Part shown: positions 1 through 64,000 of the stretch, in pieces
How the letters are laid out: the number at the start of each line of letters is the position of its first letter
Numbering within the stretch: the stretch's first letter is position 1
Assembly: GCF_020694005.1 (NCBI RefSeq)
Contig: NZ_CP073013.1
Span: 62,001-126,000 of the forward strand
DNA: 64,000 nucleotides
Direction of reading: 5' to 3'
From: Marinomonas profundi
GTDB lineage: Bacteria; Pseudomonadota; Gammaproteobacteria; Pseudomonadales; Marinomonadaceae
Notes under the pieces: generated by a model
The model's input: only the letters and a program-made list of their open reading frames with translations
Database searches by the model: none
What the model was told of the DNA's origin: nothing
Program-made: the position numbers and the translations under genes

Positions 1-194
1 CATACCATCGGAACCACACACGCCTTCACGGCATGAGCGACGGTACGAAATACTAGGGTCTTGAGCCTTCAATAAGTTCAACACATCAAGCACCATCAAG
101 TCTTTACCTTCTGGCAACTCAATTTCATAATCCTGCATGTAAGGAGCGTCGTCCTTCTCAGGATTGTAGCGATAAATACTAACCAACATTGACA
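1..194 (-). CDS. sdhB: Succinate dehydrogenase iron-sulfur subunit SdhB, partial (N-terminus only)
   Basis: The first 64 codons are visible before the left edge of the window cuts the gene. SdhB carries electrons from the flavoprotein through 2Fe-2S, 4Fe-4S and 3Fe-4S clusters to quinone. The visible part reads MSMLVSIYRYNPEKDDAPYM at the start and ends in SCREGVCGSDGM, the N-terminal plant-type 2Fe-2S motif (C-x4-C) of the family. The gene starts 7 nt after sdhA stops, so it is the last gene of sdhCDAB. An alternative ATG lies two codons downstream (188). Confidence 0.93.
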
Positions 195-201
195 TAACTC
201 C

Positions 202-1974
202 TTAGTATGAACGAATCTTAGGTGGGAAAGCTTCCATTGTTTTTGGCGCAAAGTTTACATCACGCTTGGTCACTCTCTTATCCGCTGGGTGGAACAAAGA
301 ATGTTTCAACCAGTTTTCATCGTCACGTTCAGTAAAGTCATTACGGGCGTGAGCACCACGACTTTCTTTGCGGAATTCAGCCGGAATGGCTGTCGCTTCA
401 GCAACCTCTAATAGATTCTCAAGCTCAAGTGCTTCGATACGAGCCGTGTTAAACGCCTGACTCTTATCTTCAAGATGCAAGTTCTCAACGCGAGCACGAA
501 TATCTTTCAGCTGCGCCAAACCTTTTTGCATTGCCTCGCCATCGCGGAACACACCAAAGTAAAGCTGCATAACACGCTGTAGATCAGCACGGACAGCAGC
601 CACACTCTCACCACCTGTCGTGTTATTAAGGCGATTCAAACGCAACAGCGCCTTCTCAACATTGGTGTCATCGGCATCCAATGACTCAAAACCTTCATCC
701 AATGATTTTTTAACTTGCAAACCAACGGCACGACCAAACACAACCAAGTCAAGCAATGAGTTACCACCAAGGCGGTTAGCTCCGTGTACAGACACACAAG
801 CCGCTTCGCCACAGGCATACAAGCCATCGATAACGCTGTCTTCACCCGCTGTGTTTTGCTTAAGCGCTTGACCACCAATATTGGTTGGAATGCCGCCCAT
901 CATATAATGACAAGTTGGCACAACCGGAATCGGCTCTTTTACTGGGTCAACGTGTGCAAAAGTACGTGAAAGCTCAAGAATACCAGGCAGACGCTTGTTT
1001 AACGTCTCTTCACCCAAGTGATCCAATTTAAGCAATACGTGGTCGCCATCAGGGCCACAACCGCGACCTTCCAATATCTCAAGAACCATTGAACGAGCAA
1101 CCACGTCACGACCCGCAAGGTCTTTCGCGTTAGGGGCATAACGCTCCATAAAGCGCTCGCCGTCTTTGTTTATCAGATAACCACCTTCACCACGACAACC
1201 TTCCGTTACGAGCGTACCCGCACCGTAGATACCCGTTGGGTGAAATTGCCACATTTCCATATCTTGCATCGGAAAACCAGCGCGCAACGCCATACCAACA
1301 CCGTCGCCAGTATTGATGTGAGCATTGGTAGTTGATTGGAAAATACGACCTGCGCCACCCGTAGCAATCACGGTTGCCTTAGCTTTAAGGTAAACTGTTT
1401 CACCGCTTTCGATACAGATTGCGATAACACCCACCACCGCATCTTCATTGTTCTTCACCAGATCCGTTGCGTACCACTCATTAAAGAAAGTGGTGCCGCC
1501 TTTAAGGTTACCTTGATAAAGCGTGTGTAGCAGAGCGTGACCTGTTCGGTCAGCTGCGGCACAAGTACGAGCGGCCTGACCACCTTTACCAAAGTCTTTA
1601 GACTGTCCACCAAATGGACGCTGGTAAATACGGCCCTGCTCGGTACGAGAAAACGGCAAGCCCATATGCTCAAGTTCAAAAACGGCTTGAGGGCCAACAG
1701 AACACATGTATTCAATCGCGTCTTGGTCACCAATATAATCCGACCCTTTAACCGTGTCGTACATGTGCCAGCGCCAATCATCATTTGGATCATCACTTGC
1801 AATAGCGCAAGTAATACCGCCTTGAGCAGACACAGTGTGAGAACGGGTCGGAAATACTTTCGTAACACATGCAGTATTCAAACCAGACTCAGTCAACTGA
1901 AGCGCAGCACGCATACCAGCGCCACCACCACCGATAACAATGGCATCAAAAGAAATCGTACGGATATTTGCCAT
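202..1974 (-). CDS. sdhA: Succinate dehydrogenase flavoprotein subunit SdhA
   Basis: Catalytic subunit of complex II; oxidises succinate to fumarate with covalently bound FAD at the inner face of the cytoplasmic membrane. The 590-residue length is normal. The N-terminus has the dinucleotide-binding motif IGGGGAGM (about residues 14-21) and the flavinylation motif [10 protein letters not shown], whose His carries the FAD. Further on are the HPTGIYG and GCRGEGG substrate-site motifs and the C-terminal [17 protein letters not shown] signature. It sits between sdhD (3 nt gap) and sdhB (7 nt gap), so it is co-transcribed with them. Confidence 0.97.
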
Positions 1975-1977
1975 TAC

Positions 1978-2331
1978 TTATAGCCCCCAAAGAACCTGAA
2001 CACCCCACACGATGTAAATAAACATTACAAGGCCGCATAGAGATTGAAAGAAGAAACGTGCACCGGTGGCTTTAATATAGTCAGTAGAAATAGACCACAA
2101 GCCAATCCAAGAATGCATACCGATAGACAGAAGCACCATCAAGCTAAAGATGCGCATCCATGTTGCTTCAAATAAAGCGCTCCACTGATCGTATGTAAGA
2201 TCAGGATTGAGTAGCAAGTAACCGATAATAAAAACCGTGTATAAAGACAAGACAACAGCAGAAACTCGCTGCATCATCCAGTCATAAAGGCCTGAGCGCC
2301 CAAAACTTGTAATCTGAGTTACCATATCCAT
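1978..2331 (-). CDS. sdhD: Succinate dehydrogenase membrane anchor subunit SdhD
   Basis: 117-residue hydrophobic membrane anchor with three predicted transmembrane helices (about residues 20-40, 57-77 and 90-112). With SdhC it holds the heme b and quinone site of complex II. The sequence has RVSAVVLSLY near the N-terminus and HSWIGLWSISTDYIK in the middle, typical of gammaproteobacterial SdhD. The start overlaps the end of sdhC by 13 nt, indicating translational coupling. Confidence 0.92.
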   Translation of the reverse strand: MDMVTQITSFGRSGLYDWMMQRVSAVVLSLYTVFIIGYLLLNPDLTYDQWSALFEATWMRIFSLMVLLSIGMHSWIGLWSISTDYIKATGARFFFQSLCGLVMFIYIVWGVQVLWGL

Positions 2332-2696
2332 ACTCCTGCTAACACGATAAGAACAACCGCAATGACGATATTTGCAATGGCTGCATTACGCCCACTTTCT
2401 AATTCTTCAAAGCACCCCATATCCATAAACAAATGCTTAACACCCGCTACGAAATGGTACATCAAAGCAGAAACCACACCCCAAATAACAAACTTCACTA
2501 AAAAGTTCGTTTGCAATGCGTTAACGACTTGATCAAAACCTTCTTGCGACTCTAAAGAAAGGTCAAAGGCATAAAACAAGAAAGCCAATCCTACAAAAAG
2601 GATAATTCCTGTTATGCGGTGAAGGATAGATACAATTGCTGTGACGGGCATCGATATTGTTGAAATATCAAGGTTGACTGGTCTTTTTTTATTCAC
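2319..2696 (-). CDS. sdhC: Succinate dehydrogenase cytochrome b556 subunit SdhC
   Basis: 125-residue membrane subunit with three transmembrane helices. It carries the family motif RPVNLDISTISMPVTAIVSI (quinone-site Ser/Arg region) followed by HRITGIILF. The heme-ligand His region reads HFVAGVKHLFMDMG. It is the first gene of sdhCDAB, preceded by a long untranslated region with a good sigma70 promoter 190 nt upstream. Confidence 0.93.
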   Translation of the reverse strand: MNKKRPVNLDISTISMPVTAIVSILHRITGIILFVGLAFLFYAFDLSLESQEGFDQVVNALQTNFLVKFVIWGVVSALMYHFVAGVKHLFMDMGCFEELESGRNAAIANIVIAVVLIVLAGVWIW

Positions 2697-2895
2697 GACT
2701 TTTTACACCACTTTGTTGATTGAATGGTCAATCACGACCCAATGTCTATACGTGCTACATTTGCTGTTAGATTAAGAAAACATAGTGACGTCATAGGCCT
2801 ACTTTGAAAATCTCATCGATTTGCAAACAAATGTTTAAAAGCGGCTCTCTTTTATCCATTAGCATCAACAAATCAATGAAATCGTCTGAGGCGCA

Positions 2896-2925
2896 ATTAT
2901 AGACCAGCGAAAAATACTAAGACAA
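2896..2925 (-). promoter_or_regulatory. Sigma70 promoter for sdhCDAB
   Basis: On the minus strand TTGTCT (2925-2920) and a perfect TATAAT (2901-2896) are separated by 18 bp. Transcription would start near 2889, giving a leader of about 190 nt before sdhC. Seen by consensus match only. Confidence 0.6.
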
Positions 2926-3162
2926 ATAGACTAGACAAGAGGTTTTCAATGGTCACCATTCATCAAATGAATGTAGCCATAAGCCGAAACAATAATGGTA
3001 TAAAATTACATAAAAATAAACCCGAAAAAACCTTATAAAACACAGTAAATTCATAAACTTAAAGAATTAAATCGATTACCTTGACTTTACACAAGACCCG
3101 CGTTTTGTCAGATAATTACAAAATAACACAGCGCATTGTAAATGATGTGCAAACGAACAAGA

Positions 3163-3192
3163 TTGACTTTTATACTCTAGAGACAGTATTTT
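3163..3192 (+). promoter_or_regulatory. Candidate sigma70 promoter for gltA
   Basis: TTGACT (3163-3168) and TATTTT (3187-3192) with an 18-bp spacer, about 75 bp before the gltA start. The -10 element is a weak match, so the assignment is tentative. Confidence 0.4.
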
Positions 3193-3266
3193 TTCCGCAC
3201 CTTCTGGGCCAGGAGAGTCAATCTACGACTTCTTTGCCCCGGACCAGAATACGAAGGAGACCATAA

Positions 3267-4550
3267 ATGGCTGATAAAAAAGCGCTACTCACAGTGGATG
3301 GGATCGATAAAACCATCGAACTTCCCGTTCTTTCAGGTACCTTAGGCACCGACGTTATCGACGTTCGTGGTTTAGGTGCTAACGGTGTATTCACCTATGA
3401 CCCAGGATTTATGTCTACCGGCTCTTGTGAATCCGCTATTACTTATATAGATGGGGACGCAGGAATCCTTCTGCACAGGGGCTACCCTATTGCCCAGCTG
3501 GCAGAGCATTCAGACTACTTAGAAACCTGCTACCTGTTGCTCTATGGGGAACTTCCCGATAAAACGCAAAAAGCAGAATTTGAAGAAACGGTTGGCAAAC
3601 ACACCATGGTGAACCAATCGATGCACAAATTCATCGAAGGCTTTCGCAATGATGCCCACCCAATGGCCATCATGTGTGGTTTAGTGGGTGCCTTGTCGGC
3701 TTTTTACCAAGACCACATGGACATTAACAATCCTAAGCATCGTGAAATTGCAGCTTTTCGCTTGATTTCAAAAATGCCAACCTTGGCTTCGATTTGCTAC
3801 AAGTACTCTAAAGATCAGCCTGTTATGTACCCACGTAACGACTTATCTTATGCGGAAAACTTTCTTTACATGATGTTTGCAACACCTTGTGAAGACTACG
3901 TTGTTAACCCTGTTTTCGCCAAAGCAATGGATAGAATCTTTATCCTTCACGCCGATCACGAGCAAAACGCCTCAACGTCTACCGTGCGCTTAGCTGGCTC
4001 TTCTGGCGCCAACCCGTTTGCCTGTATTGCAGCGGGGATTGCAACACTTTGGGGGCCTGCTCACGGTGGTGCCAACGAAGCGGTACTAACCATGCTTGAA
4101 GAAATTGGCGACGTCGAAAATATCGACGAATACATTGCAAAAGCAAAAGACAAAAACGATCCATTTAGATTGATGGGCTTTGGTCACCGAGTGTATAAAA
4201 ACTTTGACCCTCGCGCTAAAGTAATGCGTGAAACCTGTGATCAAGTATTGGCAGAACTGGGCCAATCAGATGACCCATTGTTAAAAATTGCCAAACGTCT
4301 TGAGCAAATCGCCTTAGAAGACCCTTACTTCGTCGAGCGCAAGCTTTATCCGAACGTAGACTTCTACTCTGGCATTATCATGAAAGCAATTGGTATTCCA
4401 ACCAGTATGTTCACGGTGATTTTCGCCATGGCTCGTACCAGTGGTTGGATTTCCCATTGGAACGAAATGATCAGTGGACCTTATAAAATTGGCCGTCCTC
4501 GTCAGCTTTATGTGGGCAAACCTGAGCGCGATTACCCAAGCAAAAAGTAA
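3267..4550 (+). CDS. gltA: Citrate synthase (type II)
   Basis: Condenses acetyl-CoA and oxaloacetate to citrate, the entry step of the TCA cycle. The 427-residue length is that of the NADH-sensitive hexameric gram-negative type. Catalytic residues are visible: His in HGGANEAV, His in MGFGHRVYK and Asp in NVDFYSG. A strong Shine-Dalgarno AAGGAG lies 7 nt before the ATG. It is divergent from sdhCDAB and ends in a clear terminator. Confidence 0.98.
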
Positions 4551-4570
4551 TTCAAAAGCGTTAATAAAAA

Positions 4571-4596
4571 ACCGCGCCAATTGGCGCGGTTTTTTT
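4571..4596 (+). terminator. Intrinsic terminator after gltA (bidirectional)
   Basis: Eight-bp GC-rich stem ACCGCGCC / GGCGCGGT with an AATT loop and a T-run on the plus strand. A matching A-run on the other side means it can also stop the minus-strand transcript coming from the small Cys4 gene. Confidence 0.9.
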
Positions 4597-4625
4597 ATGG
4601 AGCAAAACAAGTCGACACTAAAGCA

Positions 4626-4853
4626 CTACTCATCTTCCTCAACGATTTCCGTAATAGTGACCTGCCCACACTTCACACAGTTTCCTTCTATCCAAACGCC
4701 ATCTTTGCTCTCAAACTCTTTAGGATTCGTCATTCCTAAGTCCACTTCCATACAGTGATTACACCAAGTTTGAGATAAAAAATCGTTTTGTTCCTCGATA
4801 GATCGAGCAAAAAAGTCACGCGTGACGGCATTGTCATTTAATAAATCTGGCAT
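4626..4853 (-). CDS. Small conserved-looking Cys4 (zinc-ribbon-like) protein
   Basis: 75-residue acidic protein that I do not recognise as a named family. Two CxxC pairs (C31/C34 and C59/C62) flank about 24 residues, the arrangement of a small zinc ribbon or rubredoxin-like knuckle, so metal binding is inferred. The C-terminus is strongly acidic (IVEEDE). Its ATG directly abuts the stop codon of the upstream DUF2066 gene (TAAATG), so the two are translationally coupled. It may act in protein-protein or nucleic-acid contacts, but no function can be given. Confidence 0.65.
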   Translation of the reverse strand: MPDLLNDNAVTRDFFARSIEEQNDFLSQTWCNHCMEVDLGMTNPKEFESKDGVWIEGNCVKCGQVTITEIVEEDE

Positions 4854-5939
4854 TTAGTTCACCCCACTATATTGATAAGATGCCACCCGATTCGCGTCAG
4901 GATCTAGAGCATTTAATGGCGCATCAATCAGCAGACGACTGAGGGAAATACTGTTAAATAACTTTTGCTTATCACCATCAATCTCAACAGAAAACTCTAT
5001 TTTGTCGCCTTCAACGCGAACCAAGATCACATCTCGTACCACGCTAATGCTTTCCAAATAAGACTGCACTTTATTCATGATGTCATACGCTGTCACGCCC
5101 ACAATTTGCAAGCTCAATTGGCTTGATGAATTGCGGTTGCGTACAGAAGCATATCTAGACGAAAAAACGCTCGCTAGGTTCGCGCTCGCTTGATCAATCA
5201 CGCCATCCAGCGTGTCTGCGTTTAGCGTAAATTGCTCTGTCTCACCCTCTTTGAGCAACACCAACAAACGCCCCTCTAGGTGACCGGCGTAATTACTTAT
5301 GCTCAATGCAGCAACAGAATCGGTCTGATAACGTTTACTGGCATTCGCAATACGATCTTCAAAAAAGCCCCACACTTCAGAGGCGGTAATCGCACTTTTA
5401 TCAACACTGTCTAGCAATGGCGCGTATATGGGCACCCCTGCTTGATTTGCAGACAAAGCAAATTTATTCAACACCTCAGACGTCTCTCGTGAGCCAGATA
5501 AACTCCTGACACCATTGTTTTCATTCACCAACCAAACCAACACCGAAGGCCGGTTATCCCCCCATACAGGCAAGTTCTGTTGAGACAAAAACAAATCAAT
5601 CGATGCCTGATAAAAGCTCACCCGAACCTGTCTACCAGGAACCAGACCGTTACTAGAGGGGATTAACTCACTAAGTGATGCAACGGAATGTTGAGCAACC
5701 CAATTAGGCGACTGTTTTTTGGCCTGCTCTACAAGGTCACCCGATATCGCCGCTTTATTGCCCGACACTTTAATCAGAACCTCTTCAGCGGCCAAACCAA
5801 ATGCCTCATTCAACATCTGCGACTCAGATGATGTGACTGGCAGGTTAATTTCTGCACTATAAAGCCCCTTGACCGGAACCGCATTGGCGACAGAAACACA
5901 AAAAACACTAATAAGTAGTAAAAATATACGAGAATTCAT
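4854..5939 (-). CDS. DUF2066 domain-containing exported protein
   Basis: 361-residue protein with an N-terminal signal peptide (hydrophobic stretch residues 4-18, cleavage likely after VANA) and the DUF2066 pattern (EAFGLAAEEVLIKVSGN). Proteins of this family sit next to purM in many gammaproteobacteria and have no established function. Here it is divergent from purM, with about 115 bp between the two starts. The periplasmic location is predicted from the signal sequence. Confidence 0.8.
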   Translation of the reverse strand: MNSRIFLLLISVFCVSVANAVPVKGLYSAEINLPVTSSESQMLNEAFGLAAEEVLIKVSGNKAAISGDLVEQAKKQSPNWVAQHSVASLSELIPSSNGLVPGRQVRVSFYQASIDLFLSQQNLPVWGDNRPSVLVWLVNENNGVRSLSGSRETSEVLNKFALSANQAGVPIYAPLLDSVDKSAITASEVWGFFEDRIANASKRYQTDSVAALSISNYAGHLEGRLLVLLKEGETEQFTLNADTLDGVIDQASANLASVFSSRYASVRNRNSSSQLSLQIVGVTAYDIMNKVQSYLESISVVRDVILVRVEGDKIEFSVEIDGDKQKLFNSISLSRLLIDAPLNALDPDANRVASYQYSGVN

Positions 5940-6056
5940 AGCCCTTCCTTCGTTTATTTGCCTATTCTACTGCCTTAATTGCAAAGAACCATAGCCCTAA
6001 TGCGTCACTATGCTAAAATGCCTTTTTTTCCCTCGTACCATCAAAAGGCATAGGCA

Positions 6057-7115
6057 ATGACCAAGTCGGATAAACCATCGATTAGTTATAAAGACGCAGG
6101 CGTAGATATCAACGCAGGCAATCAACTTGTTGAACGCATCAAAGGCGTAAGCAAAAAAACTCGTCGCCCTGAAGTAATGGGTGGTCTGGGTGGATTTGGC
6201 GCGTTGACACGCCTTCCAACAAAATACAAAAACCCCATTCTTGTTTCCGGCACAGACGGTGTTGGCACCAAGCTTCGCCTAGCGATGGACCTTAACCAAC
6301 ACGACACCATTGGCATTGACCTCGTCGCTATGTGCGTCAATGATTTGGTCGTTGCGGGCGCAGAACCGCTACTTTTCCTTGATTACTATGCGACGGGCAA
6401 ACTGGATATTGATGTGGCGGCCAATGTTGTCACAGGCATAGGTGAAGGCTGCCTACAAGCAGGCTGCGCACTGGTTGGCGGAGAAACCGCCGAAATGCCA
6501 GGCATGTACCATGATGGTGACTATGACCTAGCGGGTTTTTGCGTTGGCGTCGTAGAAGAAGAAAACATTATTGACGGCAGCAACGTAAAAGCGGGCGACA
6601 TCTTAATTGCACTAGGCTCATCAGGCCCTCATTCCAATGGTTACTCCCTGATTCGTAAAATCCTTGAAGTCAGCAAAGCCGATTTGAATCAAGACATCGA
6701 CGGTGTTGCGCTAAAAGACGCATTAATGGAACCGACTCGTATTTACGTTAAACCCATTCTTAAACTGATGGAAACAATTTCTGTCAATGCCTTGGCTCAT
6801 ATTACGGGTGGCGGCTTGCTTGAGAACATTCCTCGTGTGCTTCCTGAAAGCGCCGCCGCACGCATTGATGCGACAAGCTGGAAACGCCCCGCTGTGTTTG
6901 ATTGGTTGCAAGAACAAGGAAACGTTGAGCAAGAAGAAATGTACCGTGTATTAAACTGCGGTGTGGGTATGGTACTTTCTATTGATGCAGAAAAAGCAGA
7001 TGACGCCCTCGCTATTCTAAAAGCCGAAGGTGAAAATGCTTGGATTATCGGTGATGTTTGCCCACGCAATGGCGGAAAAGAGGTATTAATCTCTGATCTA
7101 GAGGCGCAGGCATGA
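6057..7115 (+). CDS. purM: Phosphoribosylformylglycinamidine cyclo-ligase (AIR synthetase)
   Basis: Fifth step of de novo purine synthesis: ATP-dependent ring closure of FGAM to AIR in the cytosol. The 352-residue length is normal. Motifs include [12 protein letters not shown] at the N-terminus, the ATP-site loop [10 protein letters not shown], and [18 protein letters not shown]. It overlaps purN by 4 nt (ATGA), the usual purMN operon. Confidence 0.97.
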
Positions 7116-7765
7116 GTTTTCCGATCGTTGTCTTAATTTCTGGCAGCGGCAGCAACTTGCAAGCTTTGATTGACCAAAGCTTGCAAGGACAACTCGACAT
7201 TAACATCTGCGCGGTTATCAGCAACAAAGCCGACGTTTATGGACTAGAACGCGCCAAGGTAGCGGGTATACCAACGCACACCCTTAACCATAAGTCGTTT
7301 GATAGTCGCGAAGCATTTGATAACGAGCTACAAAAGCTGATTGATCAATATCAACCCAAGCTCGTCGTGCTTGCTGGGTTTATGCGTATTCTGACCGACA
7401 CTTTTGCGCAACATTACGAAGGTAGAATGTTAAATATTCATCCTTCATTACTGCCAAAGTACAAAGGCTTGAATACGCATCAGCGTGCTATTGATGCGAA
7501 CGAAAAAGAACATGGCGTGTCTGTGCATTTCGTTAGTCCAGAGCTGGATGCGGGAGCCGTAATACTGCAAGCCAGTACCGCCATAACAAAAGAAGACACA
7601 GCAGAATCCTTGGCGAATAAAGTTCACGCTTTAGAGCATGTCATCTATCCTCTGGCCATTAAATGGTTCAGTGAAGATAGGTTAACATTCCATCACGGCA
7701 AGGCGTTTTTTGAGCAAAGTGAACTCGCTGAAAGCGGAATTCTTTATAGCAAAGCACTAACTTGA
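7112..7765 (+). CDS. purN: Phosphoribosylglycinamide formyltransferase (folate-dependent)
   Basis: Third step of purine synthesis; transfers formyl from 10-formyl-THF to GAR. It has the N-terminal [15 protein letters not shown] phosphate loop and the catalytic [19 protein letters not shown] block, in which Asn and His are catalytic. The catalytic Asp lies in [12 protein letters not shown]. At 217 residues it is close to the E. coli enzyme. Translationally coupled to purM. Confidence 0.96.
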
Positions 7766-7778
7766 TGTAGGAGAAAGT

Positions 7779-8510
7779 ATGAGAGCTGGTAAAATCCAAA
7801 AGCGTTTAATGGCTGTTTTTGTGGTGATTTTTATAAGTACTCCCATGCTTTCTTTTTCTTCCAGCGCACCACAAGACACCTTCTTGCAACCTTACTCTGC
7901 GGTTTACAGCACGGTGTGGAAAAAAGGCATCCGTTTAAAAGTCGAAGGCAAACAGACTCTTTCAAAACAAGACAACAATCTTTGGAAGTTTGTTTTTTCG
8001 GCTGATAGCATGATTGCCTCTCTGAGCGAATCCTCTATTTTCCATGTCGAAAACCATCAAATCATCCCTTCTCGATACGAATATAAAAGCACCGTTCTCG
8101 GCAAAAAAAGAGCCGCCACACTCACCTTCGACTGGGATAAAAATCTGGTCCGTAATGATATAAAAGACAAGCCTTGGAATCTTACTATTAATCCAACGAC
8201 ATTGGACAAACTGTCGATTCAGCTGCAAATAAGACAAGATCTAAAACTGGGCAAGAATAAATTTGACTATCAAATTGCCGATGGCGGGTATGTTAAAAAC
8301 TGGCAGTTCAAACGCGAAAAAATGGAAACCATTAACACCAAGCTGGGCCGAGTTTCCGCGATCAAAATCATTCGTACGGACAATTTAGAGAAAGACAAAA
8401 AAACCTCATTTTGGTTTGTACCAAAATATGATTATCTACTGGTCAAACTTGAACACAAAGAAGACGGAGAGTCTTACCAGCTTGATATTGAATCAATGAC
8501 GCAAAGTTAA
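7779..8510 (+). CDS. DUF3108 domain-containing exported protein
   Basis: 243 residues, beginning with a signal-like segment (MRAGKIQKRL followed by a hydrophobic stretch to about residue 27). The body matches the DUF3108 pattern: FLQPYSAVYSTVWKKGIRL, SSIFHVENHQIIPSRYEY and KKTSFWFVPKYDYLLVKLE. DUF3108 genes commonly follow purN in gammaproteobacteria. The family is predicted to form a periplasmic beta-rich fold of unknown role. The gene starts 13 nt after purN with GGAG upstream, so it is probably in the same operon. Confidence 0.82.
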   Translation: MRAGKIQKRLMAVFVVIFISTPMLSFSSSAPQDTFLQPYSAVYSTVWKKGIRLKVEGKQTLSKQDNNLWKFVFSADSMIASLSESSIFHVENHQIIPSRYEYKSTVLGKKRAATLTFDWDKNLVRNDIKDKPWNLTINPTTLDKLSIQLQIRQDLKLGKNKFDYQIADGGYVKNWQFKREKMETINTKLGRVSAIKIIRTDNLEKDKKTSFWFVPKYDYLLVKLEHKEDGESYQLDIESMTQS

Positions 8511-8522
8511 CTCACAAAATAA

Positions 8523-9098
8523 TCACTTTAGCTGTTTGCTTGTATTGACATTCAACAACGCAGCGTCATCCTCCCAAATCACCGATTGACAACCAAAAGC
8601 CTCATAAAAAGCCATAACACTGCAGCCTTGCTCTTTATCAAAAAAGTGCTTGAGCGCCGCCAATGCAGACGCTGTTGGTAATATCGCATGCAAGGGATGA
8701 ATACCCGAAGCGGCGCTTAAATAATGAATTGTTTCCGGACGTGATTGACTGGCCTGTTTCAGCCTTGCAAAAGCCTCGCTGCTAATACGCGGCGTATCGC
8801 AAGGCGACACCAACAAGTGAGACGTTTTTGCAAAGGCCAAACAAGTAAATAACCCAGACAATGGCCCTTTTCCTTGATAATCCAGACCATCAAGGATCAC
8901 TTCGTAGCCAAATTCGGCATAGTGCTCAAGATTTCGATTGGCATTAATAAACACCTCATCAACGACACCGCGCAAGGCAGAGCTTATCCACAGCACCATG
9001 GGCTTGTCCTGATACAACAGCAGCCCTTTATCTTGCCCTAACATACGCTCAGCCTTACCGCCGGCCAAAATCGCAGCAGATAACGATGTAAATATCAT
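8523..9098 (-). CDS. mobA: Molybdenum cofactor guanylyltransferase MobA
   Basis: Attaches GMP to molybdopterin, making the guanine dinucleotide cofactor that assimilatory nitrate reductase needs. The 191-residue protein has the nucleotidyltransferase signature AAILAGGKAERMLGQDKGLL near the N-terminus and the metal-site region LLVSPCDTPRI. It is the last gene of the nasA operon, 24 nt after the ybiB-like gene, which fits supply of cofactor to NasA. GAGG stands 5 nt before its ATG. Confidence 0.93.
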   Translation of the reverse strand: MIFTSLSAAILAGGKAERMLGQDKGLLLYQDKPMVLWISSALRGVVDEVFINANRNLEHYAEFGYEVILDGLDYQGKGPLSGLFTCLAFAKTSHLLVSPCDTPRISSEAFARLKQASQSRPETIHYLSAASGIHPLHAILPTASALAALKHFFDKEQGCSVMAFYEAFGCQSVIWEDDAALLNVNTSKQLK

Positions 9099-9122
9099 TG
9101 AAACCTCATTGATACAATACGT

Positions 9123-10133
9123 TTAAGCAACAGAATCAAAATAGGCCCTGTCGCGCTTGGCCCAAATATCATCCGCCAGAACAAGACAGTCCTCATGAGA
9201 GGCGACACCATAAAGCAGTCCAGCAACCGAGGCAATGGTTTGTCGCACCGCTTGCTCACCAAATTGATCAAGCTGATCGCCACGCCAATGATCCGTCAAA
9301 CGCGACAAATCTAAATTGTCTTTGAGGCGTTTATGCTCTTTTTCCGCCTTGGGCCAATCAGACCAGCTCGCCATGCCGTGCTGCCATTTACCCAAGGTGA
9401 CATCTCGCTCTGGGTTCACTTCTGCCTCGCCATTACCACCCCGAAACACCAACACAGACGCATCGCCTAATTGTTCACAAGCCGCCAGGTGCAACTGATC
9501 ATAACCACGATGAAACACACCGTGCACACTGTGATCCGCAAAAAAAGGATTCATCATACGCACCACAGTATTCACCGGCGAACGCAACCCCAATACATAT
9601 TTAAGGTTCATCATGCCCCCCAGCATAGGGTCTACTTTTGCCAGAGGCAAATAGGCAAAATTCGTTGTTTCGAGCGCGCGTTTTACGTCTTCTCTCGATT
9701 GACAAACGGCCAAGCCCAACTGACTGATCGCATGCTCCACATACCATCTATTTTCCCCTTCAAAGGTATGCCCGTGCATGACAATCTTCACGCCGGTGTT
9801 GCTCAATGCCAACGCCGCGAGTAAAAACCAAGGCAATTCATTGCGCTTACCCGCATAAGCAGGCCAATCCAAATCGACTTTTATGCCCAGTGGCTGTTTT
9901 TTTGACAAATACGCCCTAGTCGCTTTGGTAAAACCCACCGTTTCCTCTACCGTCTCTTCTCGTATGCGAATCAGCATCCAGAAAGCCCCCGATTGCTCTG
10001 GCGCTACCTTGCCAGCCAACATCAAGCTCATCGCATGTTCCGCTTCTGTTACGGTTAAACTGCGCGCGCCTTTTTTGCCTCGCCCTAAGATTTTCACATA
10101 ATTCGTGAAGTCATTACTCATGCAAATCATCAT
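9123..10133 (-). CDS. ybiB: YbiB/TrpD2-like glycosyltransferase-fold protein
   Basis: 336-residue member of the anthranilate phosphoribosyltransferase fold group, of the YbiB (TrpD2) branch. That branch lacks TrpD activity; E. coli YbiB has been described as a DNA-binding protein. Typical stretches are LTVTEAEHAMSLMLAGKV, PEQSGAFWMLIRIREET and VFRGGNGEAEVNPERD. It overlaps the end of nasA by 4 nt and is followed by mobA, so it is co-expressed with nitrate assimilation. Its role there is unknown. The first of three closely spaced ATGs has GGAG 8 nt upstream. Confidence 0.85.
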   Translation of the reverse strand: MMICMSNDFTNYVKILGRGKKGARSLTVTEAEHAMSLMLAGKVAPEQSGAFWMLIRIREETVEETVGFTKATRAYLSKKQPLGIKVDLDWPAYAGKRNELPWFLLAALALSNTGVKIVMHGHTFEGENRWYVEHAISQLGLAVCQSREDVKRALETTNFAYLPLAKVDPMLGGMMNLKYVLGLRSPVNTVVRMMNPFFADHSVHGVFHRGYDQLHLAACEQLGDASVLVFRGGNGEAEVNPERDVTLGKWQHGMASWSDWPKAEKEHKRLKDNLDLSRLTDHWRGDQLDQFGEQAVRQTIASVAGLLYGVASHEDCLVLADDIWAKRDRAYFDSVA

Positions 10134-12823
10134 GCCGATAACTCCGTTGCTGTAGGGATAAAACGTTTTAATTCAGGCAGGCAAGAACCACAATTGGTGC
10201 CACATTTTAATTGTGTCCCCAAGGTCTCAAGAGAGCAGGCTCCGTCTGCGACGGCTTTTTCTATTTGCCAACTGCCGACTTGATAACAAGAGCAGATAAT
10301 GTCACCTTTTTCTTCCACATTAGCAGGCGCTCCAACTAGCATGGCGATTCTATCTTGAGTTGACAAAGGCTCTGCACTGGCTAATGTTGACACCAACCAA
10401 TCAGCAACAATAGCCTCAGGCTGCGGGTGTAAATACACCAGCAACACAAGCCGTCGCTGAACAATCTGCGCCAGCCGAAGCTGCTGCGTCACCGGGTTGG
10501 CATACTCTAACCACTCGGCTTGTTCCACTCCTTTTAATCTTTTATTCAATGCCTTCAAGGCCATTTGAGTCTGCCCTTGTGGCCATACGACTTCGTAATG
10601 AAAACCCTGCTCAGATGGCACGAGGCACCAATAAAGACAATCAGATAAGGTCAGCTCTGTGGTGGAAACCACCATGCCGTAACAGATATCAGTCACCGCT
10701 TCGAGCTGCACTGGCGTATGTTTAGACTCTGGCTGCCCTGACAAAGGATCCACTACTTGAGGAATCAAATTCGACACCACCGAGGCATTGGCAAATTGTT
10801 GCGTCCAGTGAATGGGCGCAAATACATTCGTTGGCGCAACAGCACGACTCAACTTGGCTTTTAACAAAACCTCACCATAGGGCGACGTAAGGCGCACCAA
10901 GGTTTTGTCTTTGATACCAAGGCGTTTTGCATCTTTAGGATGAATTTCCACATAAGGTTGCGCAGTATGTTTAGCCAATGACGCTGCATCACCGGTTCTC
11001 GTCATGGTGTGCCACTGATCACGCACACGCCCGGTATTTAACATGAAAGGCCACTCTTGTGAGGTGGCGTTTTTGGGTAAAGCTGGCGTAATGGGCACAA
11101 ATCGCGCTCGTCCGTCAGGGGTAAAAAAACGCCCCTCTTCGAACATCCGCTTGGTGCCTTCTGGTCGGCCCTTTGGCACAGGCCATTGCACGGGTGTCAA
11201 AGCGTCGTATTCAGCCTTGGTTATTTGGCTAAAATGACCAATATCAAAATCACGTTTGCCATTGTTTTCAAATGCCGACAGCGCCGCATGTTCAGCAAAG
11301 ATTTCATGGACATTTCGATACGAAAAAGCCGATTGATAGCCAAGCCTTTTTGCCACCTCACAGATTGCCCACCAATCATGTTTGGCATCACCCGGCGCAG
11401 GTAGCAAGCCTCGTTGGCGCGAGATGCGTCGTTCCGAATTCGTCACCGTGCCGTCTTTTTCACTCCAACCTGTGGCGGGAAATAACACATCTGCCATCAC
11501 GGTTGTGTCGGTATGGGCCTTGCAATCACTGACAATCACCAGCTCACACTTTTCCAGCGCGCGCCGGACTTGCGCCGTGTCCGGTAAACTCACCATGGGA
11601 TTAGTCGACATAATCCACACCACTTTGACCTTGCCTTCCTCCATCGCCTGAAATAAATCAACGGCTTTCAAGCCATTTTCTGTCGCCATATTTGGCGCTT
11701 GCCAGAAACGCTGCACCAATTCCTGCGCACCCGGTGTAGCAAAGTCCATGTGCGCCGCTAATTGATTAGCCAAGCCCCCCACTTCTCGCCCGCCCATGGC
11801 ATTGGGTTGACCCGTAATCGAAAACGGCCCGGCGCCTTCCTTGCCAATACGACCCGTGGCCAAATGACAGTTAATAATCGCGTTGCATTTGTCGACGCCA
11901 GACGAAGACTGATTCACGCCTTGAGAATAAAAAGTTACTGTGTTCGGCGTATCGCACCACCAGCGGGCTAAGCTGGCTAGATCTTGCTCACTGACACCAC
12001 AAAACGCCGCCGTGGCAGACAAGGTCGGCGTCGACTCATGCGCTTGCGCCAAAGCGTCAGCAAAACCATTGGTATGATGCGCAATAAAATCACCATCCAA
12101 AATATCGGCTTGCGACGAATACTGCAGCAGAAACGAAAAGATCGCCGCGTCACTGCCCGGTTTAATCGCCAAGTGCAAATCTGCAATATCACAGGTTGCG
12201 GTTTCTCGTGGGTCAATCACCACAATTTTCATCGCGGGTCGCTGTTTTTTTGCCGCTGCAATGCGCTGATACAAAATAGGATGCGTCCACGCGGCGTTTG
12301 ATCCGACCATAATCAACAAGTCGCAGCGCTCTAAATCTTCATAGTTGCAAGGCACGGTATCTGAGCCAAACGCACGTTTGTAACCCACCACCGCAGACGC
12401 CATGCACAAACGAGAATTGGTATCCACATTGGCGGTGCCAATAAAGCCTTTGGCGAGTTTATTGGCCACATAATAATCTTCGGTAAGAATCTGCCCAGAA
12501 AGGTAAAAAGCAAAGGCATTAGGACCATGCTCTTTAATGACTTGAGAAATTTTCGCGCTCACTGTCTCAATGGCGGACGCCCAAACAACGGGCTGACCAT
12601 TGACCCTAGGCGTTAGCAAACGATCATCCGACTGGATCGTTTGCGCCAAGCTACTGCCTTTGACACATAAGCGACCAAAATTCGCTGGGTGATCCAGATC
12701 GCCAGAAACCGGCGGCAGCGCATCCATAGATGCACTAGGAAGAGATAGATTCACGCCACAGCCAACCCCACAATATGGACAGGTCGTTTTTACGCTGGTT
12801 GCTGTCGTGCTTGTTACCGTCAT
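10130..12823 (-). CDS. nasA: Assimilatory nitrate reductase catalytic subunit
   Basis: Reduces nitrate to nitrite in the cytoplasm with Mo-bisMGD. The 897-residue protein starts with a 4Fe-4S motif (CPYCGVGCGV then LCVKG, about residues 15-55). The molybdopterin oxidoreductase body follows, and then the molydopterin dinucleotide-binding domain (LNTGRVRDQWHTMTRTG). A C-terminal BFD-like 2Fe-2S domain has Cys in ICSCYQVG and CGTNCGSC (about residues 840-885). This C-terminal cluster is typical of the Klebsiella NasA / cyanobacterial-type enzyme with a separate reductase partner. An attenuator leader and a sigma54-type promoter precede it. Confidence 0.97.
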   Translation of the reverse strand: MTVTSTTATSVKTTCPYCGVGCGVNLSLPSASMDALPPVSGDLDHPANFGRLCVKGSSLAQTIQSDDRLLTPRVNGQPVVWASAIETVSAKISQVIKEHGPNAFAFYLSGQILTEDYYVANKLAKGFIGTANVDTNSRLCMASAVVGYKRAFGSDTVPCNYEDLERCDLLIMVGSNAAWTHPILYQRIAAAKKQRPAMKIVVIDPRETATCDIADLHLAIKPGSDAAIFSFLLQYSSQADILDGDFIAHHTNGFADALAQAHESTPTLSATAAFCGVSEQDLASLARWWCDTPNTVTFYSQGVNQSSSGVDKCNAIINCHLATGRIGKEGAGPFSITGQPNAMGGREVGGLANQLAAHMDFATPGAQELVQRFWQAPNMATENGLKAVDLFQAMEEGKVKVVWIMSTNPMVSLPDTAQVRRALEKCELVIVSDCKAHTDTTVMADVLFPATGWSEKDGTVTNSERRISRQRGLLPAPGDAKHDWWAICEVAKRLGYQSAFSYRNVHEIFAEHAALSAFENNGKRDFDIGHFSQITKAEYDALTPVQWPVPKGRPEGTKRMFEEGRFFTPDGRARFVPITPALPKNATSQEWPFMLNTGRVRDQWHTMTRTGDAASLAKHTAQPYVEIHPKDAKRLGIKDKTLVRLTSPYGEVLLKAKLSRAVAPTNVFAPIHWTQQFANASVVSNLIPQVVDPLSGQPESKHTPVQLEAVTDICYGMVVSTTELTLSDCLYWCLVPSEQGFHYEVVWPQGQTQMALKALNKRLKGVEQAEWLEYANPVTQQLRLAQIVQRRLVLLVYLHPQPEAIVADWLVSTLASAEPLSTQDRIAMLVGAPANVEEKGDIICSCYQVGSWQIEKAVADGACSLETLGTQLKCGTNCGSCLPELKRFIPTATELSA

Positions 12824-12853
12824 AGACCCTCCTCACACTTTTCGCATTTTTAA

Positions 12854-12896
12854 GCAAAAAAAAGCCCAATCACTTTTCTGAAAAAGTCATTGGGCC
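12854..12896 (-). terminator. Attenuator terminator in the nasA leader
   Basis: On the minus strand GCCCAAT and ATTGGGC form the base of a long imperfect stem that continues through ACTTTT / AAAAGT. An uninterrupted run of eight T follows, ending about 30 nt before the nasA start. It lies inside the leader rather than after nirD, so it is best read as a regulated attenuator. Confidence 0.85.
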
Positions 12897-12910
12897 TCGT
12901 TGCCTTTTGT

Positions 12911-12950
12911 CATATCTGTATGCTTTATGGGTAAACCATCGTCGGTTTAC
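12911..12950 (-). ncRNA. Putative ANTAR-responsive twin-hairpin element, nasA leader
   Basis: On the minus strand P1 (12950-12931) has a perfect 7-bp stem GTAAACC / GGTTTAC around the six-nt loop GACGAT. P2 (12922-12911) has a short CAT / ATG stem around ACAGAT. Known ANTAR targets are two close hairpins with hexaloops carrying A at position 1 and G at position 4. P2 fits this rule. P1 has G at positions 1 and 4, a partial fit. The spacing is 8 nt and a terminator follows. Confidence 0.6.
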
Positions 12951-12973
12951 GGCGCATCAGTTACCTGTAACAA

Positions 12974-12989
12974 AGCAATAAGTAAGCCA
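12974..12989 (-). promoter_or_regulatory. Sigma54-type promoter of the nasA operon
   Basis: The minus strand reads TGGCTTACTTATTGCT, with GG and GC exactly 12 nt apart. It matches the TGGCAC-N5-TTGCW consensus at all positions except the A and C after TGGC. The start point would lie near 12962, some 12 nt before hairpin P1. Confidence 0.7.
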
Positions 12990-13091
12990 AAATCAAAAAA
13001 ATCACGATTAAGCGCGCATTTCTTATTATTCATGGCGCTGATGATCAAACAGTCCGGTAAATCATCCTAATGCACGTCGAGAAAGCCCTCA

Positions 13092-13123
13092 AACAGTGCA
13101 AATCACCCACAAAATGCACTGTT
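13092..13123. promoter_or_regulatory. Candidate activator site (9-bp inverted repeat) upstream of nasA
   Basis: AACAGTGCA and TGCACTGTT form a perfect inverted repeat with a 14-bp spacer, centred about 118 bp upstream of the sigma54-type -24 element. The position suits an enhancer-binding protein, but the half-site order differs from the classical NtrC palindrome, so the protein is not assigned. Confidence 0.4.
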
Positions 13124-13162
13124 ATCCACGGCAATTAAGGTGCTTTGGCTAAGGTGTTGTGA

Positions 13163-13495
13163 TTAATGCAGCGCGATATACACCGCGTCACCCTCTAGTT
13201 TCGCTTCCCAATAAGGCACCTTAACCTCTTCTTCAAGGCATTGACCCGATGCCAGCACAAAGTGCTGTTTATACAAAGGACTGGCGACAACCCATTCATT
13301 TTTCAGGTGCGCCACCAAGCCTCTAGACAAAACATTGGCTTTTCCGACGGGATCCCAGTTGCCAATCGCATACACTTTTTTCTCAGACTCCGGTACATAA
13401 AAAAGCGCCACTTGTTCACCATTTACCATGGCAGCAACGCCAGCACCTGACACTAAATCACTTTGCTTACACACCATTTTCCACTGTATCGTCAT
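13163..13495 (-). CDS. nirD: Nitrite reductase (NADH) small subunit NirD
   Basis: 110-residue Rieske-type domain protein that completes the NirBD assimilatory nitrite reductase. Family features are GVAAMVNGEQVALFYV, YAIGNWDPVGKANVLSRGLV and ASPLYKQHF. As in many NirD proteins, the Rieske Cys/His ligands are absent. I chose the ATG at 13495 (MTIQWKMV), which follows the nirB stop with GGTGG upstream. A longer frame from a TTG at 13516 overlaps nirB and has no better support. Confidence 0.92.
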   Translation of the reverse strand: MTIQWKMVCKQSDLVSGAGVAAMVNGEQVALFYVPESEKKVYAIGNWDPVGKANVLSRGLVAHLKNEWVVASPLYKQHFVLASGQCLEEEVKVPYWEAKLEGDAVYIALH

Positions 13496-13499
13496 CGTA

Positions 13500-16070
13500 T
13501 TAGCCCACCTTCGCAATGAGTTGCTGCTTTTCTACATCCGTCGCTGGACGCATTTGATTACGCTCTTCAACAAACACTACATTGTTATCACTTCCCTCAT
13601 AGTTGACAAATTGACGGAAGGTTTTAAGCGCATCGGGGTCTTCTAAGGTGGTTTTCCATTCGCACTGAAAGGTCTCAACAACATGCTGCATGCTCGCTTC
13701 AAGCTCAGCGCACAACCCCAGTTTGTCGTTAATTACCACGTCTTTAAGATAATCCAAGCCCCCTTCTAAGCCATCCATCCAAACGGAAGTTCGTTGCAAT
13801 CGATCGGCGGTTTTAGTGTAAAACATCAATACGCGATCGATGTATTTGACCAGCGTTTCGTCATCCAAGTCTTTGGCAAACAAATCACCATGGCGCGGCT
13901 TCATGCCACCATTGCCACAAACATATAAGTTCCAACCGCCCTCAGTGGCAATCACGCCAATGTCTTTGCTTTGTGCTTCGGCGCACTCCCTTGTGCAACC
14001 CGACACCGCGAATTTGATTTTATGGGGCGAGCGCAACCCCTTATAACGATTTTCTAGATCAATCGCCATCTTCATGCTGTCATTAACGCCATAACGACAC
14101 CAAGTGCTGCCGACACAGGATTTTACTGTCCGGAGCGACTTACCATAGGCTTGACCCGTTTCAAAGCCTGCAGCAATTAACTTTTGCCAAATTTCTGGCA
14201 ATTGTGACAAGGTTGCTCCAAACAAATCGATACGCTGGCCGCCTGTTACCTTGGTATACAAACCGTATTCCTTTGCCACTTTACCCAACACGATCAATCT
14301 ATCCGGGGTAATTTCGCCCCCCGGAATACGCGGTACAATGGAGTAAGTGCCGTCTTTTTGCATATTGGCCAAGAAACGATCATTGGTGTCTTGCAAGCTA
14401 ATGTGCTCTTTTTTCAGCACATAGTCATTCCATACGCTCGCTAAAATAGAGCCCACTGCTGGCTTGCAAATCTCACAACCATGACCCTTACCGTATTTTT
14501 GTAATAACGTAGCAAAGCTTTTAATGCCTTCTACTTTAATCAGGTTATATAAGTCTTGGCGTGTATAAGCAAAATGCTCACAAATGTCCGTGCTAACCTC
14601 AACACCCAATGCCAGCAGCTCGTTATCAACGACTTTTTTCAATAATGCCGCGCAACCGCCACAGCCAGTCGCCGCTTTCGTCACGCCTTTCACATCCCCT
14701 ACTGACAAAGCACCATTGCAAACCGCGTCACTGATATCTTGCTTAGACACGTTATGACAACTACAGATCGAGGCTGTCGCAGGCAAGGCATCCACACCTA
14801 ATCCAACGGGTGCGCCGTCCATGGCCGGTAAAATAAGCGCTTGCGCTTGTGCGGGTAGATCAATCCCATTGAGATAATATTGCAGCAAGGTGTCGTAATA
14901 ACTGTTGTCACCAACCAAAACAGCACCCAATAGTTTCTTACCGTCTTCCGAGACCACCATTTTGCGGTAGCTTTGGCTGATTTCATCTTGATACACAAAG
15001 ACTTTACAGCCTTGGGATTGCGCATGTGCATCGCCAACCGAGCCTACGTCACAGCCCAGTAACTTTAGCTTGGTGCTCATGTCTGCGCCCGTAAAGGTCA
15101 CACCAACCTGCCCTAAAAAATCAGCCAGTAAATGCCCTGCAGCCGATTTTGCCATGGCGTAACCCGGTGCCACCAAACCAAAAATACGATTATTCCAAAG
15201 GGCACATTCGCCAATCGCATAAATACTTTCATCACTGGTTTGACAATGATTGTTGACGCTAATCCCGCCCCGCTCCCCCACGGTTAGCCCTGACTGATGC
15301 GCCAAGGCGTCTTGTGGTCGAATACCAGCAGAGAATAAAATCAGATCCGTTTCAAGATGAGAGCCATCCGCAAAGTTCATTCGATGAAAGGCACTTTCCC
15401 CCTCCACAATGTCTTTGGTTGCCGTGTCGGTATACACCTTCACACCTAAACCTTCGATCATTTCTTTCAGCACAGCACCGCCTTTTTCATCAAGCTGAAC
15501 CGGCATTAAACGTGGTGCAAACTCCACCACGCTGGTTTCCAATCCGAGATTTTTTAGTGCATTCGCGGCTTCTAAGCCCAGCAAACCACCGCCAACCACC
15601 GTGCCTCGTGTCACTTGTTGCGCACAAGCTCGAATCGCATCCAAATCATCAAGGGTACGATACACAAAGGTGTTCTCGCGTTGATGCCCCGGAATGGGTG
15701 GCACAAAAGGATAAGAACCCGTCGCTAAAACAAGCTTGTCATAAGGCAAGCGCTTGCCATTTTGCAGTAATAATTGCTGAGCATCCCGATCAATCTCGGT
15801 CACCAAACTGTTGGTAAAGTAGCGCACGCCATGGCGGTCGTATAAAGAGCCATCGGTCATGGCCAAATCGGCCGCGCCCTTTCCGGTGAAATATTCACTT
15901 AGATGCACACGGTCATAGGCCAAATACGGCTCTTCCCCAAACACAGTAATATGAAAGGCTTCATGGCCACCTTGGGCAATAATTTGCTCAATAAAATGGT
16001 GGCCGACCATGCCATTGCCAATGACAACGAGATGCGGTTTTGTGGTAAGAAAAGACACGGTTGACGTCAT
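13500..16070 (-). CDS. nirB: Nitrite reductase (NADH) large subunit NirB
   Basis: 856-residue cytoplasmic enzyme reducing nitrite to ammonium with NADH, FAD, siroheme and FeS clusters. Residues 1-410 are a pyridine nucleotide-disulfide oxidoreductase module (VVIGNGMVGHHF, VVGGGLLGLEAA). A BFD-like 2Fe-2S region follows (CSCHNVS about 437, GCGGC about 470), with a second Cys-containing BFD-like stretch (GCEICKPAVG about 532). The siroheme/4Fe-4S part has C652/C658 and C692/C696. It sits between the flavoprotein gene and nirD. Confidence 0.97.
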   Translation of the reverse strand: MTSTVSFLTTKPHLVVIGNGMVGHHFIEQIIAQGGHEAFHITVFGEEPYLAYDRVHLSEYFTGKGAADLAMTDGSLYDRHGVRYFTNSLVTEIDRDAQQLLLQNGKRLPYDKLVLATGSYPFVPPIPGHQRENTFVYRTLDDLDAIRACAQQVTRGTVVGGGLLGLEAANALKNLGLETSVVEFAPRLMPVQLDEKGGAVLKEMIEGLGVKVYTDTATKDIVEGESAFHRMNFADGSHLETDLILFSAGIRPQDALAHQSGLTVGERGGISVNNHCQTSDESIYAIGECALWNNRIFGLVAPGYAMAKSAAGHLLADFLGQVGVTFTGADMSTKLKLLGCDVGSVGDAHAQSQGCKVFVYQDEISQSYRKMVVSEDGKKLLGAVLVGDNSYYDTLLQYYLNGIDLPAQAQALILPAMDGAPVGLGVDALPATASICSCHNVSKQDISDAVCNGALSVGDVKGVTKAATGCGGCAALLKKVVDNELLALGVEVSTDICEHFAYTRQDLYNLIKVEGIKSFATLLQKYGKGHGCEICKPAVGSILASVWNDYVLKKEHISLQDTNDRFLANMQKDGTYSIVPRIPGGEITPDRLIVLGKVAKEYGLYTKVTGGQRIDLFGATLSQLPEIWQKLIAAGFETGQAYGKSLRTVKSCVGSTWCRYGVNDSMKMAIDLENRYKGLRSPHKIKFAVSGCTRECAEAQSKDIGVIATEGGWNLYVCGNGGMKPRHGDLFAKDLDDETLVKYIDRVLMFYTKTADRLQRTSVWMDGLEGGLDYLKDVVINDKLGLCAELEASMQHVVETFQCEWKTTLEDPDALKTFRQFVNYEGSDNNVVFVEERNQMRPATDVEKQQLIAKVG

Positions 16071-16141
16071 TGTATTCCCCTTGCGGTAACCCTTGTTTAA
16101 GTAACATGCCTAACGGCTAGCAATCTCTAAAACAACTTAAT

Positions 16142-17422
16142 TCAGGCGACTTGGGGGCGACAATACGCCTCACCAAACACCAGTAAATCGAGCATGTCAG
16201 AGACATTGGTCTTATTTTGAATTAGCTGGAAATACCAGCTTCCATCGGCGACGTTGCCATATAAAATTGCCCCAACCAGTAAGCCATCGTTGACCACCAG
16301 CTTGCGGTAATGATTTGCGCCCACATCTTTAAAAAAGATGCAGCGGTCCTCGTCTGAAGGTTGAATCCTTCCGACTGAAAAAAGATTCACTCCTGACACT
16401 TTTAATTTTATCGGCGTGGGCTCGATTTCAAATCGAGCGACCTCTCCAGCCAATACCTTTATTAAAACGTTTATCTGAGTCCAAATCGGCGCGACCAAAC
16501 CAAAGGTTTGTTGTTCAAATTCACAACATTCTCCCAAGGCAAACACATCAGCGTGAGAGGTCTTCATCTGTTCATCGACTAAAATTGCCCGATTAGTGGC
16601 TAATCCAGCCGTTTTAGCTAAGGTAACTTCCGGTGTAATACCCGCCGCCATGACCACTAAATCGACATTCAGCACTGAACCATCTTGGCTTAGTAACTGA
16701 TTCACTAGCCCGTCTTCTGAGTGCAAAAAGCACACCGGCGATTCACCAAGACGAAACTCAATGCCCATTTGTTTCAGTCGAGTGAGCAAAAGCTCAGCTG
16801 CTTCGGCGTCTAATTGACGATTTAACAGCCAATTTGAGCGATGAAAAACCGTCACCTTGTGACCGCGCTTCGCCAAACCAACCGCCGCTTCTAAGCCTAA
16901 AAGCCCGCCGCCAATCACACACACTGATTGACACGTTTCCAGCTGCGTCATCCGCTCAACATCTTGCCAAGTACGAAAGCCCATCACATTGGGGGCTTCT
17001 GCGCCATCAATCGGTAATATGCTTGCTCGCGACCCTGTCGCCACCACTAACTGGTCATAATCAATGTCTTGGCCACTGGCTAACGACACGCTTTTGGCGG
17101 CCACATTGATGCTCGTCACTGGGGTATTTGAAATGACATTGACGCCGTTTTTTTGCATCGCATCGACGTCCACCAGCGGCATATCTAGGTGGGTAATATC
17201 ACTCGCCAACAAAGACGACAGCATGATTCGGTTATAACCGACCTGGCGCTCTTCCCCGATCAAAATAATTTGATAGTCATCGCCATGTGCTTTTAACACC
17301 TCATCAGCCAGTTTGCTGCCTGCCATACCGCCGCCAACAATCACCAAGCGACGCTGCTTACTTGCCTGACGTACAGTGTTTGCTTGACGCACAGTGTTTG
17401 CCTGACGCACTAAGTTAAGCAT
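16142..17422 (-). CDS. FAD/NAD(P)-dependent reductase, probable electron-transfer partner of NasA
   Basis: 426-residue flavoprotein of the NirB-N-terminal / rubredoxin-reductase type. It has FAD motif LVIVGGGMAGSKLADEV, NAD motif VCVIGGGLLGLEAA and FAD site VVMAAGITPEV. It matches only the first module of NirB, without BFD or siroheme parts. In Klebsiella and Bacillus a separate flavoprotein feeds electrons to the nitrate reductase, so the same job is inferred here. The start overlaps the nrtC stop by 8 nt. Its first 21 residues contain a threefold RQANTV-like repeat encoded by an 18-bp tandem repeat. Confidence 0.82.
   Translation of the reverse strand: MLNLVRQANTVRQANTVRQASKQRRLVIVGGGMAGSKLADEVLKAHGDDYQIILIGEERQVGYNRIMLSSLLASDITHLDMPLVDVDAMQKNGVNVISNTPVTSINVAAKSVSLASGQDIDYDQLVVATGSRASILPIDGAEAPNVMGFRTWQDVERMTQLETCQSVCVIGGGLLGLEAAVGLAKRGHKVTVFHRSNWLLNRQLDAEAAELLLTRLKQMGIEFRLGESPVCFLHSEDGLVNQLLSQDGSVLNVDLVVMAAGITPEVTLAKTAGLATNRAILVDEQMKTSHADVFALGECCEFEQQTFGLVAPIWTQINVLIKVLAGEVARFEIEPTPIKLKVSGVNLFSVGRIQPSDEDRCIFFKDVGANHYRKLVVNDGLLVGAILYGNVADGSWYFQLIQNKTNVSDMLDLLVFGEAYCRPQVA
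17363..17416. repeat. 18-bp tandem repeat, three copies, within the flavoprotein N-terminus
   Basis: Units 17363-17380, 17381-17398 and 17399-17416. The first two differ at only two positions; the third has a changed tail. On the coding strand they encode the repeated hexapeptide VRQANT just after MLNL. Because the unit is a multiple of three, gain or loss of copies would keep the frame. Confidence 0.85.
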
Positions 17423-18266
17423 GGGCGACCTTAGCCTTAGCTGGCGACGCTTTTGCGGCTTTTACGCCGCCTTGAATCGGCTCGACTTTGCGTTGTTTTT
17501 CATACAAGAAAGTCAGTACTTGAGTTCGATAATCCACATAACGGGGGTCTTTCGCCAAGGCTAAACGATCCCGTGGACGCTCTAAATCCACATGTAGAAT
17601 TTCCCCAACTGTGGCGGCGGGTCCGTTTGTCATCATCACAATACGATCAGACAATAGAACCGCTTCATCCACGTCATGGGTGATCATAATCACGGTATTG
17701 TTTAGGTCTTTTTGAATTTCCATCAAAGAGTCCTGCAAGTGCGCACGCGTCAAAGCATCCAAAGCGCCAAAAGGCTCATCCATCAATAGAACACTCGGTT
17801 CCATCGCCAAGGCGCGGGCAATACCCACACGCTGCTTCATCCCACCTGAAATTTCATCTGGGCGTTTGTCCGCCGCATGGGTCATGTGCACTAACTCTAG
17901 GTTATGCATAATCCAGTCATGCATTTCTTTCTTCGATTTGGTTTTGCGAAAAACTTGTTTCACCGCCAATTCAACATTTTGATAAGCGGTTAGCCAAGGC
18001 AGCAAAGAATGATTTTGAAACACGACCGCTCGCTCGGGCCCTGGCCCTTTCACTTCTCGACCATCTAATAAAATCCCACCTTCCGTTGCGTCGTACAAAC
18101 CCGCCACAATATTTAGTACGGTGGATTTACCGCAACCCGAATGACCAATCAGTGAAACAAACTCGCCTTTCGCTATTTTCAAGCTGACATTGTCCAGCGC
18201 TTTAAACGGCCCTTTTGGCGTTGGAAACTCAATCGAAACCTGACTGATGTCTAAATGTGTCGCCAT
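17415..18266 (-). CDS. nrtC: Nitrate ABC transporter, ATP-binding protein
   Basis: 283-residue ATPase of the NrtCD/SsuB/TauB group that drives nitrate uptake. Walker A GHSGCGKST (about residues 42-50), Q-loop VFQNHSLLPWLTAYQNV, signature EISGGMKQRVGIARALA and Walker B VLLMDEPFGALDALTR are all present, with the switch His in MITHDVDEAV. An Ala/Lys-rich tail ends the protein. It follows nrtB by 40 nt. It lacks the substrate-binding-like extension of cyanobacterial NrtC, so it equals NrtD/NasD in some naming schemes. Confidence 0.93.
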   Translation of the reverse strand: MATHLDISQVSIEFPTPKGPFKALDNVSLKIAKGEFVSLIGHSGCGKSTVLNIVAGLYDATEGGILLDGREVKGPGPERAVVFQNHSLLPWLTAYQNVELAVKQVFRKTKSKKEMHDWIMHNLELVHMTHAADKRPDEISGGMKQRVGIARALAMEPSVLLMDEPFGALDALTRAHLQDSLMEIQKDLNNTVIMITHDVDEAVLLSDRIVMMTNGPAATVGEILHVDLERPRDRLALAKDPRYVDYRTQVLTFLYEKQRKVEPIQGGVKAAKASPAKAKVAHA

Positions 18267-18306
18267 GATTTTTCTCCAATTAGCGGATTTCTAATGAATG
18301 TATTGC

Positions 18307-19278
18307 TTAACGAAGCACTTGAGTTTTATCCCAAGAAACAAAACGCTGAATCGTCAGCATCACTCGGTCTAGCAAGTAACCGATGAAACCAATCATCAAT
18401 ACCGCCACCATAATTCGGCCCAATGAATTCGAACTGCCATTCTGAAATTCATCCCAAACAAATTTTCCTAAGCCGGGGTTTTGCGCCAACATTTCCGCCG
18501 CAATCAAGACCATCCACGCAATACCAAGCGATAAACGCAAACCGGTAAACATCAAGGGAATCGCTGACGGAATGACAATTTTCATCACATGAGTCATCCA
18601 ACCAAGGCGCAATACTTTGGAAACGTTAAGCAAATCTTTCTCCACCGCAGCCACACCAACCGCGGTATTAATCAGCGTTGGCCACATACAACACAAGGTC
18701 ACCGTGAACATGGACGTCAGAAAAGATTTGGAAAACATCGGGTCATCCGACACATAACTGGCACTCACAATCATGGTCACCAAAGGCAACCATGCCAATG
18801 GAGAAACCGGCTTGAATACCTGAATAACAGGATTCAACGCGCTGTACACCGAGCGGTTTAAACCAATTAAAATCCCCAGAGGAATGGCAATTAAGCTGGC
18901 CAAACCAAAGCCCGCTAACACCGTATAAAGACTGGTGAATATCTGATCAAAAAACGTCGGCTTGCCCGTGTAATCTCTTAACGTCCCCTCATAGCTTGGG
19001 TCTTTGGCTTGTCGCTCAGCAATACGCTCCTCTTGACGCACATAGAACTTATCCGCCTTGACGCGCTCATTTTGATGTTCTGCTACTAGGCCATTCCATT
19101 GCTCATAGACAACAGCAGGACCAGGAAACTCGCCTAATGAGGTATGTACTCGGCTGGCGCCTGCTTGCCAGAGTAAAATAAACACCACAATCCCAAAGAT
19201 AGGCAGCAAAACCCCCTTAAACGAAAAGGCACTGATTTTGTCTTTTAAAGAAGCCATGGTTACGCTGGGTATCATCAT
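18307..19278 (-). CDS. nrtB: Nitrate ABC transporter, permease protein
   Basis: 323-residue inner-membrane permease. The N-terminal helix (about residues 18-38) is followed by a hydrophilic periplasmic insert. The BPD_transp_1 core then has about five more helices. The ATPase-contact EAA-like loop reads AAVEKDLLNVSKVLRLG. It lies 36 nt after nrtA and 40 nt before nrtC, so the three form one transport operon. Confidence 0.93.
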   Translation of the reverse strand: MMIPSVTMASLKDKISAFSFKGVLLPIFGIVVFILLWQAGASRVHTSLGEFPGPAVVYEQWNGLVAEHQNERVKADKFYVRQEERIAERQAKDPSYEGTLRDYTGKPTFFDQIFTSLYTVLAGFGLASLIAIPLGILIGLNRSVYSALNPVIQVFKPVSPLAWLPLVTMIVSASYVSDDPMFSKSFLTSMFTVTLCCMWPTLINTAVGVAAVEKDLLNVSKVLRLGWMTHVMKIVIPSAIPLMFTGLRLSLGIAWMVLIAAEMLAQNPGLGKFVWDEFQNGSSNSLGRIMVAVLMIGFIGYLLDRVMLTIQRFVSWDKTQVLR

Positions 19279-19313
19279 TTTTTTCTCACTTGTCCTGTTG
19301 ATTGAACTCGCCT

Positions 19314-20726
19314 CTAAAATAAAAGATCGTCGTCTTTTAAACCGATTTTGAAGCTTTTCAGATAATCATTTGGGTATTTACCGTCATACGTCACACCATC
19401 AATAAAATCACTTTGCGGTGGTTTAAAGCCGTCCTCTTTATCGAAATCAGGAAACTCAGACGCTGTCATCAGTCCGTCTTCGATTAAGGCGTTTGCCGCC
19501 TGAGCATAAATGTCTGGACGATAAACGTCTTTGGCGATCTTCATAAACCATTCATCGGATTTTGGCTCGGCAATTTGCCCCCAACGACGCATTTGCGTGA
19601 GAGACCAAATCGCATCGCTGTAATATGGGTAAGTAGCGTGATGACGGAAAAACACGTTAAAGTCTGGGATCTCACGCTTGTCGCCTTTTTCATACTCAAA
19701 GGTGCCTGTCATGCTATTGGCAATCACCTCATAATCGGCCCCAACATATTGGCTACGCGAGAGTATCTTGACCGCTTCGGGACGGTTGGCGTTGTTGTTT
19801 TCGTCTAACCATTTGGCCGCGCGAATCATCGCTTTTACGACTCGAATGTGGGTATTGGGGTATTGTTCTGCCCAGTCACTGCTCACCCCAAAGACTTTCT
19901 CTGGGTTGTTTTTCCAGATTTCATAATCCGTAATGACTGGCACCCCAATACCTTTAAACACCGCTTGTTGGTTCCACGGTTCGCCTACGCTATAACCGGA
20001 TATGGTTCCCGCTTCCATGGTGGCGGGCATTTGTGGTGGTGGCGTTACCGACAGTAGAGCATCGGCATTTATGTAGCCGCTGGTATCCCCTTTAGCCGGA
20101 GCATAGTAACCAGGATGAATGCCGCCGGCCGCCAGCCAGTAACGCAGCTCGTAGTTATGCGTAGAAACCGGAAACACCATGCCCATTTTGAATGGCTTAC
20201 CTTGGGCTTTATAGCCATCAATCACTGGCTTTAACGCACTGGCACTAATTGGGTGAAGGGGCTTGCCATCAGGGCCATCCGGGATGTTTTTCTTCATTTC
20301 ATCCCACACTGTATTGGAAACCGTGATCGCATTACCGTTCAAATCCATGCTAAAAGCCGTCACAATGTGAGCTTTCGTGCCGTACCCTATCGTGGCCCCC
20401 AGTGGCTGGCCCGCTAGCATATGAGCACCATCTAGCTGACCATCAATCACTCGGTCTAACAGTACTTTCCAGTTGGCTTGCGCTTCTAAAGTGACGTACA
20501 AACCTTCATCTTCGAAATAACCTTTTTCATACGCTATGGCCAATGGCGCCATGTCCGTTAATTTAATAAAACCAAACTTCAGTTCTTCTTTTTCGGCATA
20601 ACCCAGCTCGGCATGGGCGACACCAGACCAGAGTACAGAAGCCACGAGTAGCGAAAGACTGGCTTTTGAGGTAGCCGTTACACGTGTCGGTAAAGGGGTT
20701 ACCGCTTTCAAAAATCTTAGGGTCAT
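19314..20726 (-). CDS. nrtA: Nitrate ABC transporter, periplasmic substrate-binding protein
   Basis: CmpA/NrtA-family binding protein for nitrate (nitrite) uptake. I set the start at 20726 ([18 protein letters not shown]), giving 470 residues with a signal peptide cleaved near GVAHA. GGAG lies 7 nt upstream. The longest open frame begins at 20783, but that ATG lies inside the leader terminator and has no ribosome-binding site. Family stretches include [37 protein letters not shown] and [18 protein letters not shown]. First gene of nrtABC-flavoprotein-nirBD. Confidence 0.94.
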
Positions 20727-20760
20727 CGTCACACTCCGCATCAAAGGGTCGTTTAAAAAC

Positions 20761-20808
20761 AAAAAAAGGCGCATGTAAATCACATATCATGTGTTCACAG
20801 GCGCCTTT
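20761..20808 (-). terminator. Attenuator terminator in the nrtA leader
   Basis: On the minus strand an AAAGGCGC / GCGCCTTT stem is continued by a second paired block (ACACAT / ATGTGT-like) and ends in seven T. It stops 34 nt before the chosen nrtA start and covers the ATG of the longest open frame, so it must act on the untranslated leader. Confidence 0.88.
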
Positions 20809-20821
20809 GCCATTCAAAGAA

Positions 20822-20880
20822 AGTCCTACATTGGACTAACCATAATGTGAGTGATCATTAACCATCGTTGTTAATCTCAC
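20822..20880 (-). ncRNA. Putative ANTAR-responsive twin-hairpin element, nrtA leader
   Basis: P1 (20880-20851, minus strand) pairs GTGA/TCAC and ATTAAC/GTTAAT around AACGATG. If the last G is counted as a bulge, the hexaloop is AACGAT. P2 (20837-20822) is a perfect AGTCC/GGACT stem with hexaloop AATGTA. Both loops have A at position 1 and G at position 4, the known signature of ANTAR-bound RNA. The 13-nt linker and the downstream terminator fit the family. Confidence 0.75.
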
Positions 20881-20935
20881 CAAAAATTTTAAAGTTCTAT
20901 GCTTTTCTGTTCTTCGTTATCTCTGTTCTTAGCAA

Positions 20936-20951
20936 AGCACACAGCATGCCA
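20936..20951 (-). promoter_or_regulatory. Sigma54-type promoter of the nrtA operon
   Basis: The minus strand reads TGGCATGCTGTGTGCT, with correct GG-to-GC spacing and two mismatches to TGGCAC-N5-TTGCW. The start point would be near 20924, about 44 nt before hairpin P1. Confidence 0.6.
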
Positions 20952-21036
20952 ATAAATCTAACTAGATGATTTATAATATTTTTTTTATCATTTATGAAAA
21001 TTATAACAAACCGTTCAAACTAAAATTCTAACTTAT

Positions 21037-21053
21037 TGCCCAATCATCACGCA
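21037..21053. promoter_or_regulatory. Candidate NtrC site upstream of nrtA
   Basis: TGC-N11-GCA palindrome (17 bp), matching the outer bases of the NtrC consensus TGCACC-N5-GGTGCA but not the inner ones. It lies about 90-100 bp upstream of the sigma54-type promoter. Tentative. Confidence 0.35.
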
Positions 21054-21078
21054 CAACGCACTAAAAAAAGACAGATCC

Positions 21079-22284
21079 TTAGCTTTCAAAGCCTTTCAAA
21101 ATCCCTTCAGGATGCAAGCGTATCTTGCCAGCGGCCACAGACTCCAGCCAGGTGCTTTCTTCCTCAGTCGATAAGCGCCACGTGGCGTCGTTTTCTTCTG
21201 GCAAACCCAATGCCTTATAATACAACCCCTGGCGATACACCTGCTCCGCCAGATGATTAAGAGAGCTGATTTGGCCTATTTGTTGGTCGCCCAATTGTTG
21301 CCATCGATGCATCTGCGCCATAATCCATAAAGCGTAACTCGGTAACGGTTTGTTGATATCACGGCCAGAAAAGCGTTGGTAAGCCTTCATCGGCCAATCA
21401 AACTGGCCTTTGGGCTTAATCGCGCTAAAGCCATAAACCAGCTGCTCTAGCGTGCAATTGAGATAATCTGGGTGGCTTAATATATTCAACAATTCTGTTT
21501 GATTATTGATGTCGTCTACCCAACCACAGGCCTTTTCTAGCGCTCGAATAATCGCAAGATGAGCCGCTTGATGTTGCTCAGCCCAGTGGGTGTTTACGCC
21601 AAATACTTTTTCCGGTGTGCTGCCCCAAATCTCATAGCCGGTTACCAACATATGACCAACCCCCTGCTCAACAGCCAAACTGTTCCAAGGTTCGCCCACA
21701 CAATAACCGTCAATGTCACCTTGTTTTAGGCTATCAAGCATCTTCACCGGAGGCACAACAATAATTTGAACGTCTTTATCTGAGTCAATCCCAGCTCGGC
21801 TAAGCCAGTCGCGTAACTGATAATTATGCGAAGAATAAGGGTACACAATCGCAAAACGCAGCGGCGCAGCCTTCGCACCTCGGTGATCTATAAGTCGCCT
21901 TAATGCGACGCCGGTACGAATATCCACCGACGCTTCGGCAAAGTCTTGCAACTGTTCATAAAGCACATTAGCCACAGTGATACCATTGCCGTTATGGCTC
22001 ACCGTAAAGCTGGTTTGCATGGCGGTTTTGATCGTACCAATGCCCAAACTGGCGGCAATCGGCATAGAGGCCAACATATGCGCGCCATCGAGCAGGTTGA
22101 ACGCCACTTTATCGCGGATACTGGCCCAGGAGGCTTCTTTCGACAACGCCACCGCCACGCCCTCTTGGGTAAAAAAGCCCTTTTCCTGGGCAATCACAAA
22201 GGGCGCACAATCAATTAACGGGATAAAACCAATACGCACTGGCTCAGCACTCTGCATGATATTACTTGTTTCCACTAAGCTCAT
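21079..22284 (-). CDS. nasS: Nitrate sensor NasS (NrtA-like)
   Basis: 401-residue cytoplasmic relative of NrtA without a signal peptide. The family stretches GFIPLIDCAPFVIAQEKGFF, GAHMLASMPIAASLGIG and GYCVGEPWNSLAVEQGVG are kept. In Azotobacter, Pseudomonas and Paracoccus, NasS sequesters NasT until nitrate binds. The start overlaps nasT by 4 nt (ATGA) with GGGAGG upstream, so the two are made together. Lack of a signal peptide separates it from the transport protein nrtA in the next operon. Confidence 0.9.
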   Translation of the reverse strand: MSLVETSNIMQSAEPVRIGFIPLIDCAPFVIAQEKGFFTQEGVAVALSKEASWASIRDKVAFNLLDGAHMLASMPIAASLGIGTIKTAMQTSFTVSHNGNGITVANVLYEQLQDFAEASVDIRTGVALRRLIDHRGAKAAPLRFAIVYPYSSHNYQLRDWLSRAGIDSDKDVQIIVVPPVKMLDSLKQGDIDGYCVGEPWNSLAVEQGVGHMLVTGYEIWGSTPEKVFGVNTHWAEQHQAAHLAIIRALEKACGWVDDINNQTELLNILSHPDYLNCTLEQLVYGFSAIKPKGQFDWPMKAYQRFSGRDINKPLPSYALWIMAQMHRWQQLGDQQIGQISSLNHLAEQVYRQGLYYKALGLPEENDATWRLSTEEESTWLESVAAGKIRLHPEGILKGFES

Positions 22285-22886
22285 TTTGAACCTCCCATCA
22301 AATCCATCACCGCAATCACATTTCGCGCCACATCCGTCATACGCTGACTGCGATCCATCGCTAGCTTTCTCAATGCTTGATAGGCAGCGGGCTCATCACA
22401 TTTTTGATGTTTCATTATTAGTCCTTTCGCTTTGTCTATCAGCTTACGATCCTCAAGCTGAGTTTTTACCGATTCCAGTTCAGACCTTAATGCTTGGAAT
22501 TCTCGAAATCGTGCAATGGCAACTTGCAGCAATGCCTTCACACTCGCGCTGTTGACACCGTCAACAACATACGCACTGACACCCGCTCGAATGGCGGCCT
22601 CTACGTGTCGAGAGTCGTCTTCTTCGGCGAACATCACAATGGGACGCGGGTTGTCTTGAGTAAGGCGGGACATATTTTCCAACATATCTCTGTCAGGGGA
22701 TTCAATATCAATAATCACCATATCCGGTTGGGACTCATTCACCGCTTCTGTCAAATTTTTAGCATTTTCCAGTCGTCTAATAACACGATAACCGTTATCT
22801 AGCATCGCCTGCTCGACAATAGCGGCTCGCGCGGGCTCATTATCAACAAGCATTACGGTCAACTCTTTTGCTGGGGGCGCTGGCAT
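22281..22886 (-). CDS. nasT: ANTAR-domain transcription antiterminator NasT
   Basis: 201 residues: a receiver-like N-terminal domain (MLVDNEPARAA to about residue 120, Asp in IIDIESP), a coiled segment, then the ANTAR domain (about 135-195, KAKGLIMKHQKCDEPAAYQALRKLAM). ANTAR domains bind twin-hairpin RNAs and prevent termination. NasT is the positive regulator of nitrate assimilation leaders, and two such leaders lie downstream in this window. A terminator from the LuxR-type gene lies about 90 nt upstream. Confidence 0.92.
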   Translation of the reverse strand: MPAPPAKELTVMLVDNEPARAAIVEQAMLDNGYRVIRRLENAKNLTEAVNESQPDMVIIDIESPDRDMLENMSRLTQDNPRPIVMFAEEDDSRHVEAAIRAGVSAYVVDGVNSASVKALLQVAIARFREFQALRSELESVKTQLEDRKLIDKAKGLIMKHQKCDEPAAYQALRKLAMDRSQRMTDVARNVIAVMDLMGGSK

Positions 22887-22977
22887 GGTGCATTCTCTTA
22901 AAAAAACAATAAACGACCTTTAAGCAGATGCAATATGTGCGCCATTTTGACAATCGAAGAAATGACAAAAAGAGACT

Positions 22978-22999
22978 AAAAAAGCCTATTTAGGGCTTT
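22978..22999 (-). terminator. Intrinsic terminator after the LuxR-type regulator gene
   Basis: Minus strand AAAGCC / GGCTTT stem with a short loop and a T-run. It separates the lap-side transcript from nasTS. Confidence 0.65.
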
Positions 23000-23140
23000 A
23001 AAGACAAATAAAATAGGGATTTAAGAAGAGAAAGCACGATGGTGTGCAAAAAAAGTGCAGATTAAAAGTCTCAAGAACCAAATCAATGCACACAATATGT
23101 GTTAAATACCGTGTTTTAATAAACCATGGCGTTTTATAGA

Positions 23141-23776
23141 TTAAAGCGCCGTGTCATATCGCTTTGCCAACAAAGCAAGTGACAACCTATCTTTCGTATC
23201 TGTCTTTTTGAAAATAGACGTCAGATGGGCTTTTACCGTGCGTTCGGTAATATTCATCGCTGACGCAATGTGCTTATTAGACAAACCTTTAGCCACATAT
23301 TGCGCGACATCCCATTCACGTTCCGACAAGCTTCGAAGGCTACCGTCAGCAGAAGATGAAACACCTGCCGACTGCATAATTAACTGCTGGATAAACGCTT
23401 TCCCGCCCCAAATTTCACCCGAATCAATCACGGACAAAACCAAAGACAACTGCTCTTTACCAATATAAGGAGCACATTGCCCGTTCACCCCAACAGAAAA
23501 AAGCCTCAGCGCCGCAGATTGACTAGATTGGTTGGGAAATACGATAAGTTTTTGTTGAGGAAAAGCCAATCGCAAGGCGACAACCTCTTCAACTTGCTTC
23601 GAAAAGTTTTGATCGTCTAAATAAACAAAACAATAACGAAAGTCTGCCGACGCCATTGATAGCGCATCCTGTGTATCAGCCAACGTCTCAACACGAGCCA
23701 ATACAACACTAGAACTGACGATTTGTTTCCAATGCTTCCATACATCTTCGTTTGTATTCCAACACAAAATGTTCAA
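23141..23776 (-). CDS. LuxR-type transcriptional regulator with atypical receiver
   Basis: 211 residues. The C-terminus is a clear LuxR/FixJ helix-turn-helix (SLSEREWDVAQYVAKGLSNK, then ITERTVKAHLTSIFKK). The N-terminal 120 residues resemble a receiver domain (FVYLDDQNF as phospho-acceptor region). The acidic pair normally at the first strand end is replaced by WNTNED, so phosphorylation is uncertain. The start codon is TTG. It follows lapC by 105 nt on the same strand, suggesting a role in adhesin or biofilm control, though that is inference from position only. Confidence 0.75.
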   Translation of the reverse strand: MNILCWNTNEDVWKHWKQIVSSSVVLARVETLADTQDALSMASADFRYCFVYLDDQNFSKQVEEVVALRLAFPQQKLIVFPNQSSQSAALRLFSVGVNGQCAPYIGKEQLSLVLSVIDSGEIWGGKAFIQQLIMQSAGVSSSADGSLRSLSEREWDVAQYVAKGLSNKHIASAMNITERTVKAHLTSIFKKTDTKDRLSLALLAKRYDTAL

Positions 23777-23832
23777 AATGAATCTCGTCCCTTTAAGTGC
23801 GATTTGACTATTTTAACCAGCAAATACAAATG

Positions 23833-23846
23833 AAATGTTAACATTT
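23833..23846. promoter_or_regulatory. 14-bp perfect palindrome upstream of the LuxR-type gene
   Basis: AAATGTTAACATTT lies about 57 bp before the TTG start. A symmetric site at this place could be an operator, possibly for autoregulation. AT-rich palindromes also arise by chance. Confidence 0.3.
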
Positions 23847-23881
23847 GTTATTTTCTATCGAGCCACTAGATTTTTTTGTAA

Positions 23882-25216
23882 TTAACGCTCACGAAGCGCG
23901 TTTTGCTTCGCCTTTAAAACCGGCTTTAACAGATAATCCAACAAGGTTTTCTTACCAGTAATAATGTCTACTGTTGCTTGCATACCCGGAATAATCGGCA
24001 AAGGCGCCTGCTCTGTGCCTAAATAATTTTTGTCTGTTTTCACCCTAACCAAATAAAAGCTGTTGCCTTCCTCATCTAAGATGGTATCAGCACTGATATT
24101 TTCCACCTTGCCATGCAGGCCACCAAAAATAGCGAAGTCATACGCAGAAAGTTTTACCACGGCATTAAAATTGGGCTGTATAAAACCAATATTCTCAGGA
24201 CGTACCCTTGCCTCAATCAATAAAGAATCTTCTATTGGCACTATTTCCATCAGATTCATGCCCGGTTTTATCACGCCACCTACCGTGTTAATTTGCAGTT
24301 GTTTGACAATCCCTTTTACTGGCGAACGCACCTGTGTTCTTGAGACTTTATCTTCAAGTGACACGCTCGCTTCTCTTAGTTGGTCTAGTTTACTGCGCAC
24401 CCCGGTTAAATCTTCTTGGGCCTCCGCTCGGAACGTCGCAGCACTTTCTTTGAGCTTACTTTGCGCTTCTTTTAATGCCGACAACGCTCTAGGAGCGGCC
24501 AATTGCGCTGCTTCTAAATCCCCTTGCAATTGATTCACTTCTCGCTCCAATTGCAACAGCTCAACCCTTGAAACCGCCCCCTGTTCAAACGCTGGACGCG
24601 TTAACGCCAGTTCCTCTTTAGAAAAAGCAAAGCTCTGCTTTAAATTCTCTAACTTGGCTTGTAACTCGACAATCTCTTGTTTCTTCTGTTCTATTTGTTG
24701 TTGAAAGCCAACTTGACTCGCCTGCAAAGAGGTTAGGCGATTGTTGTATAAATCCAATTCTCGGTTCACCACCAATGGGGCTTGTTTTATCAAATCAACA
24801 TCAAAATTAGGAGAAATACCTTCAGACTCAGCTTGTAAACGAATCGCACGAACCTGTAGGTTAATCACTTCCGCCTGTTGCTCCCGCAATGAAGACAAGG
24901 CTTCCGTATTCTCAATCGTCATCAACACCTGACCCATTTCAACAACCTGCCCCACTTGGGCACGAATGTCTTTTAGAATCCCTCCTTCTAGATTTTGAAT
25001 TTGCTGCACTTGGCTCGAAGGAATGACCTTGCCTTCACCGACGGTTACCTCGTCTAGCGAGGCATGGTTCGCCCATACCAGAGCAACCGCCACAAAGATG
25101 AAAACCACCCATAAAATAATCCGCCCGCCACGAGGCGCTTTTAGCATTAAAGCCGCATTACGATCGGTCAAATAGTCTAAATCACTTTGCGCAATTGATT
25201 TTTTATCACTCATCAT
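23882..25216 (-). CDS. lapC: Type I secretion membrane-fusion protein LapC (HlyD family)
   Basis: 444-residue adaptor linking the inner-membrane ABC exporter to a TolC-like channel. One N-terminal transmembrane helix (about residues 31-49) is followed by a lipoyl-like half (GEGKVIPSSQVQQIQNLEGG), a long coiled coil (about 90-290), and the second lipoyl half and beta domain (SPVKGIVKQLQINTVGGVI). The C-terminal LPIIPGMQATVDIITGKKTL signature is present. The start overlaps the lapB stop by 1 nt (TAATG). Confidence 0.9.
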   Translation of the reverse strand: MMSDKKSIAQSDLDYLTDRNAALMLKAPRGGRIILWVVFIFVAVALVWANHASLDEVTVGEGKVIPSSQVQQIQNLEGGILKDIRAQVGQVVEMGQVLMTIENTEALSSLREQQAEVINLQVRAIRLQAESEGISPNFDVDLIKQAPLVVNRELDLYNNRLTSLQASQVGFQQQIEQKKQEIVELQAKLENLKQSFAFSKEELALTRPAFEQGAVSRVELLQLEREVNQLQGDLEAAQLAAPRALSALKEAQSKLKESAATFRAEAQEDLTGVRSKLDQLREASVSLEDKVSRTQVRSPVKGIVKQLQINTVGGVIKPGMNLMEIVPIEDSLLIEARVRPENIGFIQPNFNAVVKLSAYDFAIFGGLHGKVENISADTILDEEGNSFYLVRVKTDKNYLGTEQAPLPIIPGMQATVDIITGKKTLLDYLLKPVLKAKQNALRER

Positions 25217-27504
25217 TAACTGACCTTCAGTTTGCCTTGGCGTAGGGCTTCATGGACTTGTGCTTTTGGACCATCTGCAATTAAACGACCATTGTCCATC
25301 ACAATAATACGCTCCACCATATCTAACATAGAGGCTTTATGCGTGATCAAGATCAACGTCTTATCCTTTACACCGTCGATTAAACGCCGCTTCATCCGCG
25401 ACTCGGTGGTGTTGTCCATCGACGCCGTGGGTTCATCTAGGATCAAAATAGGCGGATCAAAGAGCAGCGCCCTTGCGATTGCGATGCTCTGTCGCTGCCC
25501 TCCCGATAGCAACATGCCTCGCTCTCCAACAAGACTGTCTAAACCGCTCGGTTTTCGATTGGCAAATTCAGACACACCAGACAAATCGGCAGCACGTATA
25601 ATCGACTCATCGTCCATATAAGGCACGCCCATCACGATATTGTCTTTGATCGAGCCATAAAACAAATTAACGTCTTGTGAAACCGCCCCGATATTGCGCC
25701 GCAAATCGGTTGGGTTAACTTGCCTTAAATCCACGCCATCGATTCTTATCGCACCACTGTCTGGCGTATAAAGCCCTGTCATCAATTTACCCAAGGTCGA
25801 TTTACCCGAGCCAATACGACCAATAATCGCGACTTTTTCGCCTTGTCTAATATTAATATTAATGGCACTGACCGCGGCCTGCTCTTGGTCGGGATAAGAA
25901 AAACTGACCGCCTCGAATTGAAAATCCCCCTTGAATACGGGACGATGCACAAACTTCACATCGTCTGGTTTCTCCACGGGGGACGACATAATTTCATTCA
26001 ACGCGGTAAACGCCGATTTGGCTTGGTTATAGCGTGTTGCCAAGCTGGCAACCTGAGCCATTGGGGCAAGCGCGCGACCGGTTAACATCACCGCTGCCAC
26101 CAATGCCCCCATGCTCATCAACCCTTCGGATATCTGATACACCCCAACGATAACAATGATAACCGTCGTCAGCTGCTGCGCCACCATGGCAAAAGACGAC
26201 GAAGACTGTGACAGTTGACGCGTTTTCACGCCCCAGTCAGCAATATTCCCTACCGCGCTTTCCCACTGTTTTTGCATCACGCCTTCGGCATTGTTGAGCT
26301 TCATTGTTTCCGCGTTATAAAGGCTTTCAATCAACACGGCATTTTTTTGCGACGCGGTTTTTTGCCCTTCCTCAATGGAACGACGCAAAGGCACCTGAAT
26401 AATAACGCTGTACAAAATAATCAAGGTAATGGTCACAAGAGGAATATACCCAACCGGGCCACCAATCAGCCAGATCACCCCAACAATTAAAAACATGAAT
26501 GGAATATCAACCAAGGTCGTAATCGAAGCCGAGGTGATAAAATCGCGGATACTTTCAAACTCTTGAAGATTCTTCGCAAAGGCCCCTACCGACTTAGGCC
26601 GAGACGCCATAGTAATGTTATTAACCTTGGAAAAAATTGCTGAAGATATCAAGATGTCGGATTTTTTCCCAGCAATATCAATAAAGTACGCCCTTAAAGT
26701 GCGCAATAAAAAATCAAATAAATACACCACTGCGGCCCCGATCGCCAACACCCAAAGCGTGTCAAAGGCATTATTCGGCACCACTCGGTCGTACACATTC
26801 ATCACAAAAAGAGGGCTGGCAACGGCAAAAATATTAATCAACAATGAGGCGATAAAAACATCTCGATAAATGCGCCACGAGTCAGTAATCGTCCCCCAAA
26901 ACCAATGGCTTTTTTTACGCGTATCCTCATCACGATTTTCAGATCGTTTATCAAATCGATACAAGGGGCGCACAAAAAAACAATAGCCCGTATAGGCGTC
27001 ATCAAGAGATGGCAAAGACAACACAATCTCACCTTCTCCGGACTCTGGACGCAATATTTTAGCCGTGCCTTGCGCATGATCAACCTCCAGCAACACACAA
27101 GCTTGCTGGTCTTTTAATAACAGCACGGTGGGCAACACCATCTCGGGGATTTTCTTCAATTCACGTTTGACAAAACGCGCGCTGATGCCGATTCGCTGTG
27201 CGGCTCGCTGAAACAAGGCGGGAGTCATTGCGTTGTCTGTAATCGGAAGACCCGCGGCAATACCGTCAGCCGTGTAGGGATTATGAAAGTACTTGCTCAA
27301 CAAAACCAAGCAGTCTAAAAGCGGATTGGGGTATTCTAATGAGGCTTCCTGAGTGTCCCACTGCGATGAGCTTTTACGCTCTTCATCGCCATCTAATGCC
27401 TCTGTCATTCCCTCGCTGGACTCGTTAACGACGGTATTTTCGTCGTAAGAGTCATTTTCTAAAGGTGACGAAGAGTCCTGTTCTGAACGACCAGAGTCAG
27501 ACAT
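25216..27504 (-). CDS. lapB: Type I secretion ABC transporter LapB
   Basis: 762-residue exporter of large RTX adhesins. An acidic unstructured leader (residues 1-55) is followed by a C39-peptidase-like domain that seems inactive (no conserved catalytic His), then a six-helix membrane domain (about 225-500). The ATPase has Walker A GRIGSGKST, signature LSGGQRQSIAIARAL and Walker B ILILDEPTASMD. The match is to the LapB/AggB/RtxB branch. The adhesin and the TolC-type partner are not within the window. Confidence 0.92.
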   Translation of the reverse strand: MSDSGRSEQDSSSPLENDSYDENTVVNESSEGMTEALDGDEERKSSSQWDTQEASLEYPNPLLDCLVLLSKYFHNPYTADGIAAGLPITDNAMTPALFQRAAQRIGISARFVKRELKKIPEMVLPTVLLLKDQQACVLLEVDHAQGTAKILRPESGEGEIVLSLPSLDDAYTGYCFFVRPLYRFDKRSENRDEDTRKKSHWFWGTITDSWRIYRDVFIASLLINIFAVASPLFVMNVYDRVVPNNAFDTLWVLAIGAAVVYLFDFLLRTLRAYFIDIAGKKSDILISSAIFSKVNNITMASRPKSVGAFAKNLQEFESIRDFITSASITTLVDIPFMFLIVGVIWLIGGPVGYIPLVTITLIILYSVIIQVPLRRSIEEGQKTASQKNAVLIESLYNAETMKLNNAEGVMQKQWESAVGNIADWGVKTRQLSQSSSSFAMVAQQLTTVIIVIVGVYQISEGLMSMGALVAAVMLTGRALAPMAQVASLATRYNQAKSAFTALNEIMSSPVEKPDDVKFVHRPVFKGDFQFEAVSFSYPDQEQAAVSAININIRQGEKVAIIGRIGSGKSTLGKLMTGLYTPDSGAIRIDGVDLRQVNPTDLRRNIGAVSQDVNLFYGSIKDNIVMGVPYMDDESIIRAADLSGVSEFANRKPSGLDSLVGERGMLLSGGQRQSIAIARALLFDPPILILDEPTASMDNTTESRMKRRLIDGVKDKTLILITHKASMLDMVERIIVMDNGRLIADGPKAQVHEALRQGKLKVS

Positions 27505-27645
27505 ACTCTATATTCTCCTAACCATTTAAATACCCAGTTTACAAAGCCATTATTCATTTATTCTGGTCTAGAATAGTGTTTATTAAGTAATATGGGAAGC
27601 AAACAAGCCCACGGGCTACAAATTGAAACACTGAAGGAAATCAAC

Positions 27646-28014
27646 ATGCTATACGCAAAAGTAAATGACAATGGAGAGATAATAGATGTAGCAACCGCCC
27701 AATCAGATGAGTACAAGTTATTGGTCGCTCCCAATGAGCCAACGGTTGCCATGCTATTAGAGAAAAAATTCGCCACATCAAGCAAAAGCACACAAGAAAT
27801 ACTGGAAAACTCAGACAGCGATATGATGCGTATTTTGGAAGATTTAATCGATCTGCTGACAGAAAAGCGCTTAATACAGTTTACCGAGCTGCCGCTGGCC
27901 GCACAGAAAAAGCTACTTGGGCGAAAATGGGTGCGGGGAGTGCATAACAATCAAGACGACAACCTAATGACGAACAACAATCACAATGACGGAAACGAGG
28001 ACTTATTAATTTAG
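27646..28014 (+). CDS. Small conserved protein of the group often mislabelled tryptophan synthase beta-like
   Basis: 122 residues from the ATG at 27646, which has AAGGAA upstream; an in-frame ATG at 27592 is less likely. The core reads MMRILEDLIDLLTEKRLIQF followed by TELPLAAQKKLLGRK. This is the pattern of small Pseudomonas and Oceanospirillales proteins that databases call tryptophan synthase subunit beta-like. It is unrelated to TrpB in length or motifs. The C-terminal tail is Asn/Asp-rich. It is divergent from lapB and convergent with lapD, so a link to the adhesin system is possible but unproven. Confidence 0.72.
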   Translation: MLYAKVNDNGEIIDVATAQSDEYKLLVAPNEPTVAMLLEKKFATSSKSTQEILENSDSDMMRILEDLIDLLTEKRLIQFTELPLAAQKKLLGRKWVRGVHNNQDDNLMTNNNHNDGNEDLLI

Positions 28015-28144
28015 CGGCACAACCCACCTCGCCTCAGCGGTTGGCCTTTATGTCGGCACACCTGTTTAACCCCGTCACTTGTCGATACAAGGTCGGGATT
28101 TATGCCGACAAAAAACAGGCTTGCAAAGGCACAGCAACATAACA

Positions 28145-30094
28145 TTACATATCTTGCGCACGTCCAACCAAAAATCCTTGCGCCCCTATAATATCAAAAC
28201 GCTGCAAAGCCACTAATTGCCTTTCATTCTCTACACCCGTCGCAATAACTTCGATATTAAGACTGTTAAACATTTTACACAGTGTGTGCATAAAAAAGGA
28301 TTCAGACTCCTTGCCTGCGGCCATCCGTGTATAAGAGGAAGCCACTTTGACGTAATCTGGCATCAAGGTTTGCAAATATTGAAACGCGGAAAACTGCTTC
28401 CCCACATTATCGATACCAAATGGCACCCCTTGCGCTTTTAACATCTGCGCTAACGCATTTGCTTGTTGCTCCTCAATCAGCACGCTCTGCTCTGAAATTT
28501 CAAACATTAGCTTACTTTTCACATCGCCACCAAGGTGGCTTAGCCTTGTATTTAACCAGGCAATAAAACTGGCTTTAGCGTACGAAGAGGCCGACAAATT
28601 CACCGTTAACGGCACCACCAAATGTCGAGTTTTTATAAAATCAATCACGTGTTCAATAATCACCTGATCAATTTCACTGCCTAAATCAAATTGCTCCGCT
28701 AAGCCAATAAAATAGCCCGCGTGGTACGCTTTTCCCTCATGCACCAAGCCCATAAAAACTTCTTCATGCAGCACGCTGGAAGCGTCTCCCAATGTCGCCA
28801 CAGGCTGCTTTTTAAGGTAAAAAGATCGAGTTTGTATGGCCTGCTCTAAAATATCCTTCCAAGCGGTTCGACTAATCGCCATATCTTGAGCGGTTTTCAA
28901 ATCAAAAACGCGATACGTATTCGCTCCTTCTCGCTTCGCCTCGCGCAGAGCCGCATCGGCTTGGGACATTGCACTGGAACGTTCAACCGACGCATCAATA
29001 GTCACCGCTCCCATGTTGGCAACGCCGACAGAATAACTAATACTGGCGGTATTGAGTTCCATCAAGTCAAGCATCATCGCCTTTACTACTTGCTCAAGTT
29101 GATTGAAATCAACAGTCGGAATCAACACGACAAAGTCCGCGCCAGATAAGCGTGCTAAGGTGGCAGAAGAAGAAATCGCCGCTACTTTTTTGGCTAAAAT
29201 ATCGGCAGCCGATTGGATAAACATATCCGCTGATTCGTAGCCGCGTTCATTATTTAACTTGGCCAAATCCATTAGGCTAATCAGCACCAGACCATCCGTA
29301 CCGCGCTCCATCTCCGTAAAATGCGATTTCATTTGGCTTTCAAAAAAATGTCGATTACCCAACCCGCTCACCGGGTCTTTAAACGCTTTTGCTTGCAGCC
29401 ATTTGGCGGTTTCTACCTCAGAAGCAAACTCTTTTTCCAATTTTTTCGCCATGCGATTCATCGACAAAACAACCGATTTAAGCTCTCGTGTTTTAGGCAC
29501 GTCAATCATTTTAATAAAACGCCGCTGCTGAATTGCTTCGGCTTGTTTCTCTAGCTCAGCCAACGGGCGGAACAAGTAACGTAAAGCCACACTTCCTAAC
29601 ACCAAAGTAATGGCACCAATCAAGAAAAACGACACTAACAAATCCCGCGAAGCCAGCCAAAGCTGGTAATAGCCATAACCCGCGCTGCCAGTAATATACA
29701 CCTGACCCAACTCACTCCAGCCATTTGAAATGACCGCCTTCGCCACCGGCACTTTAAAGTCGATGAGTTGAATAAACCAAGCGGGGACGCCATCAATTCT
29801 GGTTTCATTTGAGCGCACAATGCTTTGATCGCTCTCATAGATGTGAATACGAACTTGCGAAAAATAACCACTGTCAAATACCGCATTAATACTGCTCTGT
29901 ACCGACGCATAGTCTTCTAATGCCATAAAATCAGACACTGACATGCTTAGGGACGTCGCCGAGTCTTGCGTCGTCGACTCAAGCTGACCAATCAAATACC
30001 CCTTGGTGGTATTAAAATTGATCGCCATGACGACAACCAACATCATCGAGAATATGGCGACAATCGTCATCATTAATTGGCGGAACAGTGTCAT
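28145..30094 (-). CDS. lapD: c-di-GMP effector LapD (HAMP-degenerate GGDEF-degenerate EAL)
   Basis: 649-residue inner-membrane receptor. An N-terminal helix (about 8-28), a periplasmic input domain (about 30-150), a second helix (about 152-172) and a HAMP segment are followed by a GGDEF domain with SGADF in place of GGDEF. The EAL domain has EVF in place of EAL. In Pseudomonas fluorescens LapD binds c-di-GMP with its inactive EAL domain and sequesters LapG in the periplasm. It lies 10 nt downstream of lapG, the usual pair. Confidence 0.93.
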   Translation of the reverse strand: MTLFRQLMMTIVAIFSMMLVVVMAINFNTTKGYLIGQLESTTQDSATSLSMSVSDFMALEDYASVQSSINAVFDSGYFSQVRIHIYESDQSIVRSNETRIDGVPAWFIQLIDFKVPVAKAVISNGWSELGQVYITGSAGYGYYQLWLASRDLLVSFFLIGAITLVLGSVALRYLFRPLAELEKQAEAIQQRRFIKMIDVPKTRELKSVVLSMNRMAKKLEKEFASEVETAKWLQAKAFKDPVSGLGNRHFFESQMKSHFTEMERGTDGLVLISLMDLAKLNNERGYESADMFIQSAADILAKKVAAISSSATLARLSGADFVVLIPTVDFNQLEQVVKAMMLDLMELNTASISYSVGVANMGAVTIDASVERSSAMSQADAALREAKREGANTYRVFDLKTAQDMAISRTAWKDILEQAIQTRSFYLKKQPVATLGDASSVLHEEVFMGLVHEGKAYHAGYFIGLAEQFDLGSEIDQVIIEHVIDFIKTRHLVVPLTVNLSASSYAKASFIAWLNTRLSHLGGDVKSKLMFEISEQSVLIEEQQANALAQMLKAQGVPFGIDNVGKQFSAFQYLQTLMPDYVKVASSYTRMAAGKESESFFMHTLCKMFNSLNIEVIATGVENERQLVALQRFDIIGAQGFLVGRAQDM

Positions 30095-30104
30095 CCCAAT
30101 ACTC

Positions 30105-30794
30105 CTAATTTGTAATCGTGTTTAGTCGATTGTTTAAATCTGTCCACAGGCTCAATCGTGATGAGCCACCCACTAACACACCACGCCCTTTCTCTTTCGT
30201 AAGCCATAAATTTTCTGCATTAAAGGAATAAATAGGCAGAAGATCGTTACGCTTTGAGGCGGGTTTTAACTCTTTATCTAGATTATCAAGCAAAACCGGG
30301 ACAGACGTTGGTTTATGATAATACGCCAATACCATATGATGTTGATCCAAACTTAACGCCTTAACATAGACAAGTCGTAATTTTTCGTCTGGCACACCCA
30401 GCTCTCTAAGCGTGAAATATTTGGCAATGGTAAAGTCTTCGCAGTCGCCCGCCCGCATCCCCAAAAACTCAATCGGTGTCGCCCAGTAATCTTCTTTTCC
30501 CCATAGATCAACATCATCAACAAAATCCATTTGATTAAAAAAATTATTCACTTGTGCCAACTGTTCGACAATGGGTAATGCTTTTGATTCTTCGATTAAT
30601 TGCCGCCAAGCTAAAATACGTTTTTCGGCGTCAGAGCCGTAAGTGCTTCCTGCTTGCTTGGCCAAGGTACGGTATTTATCTGACACATCAGCGTATAGCC
30701 ACCAATGTGGAATACACAGCATAATAAGAAGCACGCAAACTAGGCGTTTGCGCCCTCTAAAAAAGTAAAAATACGAAGCAACGCGTTTTTTCAC
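30105..30794 (-). CDS. lapG: Periplasmic adhesin protease LapG (transglutaminase-like)
   Basis: 229-residue BTLCP-family cysteine protease that cuts RTX adhesins near the N-terminus and releases cells from surfaces. A membrane/signal segment (about residues 17-34) is followed by the catalytic Cys in GDCEDFTIAKYF, His in QHHMVLAYY and Asp in LLDNLD. It pairs with lapD. An adhesin carrying an N-terminal retention module with a TAAG/PAAG-type cleavage site should exist elsewhere in the genome. Confidence 0.92.
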   Translation of the reverse strand: MKKRVASYFYFFRGRKRLVCVLLIMLCIPHWWLYADVSDKYRTLAKQAGSTYGSDAEKRILAWRQLIEESKALPIVEQLAQVNNFFNQMDFVDDVDLWGKEDYWATPIEFLGMRAGDCEDFTIAKYFTLRELGVPDEKLRLVYVKALSLDQHHMVLAYYHKPTSVPVLLDNLDKELKPASKRNDLLPIYSFNAENLWLTKEKGRGVLVGGSSRLSLWTDLNNRLNTITN

Positions 30795-30800
30795 TGAAAA

Positions 30801-31094
30801 TTACGTGTCCGATTTAGACGTTGCATTAAAGGCAGCCAGCTGTTCAGCTGTCGCTTCAGGCTGGTACTTGGCTTTCCAAGTGTCATAAGGTTCGCCATAA
30901 ACGACCTCGCGCGCCTCATCGTAATTGACCGTAACACCCTGCTGCTCCGCTTCGGCCATATACCATTTACTCAAACAGTTACGACAAAATCCCGCTAGAT
31001 TCATAAGATCAATGTTTTGCACTGACTTATTGTCATCTAAATGCTTTAAAAGACGACGCAATACAGCGGCTTCTATTTCGGTTTGCTTATCCAT
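30801..31094 (-). CDS. DUF1244 family protein
   Basis: 97 residues from the ATG at 31094; an upstream TTG at 31106 would add four residues without a better binding site. The protein matches DUF1244 (VLRRLLKHLDDNKSVQNIDL, AGFCRNCLSKWYMAEAEQQG, YGEPYDTWKAKYQ). The family is alpha-helical with a conserved CRNCL Cys pair and unknown role. It is 6 nt upstream of lapG and 36 nt downstream of tapT, so it is likely in one transcript with them. Confidence 0.85.
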   Translation of the reverse strand: MDKQTEIEAAVLRRLLKHLDDNKSVQNIDLMNLAGFCRNCLSKWYMAEAEQQGVTVNYDEAREVVYGEPYDTWKAKYQPEATAEQLAAFNATSKSDT

Positions 31095-31130
31095 AATAAG
31101 ATCCAAATTTTATGTTTTGTATGGCACCTT

Positions 31131-31733
31131 TTATTGATCAAGGTGCCGGTGATTCAAAGGCTGCTGGCGCCACTGCCACGCTTGCGCAGTACTCATAAAC
31201 GCTCTTAGCGGTTGCATGTTATCACCCGCTATCCGCTCAACCGCATAGGCGCACGCCTCTAAGGTCGATAGGGACAAATCACTGGGTGATTTACGGATTT
31301 GATATTGCCCTATGGGAGGCTGTGAAAAACAAACAGCACCAAAACGCTGCAGCAAGGGCTCGGTAAAGTACAACTTCTTCGCCTTACGCCATGTTGCATC
31401 AAGCAAAATAAGACCCTCGATCTTGGCAATACAATCGGCTGCCATCGATTCAACCCTCACCGCGTCGTCCGTCGGAAAAACCAAACACCATTTTGCCGGA
31501 TCTTTTTGCATCAACACATTTGCCAATACGGCTTGATCTGCCGTTGAAATACAGTCCACTGACGGCAACCCCAAGCGCAACAAAGTGACGGTGTTTTTAG
31601 CGTGCTTCGCCTCTTTTGGGTCTTGCAAAATCAACACCTTTAATCGCGTTGAAAGGGTCGGTATCCACTGACAAACACACTGCGCGGTTAAAAAATGGCA
31701 CTGCTCACAGCGTGTTCTTTTTTCGATTTCCAT
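31131..31733 (-). CDS. tapT: tRNA-uridine aminocarboxypropyltransferase (DTW domain)
   Basis: 200-residue DTW-domain protein of the YfiP/TapT type, which adds the 3-amino-3-carboxypropyl group to uridine 47 of tRNA using SAM. An N-terminal Cys motif (CEQCHFLTAQCVC) probably binds zinc. The core motif is DATWRKAKKLYF, followed by the QIRKSPSDLSLSTLEA block. It lies 3 nt after pdxJ. Confidence 0.83.
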   Translation of the reverse strand: MEIEKRTRCEQCHFLTAQCVCQWIPTLSTRLKVLILQDPKEAKHAKNTVTLLRLGLPSVDCISTADQAVLANVLMQKDPAKWCLVFPTDDAVRVESMAADCIAKIEGLILLDATWRKAKKLYFTEPLLQRFGAVCFSQPPIGQYQIRKSPSDLSLSTLEACAYAVERIAGDNMQPLRAFMSTAQAWQWRQQPLNHRHLDQ

Positions 31734-31736
31734 ACC

Positions 31737-32462
31737 TTAGCCCAATTTAGCAAGATACGCTTTCACCACGTTATTCCAACCCATGTCTAGAGCTTCAACC
31801 GTCAAGGCGTGACCAATCGATACCTCCATGATCCGACCTTGTTCACACAAGGCCTGAACATTGTTTAAATCCAAATCATGGCCCGCATTCACTTCTAAAC
31901 CCACATCCAATGCCGCTTGTGCCGCTCGCTGATACGCTTCTAGAACCGCTTCAAAGCCCTCTTTGCCATAAGCATTGGCATACGCCTCAGTATAAAGTTC
32001 AACACGATCTGCGCCCACTTCTTTGGCCAAGGCCATGTTCTCGGCTTCTGGATCCATAAACAACACCACCCGAATGCCTTTTTCTTTCAGCTTAGCAATC
32101 ACTGGGCGTAACGCATCTTGATCCCGGGCAATATTCCAACCGTGGTCAGAGGTAAGTTGATTTGGATCGTCTGGCACCAAGGTACATTGATCGGGTTCTG
32201 CTTCCAAGACAACCGCCAAGAACTGCGCATCAGGAAAGCCCTCAATATTCAACTCAGCACCGGGAAAACGTTTTAAAAGCGCCTTCAAATCGTAGGCGTC
32301 TTGATAGGTCGCATGGCGTTGATCGGGTCTTGGGTGAATGGTAATACCAAACGCACCAAGCTCGAGCGTGCGCTCTGCCATATCAATCAAATTTGGGTAA
32401 TCTCTTCCACGAGAATTTCGAAGTAGGCCAATTTTGTTCAGATTAACGCTTAAGTGTGTCAT
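31737..32462 (-). CDS. pdxJ: Pyridoxine 5'-phosphate synthase
   Basis: Makes pyridoxine 5'-phosphate from deoxyxylulose 5-phosphate and 3-amino-1-hydroxyacetone phosphate, in the DXP-dependent B6 route. The 241-residue TIM barrel starts LSVNLNKIGLLRNSRGRDYP and has FGITIHPRPDQRH, the catalytic Glu region ELNIEGFPD and the C-terminal EVSIGHALTVEAL. In many relatives pdxJ follows recO; here tapT comes next instead. Confidence 0.95.
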   Translation of the reverse strand: MTHLSVNLNKIGLLRNSRGRDYPNLIDMAERTLELGAFGITIHPRPDQRHATYQDAYDLKALLKRFPGAELNIEGFPDAQFLAVVLEAEPDQCTLVPDDPNQLTSDHGWNIARDQDALRPVIAKLKEKGIRVVLFMDPEAENMALAKEVGADRVELYTEAYANAYGKEGFEAVLEAYQRAAQAALDVGLEVNAGHDLDLNNVQALCEQGRIMEVSIGHALTVEALDMGWNNVVKAYLAKLG

Positions 32463-32608
32463 TCAACTTCTCTCGACAGGGTCATTTATTGGCATTATAA
32501 GACAAACAGATAGCGTCTATCACTAAAATACCAAACAAGTTAGCCGACCAAGCCATTATATGCCGTAAGGCTTATGATAAACTGCACGCTACAAAATAGG
32601 AGTCCAAG

Positions 32609-33283
32609 ATGAAATACGAACTCTTTCAATCCATTTACGATAGAGCCGCCCTTCGACACGGTGGCAACCAACACCTTGAGGCCATGCTTTCCCAGCCGTT
32701 AAGTCAATCGCAACTAAGTCAACACAGTGATGATAGATGGCTGGCGGCCTTTTCTCAGAAGGTTTTTCAATCTGGCATAAACTGGCAAGTGGTGCGTAAT
32801 AAATGGCCCGGTTTTGAAAGCGTTTTCTTCGGTTTTGATATCGAAAAGATGTTACTGATCCACGATGAAATGTGGGAGGAAAAAGCCAAAGACGGGCGTA
32901 TTATTCGCCACTTTGGCAAAGTGATGACGATTCGAGAAAACGCCTTAATGATTAGCGAATGTCAGGCCAGCCATGGCTCTTTTTCAAACTTTGTTGCCCA
33001 CTGGCCAACTGACGACATTATTGGACTGTGGGCCTATTTAAAAAAACATGGCGCTCGTCTCGGCGGCAACACGGGGCCTTATACATTAAGAGCCATGGGC
33101 AAAGACACCTTTATGCTAACCCGAGATGTGGAAGGCTATTTGCGCCAACATGAGATCATTACCACGGGAAGAGACACCCAGTCTGCCTGGAAGGCGGCAC
33201 AAACGGCGTTTAATCATTGGCACCAAGAGAGTGGTCGCTCTTATACCGCGATTAGCCAATGCATTGCGCTAAGCGTGAATTAA
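32609..33283 (+). CDS. tag: DNA-3-methyladenine glycosylase I-like protein
   Basis: 224-residue member of the Tag/COG2818 family that removes 3-methyladenine from DNA. Typical stretches are QSGINWQVVRNKWPGFESVF, GRIIRHFGKVMTIRENA and HGARLGGNTGPYTLRAMGKD. Compared with E. coli Tag (187 residues), the N-terminal Cys and the C-terminal His/Cys pair of the zinc snap are not apparent, so this belongs to a zinc-less branch. AGGAG precedes the ATG. Confidence 0.75.
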   Translation: MKYELFQSIYDRAALRHGGNQHLEAMLSQPLSQSQLSQHSDDRWLAAFSQKVFQSGINWQVVRNKWPGFESVFFGFDIEKMLLIHDEMWEEKAKDGRIIRHFGKVMTIRENALMISECQASHGSFSNFVAHWPTDDIIGLWAYLKKHGARLGGNTGPYTLRAMGKDTFMLTRDVEGYLRQHEIITTGRDTQSAWKAAQTAFNHWHQESGRSYTAISQCIALSVN

Positions 33284-33318
33284 GCCCTGTAAATTGAACA
33301 CTACAGGGTGCTATTTTA
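33284..33318 (+). terminator. Possible terminator after tag
   Basis: CCCTGTA / TACAGGG stem with a 10-nt loop, followed by an interrupted T stretch (TGCTATTTT). The weak T-run lowers confidence. Confidence 0.45.
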
Positions 33319-33363
33319 TCCGTTTTTGATATTTTACCCATTTCTGACATTTTAGGAGAACAC

Positions 33364-34005
33364 ATGGCCGATCTGCGCATCGACATTATTTCAGACCTCG
33401 TTTGCCCTTGGTGCTATTTAGGCTACTCGCGCCTTAAACAAGCCATTGAACAACTGGGCGACGACTACCGAATCGACATTCGTTGGCAACCCTTCGAATT
33501 GCACCCTGATATGCCGCTAACAGGCGCAGACCGAGAAACCTACCTAGGCGAGCGATTCGGCAGTCCTGAAAAGCTTAACGAGGCCACTCACGCCATTCAA
33601 CAGGTGGGCATTGAAGCCAATATTCAATTCAATTTTTCGGAAAAAGACCGAATCCCGAATACGAAACTTGCTCACCAGTTTGTACTCGCCGCCACCCAGT
33701 CAGGCCTAGCCACGCCTTTTGTTTTGGCCTTATTCCACGCCTATTTCACTGACGGAAAAGACATAGGATTACAGGCTACGCTAGAAGAAGTCGCGACGAG
33801 TATCGGCATGCAAAAAGTGGATATTGACTACGCACTTAGCTCAAAAGCCAAAACGCTTACTGAGAAAAAGCTAGAGCATTTACGGGGTTTAAACATTCAG
33901 TCTGTACCGACGTATGTCATTAATGACAAATATATGATTCAAGGCGCTCATGATCCAGAGTCCTTTCTAAAAGTGCTCAATGACATTGCTGAAAAGGAGC
34001 TATAA
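33364..34005 (+). CDS. DsbA-family oxidoreductase, FrnE-like
   Basis: 213-residue cytoplasmic thioredoxin-fold protein with the CPWC active site (about residues 18-21 in SDLVCPWCYLGYSRLKQA) and the cis-Pro region SVPTYVINDKYMIQGA. It belongs to the 2-hydroxychromene-2-carboxylate isomerase/FrnE group of DsbA-like proteins. There is no signal peptide. Members work as thiol oxidoreductases under oxidative stress; the substrate is unknown. AGGAG lies 6 nt before the ATG. Confidence 0.85.
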   Translation: MADLRIDIISDLVCPWCYLGYSRLKQAIEQLGDDYRIDIRWQPFELHPDMPLTGADRETYLGERFGSPEKLNEATHAIQQVGIEANIQFNFSEKDRIPNTKLAHQFVLAATQSGLATPFVLALFHAYFTDGKDIGLQATLEEVATSIGMQKVDIDYALSSKAKTLTEKKLEHLRGLNIQSVPTYVINDKYMIQGAHDPESFLKVLNDIAEKEL

Positions 34006-34020
34006 AACGATAAGAGTGAA

Positions 34021-34124
34021 CTCCCCCGCCCCCAAGGGGCGAGGTATGAGTGTGTTGCTAAACGTTGTTCATACGTCGCTCACGCCCCTTGTGGGGTTAG
34101 CTATACGAACCCCAAGGGACGAGA
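34021..34124. repeat. GC-rich block with direct and inverted CCCCAAGGG-type repeats
   Basis: Two 14-nt direct copies (34030-34043 and 34110-34123, one mismatch) flank an inverted copy at about 34083-34096. The GC content contrasts with the AT-rich sequence next to it. It resembles a REP-like intergenic element or a mini-repeat remnant, but no second copy is visible in this window. Confidence 0.4.
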
Positions 34125-34224
34125 AGTTAAAGCCAAAAAGCCCCAACCGACCATTTGATCTTATTGATCACACCGACAGAAATCTAAGAAAAGCTATCAA
34201 ACCAGACAAACAGATTAATTTTTA

Positions 34225-34257
34225 TCTATTGATAATCATTAACATTAAAAATAGAAT
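34225..34257 (+). promoter_or_regulatory. Fur box over the bfd promoter
   Basis: 19 bp at 34225-34243 match the Fur consensus GATAATGATAATCATTATC at about 15 positions, with the central GATAATCATT perfect. A sigma70 promoter TTGATA (34229-34234) and TAGAAT (34252-34257) with a 17-bp spacer overlaps it, so iron-bound Fur would block transcription of bfd. Confidence 0.8.
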
Positions 34258-34294
34258 CGCATTACTAGAATATAGGTAAGAGTGATTTTCATTT

Positions 34295-34489
34295 ATGTAC
34301 GTATGTATTTGTAACCGAGTATCAGACAAAGACATTAAAGCCTCTATCCAAGAAGGCATGACAACCATGCGTGATCTCTATAAAGAACACAGCATTGGCA
34401 GTCAATGTGGGAAGTGCTGTCAGTGCGCTAAAAAATTGCTGAACAATGAGCTTCTTAAAATAGCAGAAACTCAAGTTCAGGTGGCATAA
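34295..34489 (+). CDS. bfd: Bacterioferritin-associated ferredoxin
   Basis: 64-residue 2Fe-2S protein with the four ligand cysteines in CICN (C4, C6) and CGKCC (C38, C41). Bfd docks on bacterioferritin and reduces the stored iron core so that iron can leave under starvation. The Fur box upstream fits that role. The two bacterioferritin genes lie immediately downstream on the opposite strand, so release and storage genes are convergent. Confidence 0.95.
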   Translation: MYVCICNRVSDKDIKASIQEGMTTMRDLYKEHSIGSQCGKCCQCAKKLLNNELLKIAETQVQVA

Positions 34490-34516
34490 CACGGAAGCTA
34501 ATCCGTCATGTCGTTA

Positions 34517-34981
34517 TTACATTTGTGACTGGAGGTAGTTTTCAACACCAGAACTGGCAATCAAGTGTTGCTGAGTTTCAAGCCAATCAATCTGCTCTTC
34601 TTGCTCTTCTAGTATTTTTTCCAACGTATCACGACTCATAAAGTCTTTCTTTTGCTCGCACAAATCAATCGCCGCTTTTAGTGCAGGCAAGGTATCCAAT
34701 TCAAACTCTAAGTTAGCCGAAATCATCTCTTCGCTGTTTTCTCCGATGCGCAGGCGCCCAAGGTCTTGCAGATTGGGCAGACCTTCTAAAAATAAAACGC
34801 GCTCAATCAAACGATCGGCATTTTTCATTTTTTGAATAGAGGTTTTATAGTCTGCTTTATCTAACGCACTAAAACCAAAGTCTTTAAACATGCGAGCATG
34901 TAAAAAATACTGGTTAATCCCTACCAGTTCATTTGCCAGCACCTTGTTTAAACTGGCAACCACATCACGATCCCCTTTCAT
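34517..34981 (-). CDS. bfr: Bacterioferritin subunit, heme-binding type without ferroxidase site
   Basis: 154 residues aligning without gaps to E. coli Bfr numbering over the first 130. The heme ligand Met52 is present (QKMKNAD). The ferroxidase ligands E51, H54, E127 and H130 are replaced by K51, N54, Q127 and Q130; E18 and E94 remain. It should therefore bind heme between subunits but not oxidise Fe(II) itself. It lies 11 nt downstream of the second bfr gene, with which it probably forms mixed 24-mers. Confidence 0.92.
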   Translation of the reverse strand: MKGDRDVVASLNKVLANELVGINQYFLHARMFKDFGFSALDKADYKTSIQKMKNADRLIERVLFLEGLPNLQDLGRLRIGENSEEMISANLEFELDTLPALKAAIDLCEQKKDFMSRDTLEKILEEQEEQIDWLETQQHLIASSGVENYLQSQM

Positions 34982-34992
34982 AACGCCTCTCC

Positions 34993-35466
34993 TTAGTTAC
35001 CCATTTGCGATTGATAGTAGTTTTGCATGCCAATTTTTTCCATTAGACCAAGTTGTTTTTCTAGCCAATAAACATGGTCCTCTTCTGTATCAAACAAAAG
35101 CTTCTCAAGCGTCTCACGAGTCTGATAATCACCTTCCGCTTCACACACGGCAATGGCCTCTCGCACACAACCCACCACTTCTAGCTCAAGTGTTAAGTCG
35201 TTGCTCATCATTGACTGCACATCTGAGCCAATCAGCAAATCACGGCGCTTCGTCATACATGGCACGCCTTCTAAAAACAAAATACGCTTAATTAGCCAAT
35301 CTGAATGCTGAGTTTCCTCTTCCATTTCATGATTAAGACGTTCATACAGCTTATTAAGCCCCCAGTCTTCATACATGCGTGAATGAATAAAGTACTGATC
35401 AATTGCTGCCAACTCATTCGCTAATAACGAATTCAAGCTGTCTATTACCTTTTTGCTGCCTTTCAT
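34993..35466 (-). CDS. bfr: Bacterioferritin subunit, ferroxidase type without heme Met
   Basis: 157 residues. All diiron ligands are present: E18, E51, H54, E94 and the ExxH pair at 128/131. Position 52 is Thr rather than the heme-binding Met (EETQHSD). It is the mirror image of its neighbour. Such complementary pairs are known in Neisseria, Magnetospirillum and Pseudomonas. First gene of the two-gene bfr operon. Confidence 0.92.
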
Positions 35467-35576
35467 AATCGCTTCCTCTTATTGAAAACCGCTCACGGTG
35501 TGATCAAAAAAATTTAACCACAAGCGTGTTTACCCAACCCGCTAATAAGTTTATGACCGTTGGGCTGATTTATCCA

Positions 35577-37877
35577 TTATTCAAACAATTCTGGGTTAGC
35601 GGTGTCGCCGACTTTAGCCAATTTCCCCTCACCCACTATAACATCCAGGCTGTCAATTCGCTGCAAGCCTCTTGGCAGTTTTAAGCCTCTACGGCCTCGT
35701 TCGCCAAGGTATTCTTCAAGATCTTTTTCAGTAAAGGATATGAAACGTTTTCCGGCATGAGCGGTCAACAAATCATTAGGCTGCACACAAGCCAAGGCGA
35801 CAACCAATTCTTCTCTATCAGCGGCACGAGCGCTTGGAATACTAATCATTTTATTGCCTTTACCTTTTGCCATTTGCGGCAAAGAGGCCACATCAAATGC
35901 CAACATGCGCCCTTCATTAGACACCGCCACCACACGGCCTTGTGCTGGGTTTTGAACGAGCACTGGCGCCATAACCTGTGCACCTTTGGGCAAAGTCAGT
36001 GTGGCTTTGCCCGCTTTGTTTTTCGCGTGTAGCTCTTTTAACTGCGCCACAAAGCCATAACCTGCATCACTGGCAATCAGGTAATGCGCTTCTTCATCGT
36101 CCAACACAGCGGATATAATGGTCACGCCTTTTTCAAGCGAGATACGACCAGTGATAGGCTCACCTTGACCACGAGCCGATGGCAAAGTGTGTGCTTTAAT
36201 GGAGTAGGTTCGACCATTTGATGCCAGCAATACCAAAGTTTGATTAGAGCGCCCTTTGGTGCTCACTAAAAACTCATCACCCGATTTGTAGCTTAAACCT
36301 TGCACGTCAATATCATGACCTTTCGCCGAGCGAATCCAGCCTTGCTTAGAAATGACGACCGTCACTGGGTCATTCGATAACAAGTCTTCTTCACTGAACG
36401 CTTGTGATTCTTTACGCGCCACAATCGGCGTGCGGCGGTCATCACCAAAAGCATCAACCGCTTCTTGAATCTCATCGCTAATCAATTTTTTTAATTTCCG
36501 ATCAGACGACAACAAGCCTTCTAATTGCTTACGTTCTTTTTCCAGCTCGTCTTGCTCCCCCTTGATACGTATTTCTTCAAGCTTGGCAAGGTGGCGCAAT
36601 TTCAATTCTAGAATAGATTCTGCTTGCGTATCGCTTAACCCAAAACGCGCCATTAATTCAACTTTAGGTTTTTCTTCCGTGCGAATAATATCAATGACTT
36701 CATCAATATTAAGGTAAGCAATTAACAAACCTTCTAATATATGCAGACGATTCATGACTTTATCGAGACGGAATTGCAAACGTCGACGCACCACATCAAT
36801 GCGGAAACGCAACCATTCAGATAAAAAATTCTTCAACGGCTTAACTTGGGGCAGACCATCTAGACCAATCACATTCATATTCACGCGATAGGATTTTTCT
36901 AAGTCGGTGGTCGCAAAAAGATGCGTCATCACAGCGTCAATATCGATTCGGTTTGACTTGGGTACAATCACCAGTCGAGTCGGGTTTTCATGATCCGATT
37001 CGTCCCGTAAGTCGACAACCATTGGCAGCTTTTTAGCTTGCATTTGCGCGGCAATTTGCTCAAGAATTTTACTACCAGAGACTTGGTGAGGCAGTTCGTT
37101 AACAACAATTTCGCCCTCTTCAAGGGTAAAACGCGCTCTGGCTTTAATCTGCCCTTTACCGGTTTCATAAAGCTTAACGATGTCGCTTCGTGGCGTAATG
37201 ATTTCGCCCCCGGTTGGGAAGTCGGGGCCTTGGACAAAATTCAGTAAATCGTCTAATTCAGCGTTTGGGTTATTCAACAGATGAATACAAGCGCCACCAA
37301 TTTCACGTAAATTATGAGGGGGAATATCCGTTGCCATCCCCACCGCAATACCTGTGGTACCGTTCAACAATAAATTCGGCAAACGCGCTGGCAAGACAGA
37401 AGGCTCTTCCAGTGTACCGTCAAAGTTAGGCGTCCAATCCACCGTGCCTTGGCTAACTTCTCTGAGCAACACATCTGCGTATTTTGACAGGCGGGATTCG
37501 GTGTAGCGCATTGCGGCGAACGATTTAGGGTCATCTGGTGCCCCCCAGTTGCCTTGACCATCAACCAAGGGATAACGGTATGAAAAAGGCTGAGCCATCA
37601 ACACCATGGCTTCATAACAAGCACTGTCACCATGCGGATGAAACTTACCAAGCACATCACCCACCGTACGAGCAGACTTTTTATATTTGGCGGTGGACTT
37701 AAGCCCCAACTCACTCATGGCATAAATAATTCGCCGTTGGACCGGTTTTAAGCCATCGCCAATGTGTGGCAATGCACGGTCTAAAATAACGTACATGGAA
37801 TAATTTAAGTACGCTTTTTCTGTGTAGTCTTTTAATGAAAGGGTTTCATTCGACTCGAAATTTGATAACTCACTCAA
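35577..37877 (-). CDS. parC: DNA topoisomerase IV subunit A
   Basis: 766 residues; cuts and rejoins DNA to unlink daughter chromosomes together with ParE. The catalytic Tyr lies in [14 protein letters not shown], the quinolone-resistance region reads [13 protein letters not shown] with the sensitive-type Ser, and the tower and C-terminal beta-pinwheel follow. It is monocistronic here; parE is not in the window. It ends about 110 bp from the start of the bfr operon on the same strand. Confidence 0.96.
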
Positions 37878-38061
37878 GGAAACATTCCTTCTACAATCGA
37901 TTGTATGCGCACATTATCGTCACATACAGATTTCATAAACTATTCTGGGCACAACTATAAAGAAACATCCCAACACACTGCAACACTGACACCAAGATTA
38001 TCATGGAAAGGTCGATATTCTCGTGCTTCAATAGATTGAACCACTGAAAAGAGACAAGACA

Positions 38062-38781
38062 ATGGGCTTATTTGATCAACAAACACTCTATCCTATCAGC
38101 CACAGCATTGGGAGCATCAGTCAGCGCATTATCATCCATCAACAAGATGACCTTTTTATTGCCCATGAACACCTCTATCAATCAGACACGCCGACGCGAT
38201 TTTATCAACATTACGCCGACACCTTCCTTTTTGTTATTAAAGGCGAACTGTATCTGCAGCAAGACGCCGCTAAAGAAACCAAAGAAACGCTATTAAAAGC
38301 ACAACAAGGGATTTGGTTGACCGCAACCAGCATCAACACGATGACATTACTCTCTGCGATGGTTGAACTGTGTCTACTGCACCTAAGCGTCACAAAGCAA
38401 CCCGAAAACGCCTTGCCCTTTAATCGAGTATCCACAGGAACAGTCGAGCGAATAGAAGGGAAGAATCGAGTCCGAAGCTGGCCTCTTTGGCAAGGTCAGT
38501 CTGGCTCAGTGGCCATTCAAACCTACCCACCTCACTACACTGAAGCACTTTGCTATCAACAAGACGTCACACAATATTTACTACCACTCAATGGCCGTGT
38601 TTTACTTTCTGACCATAACGGTGTGAACCAAGAATGTTCAAAACAGGGAGAGATCATTTTCAAAAAGACACCAAGAGCCATTTTAAACCCAAACTCAAAA
38701 AGCATCACACTACTGACCGTGACAACGCCACATCCCATCAAAGGGCGGGTGTTATTGCTTAAAAATCCAATCAAAAAATGA
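38062..38781 (+). CDS. Bicupin-like protein of unknown function
   Basis: 239 residues that I do not recognise as a named family. Two cupin-like halves are suggested: residues 48-110 (DTFLFVIKGELYLQQDAA, then QQGIWLTATSIN) and 185-235 (QYLLPLNGRVLLSDH, then GEIIFKKTPRAILNPNS). Few His residues stand at the usual metal positions, so metal binding is doubtful. There is no signal peptide. It is convergent with the ABM-GNAT gene, with 15 nt between stops. Sensor or small-molecule binding roles are possible. Confidence 0.6.
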   Translation: MGLFDQQTLYPISHSIGSISQRIIIHQQDDLFIAHEHLYQSDTPTRFYQHYADTFLFVIKGELYLQQDAAKETKETLLKAQQGIWLTATSINTMTLLSAMVELCLLHLSVTKQPENALPFNRVSTGTVERIEGKNRVRSWPLWQGQSGSVAIQTYPPHYTEALCYQQDVTQYLLPLNGRVLLSDHNGVNQECSKQGEIIFKKTPRAILNPNSKSITLLTVTTPHPIKGRVLLLKNPIKK

Positions 38782-38796
38782 CTCGACGATGGCCAA

Positions 38797-39684
38797 TTAT
38801 CGGAGCACCAACGCCGTTAATATATGGTCTTCCCATACGCCATTAATTTTTAAATAACTTTTTGCTAACCCTTCTTTATCAAAACCCAGTTTCTCTAGTA
38901 CCGCCGCACTTTTGATGTTTCTTGGCATATAAGTGGCCTGAATTCGATCAATCTGCCACTCTTTATGAAGATACTCGACACCAGCACTCAGTGCTTCGTG
39001 CATCATGCCTTTGCCCTGCTCGCTCTCTCGTAAACTGTAGCCGAGATTACACGCTTGGAAGACACCTCGAATAATATTTGAGTAGTTACTGTACGCCAGC
39101 ATTCTGTCTTCATTCGGCGACAAAAAACACAGCACCACCCCCTTGCCCTCGACAAAGTCTCGACGTATTTCTCGAATGCGCAATTGACAGGTTTCGAGTG
39201 AATAATAACCCTCACTCCGCTGTGGCTCCCAAGGGGTAAGAAAGGCTTTTTCTTGATTAAGATAATCGAATAAGAGCGGCGCTTGAGCTTCATCCAGTAC
39301 TGTTAACACCCCTCTTTTGGTGACAATTCGGGGAAAACGCGATGCAAACAGCTCGACATTGGCATGTTTAAACGACAGATCCGTTATGACTTCAAGCAGC
39401 TTTAATGAATACTCTTCATACCAACACTGCTCACTAATGGATAGCACCCTACGATGCACTTGATGGTTTAGCCAAGCGCTCGCCGTCTCTTGGTCTTGCC
39501 AGTAACTTACTAACACGTCCATTTCACCAGAGCCATATTCCGCACCAAGATAGCCTGGTTGAGCCTTCGCTAAATCCAACATTTTGTCGACCATAATACG
39601 ATAGCTCAAATCATTAAAGCGCAATTTGCTTGACAAAATAATGGCGAAATAAGGCAATTTCTTAGGGGAACTAAATACAGTCAT
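38797..39684 (-). CDS. ABM-like monooxygenase domain fused to a GNAT acetyltransferase
   Basis: 295 residues. Residues 1-105 look like an antibiotic-biosynthesis-monooxygenase (ferredoxin-like dimer) domain (YFAIILSSKL, QPGYLGAEYGSGEMDVLVSY, WLNHQVHRRV). Residues 115-295 are a RimJ/RimL-type N-acetyltransferase with the acetyl-CoA loop RESEQGKGMMHEAL and ERLGF-like VLEKLGFDKEG. The acetyltransferase half alone would suit protein N-terminal or small-molecule acetylation. The purpose of the fusion is unknown. Confidence 0.78.
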   Translation of the reverse strand: MTVFSSPKKLPYFAIILSSKLRFNDLSYRIMVDKMLDLAKAQPGYLGAEYGSGEMDVLVSYWQDQETASAWLNHQVHRRVLSISEQCWYEEYSLKLLEVITDLSFKHANVELFASRFPRIVTKRGVLTVLDEAQAPLLFDYLNQEKAFLTPWEPQRSEGYYSLETCQLRIREIRRDFVEGKGVVLCFLSPNEDRMLAYSNYSNIIRGVFQACNLGYSLRESEQGKGMMHEALSAGVEYLHKEWQIDRIQATYMPRNIKSAAVLEKLGFDKEGLAKSYLKINGVWEDHILTALVLR

Positions 39685-39998
39685 AGGCTCTCAAAGTTAA
39701 AACAGGCATGGCTTGAATATTAATAAAGATAGCGGACAAGATCCGCAGTTATTGAAAACCGAGCTATAGTTAATGTCTACGTTTGGGACAGATCTATAGT
39801 AGCGGGCAATTTCGCAGAATAAAGCGTCATCAATACGATGAGGCTAAATTGGCCGCTAAAGACAAAACCGCACTATTTTCATTTTTATAGGCTGCAAAAA
39901 GCCCAGTGCGAATAGATCTTCCTTATTGATGTTCCCCCCTTCAATCAATAGGGATAAGGAAAGCTTTGTGCCCGCATCCGCGGGCACTTTTTTGCGTT
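39685..39998. other. 314-bp intergenic region, possible small RNA on the plus strand
   Basis: No open frame of note. Toward its right end are three consecutive hairpins: 39890-39903 (GGCT / AGCC), 39921-39959 (CCTTAT / ATAAGG with inner TGAT / ATCA) and the strong plus-strand terminator at 39968-39993. No plus-strand gene lies upstream for that terminator to serve, since both flanking genes are on the minus strand. A transcript from within the region is therefore plausible. I could not find a convincing promoter. Confidence 0.4.
39968..39993 (+). terminator. Strong plus-strand terminator without an obvious gene upstream
   Basis: Eight-bp stem GTGCCCGC / GCGGGCAC with loop ATCC and six T. The minus strand has no T-run after the stem, so it does not serve aguB well. 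Confidence 0.75.
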
Positions 39999-40883
39999 TT
40001 AACGTTTGCTTTCCCAAGAGCTACCCGCTCCTGAAGTAATGACTTGATACTGATCTGGACGACGGTCACGGAACAACCCAAATGAACGACGAGCCTTACG
40101 AATCGCGTCTAAATCATACTCAGAATACAAAATCGTACTCTCATCGCGATCGGCAACGCATTTCATCGCGCCCATTTCATCCGTCATAAATGAAGAACCG
40201 TAAAACTGGATAAAACTGTTTTCACCCTCTTCTCGGCCCACTCGATTTGCCGCAATAACAGGCACCATGTTCGCCGCGGCATGTCCCTGCATGGTTCTTT
40301 GCCAATGATCTTTTGAATCCCATTCTGGGTAAGGTGGCTCGGACCCAATTGCGGTCGGATAAAAAATCAATTCTGCGCCTTTTAAAGCAAGCTCACGAGC
40401 CAATTCAGGGAACCACTGATCCCAACAAATTCCACACCCAATGCGCCCAAACGCCGTATCCCAAACTTTTAGCCCGGTATTACCCGGCGTAAAATAGTAT
40501 TTTTCTTGATAACCTGGCCCATCAGGAATATGCGTTTTACGGTACAGGTCCATTACCGTACCGTCCGCATCAATCATCACCAGAGAATTATAAAAAACGT
40601 TACCATCACGCTCGAAAAAACTGATTGGCAACACCACACCTAACTCTTTGGCAAGCTGGCTCATGGTTTGAATCGCTAAACAGTCATCGACAGGCTGAGC
40701 CCAATCAAAATACGCAGGCTTTTGATCAATGCAAAAATACGGCCCCATAAACAACTCTTGCAACAGAATGATATTTGCCTGATGCGCCGCGGCCTTTCTT
40801 ACTTGTGCGACGGCGTTCTCTAAATTCGCTTGAAAGTCCGTACCGACCGACATTTGAACGCAGGCCACTTTTACGTTACTCAT
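39999..40883 (-). CDS. aguB: N-carbamoylputrescine amidohydrolase
   Basis: 294-residue nitrilase-superfamily enzyme that converts N-carbamoylputrescine to putrescine. The Glu-Lys-Cys triad is visible in LLQELFMG, LYRKTHIPDGPGY and GCGICWDQWFPE. It follows speA by 48 nt. Together with an agmatine deiminase (AguA, not in the window) this gives the arginine-to-putrescine route. Confidence 0.94.
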   Translation of the reverse strand: MSNVKVACVQMSVGTDFQANLENAVAQVRKAAAHQANIILLQELFMGPYFCIDQKPAYFDWAQPVDDCLAIQTMSQLAKELGVVLPISFFERDGNVFYNSLVMIDADGTVMDLYRKTHIPDGPGYQEKYYFTPGNTGLKVWDTAFGRIGCGICWDQWFPELARELALKGAELIFYPTAIGSEPPYPEWDSKDHWQRTMQGHAAANMVPVIAANRVGREEGENSFIQFYGSSFMTDEMGAMKCVADRDESTILYSEYDLDAIRKARRSFGLFRDRRPDQYQVITSGAGSSWESKR

Positions 40884-40931
40884 ATATCACTACCTCCAAA
40901 AAGTATGCACCATCAAAAACATCAACGTTTT

Positions 40932-42836
40932 TTATACCTGAGTTAAATAAGTCGTACCTTCCAGTACTTTTTTATACGTCAGCATAAGCGCGGCTTGCTC
41001 ATCTTGACTCAATGGGCTGGCGGCTACTTTGTCTTGATAACGCTTCATTAACTCATGTTCATTATAACTGACGTATTTCAGCACATCTTGCACACTGTCG
41101 CCTTTCAAAACATGGTCAATTCTAAAACCATCTTCGGTTAAATAGACATCCACTGAACACGTATCACCAAATAAATTATGCAAATCCCCTAAGGTTTCTT
41201 GATACGCCCCCACTAAAAAGAAGCCCATCAAATAATCTTCACCCTTTGGTGGCGGTGGCGGCAGCGGCAAAGAAGACTCAATGCCTTGACCATCAACATA
41301 GCTGTATAAACAACCGTCTGAATCACACGTCACATCTTGGATTTTCCCACGAAAAGACGGCGCTTGATCCAAGCCCTGTAACGGTAATACTGGGAAAAGT
41401 TGATTAATACCCCACGCATCCGGCATAGATTGAAACACCGACAAGTTCACAAACAACTTCTCTGCTAACCTTTCGTTTAGCTCGTCAATCACCGCACGGT
41501 GACCACGATTGCGATTGTCTAGTCGTGGCAACAAGTTACGACAGGCGGATAAAAATAAGTTTTCCGCTTGTGCCCTTTGTGACAAGTTAAGTTGACCATG
41601 GCTATACAGCGTCAAACTGTCATTAAAGTCATCCAACAAGTCATGATAAATTTCCACCAGCGAACGACTTTCATCGTCATTATGCTGCTTCAGACTTTGG
41701 TAGGAGGCCCACAAACGTTGCAACTCAAGCTCACTGTTTTCACCAGGCTCTTCAATCGGTAAATGCTCAGCACCATGCGAAAATACATCCGCGATCATCA
41801 TCGCATGATGGGCGGTCACCGCACGGCCAGACTCAGAAATCAAATTAGGGTGAGGCAAATCGTACTGCTCACACACATTATGAAATGCAAATACAACGTT
41901 ATTGGCATATTCACCAATACTGTAGTTAGCCGAAAAATCATTTTGGCAACGTGTGCCTTCGTAATCGACGCCCAGACCACCGCCCACATCTACCCATTTT
42001 ACTTTGACGCCCATTTGGTGCAGCTCAGCATAGTAACGAGCACATTCCTTTAAACTATTCTGAATGTCTCGAATACGAGTAATTTGCGAACCCAAATGAA
42101 AATGGATCAACTCAAGGCAGTGCAGCAAATCCAATTCACGCAATCGATCAATAGCACGTAATAGTTGCGATGTGGTCAAACCAAACTTCGATTTTTCACC
42201 GCCACTGTTCCCCCAATGAGTGGTACAGGTGGACGCGAGGCGAATACGAATACCAATACGCGGTTGGACGCCAATTTTACCGGCTTCTTCTAGAATCCAA
42301 TCCAGCTCGTGCATTTTTTCCACCACGATGAAAACCTGATGGCCCATTTTTTCGGCCATCAAAGCAAGGTGGATAAACTCTCGGTCTTTATAACCATTGC
42401 AGACAATAATGCCATCGGCATTTTTGTGCATCGCCAGCACCGCCATCAGTTCAGGTTTACTGCCCGCCTCTAAGCCAACAGTCGAGGCATTATCAGGCTG
42501 ACAGGCAGCAATCTCTTCTACCACACGTCGCTGCTGATTCACCTTAATAGGATAAACAATCGAATACTTTGCTTGGTATTCATAGTGCTCTATTGCCTGC
42601 TGAAAGGAATGCGTAATCTTTTCGATACGCGAATGAAGAATATTAGGAAAACGGACCAGACAAGGGTAAGGAATACCTTGTGCTTTCAACGCGGCGGACA
42701 ATTCAGTCAAATCTATCGTATTTTCTCTATCCGGCAAGGCGACAACACGCCCTTTCTCATTGATAGAAAAAAAACCGCTGCTCCAATGACTAACATTGTA
42801 AAGTTCCATTGACTCTTTGATAGACCAAGGCTTCAT
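40932..42836 (-). CDS. speA: Biosynthetic arginine decarboxylase
   Basis: 634-residue PLP enzyme making agmatine from arginine, first step of putrescine synthesis. The PLP lysine is in YPIKVNQQRRVVEEI; substrate-site motifs include LEAGSKPELMAVLA, HFHLGSQI and WVDVGGGLGVDYEG, with SESGRAVTAHHA further on. The length and the helical insert match E. coli SpeA. First gene of speA-aguB. Confidence 0.96.
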   Translation of the reverse strand: MKPWSIKESMELYNVSHWSSGFFSINEKGRVVALPDRENTIDLTELSAALKAQGIPYPCLVRFPNILHSRIEKITHSFQQAIEHYEYQAKYSIVYPIKVNQQRRVVEEIAACQPDNASTVGLEAGSKPELMAVLAMHKNADGIIVCNGYKDREFIHLALMAEKMGHQVFIVVEKMHELDWILEEAGKIGVQPRIGIRIRLASTCTTHWGNSGGEKSKFGLTTSQLLRAIDRLRELDLLHCLELIHFHLGSQITRIRDIQNSLKECARYYAELHQMGVKVKWVDVGGGLGVDYEGTRCQNDFSANYSIGEYANNVVFAFHNVCEQYDLPHPNLISESGRAVTAHHAMMIADVFSHGAEHLPIEEPGENSELELQRLWASYQSLKQHNDDESRSLVEIYHDLLDDFNDSLTLYSHGQLNLSQRAQAENLFLSACRNLLPRLDNRNRGHRAVIDELNERLAEKLFVNLSVFQSMPDAWGINQLFPVLPLQGLDQAPSFRGKIQDVTCDSDGCLYSYVDGQGIESSLPLPPPPPKGEDYLMGFFLVGAYQETLGDLHNLFGDTCSVDVYLTEDGFRIDHVLKGDSVQDVLKYVSYNEHELMKRYQDKVAASPLSQDEQAALMLTYKKVLEGTTYLTQV

Positions 42837-42921
42837 ATCATCTCCAAAATGCTCAACGACGGTAAAATATTACAATCATAAAACGTGTAACGAGAACCTG
42901 AATTTTCTTCAGGCTCCATTA

Positions 42922-42966
42922 AAACAAAAAAAGCGGTGCTAAGAAAAATCTTAACGCCGCTTTTTC
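42922..42966 (-). terminator. Bidirectional terminator between lipA and speA
   Basis: A 12-bp stem AGCGGTGCTAAG / CTTAACGCCGCT with one mismatch and one GU is flanked by A-rich and T-rich runs. It serves the lip/rod cluster transcript on the minus strand. Confidence 0.85.
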
Positions 42967-42981
42967 GACCAAACACGTAAC

Positions 42982-43941
42982 TTAAGAAACGTGTTCACCG
43001 TGTGCTTGCTTATCTGCGTGATAAGATGAACGAACCAAAGGCCCACACGCAGCGTGTTTAAAACCTAGCTCTTTTGCGACTTGTTCATAACGTGCAAACT
43101 CTTCAGGCGGAACAAAACGCGCCATCGGAAAATGATGTTTCGACGGCTGCAAATATTGGCCAATCGTCAACATATCCACATTATGAGCTCGTAAGTCTTT
43201 TAGTACTTCAACGATCTCTTCAAACGTCTCACCCATACCCACCATCAAACCAGACTTGGTTGGTACATCAGGACAGCGATCTTTAAAGTTCTTCAACAGA
43301 TCCAATGACCATTGATAATCCGACCCAGGTCTAACCTGACGGTATAAACGCGGAATAGACTCCAAGTTATGATTGAATACATCGGGTGGCTCTATAGAAA
43401 GCGTATCAATTGCGACCTCCATACGACCGCGAAAATCAGGTACTAGGGTTTCAATCTCAATATTTGGGCTTTCTGCACGCGTCTCGCGAATACAATCAAT
43501 AAAATGCTGCGCACCACCATCACGAAGATCATCACGATCAACAGAGGTAATTACCACATATTTAAGCTTCATGTCACGGATCGCGGCCGCTAACTCTTTA
43601 GGTTCGTCTAAACTAAGCGGATTCGGGCGACCATGGGCAACGTCACAAAAAGGACAACGGCGCGTACAAATCTCACCCATAATCATAAAAGTGGCCGTTC
43701 CATTACTGAAACACTCACCTAGATTAGGACAGTTTGCCTCTTCGCACACAGATGCTAATTTATGCTCTCGCAAAGTTGCTTTGATACGAGCAATTTCTGG
43801 TGAGGCTGGCATACGAACACGCAGCCAATCAGGCTTACGAGGAATTTCTTCTGTCGGAACAATTTTAACGGGAATACGCGCCATTTTATCGGCACCGCGT
43901 AGTTTTTCCCCTTGGACAACGCGTTTGCGTTCTGCTGTCAT
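42982..43941 (-). CDS. lipA: Lipoyl synthase
   Basis: 319-residue radical-SAM enzyme inserting two sulfurs into octanoyl-protein. The auxiliary cluster motif is [12 protein letters not shown] and the radical-SAM motif is CTRRCPFC. The C-terminus has the usual [11 protein letters not shown] with the Ser ligand. It lies 1 nt after lipB, so lipoate assembly genes are coupled. Confidence 0.97.
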
Positions 43942-43942
43942 T

Positions 43943-44587
43943 TTACTTCCACCCTTGTTGGATAGCCGGATAACTATATCCGAGTTGCTCAGCCAGCTGA
44001 TTCGCCAGCTGAACCTTCACATTCGATAACATTACGTCTTTATTAAGACGAGCCATATCAACCATTTGTAAGCCTTGATAGCCACATGGGTTGATACGAT
44101 TAAATGGGGTGAGATCCATATCAACATTCAAGGCAAGCCCATGAAATGAACATCCTCTTCGAACACGCAATCCCAGCGAGGCAATTTTATTCTCATTCAC
44201 ATACACACCCGGCGCATCCGGTTTCGCATAGGCTTCAATAGCGTGCATGGTTAAAGTAGAGACTATCGCGTTCTCTAACGCACTCACCAAATCACGAACC
44301 CCTATTTTGAGGCGTTTAAGGTCGATGAGTACGTACGCTACCAATTGCCCAGGACCATGATACGTGACTTGACCGCCACGGTCGACCTGAACAACGGGAA
44401 TATCACCCGGTGCCAAAAGATGTTCTTCTTTACCCGCCTGTCCTTGGGTAAACAAGGGCGGATGCTCTAACAACCAGATTTCATCCGCATCGTCTTTTGA
44501 GCGAGTTTGAGTAAAGCTCTTCATTTGCTCCCATGTTTCGGCATAGTCAACCACGCCCAAATCACGGCAAATTAAATTCAGTTCCAT
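43943..44587 (-). CDS. lipB: Octanoyl-[ACP]:protein N-octanoyltransferase
   Basis: 214 residues; moves octanoyl from acyl carrier protein to the lipoyl domains of 2-oxoacid dehydrogenases and the glycine system. It has the signature [20 protein letters not shown], and the catalytic Cys and Lys are in INPCGY and [13 protein letters not shown]. It directly abuts the ybeD-like gene. Confidence 0.96.
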
Positions 44588-44893
44588 TTACAGGACCATC
44601 TTAACAGCATCAAGGGACATCAAGTCACGATGTAGGGCTGATAATTGATCTTCACTATGAGCCACAATACGAAAACTAAAGCTTATAAAACGCCCCTTAC
44701 TGGAACGGTTAATATTTTCGGCCGCGGTATCCATCTCAGGAGCATGGACAAGTAAACGTTCGGTTATCTCCGTATGAATACCTTCAACATCAAGTGAAAC
44801 CACCTTGATAACGTAGTTCTCACAAGGAAACTCTATTTTAGGGGCATCAAGCACTTTTTCAGCCTGATCACCCTCTTTCGTAATTAACGCCAT
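44588..44893 (-). CDS. ybeD: DUF493 / YbeD family protein
   Basis: 101-residue small ACT-like protein. The family pattern is FPCENYVIKVVS, then SSKGRFISFSFRIVAHSEDQ and LSALHRDLMSLDAVKMVL at the end. It sits between dacA and lipB, as in E. coli. A role in lipoate metabolism has been suggested from this conserved context but is not settled. Confidence 0.92.
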   Translation of the reverse strand: MALITKEGDQAEKVLDAPKIEFPCENYVIKVVSLDVEGIHTEITERLLVHAPEMDTAAENINRSSKGRFISFSFRIVAHSEDQLSALHRDLMSLDAVKMVL

Positions 44894-44917
44894 TTATTTA
44901 CCACTTGCCAATGAGGC

Positions 44918-46066
44918 TTAAAATAAGTTCTTAAAGAAAAGCTTGATTTTATCAAACATACGCTTAAAGAAACCACCCTCTTCTACCGCTTCTAACGCGA
45001 CAACAGAGCGCTCTAATAAAATATTACCTGCTGTACCAACAACAATTTTACCCAATACATCACCAACAGCGACGGGGGCAATAATCTCTTCCTGCATATC
45101 AAGTGAAGCGGGAATAGACTCGCCTTGCTGACGCGGCATAGTCACAAGAACGTCCTCAGCAAAACCGACTTTCACACTAGACTGGCTTCCACCCCAAACA
45201 CGCGCATTGTTGACCACTTGACCACGGCTATATAGCTTACGAGTCTCATAATATCTAAAACCATAATCCAGTAGCTTTTGCGCCTCAGTGGCACGAGCTT
45301 CATCTGATTTGGTTCCCATCACGACCGTAATAAGTCGCGTGCCATTACGGACTGCAGAGGCCGCTAAACAGTAACCTGCTGCATCAGTATGGCCTGTTTT
45401 TAACCCATCAATGGTTTTGTCTCGCCACAACAATTTATTGCGGTTAGGTTGACGAATATTGTTGTAGGTAAATTCTTTCTCTGCATACATGGCGTAGTTT
45501 TCGGGAAATTGCAAAATAGTCGCTCGAGACAACTTGGCAAGGTCATGAGCGCTAGAGTAATGCCCTTCAACAGGAAAGCCAGACGCATTCACAAAATTAG
45601 AATTTGTCATACCCAGCAATTGAGCATGCTGATTCATCAAATCAGCAAAAGCGGATTCACTGCCTGCAATGTATTCCGCAGCCGCCACACTCGCATCATT
45701 ACCCGACTGAATAATAATACCGCGCAGCAAATCTTCTATAGAAACTTGAGTCCCCTCACGAATAAACATGCGAGACCCTTGCATGCGCCAAGCTTTTTCA
45801 CTGACACGAACACTGTCTTCAAAAGAAATATTGCCGCGCGCTAGTTCGTATTCAATGATATAAGCCGTCATCAACTTAGTCAGACTGGCTGGCGGAAGCG
45901 CCTCATCTGCATTGTGTTCCACTAAAATATCGCCCGTATAAGCATCCATCAGAATATAGCTACTGGCCGATAACTGTGGCGGCGCGGGGATAAGAGAGGG
46001 AGAAGCCAATACAGAGCCGCTAACTAGGCTAGCAACGAGAGATAAGATAACCAGAAGTTTTTTCAT
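44918..46066 (-). CDS. dacA: D-alanyl-D-alanine carboxypeptidase (PBP5/6 type)
   Basis: 382 residues; trims the terminal D-Ala of peptidoglycan pentapeptides. A signal peptide (to about residue 21) is followed by the SxxK motif SLTK, SGN in QSGNDASVAAAEY, and KTG in LKTGHTDAAGYC. The PBP5-C domain and a C-terminal amphipathic anchor (FFKRMFDKIKLFFKNLF) attach it to the inner membrane from the periplasm. Confidence 0.96.
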   Translation of the reverse strand: MKKLLVILSLVASLVSGSVLASPSLIPAPPQLSASSYILMDAYTGDILVEHNADEALPPASLTKLMTAYIIEYELARGNISFEDSVRVSEKAWRMQGSRMFIREGTQVSIEDLLRGIIIQSGNDASVAAAEYIAGSESAFADLMNQHAQLLGMTNSNFVNASGFPVEGHYSSAHDLAKLSRATILQFPENYAMYAEKEFTYNNIRQPNRNKLLWRDKTIDGLKTGHTDAAGYCLAASAVRNGTRLITVVMGTKSDEARATEAQKLLDYGFRYYETRKLYSRGQVVNNARVWGGSQSSVKVGFAEDVLVTMPRQQGESIPASLDMQEEIIAPVAVGDVLGKIVVGTAGNILLERSVVALEAVEEGGFFKRMFDKIKLFFKNLF

Positions 46067-46149
46067 ATGTATAAATATCGTCTTATTAACAAAATATGGG
46101 TGAATAATACTAGAGCATTCTACTAATCTCTAGCCCAAACAAAACGTCA

Positions 46150-47094
46150 CTAAGGCAACAACGCCACCCGAACAGGGTTACCGAACCCTTCCTGCTGTAG
46201 TTTTTGTTGCCATTCAGACAGTGAATCAGAACCATCAAAAGGCCCTACCAAAACTTTATACAAACCGTCGCCCTGCTTATTTATCGAGACGTTGACACGC
46301 GTATCAAACACCTCAAAAAGGCGCTGCTTTAATCGATCTGCCGACGCTTCTGCGCTGAAAGCCCCCAATTGAAGATGAGAAAAAATCAGCTCAGATGGTG
46401 CCGTTTGTGACCCCGTCGACGATGTCGATATACTAGGCAAAGCCTTAACAGGTGCGCTTTCTGACGCTTGCGCAGGAACCTTAACGACTTCTTTTGATGA
46501 CGGGTAAACCTCGCCTTGTGCGGGTGTAATCGCCTCAATTCGGACCCGGGCCAGACCTTTTTTATGATAGTCCAGACGAGCCGCTGCTGCATAAGAAAGG
46601 TCAATCAAACGGTCACCGTGAAACGGACCTCGATCATTCACTCTAACAATAACGGAACGCTGATTATCGAGATTGGTGACCTTGACATAAGTTGGTAATG
46701 GGAGGGATTTATGGGCAGCAGAAAAGTCATACATGTCATATATTTCCCCATTTGAGGTCTTATGCCCATGAAATTTATTGCCATACCAAGACGCCGTACC
46801 TTTCGCCACGTAACCTTGAGCCGAATCCATCACCCAATACTTTTTTCCCCAAACCTCATAAGGGCTTTTATTTCCCCCACGACTTTTGGCTTCCCACTTA
46901 GGTACTAAATCTGCCAAATGATCGACTTTTATGTCTCCGCTTGGCGCATGATCCTGCAGAATAGAATAACGCCCACCACCCGATGCTTTATCATAGTCTA
47001 TAGGGTCTTTGCCCAGCACATGGCGCGTACTCATACAGCCATTCAGCACCAGCAAGCTAATGCCAGCGACAAACAGCAACTTAATAACGTTCAT
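46150..47094 (-). CDS. rlpA: Septal ring lytic transglycosylase RlpA
   Basis: 314-residue outer-membrane lipoprotein with lipobox LNGC (Cys19). The double-psi beta-barrel domain contains the catalytic region GTASWYGNKFHGHKTSNGE and VRVNDRGPFHGDRLIDLSYA. A Ser/Ala/Thr-rich linker precedes a C-terminal SPOR domain (about 235-312), which targets denuded glycan at division sites. Its start overlaps the mltB end by 14 nt. Confidence 0.93.
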   Translation of the reverse strand: MNVIKLLFVAGISLLVLNGCMSTRHVLGKDPIDYDKASGGGRYSILQDHAPSGDIKVDHLADLVPKWEAKSRGGNKSPYEVWGKKYWVMDSAQGYVAKGTASWYGNKFHGHKTSNGEIYDMYDFSAAHKSLPLPTYVKVTNLDNQRSVIVRVNDRGPFHGDRLIDLSYAAAARLDYHKKGLARVRIEAITPAQGEVYPSSKEVVKVPAQASESAPVKALPSISTSSTGSQTAPSELIFSHLQLGAFSAEASADRLKQRLFEVFDTRVNVSINKQGDGLYKVLVGPFDGSDSLSEWQQKLQQEGFGNPVRVALLP

Positions 47095-48139
47095 CGTTTC
47101 CTATACTCTCAGCGAGTTCCAATACCGACATGGCATATCGTCTACTAGGGTTATAATCCATAATGGTAAAAAAGTTTTCATAACCAAGCCAATAAGACAC
47201 TTCTTCTGGCCCTGTTCGCAGAGCAATTAAGCCGGTTTTCTGAGCAATAAAAGACTGAGCGGGTAGCACACCCAGTGCCGACCAAGCCACCATGTCTTTA
47301 CTCGGCTCTCTACCACGATTAATCTCATCCTTTACTTTCTCAGCGTCGGCAACGTACGCCATCACAAACCAAGGCTGACCTTTTTGCCAGCCATGATGCT
47401 TGAGATAGTTTGCCACACTGCCGATAGCATCGGCATCAGAACCCCATAGATCAACGTGACCATTTTCGTCGTAATCTACCGCCAATTTTTGATAGTTACT
47501 GGGCATAAACTGCACCATCCCCATCGCACCACTGTAGGACCCTTTTGTGGCCCCTATGTTCCATTCTTCTTGACGAGCAAGCAATAAATAGGCTTCAAGC
47601 TCACTTTGAAAGTAGGCTTTTCGTCTTGGGTAATCAAATGCCAACGTGGTTAAAGACGTAAAGACATCTCTGGAGCCCGTAATGCGCCCATAGTAAGTCT
47701 CGACACCAATCAGCGCGACGATAATGCGCGGCTCGACGCCGAACTCTTGCTCAGCTTTTTGCAGCCAATCCGCATTACGTTTGGCAAATTGTCGCCCCAA
47801 CTTCGCCCTTTCTTCATTCACAAAGCGAGTTTTGTACTCATAATAAGGAATCAAAACTTCTGGCTGATTATCGGATTTTTCAATTACTTTTGGACGCACC
47901 TTGATGTGAGAAAAAGCCAACTCTAAACGTTTTCTATCGTAGTTATGCTCTTTTACGAGGCGGTCAATAAAACCCTGCACCTCTGGATTACCAGCATAGG
48001 AGTCCGACCACTCTGCTGGCTTATCCTCTAAAAGTGTCTCACTCACCCCCGAATCTGAAGGCAGTGTCGAATGATCCATACCGCTACACGCCGTTAGACC
48101 AAGCGTTAAAAATACCCATGCAGCTTGCTTAATCATCAT
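47081..48139 (-). CDS. mltB: Membrane-bound lytic murein transglycosylase B
   Basis: 352-residue lipoprotein (lipobox LTAC) cleaving peptidoglycan glycan strands. The catalytic Glu lies in IVALIGVETYYGRITG. The substrate motif YSGAMGMVQFMPSNYQKLAV and AIGSVANYLKHHGW are typical of the SLT_2 / MltB group. Overlaps rodA by 4 nt. Confidence 0.93.
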   Translation of the reverse strand: MMIKQAAWVFLTLGLTACSGMDHSTLPSDSGVSETLLEDKPAEWSDSYAGNPEVQGFIDRLVKEHNYDRKRLELAFSHIKVRPKVIEKSDNQPEVLIPYYEYKTRFVNEERAKLGRQFAKRNADWLQKAEQEFGVEPRIIVALIGVETYYGRITGSRDVFTSLTTLAFDYPRRKAYFQSELEAYLLLARQEEWNIGATKGSYSGAMGMVQFMPSNYQKLAVDYDENGHVDLWGSDADAIGSVANYLKHHGWQKGQPWFVMAYVADAEKVKDEINRGREPSKDMVAWSALGVLPAQSFIAQKTGLIALRTGPEEVSYWLGYENFFTIMDYNPSRRYAMSVLELAESIGNDERY

Positions 48140-49257
48140 CTTGCTCTTTTGTGTGTTTGTATTGACATCAATATCCCAAATGTCGCCATGATAGTTATAA
48201 TAGAAGTACCACCATAACTAACGAGCGGTAAGGGTACCCCAACAACAGGCAGAATACCTGAGACCATGCCAATATTTACAAACATATAGATAAAGAAAGT
48301 CAGCGTTAAACTTCCCGCCAACAATCGAGCATAATTATCTTCCGCGTTCGCCGCGATGTATAAACCACGCGCAATTACCAACAAATAAGCCAAAATTAAC
48401 ACCGCACAGCCCAGCATGCCAAACTCTTCGGCCAGCACAGCGATAATAAAATCCGTATGACTTTCTGGTAAAAAGTCTAACTGGGCCTGCGAGCCTTCTA
48501 ACCACCCTTTTCCATACAGACCACCAGAACCGATCGCCGTTTTAGATTGTATAATGTTCCAACCTGTTCCAAGCGGATCACTCTCTGGGTTCAAAAAAGT
48601 CAGCACTCGTTGCCGTTGGTACTCTCGCATAAACTGCCATAATACGTAGCCCGCAACAGGGGCTAAGGCCGCCGCACCAAGAATATAACGCCAACCAAGC
48701 CCAGCCAGAAAAAGGACAAAAATACCCGCGACAGCAACCAGTATAGAGGTGCCCAAATCAGGTTGTTTCGCCACCAATAAAACAGGCAAAACAATGAGAG
48801 CCAGAACGGCTAATATTTGCTTAAAAGTGGGTGGCAACTGCCTGTCCGAAAAATACCAAGCAATCATCATCGGCATCACAATTTTCATGATCTCCGATGG
48901 TTGAAAGCGCAACCCTCCTGGCAAGGGCAACCAACGCTGCGCCCCTTTTGCCCCCACGCCGAACAGCAACACACCCACCAATAAAAAAGTGACCAATATA
49001 AATAATGTCGGCGACGCTCGACGCATATACTTGGGCGGCAGCTGCGCTAAGGCCAAGCAAACCATCATCCCAACCGCCAAACGAAAGATCTGCCGCTCAA
49101 CCATAGCCACATCCTGCCCTGACGCGGAGTACAACACAAAAAGCCCACCCGAAATCAACAGCAACAACGAACCAAGTAACAAAATATCAACGTGCACCAA
49201 CTGCCACAATCGTGCGTTAGCAAACGATACCGCTCTGTGATAAAGGCTATCCTTCAT
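48136..49257 (-). CDS. rodA: Rod-shape SEDS glycosyltransferase RodA
   Basis: 373-residue polytopic membrane protein (about ten helices) that polymerises glycan strands during elongation together with PBP2. Motifs: KGAQRWLPLPGGLRFQPSE, the catalytic Asp loop KQPDLGTSILV, and the C-terminal VGVPLPLVSYGGTSIITIM. Its start overlaps the mrdA end by 11 nt. Confidence 0.95.
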   Translation of the reverse strand: MKDSLYHRAVSFANARLWQLVHVDILLLGSLLLLISGGLFVLYSASGQDVAMVERQIFRLAVGMMVCLALAQLPPKYMRRASPTLFILVTFLLVGVLLFGVGAKGAQRWLPLPGGLRFQPSEIMKIVMPMMIAWYFSDRQLPPTFKQILAVLALIVLPVLLVAKQPDLGTSILVAVAGIFVLFLAGLGWRYILGAAALAPVAGYVLWQFMREYQRQRVLTFLNPESDPLGTGWNIIQSKTAIGSGGLYGKGWLEGSQAQLDFLPESHTDFIIAVLAEEFGMLGCAVLILAYLLVIARGLYIAANAEDNYARLLAGSLTLTFFIYMFVNIGMVSGILPVVGVPLPLVSYGGTSIITIMATFGILMSIQTHKRAR

Positions 49258-51130
49258 TTTTATTACCTTTTAAATAATCATAGCGAGCGGGATAGTCATC
49301 ATATAAGTAGGCATCAAATAGCTTTTTTGTTAGATCGGCCGGTTTTGAACTACTGCCGCCATGTTCAAAAATAGCAAACATCGAAATTTTTGGCGCTTCC
49401 GTTGGGGCAAAACCAATAAACAGCGCATGATCATGTAAACGCTTAACAAGACTCTCGGCATCGTATTCTTGATCTTCTTGTAAACTGAAAACCTGAGCCG
49501 TCCCTGTCTTACCAGCAATGCTATAGTCACCTCCTCGTAAGCGCCTTCCCGTGCCTAGGGGGTCAGTAATAACCTTACGCATAGCTTCGACTATTTTTTC
49601 CCAATTGCGTTGGTCTTTGAGGATTATGTCATCCCTGTCACCAGGCCCACTCTCAAACTTCGCCGGGACGTCTCCTACTGTGTTAGTCATTCTTGGATGA
49701 AAATAACGCCCCCGACTCGCCAACGCAGAGGTCGCTGAGGCTATCTGAATAGGTGTAGCCACCATAAACCCCTGACCGATGCCGACATTCACCGAGTCAC
49801 CAGAATACCAAGGCTCTTTATACTTGGCTTTTTTCCACTCGCTGGACGGTAATATGCCATGACTCTCGCCATGTAAATCCAACAACGTGGACTGACCAAA
49901 ACCAAAACGTGATAAAAAGTTATGCATCGGCGTGATGCCCATTTTATGGGCCAATTGATAATAATACGTATCAACGGACTCAATAATAGACCGTTCTAAA
50001 TCAATCCAACCATGCCCTGTACGCTTCCAATCACGGTAACGGCGTCCGTCTGGATTAATTTGATAGTAACCTTTCGCAAAGTAACGCTCTGTCCATGAAG
50101 AAAACCCGTACTCTAATCCGGCTAAGGCCATGAAAGGCTTAATAGTCGACGCTGGAGGATAACCTCCACGCAAAGCACGGTTAAACAGAGGTAATTTTTT
50201 GGACTCACGGAGCTCAGAATAGCTGTCATAGGAAATCCCCCGCACGAATAAATTTGGGTCAAACCCCGGCTTAGACACCAGTGCTAAAATACCGCCTGTC
50301 GTTGGATCGATAGCGACGACAGAGCCAGTATAATCCCCCAAAAGATCGTAGGCATATTGCTGTAGCCTTGCATCTAAATACAAGTGTAAATCTTTACCTG
50401 GGGTGGGGTTTTGCCGCTCTAATTCGGACATGATACGGCCGCGAGCATTGACCTCAGCCTTACTCAGTCCAGCCTCACCAAACAGGGTATTTTCGTAAAA
50501 ACCTTCTACCCCAGTTTTACCGATAAACAGCGCGCCTTGGTAAGCCAATCTATCAACTCGCTCTAAGTCCGCGGACGTAATTCGGCCAACATAACCAATC
50601 GCATGAGCAAACGCCTCACCATAAGGGTAATAACGCGTTAACTGCGCCTCAACCTGCACACCATCTAATTTATATAAATCAACCGCAATCTTTGCCCACT
50701 CTTTATCGGTTAGCTGTGATTTCAACGTAAGTGACTGATAAGGTCGACGATACTCTTTGCGTCGATCCTCAAAGTCTTGCCACTCGATGTCGCTAATAGG
50801 GATGATATTAGAAAGCGTTTGCTTCAGCTTAGGAAGGTCTTCTACTCGTTCAGGTATCACAGTCAAACTGTGTATTGGACGATTGTCTGCTAGCACCAAG
50901 CCATTTCGGTCATAGATCAACCCCCTAGGAGGAGGCAGCGTCGACAACATAACGCGGTTATCATCGGCTTTGGTTTGATATATTTCGTGCTCAATAACCT
51001 GCAGATAAAATAATCGCGCCATTAGCGCGATCACCATCAGAAGTACTAAAATGGCGGCGGCAATAACACGGTGTTGTGTTAAACGCTGCTCTTGACGATA
51101 GTTACGGAAATTTTGATGTCGACGACTCAC
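49247..51130 (-). CDS. mrdA: Penicillin-binding protein 2 (elongasome transpeptidase)
   Basis: 627 residues; cross-links peptidoglycan in the elongation complex. An N-terminal transmembrane helix (about 22-44) is followed by the pedestal domain with RGLIYDRNG. The transpeptidase domain has SxxK in PPASTIKPFMALAGLEYG, SxN in SVDTYYYQLAHKMG, and KTG in AGKTGTAQVF. Part of the rlmH-mrdA-rodA-mltB-rlpA-dacA series. Confidence 0.96.
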   Translation of the reverse strand: MSRRHQNFRNYRQEQRLTQHRVIAAAILVLLMVIALMARLFYLQVIEHEIYQTKADDNRVMLSTLPPPRGLIYDRNGLVLADNRPIHSLTVIPERVEDLPKLKQTLSNIIPISDIEWQDFEDRRKEYRRPYQSLTLKSQLTDKEWAKIAVDLYKLDGVQVEAQLTRYYPYGEAFAHAIGYVGRITSADLERVDRLAYQGALFIGKTGVEGFYENTLFGEAGLSKAEVNARGRIMSELERQNPTPGKDLHLYLDARLQQYAYDLLGDYTGSVVAIDPTTGGILALVSKPGFDPNLFVRGISYDSYSELRESKKLPLFNRALRGGYPPASTIKPFMALAGLEYGFSSWTERYFAKGYYQINPDGRRYRDWKRTGHGWIDLERSIIESVDTYYYQLAHKMGITPMHNFLSRFGFGQSTLLDLHGESHGILPSSEWKKAKYKEPWYSGDSVNVGIGQGFMVATPIQIASATSALASRGRYFHPRMTNTVGDVPAKFESGPGDRDDIILKDQRNWEKIVEAMRKVITDPLGTGRRLRGGDYSIAGKTGTAQVFSLQEDQEYDAESLVKRLHDHALFIGFAPTEAPKISMFAIFEHGGSSSKPADLTKKLFDAYLYDDYPARYDYLKGNKNEG

Positions 51131-51140
51131 CTACGTCACC

Positions 51141-51608
51141 TTATCTATGATATGGATGGTTATTCATCAGCGTCCAAGCACGATAAATTTGCTCCGCCAA
51201 AATAACTCTCACCATAGGATGTGGCAGGGTCAAACGAGATAAAGACCAAGTCTGATCAGCGCGAGCGGTACATCTAGGATCAAGACCATCAGGCCCACCG
51301 ACCAACAAACTCACATTGTGACCATCCATTCGCCACTGCTCAGTCTGATCTGCCAATTGATCAGTAGACCACTCTTTACCAAGCACTTCCATTGCAATCA
51401 CTTTATCTCCAGAAGGTATCGCTTCAAGCATGCTATCCCCTTCTTTACGAATTGCTTTTGATATATCGGTATTTTTTCCACGGGGTGACATAGGAATTTC
51501 AACCAACTCTAACGCAAAATCTTTTGGCAAGCGCTTAGCATACTCATCGTAACCTTCCGTCACCCATTTGGGCATTTTATTACCAATAGCAATCAAACGA
51601 ACACGCAT
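51141..51608 (-). CDS. rlmH: 23S rRNA (pseudouridine1915-N3)-methyltransferase
   Basis: 155-residue SPOUT methyltransferase acting on 23S rRNA helix 69 in the assembled ribosome. It has LVGGPDGLDPRCTARADQTW and a C-terminal knot SRLTLPHPMVRVILAEQIYR ending NNHPYHR. It follows rsfS by 11 nt, the conserved order. Confidence 0.97.
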   Translation of the reverse strand: MRVRLIAIGNKMPKWVTEGYDEYAKRLPKDFALELVEIPMSPRGKNTDISKAIRKEGDSMLEAIPSGDKVIAMEVLGKEWSTDQLADQTEQWRMDGHNVSLLVGGPDGLDPRCTARADQTWSLSRLTLPHPMVRVILAEQIYRAWTLMNNHPYHR

Positions 51609-51619
51609 TTAAAAGAGCC

Positions 51620-51973
51620 TTACATTTGTTCTGGCTTAATGTCCCACAATTTCTCAAGATCATAAAATGCTCGAGCTTCTTCTGTCATCACATGCACAAC
51701 AACATCATGCAAATCAACCAACACCCAATCACTGCCCATACCACGACCTTCAGAACCCAATGGTTGAAGACCTTGGCCTTTTAAATGTTCAAACACGTTT
51801 TGACCCAAAGCATTCACATGACGCTTTGAGGTGCCCGTACAAATCACCATATAGTCCATCATGTCGGTATGATTGCCAACATTCAATACTGTGATCTTAT
51901 CACCTTTCACATCTTCCAATGCTTCAACAGCAAAAGCCAAAATTTGATCTGCTGTGAGGTTAAGCTGACTCAT
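51620..51973 (-). CDS. rsfS: Ribosome silencing factor RsfS
   Basis: 117 residues; binds uL14 on the 50S subunit and blocks subunit joining when nutrients are short. Family features: VLNVGNHTDMMDYMVICTGT, SKRHVNALGQNV and GSDWVLVDLHDVVVHVMTEE. It lies between nadD and rlmH. Confidence 0.96.
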   Translation of the reverse strand: MSQLNLTADQILAFAVEALEDVKGDKITVLNVGNHTDMMDYMVICTGTSKRHVNALGQNVFEHLKGQGLQPLGSEGRGMGSDWVLVDLHDVVVHVMTEEARAFYDLEKLWDIKPEQM

Positions 51974-51987
51974 ATAATTACGTTACC

Positions 51988-52665
51988 CTATCGATATAAT
52001 TGATGTTGTTCTATGTATTGTTGAACCGGCTCTGGCAACAAATATGCAATCGACTCGTTTTTACGAGCTAACGCTCTAATCATGCTAGAGGATATCCCCA
52101 AAGGCGTAAGGGTCTCGAACCAGACCCGACCTGAGGGCGCGCATTGTAACTCATGCGACGATGCGGCACGATAGTTTTCGCAAAAAGCACTTAATTCAGA
52201 AATCAAATCTGGCTCCCAGCCAGGACGAGATACCACCAATAAGTGCGCATATTTAACTAGCTGCTGCCAATCATGCCAAGTAGGAAGAGACAAAAAGCTG
52301 TCCATCCCCAACACCATAATCAACGACTCTTCCGCGCCAATCTCTGACCGAATGTCCCGCAAAGTGTCAATGGTATAGCTTGGCCCTTCTCTGTCTATTT
52401 CTCGAGCGTCTACACTCAACCTAACGTCACTCGATGTAGCAAGCTTAGCCATTTCAAGACGCTGCAAAGCCGACACACTGGGACGATCTTTGTGCACAGG
52501 TTGAAAACACGGGACAAGCTTCAACGCTGAATAGTGGTAGTGATCTAAAATCTCAACCGCCGTTCTTAAGTGGCCATTATGAACCGGATCAAACGTTCCT
52601 CCCATAATAGCCAACCCAGAAGGCTTAACCGGCTTATTCGCCTCAGTTGTCACGAGTATGACCAT
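51988..52665 (-). CDS. nadD: Nicotinate-nucleotide adenylyltransferase
   Basis: 225 residues; adenylates nicotinate mononucleotide in NAD synthesis. It has the nucleotidyltransferase motif [15 protein letters not shown] and the C-terminal [12 protein letters not shown]. Its start overlaps the end of proA by 23 nt. The first codons ([17 protein letters not shown]) precede the conserved core, so a later start is possible. Confidence 0.95.
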
Positions 52666-53902
52666 CGCCCAGCACGATATATTTTTGACTGGTTAACCCT
52701 AACAAACCAACTGGGCCACGAGCGTGAATTTTGTCCGTAGATATGCCAATTTCAGCACCAAAACCATACTCAAACCCATCGGCAAAAGACGTAGACGCAT
52801 TCACCATCACCGACGAAGAATCCACCTCCGTCATAAACGCACGTGCTTTTGAATAGTTCTGTGACACTATCGCGTCCGTGTGATGAGAGCCGTATTTATT
52901 AATATGCGCTATCGCCTCATCCATATCCGATACTATTTTAATTGACAGCTTAGGTGCCAAATACTCTGTGTACCAATCCTCTTCTGTCGCGATACCAATC
53001 ACCGAGCTAATAACGCGAGCTTGATCACAGCCCACCAAAGCCACCCCTTTTTCTTGGTACGCCGCCATTAAGGTTGGCAATATATTTTCAGCGATGGCCG
53101 AATGCAACAACAATGATTCCATGGCATTACACACACCATAGCGACGAGTTTTGGCGTTCATCGCAATAGCAAAAGCCTTATCTAAATCCGCTTCTTCATC
53201 GACATAAACATGACAATTACCATCTAAGTGCTTAATAACAGGAACACGAGCGTCTTTACTAATACGCTCAATTAAACCTTTGCCACCACGAGGCACAATC
53301 ACGTCAACAAATTCAGGCATAGCAATCAACATTCCGACCGCCTCTCTGTCTGTCGTATTAAGCACTTGCACAGCGTGTTCAGGTAAACCGGCGGCAACCA
53401 CACCCACTTTTACGGCCTCAGCAATGGCTTGATTTGAATAAAAAGCCTCTGAACCGCCACGTAGAATAGTCGCATTACCAGATTTCAAACATAGGCTAGC
53501 TGCATCGATGGTGACGTTGGGGCGAGACTCATAAATAATACCAATAACACCCAGTGGCACACGCATCTGCCCGCGCTGAATACCGGATGGCAAATACACC
53601 ATGTCCGATATTTCACCGATAGGATCAGGCAAAGACGCCACCTGCTTCAAACCTTCCACCATGCCATCAATACGCGCATCATCAAGCAACAAACGGTCTA
53701 GCAATGCAGAATCCAAACCCTTAACACGTCCGTTCTCCATGTCTTTCGCATTTTCCTCTATCAATCGAGGTCGAGCATTTTCCAAAGCGTCAGCCATAGC
53801 CAAAAGCGCTATGTTTTTTTGCTTTGTGGATGCTTTAGCAAGCAGACGAGACGCCGCTCTAGCTTGCTGACCAATTCGATTCATATAAGATTCTATAGAC
53901 AT
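52643..53902 (-). CDS. proA: Gamma-glutamyl phosphate reductase
   Basis: 419-residue NADPH-dependent aldehyde-dehydrogenase-fold enzyme, second step of proline synthesis. The catalytic Cys is in [33 protein letters not shown] and [12 protein letters not shown] are family blocks. It heads the nadD-rsfS-rlmH series, as in Pseudomonas; proB is not adjacent. Confidence 0.96.
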
Positions 53903-54034
53903 TTTTGATCTCTAATAAAAGTAAAAAGAACACACATCAGATCGGTAAATAAGTCGCGATCTATTTCATCAAGACAGTATACTACCACACTATTTTTATT
54001 CATTTAGCGCAGATTTTCACGAAAGGATTACCTA

Positions 54035-54751
54035 ATGCCGCCCCTCACTTCATTTACTTTACAGACGATAGGCATAGTACACTCTTGTTATAAAGAAAAA
54101 TTTGGCATCCCTCGTCAGCCGGGGCTGGTCACAGAAGCCACCGCCCGCCTAGAGCTTATTCCACCCTACAACAGACTTGATACACTAGACGGAATTGATG
54201 GCTTTTCACACATTTGGATTCAGTTCATCTTTCACGCCTGCATATCAGAAAGCTGGAAAGCCAAAATACGTCCACCGCGCTTAGGTGGAAAAACAAAAAT
54301 GGGGGTTTTTGCCACACGGGCCACACACAGACCCAATCCAATAGGCCTGTCCGTTGTAAAGATTGGACGCATTTACCAAGAAAATAAAAAAGTTTTTATT
54401 GATCTACATGGGGCAGATTTACTCGATGGCACACCCGTTCTCGATATAAAGCCTTACCTACCTTATGCAGACAATATTGCCAATGCAAAAGACGGCTTTG
54501 CGCCTCCCCCAGTGAAAACACAAATAAAACCGGTTGTCTTTTCAGACTTAGCAAAAACGCAATGTGAGCACTATCAAAATTTGCACAATAGAGACATAGC
54601 CACTTTAATAAGACAAGTTATTGAACAAGACCCAAGACCTTCGTATTTGTCTGAACAGCTAGACAGGGAACATGGCATTACGCTCTGGGAGCTCAATGTG
54701 AAGTGGTGTGCAAGAAACGATCATTTTGAAATACTGCGAATAGAGCAATAA
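54035..54751 (+). CDS. trmO: tRNA (N6-threonylcarbamoyladenosine37-N6)-methyltransferase TrmO
   Basis: 238-residue TsaA/YaeB-family enzyme that methylates t6A37 of tRNA-Thr using SAM. The beta-barrel domain has IGIVHSCYKEKFGIPRQPGL, GFSHIWIQFIF, FATRATHRPNPIGLSVVKI and LDGTPVLDIKPYLPYAD. The C-terminal part (about 160-238) matches the extra domain of YaeB. AAAGGA precedes the ATG. Confidence 0.92.
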   Translation: MPPLTSFTLQTIGIVHSCYKEKFGIPRQPGLVTEATARLELIPPYNRLDTLDGIDGFSHIWIQFIFHACISESWKAKIRPPRLGGKTKMGVFATRATHRPNPIGLSVVKIGRIYQENKKVFIDLHGADLLDGTPVLDIKPYLPYADNIANAKDGFAPPPVKTQIKPVVFSDLAKTQCEHYQNLHNRDIATLIRQVIEQDPRPSYLSEQLDREHGITLWELNVKWCARNDHFEILRIEQ

Positions 54752-54765
54752 GAAGCGAGTAGAAA

Positions 54766-55014
54766 ATGAACAAAAAACAATTCTTAAATACTTATAAAAA
54801 AATCGATGCTCTTGACGAAGAAAAAGACGCGCCTACCGAAAACCCATCCATTTATCGCTCAAAACACGACGAACGCCTGATAAAAGACTTTCATTACGCA
54901 AAGTTTCAAAAGAATCTTAACAATGCCCAGCAAAGTCAAATTCTCAAAGACCTATTAAACAAAGAAAACTGGGATGAAAAAGACACCGAAAAACTTCTGC
55001 AATCACTGCGTTAG
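54766..55014 (+). CDS. Small charged protein of unknown function
   Basis: 82 residues, rich in Lys, Asp, Glu, Asn and Gln and predicted largely helical. No signal peptide, membrane segment or Cys motif is present. It starts 14 nt after trmO, preceded by GAAGCGAG, and ends before the shared terminator, so it is probably in the trmO transcript. I do not recognise the family. Confidence 0.6.
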   Translation: MNKKQFLNTYKKIDALDEEKDAPTENPSIYRSKHDERLIKDFHYAKFQKNLNNAQQSQILKDLLNKENWDEKDTEKLLQSLR

Positions 55015-55110
55015 TTAAACCTACACCAGGTCTATACCCATGGTTATCCACATGTTATGTGTATAGTTTTTCTGTCAATAAATACGACTCAAATCGGTAA
55101 AAAATTCATA

Positions 55111-55139
55111 AAAAAAAGCGAGCCTCAGCTCGCTTTTTT
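55111..55139. terminator. Bidirectional terminator between trmO-orf and rpsA
   Basis: AGCGAGC / GCTCGCT stem with a CTCA loop, A-run on the left and T-run on the right. It serves convergent transcripts from both sides. Confidence 0.9.
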
Positions 55140-55167
55140 ATCACAACTCACAATCAAAAAACAAAAC

Positions 55168-56850
55168 TTAGTTTTGGTTCTCTAGTTGCGCTTTGATCAA
55201 GTCACCAATGGTTGTAGGTCCAGTGGATTCATTTTGTTGTTTCTCTGAGTGAGATTTCAACGCTGCTTTCTCTTCAGTCGCATCTTTTTGCTTGATAGAT
55301 AGCGTGATAGTACGAGCTTTACGATCAACATTGATAATCGCAGCTTCTACTTTATCGCCTTCTTTCAATGCAGTTGTTGCATCTTCAACACGCTCACGGC
55401 TAATTTCAGATACTTTCAACGTTGCTTCAACACCTTCAGCAAGAACCACTACCGCACCCTTCGCATCAACTTCAGAGACAGTACCGTTAACGATAGTGCC
55501 TTTGTCATTTTCAGCAACGAAAGCAAGGAACGGATCTTCTTCTAGCTGTTTAACACCTAGAGAAATACGCTCGCGCTCAGCATCGATAGACAATACTACT
55601 GTTTCTAGCATATCGCCTTTCTTGTATTGACGTACTGCATCTTCACCCGTTTCGTCCCAAGATAGGTCAGATAGGTGAACAAGGCCGTCGATACCGCCGT
55701 CAAGACCAATGAACACACCAAAGTCAGTGATAGACTTGATTGCGCCAGAGATTTTGTCGCCTTTATTGAAAGAAGTAGCAAACTCTTCCCATGGGTTCAT
55801 GGTGCACTGCTTGATACCCAAAGAAATACGACGACGCTCTTCATCAATGTCAAGTACCATAACTTCAACTTCATCACCAATCTGAACCACTTTAGATGGG
55901 TGAATGTTTTTGTTAGTCCAATCCATTTCAGAAACGTGTACTAGACCTTCTACGCCTTCTTCAAGTTCAGCGAAGCAACCGTAATCAGTCAAGTTAGTAA
56001 CTTTAGCAGTCACTTTCGTGTTTTCTGGGTAACGTGCTTTGATAGCAACCCATGGATCTTCACCCAACTGCTTAAGACCTAGAGACACACGGTTACGCTC
56101 GCGGTCGAACTTAAGTACTTTAACGTCGATTTCATCACCAACAGCAATGATTTCGCTTGGGTGCTTAATGCGCTTCCAAGCCATATCAGTGATGTGTAGA
56201 AGACCATCAACACCACCAAGATCAACGAAAGCACCGTAGTCAGTAAGGTTCTTAACGATACCTTTAACTTCTTGGCCTTCTTCAAGAGAAGCAAGCAATG
56301 TTTCGCGTTCAGCGCTGTTAGTCGCTTCCATAACGGCACGACGAGAAACAACAACGTTGTTACGTTTTTGATCAAGCTTGATAAGTTTGAACTCTAGATC
56401 CACACCTTCCAAATGAGACGTATCGCGGATTGGGCGAACATCTACCAAAGAACCAGGTAAGAAAGCACGGATATTTGCGATATCAACTGTGAAGCCACCT
56501 TTGACTTTACCATTGATAACACCGTGAACAATGGCGTTTTCTTCGTAAGCTTTTTCAAGAACAGACCAAGTTTCTGCACGTTTAGCTTTTTCGCGAGACA
56601 ATTTAGTCTCACCGAAACCATCTTCAACAGCATCAAGCGCAACTTTAACTTCGTCACCGATGTTTAGGTTGAACTCACCACTATCCGTTAGGAACTGAGA
56701 ACGAGGAATTACGCCTTCAGATTTAAGACCTGCATGAACAGTTACCCACTCACTGTCAATATCAACAATGATACCAGTAACAATTGAGCCTGGCGCCATT
56801 TCGACGGTTAATAGGCTTTCTTCAAACAGTTCTGCGAAGCTTTGAGTCAT
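55168..56850 (-). CDS. rpsA: 30S ribosomal protein S1
   Basis: 560 residues with six S1 (OB-fold) repeats; brings mRNA to the 30S subunit and unwinds it. Repeat signatures recur, for example [40 protein letters not shown] and [20 protein letters not shown]. The usual downstream ihfB is not present here; a terminator follows instead. The long structured leader suggests autogenous control. Confidence 0.97.
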
Positions 56851-56991
56851 TGTATTTCCTATATAGTCGGCCCATAAAAAGAACTAGGCCATAACCACAT
56901 TGCCAGCGATGTGGGTCAATTTTTTTGGATGATGCGACAAAGGCTTGCTGGCACCTTTACCGACTTGAATAACATTTGATCTATTCTAGCA
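56851..56991 (-). promoter_or_regulatory. rpsA promoter and structured leader
   Basis: An extended -10 promoter (TGC then TAGAAT, 56991-56983, minus strand) starts a leader of about 126 nt. The leader holds a hairpin CCACAT / ATGTGG with an eight-nt loop carrying GG (56895-56914) and a second GGCC-paired stem just before AGGAAATACAATG. In E. coli the rpsA leader folds into hairpins bound by S1 itself; the same is inferred here. Confidence 0.55.
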
Positions 56992-57030
56992 CATTTTAGA
57001 TACAAAAAAGTAGACACAAGAAAGAACAGA

Positions 57031-57714
57031 TTAAACAAGACCGGCTTTTACTGTCTCAGTAAAAATGATCTCGACAACCTGCTCTATGCTCAAATCTGTG
57101 CTATCTATGACTAAAGCGCCTGCGGCGGGTACAAGAGGAGCAATGGCTCTATTCGCATCTCGCTCGTCTCGTTCTTTAATCGTTTTAACCAATTCATTTA
57201 GATTAACAGCTTCACCTTTTTGCTGCAATTGCATCATACGACGTTGCGCACGTTCCTCAGCCGAGGCCGTTAAAAATATTTTAATCAAGGCAGAAGGAAA
57301 AACCACCGTCCCCATATCACGCCCATCCGCAACCAAACCAGGCGCTTGCGAAAAAGCCCGCTGACGCAGCAACAAGCCCTCACGCACTTCAGGAATCGCC
57401 GCCAATTTTGAGGCACAATTCCCCACCTCTTCGGTACGAATGGCTTGAGTAACGACTTCGCCTTCTAGAATAATTTCAACCTTTCCGTCTTCAGACTGCG
57501 CAAATTGTATATCCAAATGCTCCGCCAAGACTTTTAGCGACTCCACATCATCAGCAGACATGCCATGATGAGACACCGCGAGGGCAAGCAGTCGGTACAA
57601 AGCACCACTATCCAGTATGTGCCATCCCAGCTTTTCTGCGATTAACTGACTGACAGTGCCTTTGCCGGCACCACTTGGACCATCAATCGTAATAACTGGG
57701 CCTTGGTTGATCAT
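57031..57714 (-). CDS. cmk: Cytidylate kinase
   Basis: 227 residues; phosphorylates CMP and dCMP. P-loop GPSGAGKGT (about residues 13-21), the CMP-specific [12 protein letters not shown] and [13 protein letters not shown] are present. It lies 19 nt after the tyrA-aroA fusion and 180 nt before rpsA, the typical order. Confidence 0.97.
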
Positions 57715-57733
57715 AACTATTCCTCTTAAAAAA

Positions 57734-59980
57734 CTATTGCGTCACCGTGCAATGAAAACCTAATTGCACCGAAACACTCTCCAACTCATTAAATTCTTCT
57801 AATAATTTTTGACAGTCATTTACCTTAGTTACCGACTGACTTCTCGACCCCAGCGCAAGCATGGCCAGCGCAAGCTTATCATCACCCGCACAATCCAGTT
57901 CACCACCCAGCGGAAGACCGCCTTTAATCAGCAAATCACCATTTTCGTAAGTACAAACAATTTTCATCTGGGCAAGCGCATCCACTAACGCCAACACTCT
58001 ATCCTCATAATAATAAGGCAAAGCATTAATCCCCTGTATGCGACTTTCACCCGTTGCATACACCGCTGCCACACACAGTAAGGGCAACTTATCTCTAAAC
58101 TGATAACTCTGCTCTGGCGTTAATAAAAAGCCTCTCAATTCCGCAAAAGCCGCTTTTACCACACCTTCATAAGAACCAAAGCCATCTTGCTCAGGAATCG
58201 TTACATCCGCTCCGATGGATTGCAAAAAACGCAAATACGCAAACGACACAGAATCCAGCCCAGCATTGGTGATAGCCAACTCAGAGCCAGGCAACAAGTT
58301 CGCCAACAACACCAGCCAAGCCGTTTCATATTCATCGCCAGACAAGGTAAGATTTGTACTCATTAACGAGGCAGGTTTAACGCTAAAACCATCCCCATCA
58401 GCAAACATCGTCGCCCCAAAGTGTCGCAACAAAACATCACTGTGAGACAATCCAGACAGCCAAGGTTTAACCTGCCCTTGAGTAGGCGAATACAACGCGG
58501 CTAAAAACGCCGCCATACGCAAACTCTCTGAACCACTTTGCAAATCAATAGAGACATTCGACGCCACACCCGGTACCAAACTCACAGGCAAGCAGTCCGC
58601 CACTTCAGACACAACCTGACCACCCATTTGACGCACCAGAGAAAACAAATCCCCCATTGATTGATTTAAGAGCTTACCTTCTGCTGCAACGACCACAGTA
58701 AAAGACTGCCCCGCCAAAACAGGCAACAACAAATACAAGCTTTCCCTTGATTGATGAACATTAATAGGCGCAATAGGGGCTTTCAAACCACGAAGTCCGA
58801 CTCCATGAATCCGCAGCTGATCCATCGCCACCTCTTCAATAACAACCCCCATATCTCGAAAAGCCTGCATCGTGATACGAACATCGCCAGTCAAATCAAT
58901 GTTCTTTATTTCACTCACACCTTCCGACAGCGCCGCTATAGTAATGGTTTTATGTGACAAAGATTTGTCACCCAATAAAGCAATAGCCCCTTTCATTGCC
59001 GATGCAGGCAAAACCGACACAGATATCGGGCGAGCCTCTTTTACCGAACCAAGCGTCCGCTGCTCCAACAATCGAAGAAAATGGTCACGCGCAGATTTGG
59101 CCCGAGTAAATACACCAAACATACTCGCGCCATCGCCTTGCTCTATCGCCGTGCGCATATCGGCAAGACGGTCAGTAAAGTGATCCAAGGTCGCCAAGGT
59201 CGCGTCTTTGTTAGCAAGAAAAACGTCTCGCCACATCACCGGATCGCTTGACGCAATACGAGTAAAATCACGAAAACCACCCGCAGCGAACTTAAAAACA
59301 TCTTGGCTGCGCTCGCCATTCGCCAACGCATCCACCAAGGTGTAGGCAAGCAAATGCGGCAAATGACTGGAAGAGGCCAACACATGATCATGATGATCTA
59401 CATCCATGCTCACCACATCCGCACCAACCGCACGCCACAAACGATGAAGACGATCCAACAAAATAGGATTACTGTCAGGTAAAGGCGTTACGATCGCCAT
59501 GTGCTTCTCAAATAACTGCGAGTTAGACGCCAATACGCCGCTTTTTTCCGCTCCCGCAATAGGATGACCAGGAATGAAATTTGTCGGCACACAGCCAAAG
59601 ACACGACGAATCGCCGCAACCACACTGCCTTTCGTCGACCCCACATCCGTTATCAAGGTGCGCTCTGACAAAAAAGGCTTAATATCCGCTAAAACCGACT
59701 CCATTGCTCTCACTGGCGTCGCCAGAACAATAACGTCCATCTTAGCAATAAAATCACTTGATAAATCCGCTGGGTAGTCAATCACTCCCGTCGACACACC
59801 TAACGTTAATTCTCCTGCACGTCGATCAACCCCATACAAGGTCGCCAAGCCACGCTCTTTTAGCGCTTTTGCAAATGAACCACCGATCATGCCAAGACCG
59901 ATGATCATGACATTGCCAAATTTCTTCTTTTCTTGGGGCGTCACATCAACAGACACCTGAAAACCACTTTCACCAGTCAA
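57734..59980 (-). CDS. tyrA: TyrA-AroA fusion: prephenate dehydrogenase with a degenerate EPSP-synthase domain
   Basis: 748 residues. Residues 20-310 are an intact TyrA ([44 protein letters not shown]). Residues 315-748 align end to end with the AroA half of the Pseudomonas fusion, but key sites are lost. GNSGT is replaced by HQSRES (409-414) and SLSKRPM by KLLNQSM (436-442). SAQ is replaced by SES (484-486) and the E341 equivalent is K631. The R344 site reads LPYYYEDR, and HR of DHR is replaced by DK (701-702). Only GDKS (337-340), D549 and K725 survive. The dehydrogenase is supported; EPSP-synthase activity is not. Confidence 0.9.
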
Positions 59981-60005
59981 AGCTCAACACTCTCAAATAT
60001 ATTGA

Positions 60006-61127
60006 TTACAGCACAGCCACAGGATAAGAACCTAACACCTTCACTTCCGATGCACGCTCACGCAATTCTTCTATTACCGCGCGACAACTTTCATCTAAGT
60101 AATGGCCGACGAAGTCAATATAAAATATATACCCCCAGCGACTCATTAAAGAAGGGCGCGTTTCTAGGCGCGTCATATCAACACCATGTCGCTCAAACGC
60201 CTCAAGTAAGCGATACAAAGCCCCCGGCTCATTTTTAGCACTGATCAGTAAAGAGGTTTTGTCTTTACCACTGGGCGGCACATCCTGATTACCAACGATC
60301 AAGAAACGCGTTGTATTGTCTGGGCGATCTTCAATATTAGAAGAGACTTTTACCAAACCATACAATTCACAAGCCACTTCGCCCGCTATAGCCGCAATGG
60401 CCCGACCACTTCGACCCGCATCGGCGGCAAGTCGGGCTGCCTCCGCATTGGAGCTCACCGCAACACGCTCTACATGAGGCCAATAACGGTCCAGCCAAGC
60501 ACGACATTGCGCCAACGACTGCTGATGCGAATAAATATGTGTCACATCATCGGCATTAATATTGGGACTCACCAAAAGATGATGATGAATACGCTCTTCT
60601 ACCTCACCACAAATTTTCAAACGCGAATCGCGAAAACTGTCTAAGGTATGATTAACAACGCCTTCTGTCGAGTTTTCAACCGGCACAACACCATAATTTG
60701 CCGCGCCAGACTCCACTTCACGAAACACTTCATCAATCGCTGCCATAGGCGCACTGATAATAGACTTACCAAAGTGTTTCAACGCTGCTTGCTGTGTAAA
60801 AGTGCCTTCTGGCCCTAAAAACGCAATGCGCATTGGCCGTTCAAGCGCAAGACATGAAGACATCACCTGACGAAAAATCTTCGCCATTTCTTCATTCCCC
60901 AGCGGCCCTTCGTTGCGCTCCATCACTCTGCGTAACACTTGCGCTTCACGCTCTGGGCGATAAAACACAACCGCATCGCCACCCTGCTCGGCCAATTTAA
61001 CGTCAGCGACCTTTTGAGCACAGGCGGCGCGCTCATTAATCAGCATTTGTATTTGTGAATCAATCGAATCGATACGATCACGCAATAAAGGCAGTGTATC
61101 TGGCACTGCTTGCTTAGAGTTTGACAT
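60006..61127 (-). CDS. pheA: Chorismate mutase / prephenate dehydratase (P-protein)
   Basis: 373-residue bifunctional enzyme leading to phenylpyruvate. Residues 10-95 are the AroQ chorismate mutase (LRDRIDSIDSQIQMLINERA); 98-275 the dehydratase (FLGPEGTFTQQAALKHFG, the TRF motif in NTTRFLIVG); 285-370 an ACT domain (KNEPGALYRLLEAFERHGVD, then LETRPS), which gives phenylalanine feedback. It lies between serC and the tyrA-aroA fusion. Confidence 0.96.
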   Translation of the reverse strand: MSNSKQAVPDTLPLLRDRIDSIDSQIQMLINERAACAQKVADVKLAEQGGDAVVFYRPEREAQVLRRVMERNEGPLGNEEMAKIFRQVMSSCLALERPMRIAFLGPEGTFTQQAALKHFGKSIISAPMAAIDEVFREVESGAANYGVVPVENSTEGVVNHTLDSFRDSRLKICGEVEERIHHHLLVSPNINADDVTHIYSHQQSLAQCRAWLDRYWPHVERVAVSSNAEAARLAADAGRSGRAIAAIAGEVACELYGLVKVSSNIEDRPDNTTRFLIVGNQDVPPSGKDKTSLLISAKNEPGALYRLLEAFERHGVDMTRLETRPSLMSRWGYIFYIDFVGHYLDESCRAVIEELRERASEVKVLGSYPVAVL

Positions 61128-61168
61128 GCTATTCGTTATCCGTGGTTTTTATTGTCTGTGAGTGTCTA

Positions 61169-62248
61169 TTATCCGTGACGCTTTTCAAAGGCACGCATAA
61201 AATCAATCAACGCCTCAATCCCTTCCATCGGCATGGCATTGTATATACTGGCACGCATACCACCAACGGAACGATGCCCAGCCAAAGTACGCAGACCAGC
61301 GGCTTCCGATTCTTGTAAAAAAAGCGATTCCAACGACTCATCCGCCAAAATAAACGGCACATTCATACGCGATCGATAGGCAGGGTCAACCGGATTGGAA
61401 TAAAAAGCACTGGCATCAATGAAATCGTACAGCGCTTGCGCCTTGCGAATATTAATCGCCTCAATCGCCTCAACACCGCCCTGTTCTTCCAGCCATTCAA
61501 ACACCAAATCCGCCAAATAAATCGCAAAAGTTGGTGGTGTATTGATCATGGAATCATTTGCCGCTAAATTGGCAAAATTCCAGATAGAGGGCAATTCATC
61601 ACTGCTACGAGCCAGCAAATCCTTACGAATAATGCAGATCACCACGCCAGCAGGACCGACATTTTTCTGTGCGCCAGCGTAAATCAAGCCATATTTGCTC
61701 ACATCGATCTTGCGAGACAAAATGGTTGAAGACAAATCCGCCACAATCGGCAAACGGGTTTCTGGCAAATCAGCAAACTCTAAACCGCCAATGGTTTCGT
61801 TTGGACAAAGGTGCAAATACGCCGCACTTTCATCCAACGCCAAAGTGGAAAAATCAGGAACCGTAAGATAGCTCTGCTCTTTTGACGATCCCACCACATT
61901 GACGCTAGTGTATCGTTTCGCTTCTTTAATCGCTTTTGAAGACCAAGCACCCGTGTCCAGAAAACAAGCCGAATCAAAGCCATTGACCAAGTTAGCCGGA
62001 ATCTGGGCAAATAAAGTAGACGCACCGCCCTGAACAAACAAAATCTCATAGTCATCGCTAATGTTCATCAAACGCGACAAACGCGCCTTAGCCGATGCCA
62101 GAATAGACATAAACTCAACACTACGGTGGCTCATTTCCATCACAGAAACACCCGCGCCATGCCAATCCAACATTTCAGCCTGTGCTTTTTTCAAAACCGC
62201 TTCTGGAAGCGCGGCGGGTCCAGAACAAAAATTATATACTCGGCTCAT
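61169..62248 (-). CDS. serC: Phosphoserine aminotransferase
   Basis: 359-residue PLP enzyme of serine synthesis, also used in the B6 route that includes PdxJ in this window. It has NFCSGPAALPEAVLKKAQAE and HRSVEFMSI at the N-terminus. The PLP lysine is in YAGAQKNVGPAGV, and the C-terminus has GHRSVGGMRASIYNAMP. It is 41 nt upstream of pheA. Confidence 0.97.
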   Translation of the reverse strand: MSRVYNFCSGPAALPEAVLKKAQAEMLDWHGAGVSVMEMSHRSVEFMSILASAKARLSRLMNISDDYEILFVQGGASTLFAQIPANLVNGFDSACFLDTGAWSSKAIKEAKRYTSVNVVGSSKEQSYLTVPDFSTLALDESAAYLHLCPNETIGGLEFADLPETRLPIVADLSSTILSRKIDVSKYGLIYAGAQKNVGPAGVVICIIRKDLLARSSDELPSIWNFANLAANDSMINTPPTFAIYLADLVFEWLEEQGGVEAIEAINIRKAQALYDFIDASAFYSNPVDPAYRSRMNVPFILADESLESLFLQESEAAGLRTLAGHRSVGGMRASIYNAMPMEGIEALIDFMRAFEKRHG

Positions 62249-62304
62249 CCTGCTTTTTACCTCTAGTATTTTCAGGAACTACTTTACAAGAACTGTCTAC
62301 AACA

Positions 62305-62332
62305 AAAGCGACGCACCTAGGTGCGTCGCTTT
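62305..62332 (-). terminator. Hairpin after gyrA, likely terminator
   Basis: Perfect 28-bp palindrome with 14-nt arms starting AAAGCGACGC. The T-run on the minus strand is short (TTTTGTTGT), so termination may be partial and serC may be read through from gyrA. Confidence 0.65.
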
Positions 62333-62337
62333 AATTT

Positions 62338-64000
62338 CTATTCCGTATCAGAATCAAGAATATCCGGAGATTCGTCGCCATCACTTGGCGCCTGATCAAC
62401 GATAGCATCGCCTGCTTCGTCAATCTCAACCGTTTCATCCATCTCAATATCTTCTTCATCGTGCTCAACAACACGCTCAATACCAACCAGATGTTCATCA
62501 TTGGTTAAGCGAATCAAAGTAACACCCTGAGTGTTTCGACCTTGACATGATACTTCGGTCACTCGAGTACGAACCAAGGTTCCCTGATCGGTAATCAAAA
62601 TAATCTCATCGGTTTCATCAACCTGAGCTGCACCCACCACAGGGCCGTTACGCTCAGACACTTGAATACCGATAACCCCCTGACCACCACGACCATACAC
62701 TGGGAAGTCTTCTACCAAAGTACGCTTACCATAACCATTTTCACACGCCATCAAGACTGCAGAGCCTTCCTGAGGAACGATAAGCGACACCACCTTGGCG
62801 TCTTCATTCAAGCGAATACCACGAACACCAGCCGCAGTACGACCCATAGCACGAACGTCTGATTCTTTAAAGCGGATTGTCTTACCAGAAGAGGAAACCA
62901 ACATAATGTCGTTTTCGCCATTGGTAACAGACACACCAACCAACTCATCCGTTTCGTCTAGACTCAGCGCAATCAAACCAGTAGAGCGAGGGCGAGCAAA
63001 ATGCTGCATCGCGGTTTTCTTCACTGTGCCGTTTGCCGTTGCCATAAAGATATAGCTACTTGCTTCAACGATCGCATCATCAGCCACTTCGTCATCCGCT
63101 TCCGAATCGACTTCAACCGCCTCAACCACTGGCAAAGGCAACAAAGCGGAAATCGATTCCCCTTCGCGCAATGGTAGTAGATTGACGATAGGACGACCTT
63201 TAGCACCACGACTCGCTACTGGGATCTCAAACACACGTAACCAATAAACCTTACCAAAATTACTGAACAGCATAATGGTGTCATGACTACTGGTTACTAG
63301 GAGGTGCTCAATGTGATCTTCGTCTTTCATGCTGGCAGACGATTTACCACGACCGCCACGGCGTTGAGCTTGATACTCTACCAATGGCTGAGATTTTGCG
63401 TAACCCGTATTCGAAATCGTCACCACCATCGGCGCTTCATCAATCAAATCGGCTATGGTTAAGTCCTGACGAGACGTCAATATTTCGGTACGACGAGCGT
63501 CACCAAAAGTATCTCGAACCTCTTCCAGCTCTTCACGAATGACTTCCATCAAACGATCAGGATTAGACAAGATATTCAGCAGTTCGCCAATGGTCTCAAT
63601 CAGCGCTTTGTATTCGCCAAGCAACTTGTCATGCTCTAAGCCAGTTAAGCGATGTAAACGCAAATCCAAGATTGCTTGCGCTTGCTCAGGAGACAAATGA
63701 TACGCCCCGTCAACAAAACCATAAGCGACGTCCAAATCATCAGGACGACAAGCATCAGCACCAGCACGCTCAAGCATGGCCATAACATCGCCAGGCTGCC
63801 ACGACTCGCCAACTAACTTTTCTTTTGCTTCTGCCGAAGTGGGCGAGGTACGAATTAATTCAATGACGCGATCAATGTTGACTAACGAAACCGCCAAACC
63901 TTCAAGAATATGACCACGCTCACGCGCTTTACGCAGTTCAAAAATAGTACGGCGCGTCACCACTTCACGGCGGTGCTTAACGAAACATTCAAGAATTTGT
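62338..64000 (-). CDS. gyrA: DNA gyrase subunit A, partial (C-terminal 553 residues)
   Basis: The gene runs off the right edge; the visible frame is open to position 64000, and the apparent GTG start at 63963 is internal (the upstream codons read LECFVKHRREV). The coiled-coil/tower part (TRRTIFELRKARERGHILEG) is followed by the C-terminal DNA-wrapping beta-pinwheel with the GyrA box QRRGGRG. An acidic insert (63061-63125) lies between pinwheel blades, and the tail is very acidic. The breakage domain with the catalytic Tyr is outside the window. Confidence 0.96.
   Translation of the reverse strand, partial: QILECFVKHRREVVTRRTIFELRKARERGHILEGLAVSLVNIDRVIELIRTSPTSAEAKEKLVGESWQPGDVMAMLERAGADACRPDDLDVAYGFVDGAYHLSPEQAQAILDLRLHRLTGLEHDKLLGEYKALIETIGELLNILSNPDRLMEVIREELEEVRDTFGDARRTEILTSRQDLTIADLIDEAPMVVTISNTGYAKSQPLVEYQAQRRGGRGKSSASMKDEDHIEHLLVTSSHDTIMLFSNFGKVYWLRVFEIPVASRGAKGRPIVNLLPLREGESISALLPLPVVEAVEVDSEADDEVADDAIVEASSYIFMATANGTVKKTAMQHFARPRSTGLIALSLDETDELVGVSVTNGENDIMLVSSSGKTIRFKESDVRAMGRTAAGVRGIRLNEDAKVVSLIVPQEGSAVLMACENGYGKRTLVEDFPVYGRGGQGVIGIQVSERNGPVVGAAQVDETDEIILITDQGTLVRTRVTEVSCQGRNTQGVTLIRLTNDEHLVGIERVVEHDEEDIEMDETVEIDEAGDAIVDQAPSDGDESPDILDSDTE

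Follow-up and report, generated by a model that had tools for sequence, protein, structure and literature searches.

The window (the whole 64,000 bp stretch of the Marinomonas profundi genome analysed here, NZ_CP073013.1, positions 62,001–126,000) contains a TyrA-AroA fusion gene in a single open reading frame of 748 amino acids on the minus strand (57734–59980). The start codon may be TTG at 59980 or GTG at 59944 (residue 13), and the latter aligns with the ATG or GTG of many relatives. The order of genes on the minus strand is serC-pheA-tyrA/aroA-cmk-rpsA, as in PMC1173090: serC (61169–62248), the upstream neighbour pheA (chorismate mutase/prephenate dehydratase, 60006–61127), the fusion, the downstream neighbour cmk (cytidylate kinase, 57031–57714), and rpsA (55168–56850). 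These four genes were named by reading their sequences, and pheA and cmk also served as baselines in the selection analysis.

Pfam search of the fusion protein revealed TyrA (PF02153 and PF20463) and EPSP synthase (PF00275) matches. The latter spans residues 326–726 with 129.5 bits against a cut-off of 22.8 (131.5 bits in the genome search), in agreement with the initial annotation, which had described the AroA domain as full length and in frame. The protein scored 917.5 with NCBIfam NF011381 (bifunctional TyrA-AroA), just above the cut-off of 902, and its domain order, context and full length are those of the NF011381/PRK14806 fusion of upper gamma-proteobacteria. However, its AroA half is without most of the catalytic residues, and the family name would mislabel the protein as bifunctional: of the two complete active-site sets that this name implies, the AroA set is lost. 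The TIGR01356 (AroA) score was 144.7, far below the cut-off of 287.25. The AroA domain thus matches the EPSP synthase fold but has neither the AroA equivalog score nor the full set of invariant residues.

The TyrA half (prephenate/arogenate dehydrogenase) covers residues 20–300 (59081–59923, minus strand), as delimited by Pfam and motifs. Three of its motifs, GLG.IGGS, HP.AG.E and GGFRDFTR, were found in all 49 distinct Marinomonas fusions and a fourth, S..H.P..LA, in 36 of them; the patterns are our own. No other TyrA passed the Pfam cut-off in the genome. A linker follows at residues 301–319 (59024–59080, minus strand); among 43 Marinomonas sequences, 7 out of the 8 positions of residues 301–308 (FLRLLEQR) are at least 95% identical.

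For the active site of the AroA half, we used 19 pocket positions that are invariant in an alignment of E. coli AroA with 24 active AroA proteins or domains. As these positions were picked on the active set itself, all 24 active sequences have 19 out of 19. The functional roles of the pocket residues are known from the E. coli enzyme. The domain in the window retains only 5 of the 19, K22, S23, S169, D313, and R344 in E. coli numbering, which correspond to K339, S340, S484, D630, and R661. The other 14 are replaced: R27K, N94Q, G96R, T97E, R100Y, R124Q, A170E, Q171S, E336A, K340Y, E341Y, H385D, R386K, and T411E.

Retained and replaced residues fall in several segments, all on the minus strand and assigned by alignment. 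GDKSLSH (residues 337–343, 58952–58972) holds the equivalents of K22 and S23, with Lys in 47 and Ser in 43 of the 49 Marinomonas fusions. The former GNSGT loop, which the initial annotation had given as replaced, now reads HQSRE (residues 409–413, 58742–58756). The segment of the SLSKRPM type has become KLLNQSM (residues 436–442, 58655–58675), in which Q440 takes the place of R124, and SAQ has become SES (residues 484–486, 58523–58531). Of the DE pair, claimed to be replaced, only the Glu is lost, giving DK (residues 630–631, 58088–58093); the residue just before it, R629, stands in place of an Ile that all 24 active sequences have, and this Arg is shared by 47 of the 49 Marinomonas ones. LRVKESDR now reads LPYYYEDR (residues 654–661, 57998–58021), without the equivalents of K340 and E341 and with a new Tyr656 conserved in 46 of the 49. 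DHR has likewise kept its Asp and lost the His and Arg, to give DDK (residues 700–702, 57875–57883). The initial annotation had listed six substrate-binding or catalytic residues as replaced. This holds for G96, R124, Q171, E341, and R386 but not for R344, the Arg at the end of LRVKESDR, which is kept as R661; the other Arg of that segment is Pro here.

Similar losses were found across the genus. Each of the 49 distinct fusion sequences, which came from 48 genomes and 21 named records, keeps 3–8 of the 19 pocket positions, against all 19 in every active sequence, which speaks against a chance result. The equivalents of R100, E336, K340, E341, H385, and T411 were lost in all 49, and that of R344 was present in 48. 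The substitutes vary by species, position 96 being R, A, S, E, I, G, L, P or Q, which indicates that the old site is drifting. The median entropy of the pocket positions was 1.78 bits, versus 0.80 for a further 103 positions that do not vary in the active set (Mann-Whitney p = 0.0008; 45 sequences). Our analysis also showed 15 positions conserved in active enzymes that are now fixed (≥90%) to a new residue across Marinomonas, among them H409, P420, L464, W555, R629, and Y656. E659, by the old site, is another new conserved residue, found in 43 out of 43 Marinomonas sequences.

Three genes with an EPSPS fold were found in the genome: the fused domain, MurA, and a separate AroA at G000:C1:45079-46425, which scored 471.9 with TIGR01356 against the cut-off of 287.25. 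At the tabulated positions the separate AroA differs from E. coli AroA in one residue, having Ile in place of M387. The initial annotation had predicted such a separate aroA of the working type, and the gene, with its pocket residues intact, bears this out. A separate E. coli-type AroA was present in 47 of the 48 Marinomonas genomes (35/35 and 12/13); the sole genome without a match, G068, is a draft with 77% completeness. The G011 copy lies in two frames, either through a sequencing error or because the gene is truly damaged. The 34 complete copies that were read all have the same pocket set as E. coli. A class-level search for the second aroA gave matches in 2 of 143 genomes (E < 1e-150), one of them its own genome, and pointed to no donor among those 143.

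A search with the fusion domain returned 25 loci, of which 21 were named Marinomonas records with 56–79% identity and the remaining four were Streptococcus AroA with 25–29% identity. The family to which the window belongs is represented by a single genus in the collection; all of its 48 genomes gave full-length fusion matches, and none of the 48 has a large AroA deletion of the Pseudomonas syringae type. One open frame runs through the AroA domain in all 49 distinct sequences. The genome-search matches in G002, G008, and G011 cross one stop codon, and the open frames begin at residues 11, 9, and 18, respectively; the stop is therefore upstream of the protein.

The TyrA branch length over which Marinomonas has not lost the AroA domain totals 4.34 (43 tips), whereas four comparison clades had one loss each over about 5.5 units. 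This contrast is no more than a hint, as the clades were chosen for holding a loss, which biases the comparison, and both their choice and the sum are our own.

dN/dS was calculated by the Nei-Gojobori method for the 19 of 903 pairs in which both dS values were below 1.2. The domain had a median of 0.097 and TyrA one of 0.030, consistent with the selection on the domain that the initial annotation had expected. The domain value was 0.05–0.12 in each of the 19 close pairs, and 0.08–0.11 in the three pairs with the lowest dS (0.29–0.51). Had the domain been neutral, the 0.29 substitutions per site that separate the closest pair should have produced about 17 nonsense mutations. Pooled over 11 near pairs, dN/dS was 0.033 for TyrA, 0.106 for the dead domain, 0.046 for the separate AroA, 0.061 for cmk, and 0.028 for pheA. 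The pairs for these pooled values, for the block control and for the synonymous windows given below were hand-picked, with several dS near or above saturation, and loci recur among them (L005 in the pooled set; L159, L163, and L177 in the control), so that the pairs are not all independent. The rate of evolution of the dead domain is about three times that of TyrA. A fold that merely avoids misfolding would also give a dN/dS well below 1. Of the columns that are hydrophobic in active enzymes, 87% are hydrophobic in Marinomonas versus a background of 47%; the figure for polar columns is 20%.

Constraint is uneven along the dead domain. Pooled dN/dS was 0.054 in the N-terminal block (residues 320–434, about E. 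coli 3–118; 58679–59023), 0.135 in the middle block, which is the most relaxed (residues 435–644, about E. coli 119–327; 58049–58678), and 0.094 (for residues 645–745) in the C-terminal block (residues 645–748; 57737–58048), all on the minus strand. The dN of the N block was below that of the middle block in 11 out of 11 pairs. Relative to TyrA, dN of the N, middle and C blocks was 1.38, 3.85, and 1.96 in Marinomonas (12 pairs) and 0.42, 0.85, and 0.76 in active fusions of other families (10 pairs). Every block of the dead domain is thus faster relative to TyrA than in active fusions, and the middle is relaxed most. The constraint on the N block is partly a general property of EPSPS, as active fusions too have their lowest dN in this block. 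Conservation of the N block as a speciality of Marinomonas is weakened by this value of 0.42 of TyrA; the strongest relaxation being in the middle block is what sets the genus apart.

The proportion of synonymous differences was 0.39–0.44 in residues 315–374 and 0.32–0.39 in 705–748, versus 0.45–0.62 in TyrA windows 15–284. This may reflect some constraint at the DNA level, such as an overlapping gene or RNA element, at 315–374 and 705–748. In residues 375–434, where the amino acids are equally conserved, synonymous differences were 0.61–0.62, and no such element is needed for the whole N block.

We surveyed 194 genomes of the order, in which 96 genera were sampled, for E. coli-like AroA at E < 1e-80, and found it in 35 genomes of 16 genera. 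Eight of these 35 carriers are Marinomonas and 27 are others. In genomes without an E. coli-type aroA, the fused domain was read at selected loci, with 20 control loci used for dN only. Eight of the 27 keep a full-length fusion, with 19/19 pocket positions in G041 and G147 and 18/19 in G103 and G218; the other four are partly eroded (16 in G225, 14 in G094 and G155, and 13 in G083). Another four (G090, G154, G203, and G224, all of f44 g44) have TyrA followed by a shrunken AroA remnant in frame. The remaining 15 have TyrA without the old AroA domain. In one of these, G194, TyrA reads in a single open frame into the E. coli-type AroA, and in G039 and G047 cmk directly follows tyrA. As unfused neighbours exist in the order, part of the 15 may have lacked the fusion from the start, and we infer loss of the fused domain only in f37, f8, f6, and f16, in which it persists in related genomes. 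TyrA without an AroA domain in these relatives also indicates that dependence of TyrA on the domain is not general.

The sister family f37 holds living species with an intact, eroding or absent fused domain. In the TyrA tree Marinomonas forms one clade (100, starred) beside members of f37 (SH-aLRT 85, not starred), and f37 is not one group in either that or the larger tree. The midpoint-rooted tree of the second AroA places Marinomonas as sister to f37 (100/93, starred). This suggests that the second aroA probably predates their split. At that time the fused domain had probably not yet decayed, and it would have died later, on the Marinomonas stem.

The f44 g44 proteins have frames of 631–647 amino acids in all four sampled genomes (loci L145–L148). 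Pfam EPSP_synthase matched their remnant with E < 0.001 in one of the four, weakly in a second, and not (E up to 1) in the other two, and profile comparison with active AroA gave a probability of 99.1. Compared with L140 and L141, intact fusions of the same family, about 120–150 residues are missing, approximately window residues 396–541. A short unalignable stretch replaces them. The start of the N-terminal part and the C-terminal half are kept, and the active-site motifs are gone. The deletion overlaps much of the most relaxed part of the Marinomonas domain and the end of its conserved N block.

AlphaFold2 was run on 22 Marinomonas sequences and gave a mean pLDDT of 76.2 and a pTM of 0.74. 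Block means of pLDDT were 77–95 over window residues 333–712, 38–50 in the last 26 residues, and 45–61 in the second part of TyrA (model residues 181 to 300). By Foldseek, the TM-score by target length was 0.90 for 3rmt_B and also for 4n3p_B (a designed hydrolase), and 0.88–0.89 for Acinetobacter baumannii EPSPS (5bs5). It was 0.88 for unliganded CP4 EPSPS (2gg4) and 0.81 for the shikimate-3-phosphate complex (2gg6), placing the model nearer the open form. The AroA domain is thus predicted to have the EPSPS fold.

Comparison of these sequences documents that the EPSPS domain is dead, that another gene replaces it, and that the domain is under purifying selection and retained throughout the genus. 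Judged in this way, the domain is a pseudoenzyme, as the initial annotation proposed: it is homologous to an enzyme, has lost catalytic residues and is conserved by selection. We moderately favour the reading that the AroA half became a structural or allosteric, non-catalytic part of TyrA after the second aroA took over; this role in TyrA is what we infer. Once an E. coli-type aroA had entered the lineage, the fused AroA would have been redundant, and TyrA would have come to depend on the dead domain as a non-catalytic C-terminal module. The module might help the TyrA dimer to fold, stay stable or assemble, or might serve its tyrosine feedback, with surfaces lying mainly in the N block and the C-terminal part and the middle left free to drift. 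Since the fused TyrA is the only one in the cell, loss of the module would be harmful, and truncations would be removed by selection. The uneven constraint and the keeping of the N and C parts in f44 g44 speak for this reading.

Another explanation, which we consider rather unlikely, is that the domain is useless to TyrA but, being part of its chain, has to remain folded and soluble, selection seeing only misfolding, aggregation or disturbed translation of cmk. A core that stays hydrophobic while the pocket drifts, and relaxation against active domains in every block, are what this would predict. However, a clean stop after TyrA would escape the cost. Stand-alone TyrA occurs in f37, f8, f6, and f16 genomes with a second aroA but in none of the 48 Marinomonas genomes, and as relatives seem to have shed the domain and no Marinomonas has, the explanation accounts for the data less well. 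The N block is also nearly as constrained as active genes, and the 15 newly fixed positions point the same way.

The remodelled cleft might instead bind a metabolite (shikimate-3-phosphate, chorismate, an aromatic acid or another anion) and tune TyrA allosterically, which appears improbable. The retained K22, S23, and R344 equivalents and the new conserved residues near the old site (R629, Y656, and E659) would fit a ligand sensor, but most pocket positions are more variable than other formerly invariant positions, and f44 g44 has deleted much of the upper part and keeps the rest. Given the pocket drift, a sensor reusing the old pocket would be the least supported version of the proposed role.

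That EPSP synthase activity persists in the domain, or that it catalyses another reaction with a different residue set, is highly improbable and was rejected on the pocket residues: the predicted EPSPS fold and the D313 and K22 equivalents in the window are in its favour, but the R100, K340, E341, and H385 equivalents are gone throughout the genus, their substitutes vary by species, and a separate AroA is present. A neutral pseudogene not yet broken, which the roughly threefold faster evolution relative to TyrA might suggest, is the least probable reading of all and was rejected on the low dN/dS in every close pair, the open frames against about 17 expected stops, and the absence of loss along the Marinomonas branches.

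A TyrA-AroF fusion, AroF being the name used there for AroA, has been described in a 2005 survey of TyrA (PMC1173090). According to that survey, the fused AroF of Pseudomonas syringae has lost about 200 residues, and a stand-alone aroF resembling that of Agrobacterium tumefaciens was acquired by lateral transfer; the authors call this an unusual instance and suggest that such a remnant might turn into a new regulatory domain. The main text of the survey does not mention Marinomonas. As in P. syringae, the fused AroA of Marinomonas is disabled and TyrA kept, coupled to an acquired second aroA. However, about 200 residues are deleted there, whereas the Marinomonas domain is full length, predicted to be folded, genus-wide and under selection; the second aroA is A. 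tumefaciens-like in P. syringae and E. coli-like in Marinomonas. Marinomonas thus offers a case of this printed idea that is larger and better preserved. Searches of the open-access literature gave no report of a dead fused AroA in the genus.

The f44 g44 lineage shares with Marinomonas a second E. coli-type aroA and a dead AroA part kept in frame behind TyrA, but differs in its deletion and in the near loss of sequence similarity. It is conceivable, though we would not count on it, that a second aroA has repeatedly, in two or more independent lineages, made the fused AroA half a non-catalytic module. Tentatively, Marinomonas and f44 g44 may share a pattern in which the N and C parts are kept and the middle is relaxed or deleted, and the module, derived from the sixth enzyme of the pathway, could perhaps represent a novel type of regulatory or assembly domain for TyrA.

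Fungal QUTA/QUTR regulators derive from AROM domains. They resemble the dead AroA in that shikimate-pathway enzyme domains are reused without catalysis for regulation, but they are separate fungal transcription regulators and not a domain of TyrA. A search of the open-access literature for AROM, EPSP synthase and QUTR together returned no paper.

One bacterial order thus gives a natural series of what becomes of the fused domain once its reaction has passed to another gene: it may stay intact, erode, die yet be maintained, shrink yet be maintained, or be absent. This makes the conversion of a catalytic domain into a structural or regulatory one directly testable, with the intact sisters as starting points, and bears on the suggestion printed for P. 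syringae (PMC1173090). The NF011381 family score labels the Marinomonas protein as bifunctional though its AroA half has lost most catalytic residues, and prediction of aromatic-pathway genes in these genomes should rest on the separate aroA.

In family f47, which belongs to the same order, the E. coli-type aroA was found immediately behind tyrA (G194, contig C49, positions 24-2090; locus L154 of G113). In G194, tyrA and this aroA share a single open frame of 710 aa at the contig end. The arrangement looks as if a foreign aroA had taken the place of the old one in situ, and a new fusion had then formed.

In another genus of the same order, a dead and shrunken AroA remnant of about 300 residues was observed (loci L145-L148; genomes G224, G090, G203, and G154). 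It follows TyrA in frame in all four genomes sampled from that genus, and a separate E. coli-type aroA is also present in each of them.

Fused AroA domains that are eroding or almost intact were seen in families other than that of M. profundi (L133-L136 and L139; genomes G094, G225, G155, G083, and G218). A Gly-to-Ala replacement at E. coli position 96, a known site for glyphosate insensitivity, is common to all five. With a second aroA in the genome, this replacement may often be one of the early changes.

In the draft Marinomonas genome G011, the separate aroA (L095) is broken across two frames, possibly through a sequencing error. If the split is real, G011 would be left without an intact EPSP synthase.

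A second match to the TyrA nucleotide-binding family lies in a 283-aa frame of the M. profundi genome (G000, contig C1, positions 2093161-2093370), with a sub-threshold score of 24.5 bits against a cut-off of 26.5.

The start of the TyrA-AroA fusion (window 57734-59980, minus strand) is uncertain, the two candidates being TTG at 59980 and GTG at 59944; the latter lines up with ATG or GTG in many relatives. The fusion exceeds the cut-off of the curated family NF011381 (917.5 against 902), so automatic annotation by this family would label the protein bifunctional, although its AroA half has lost most of the catalytic set.
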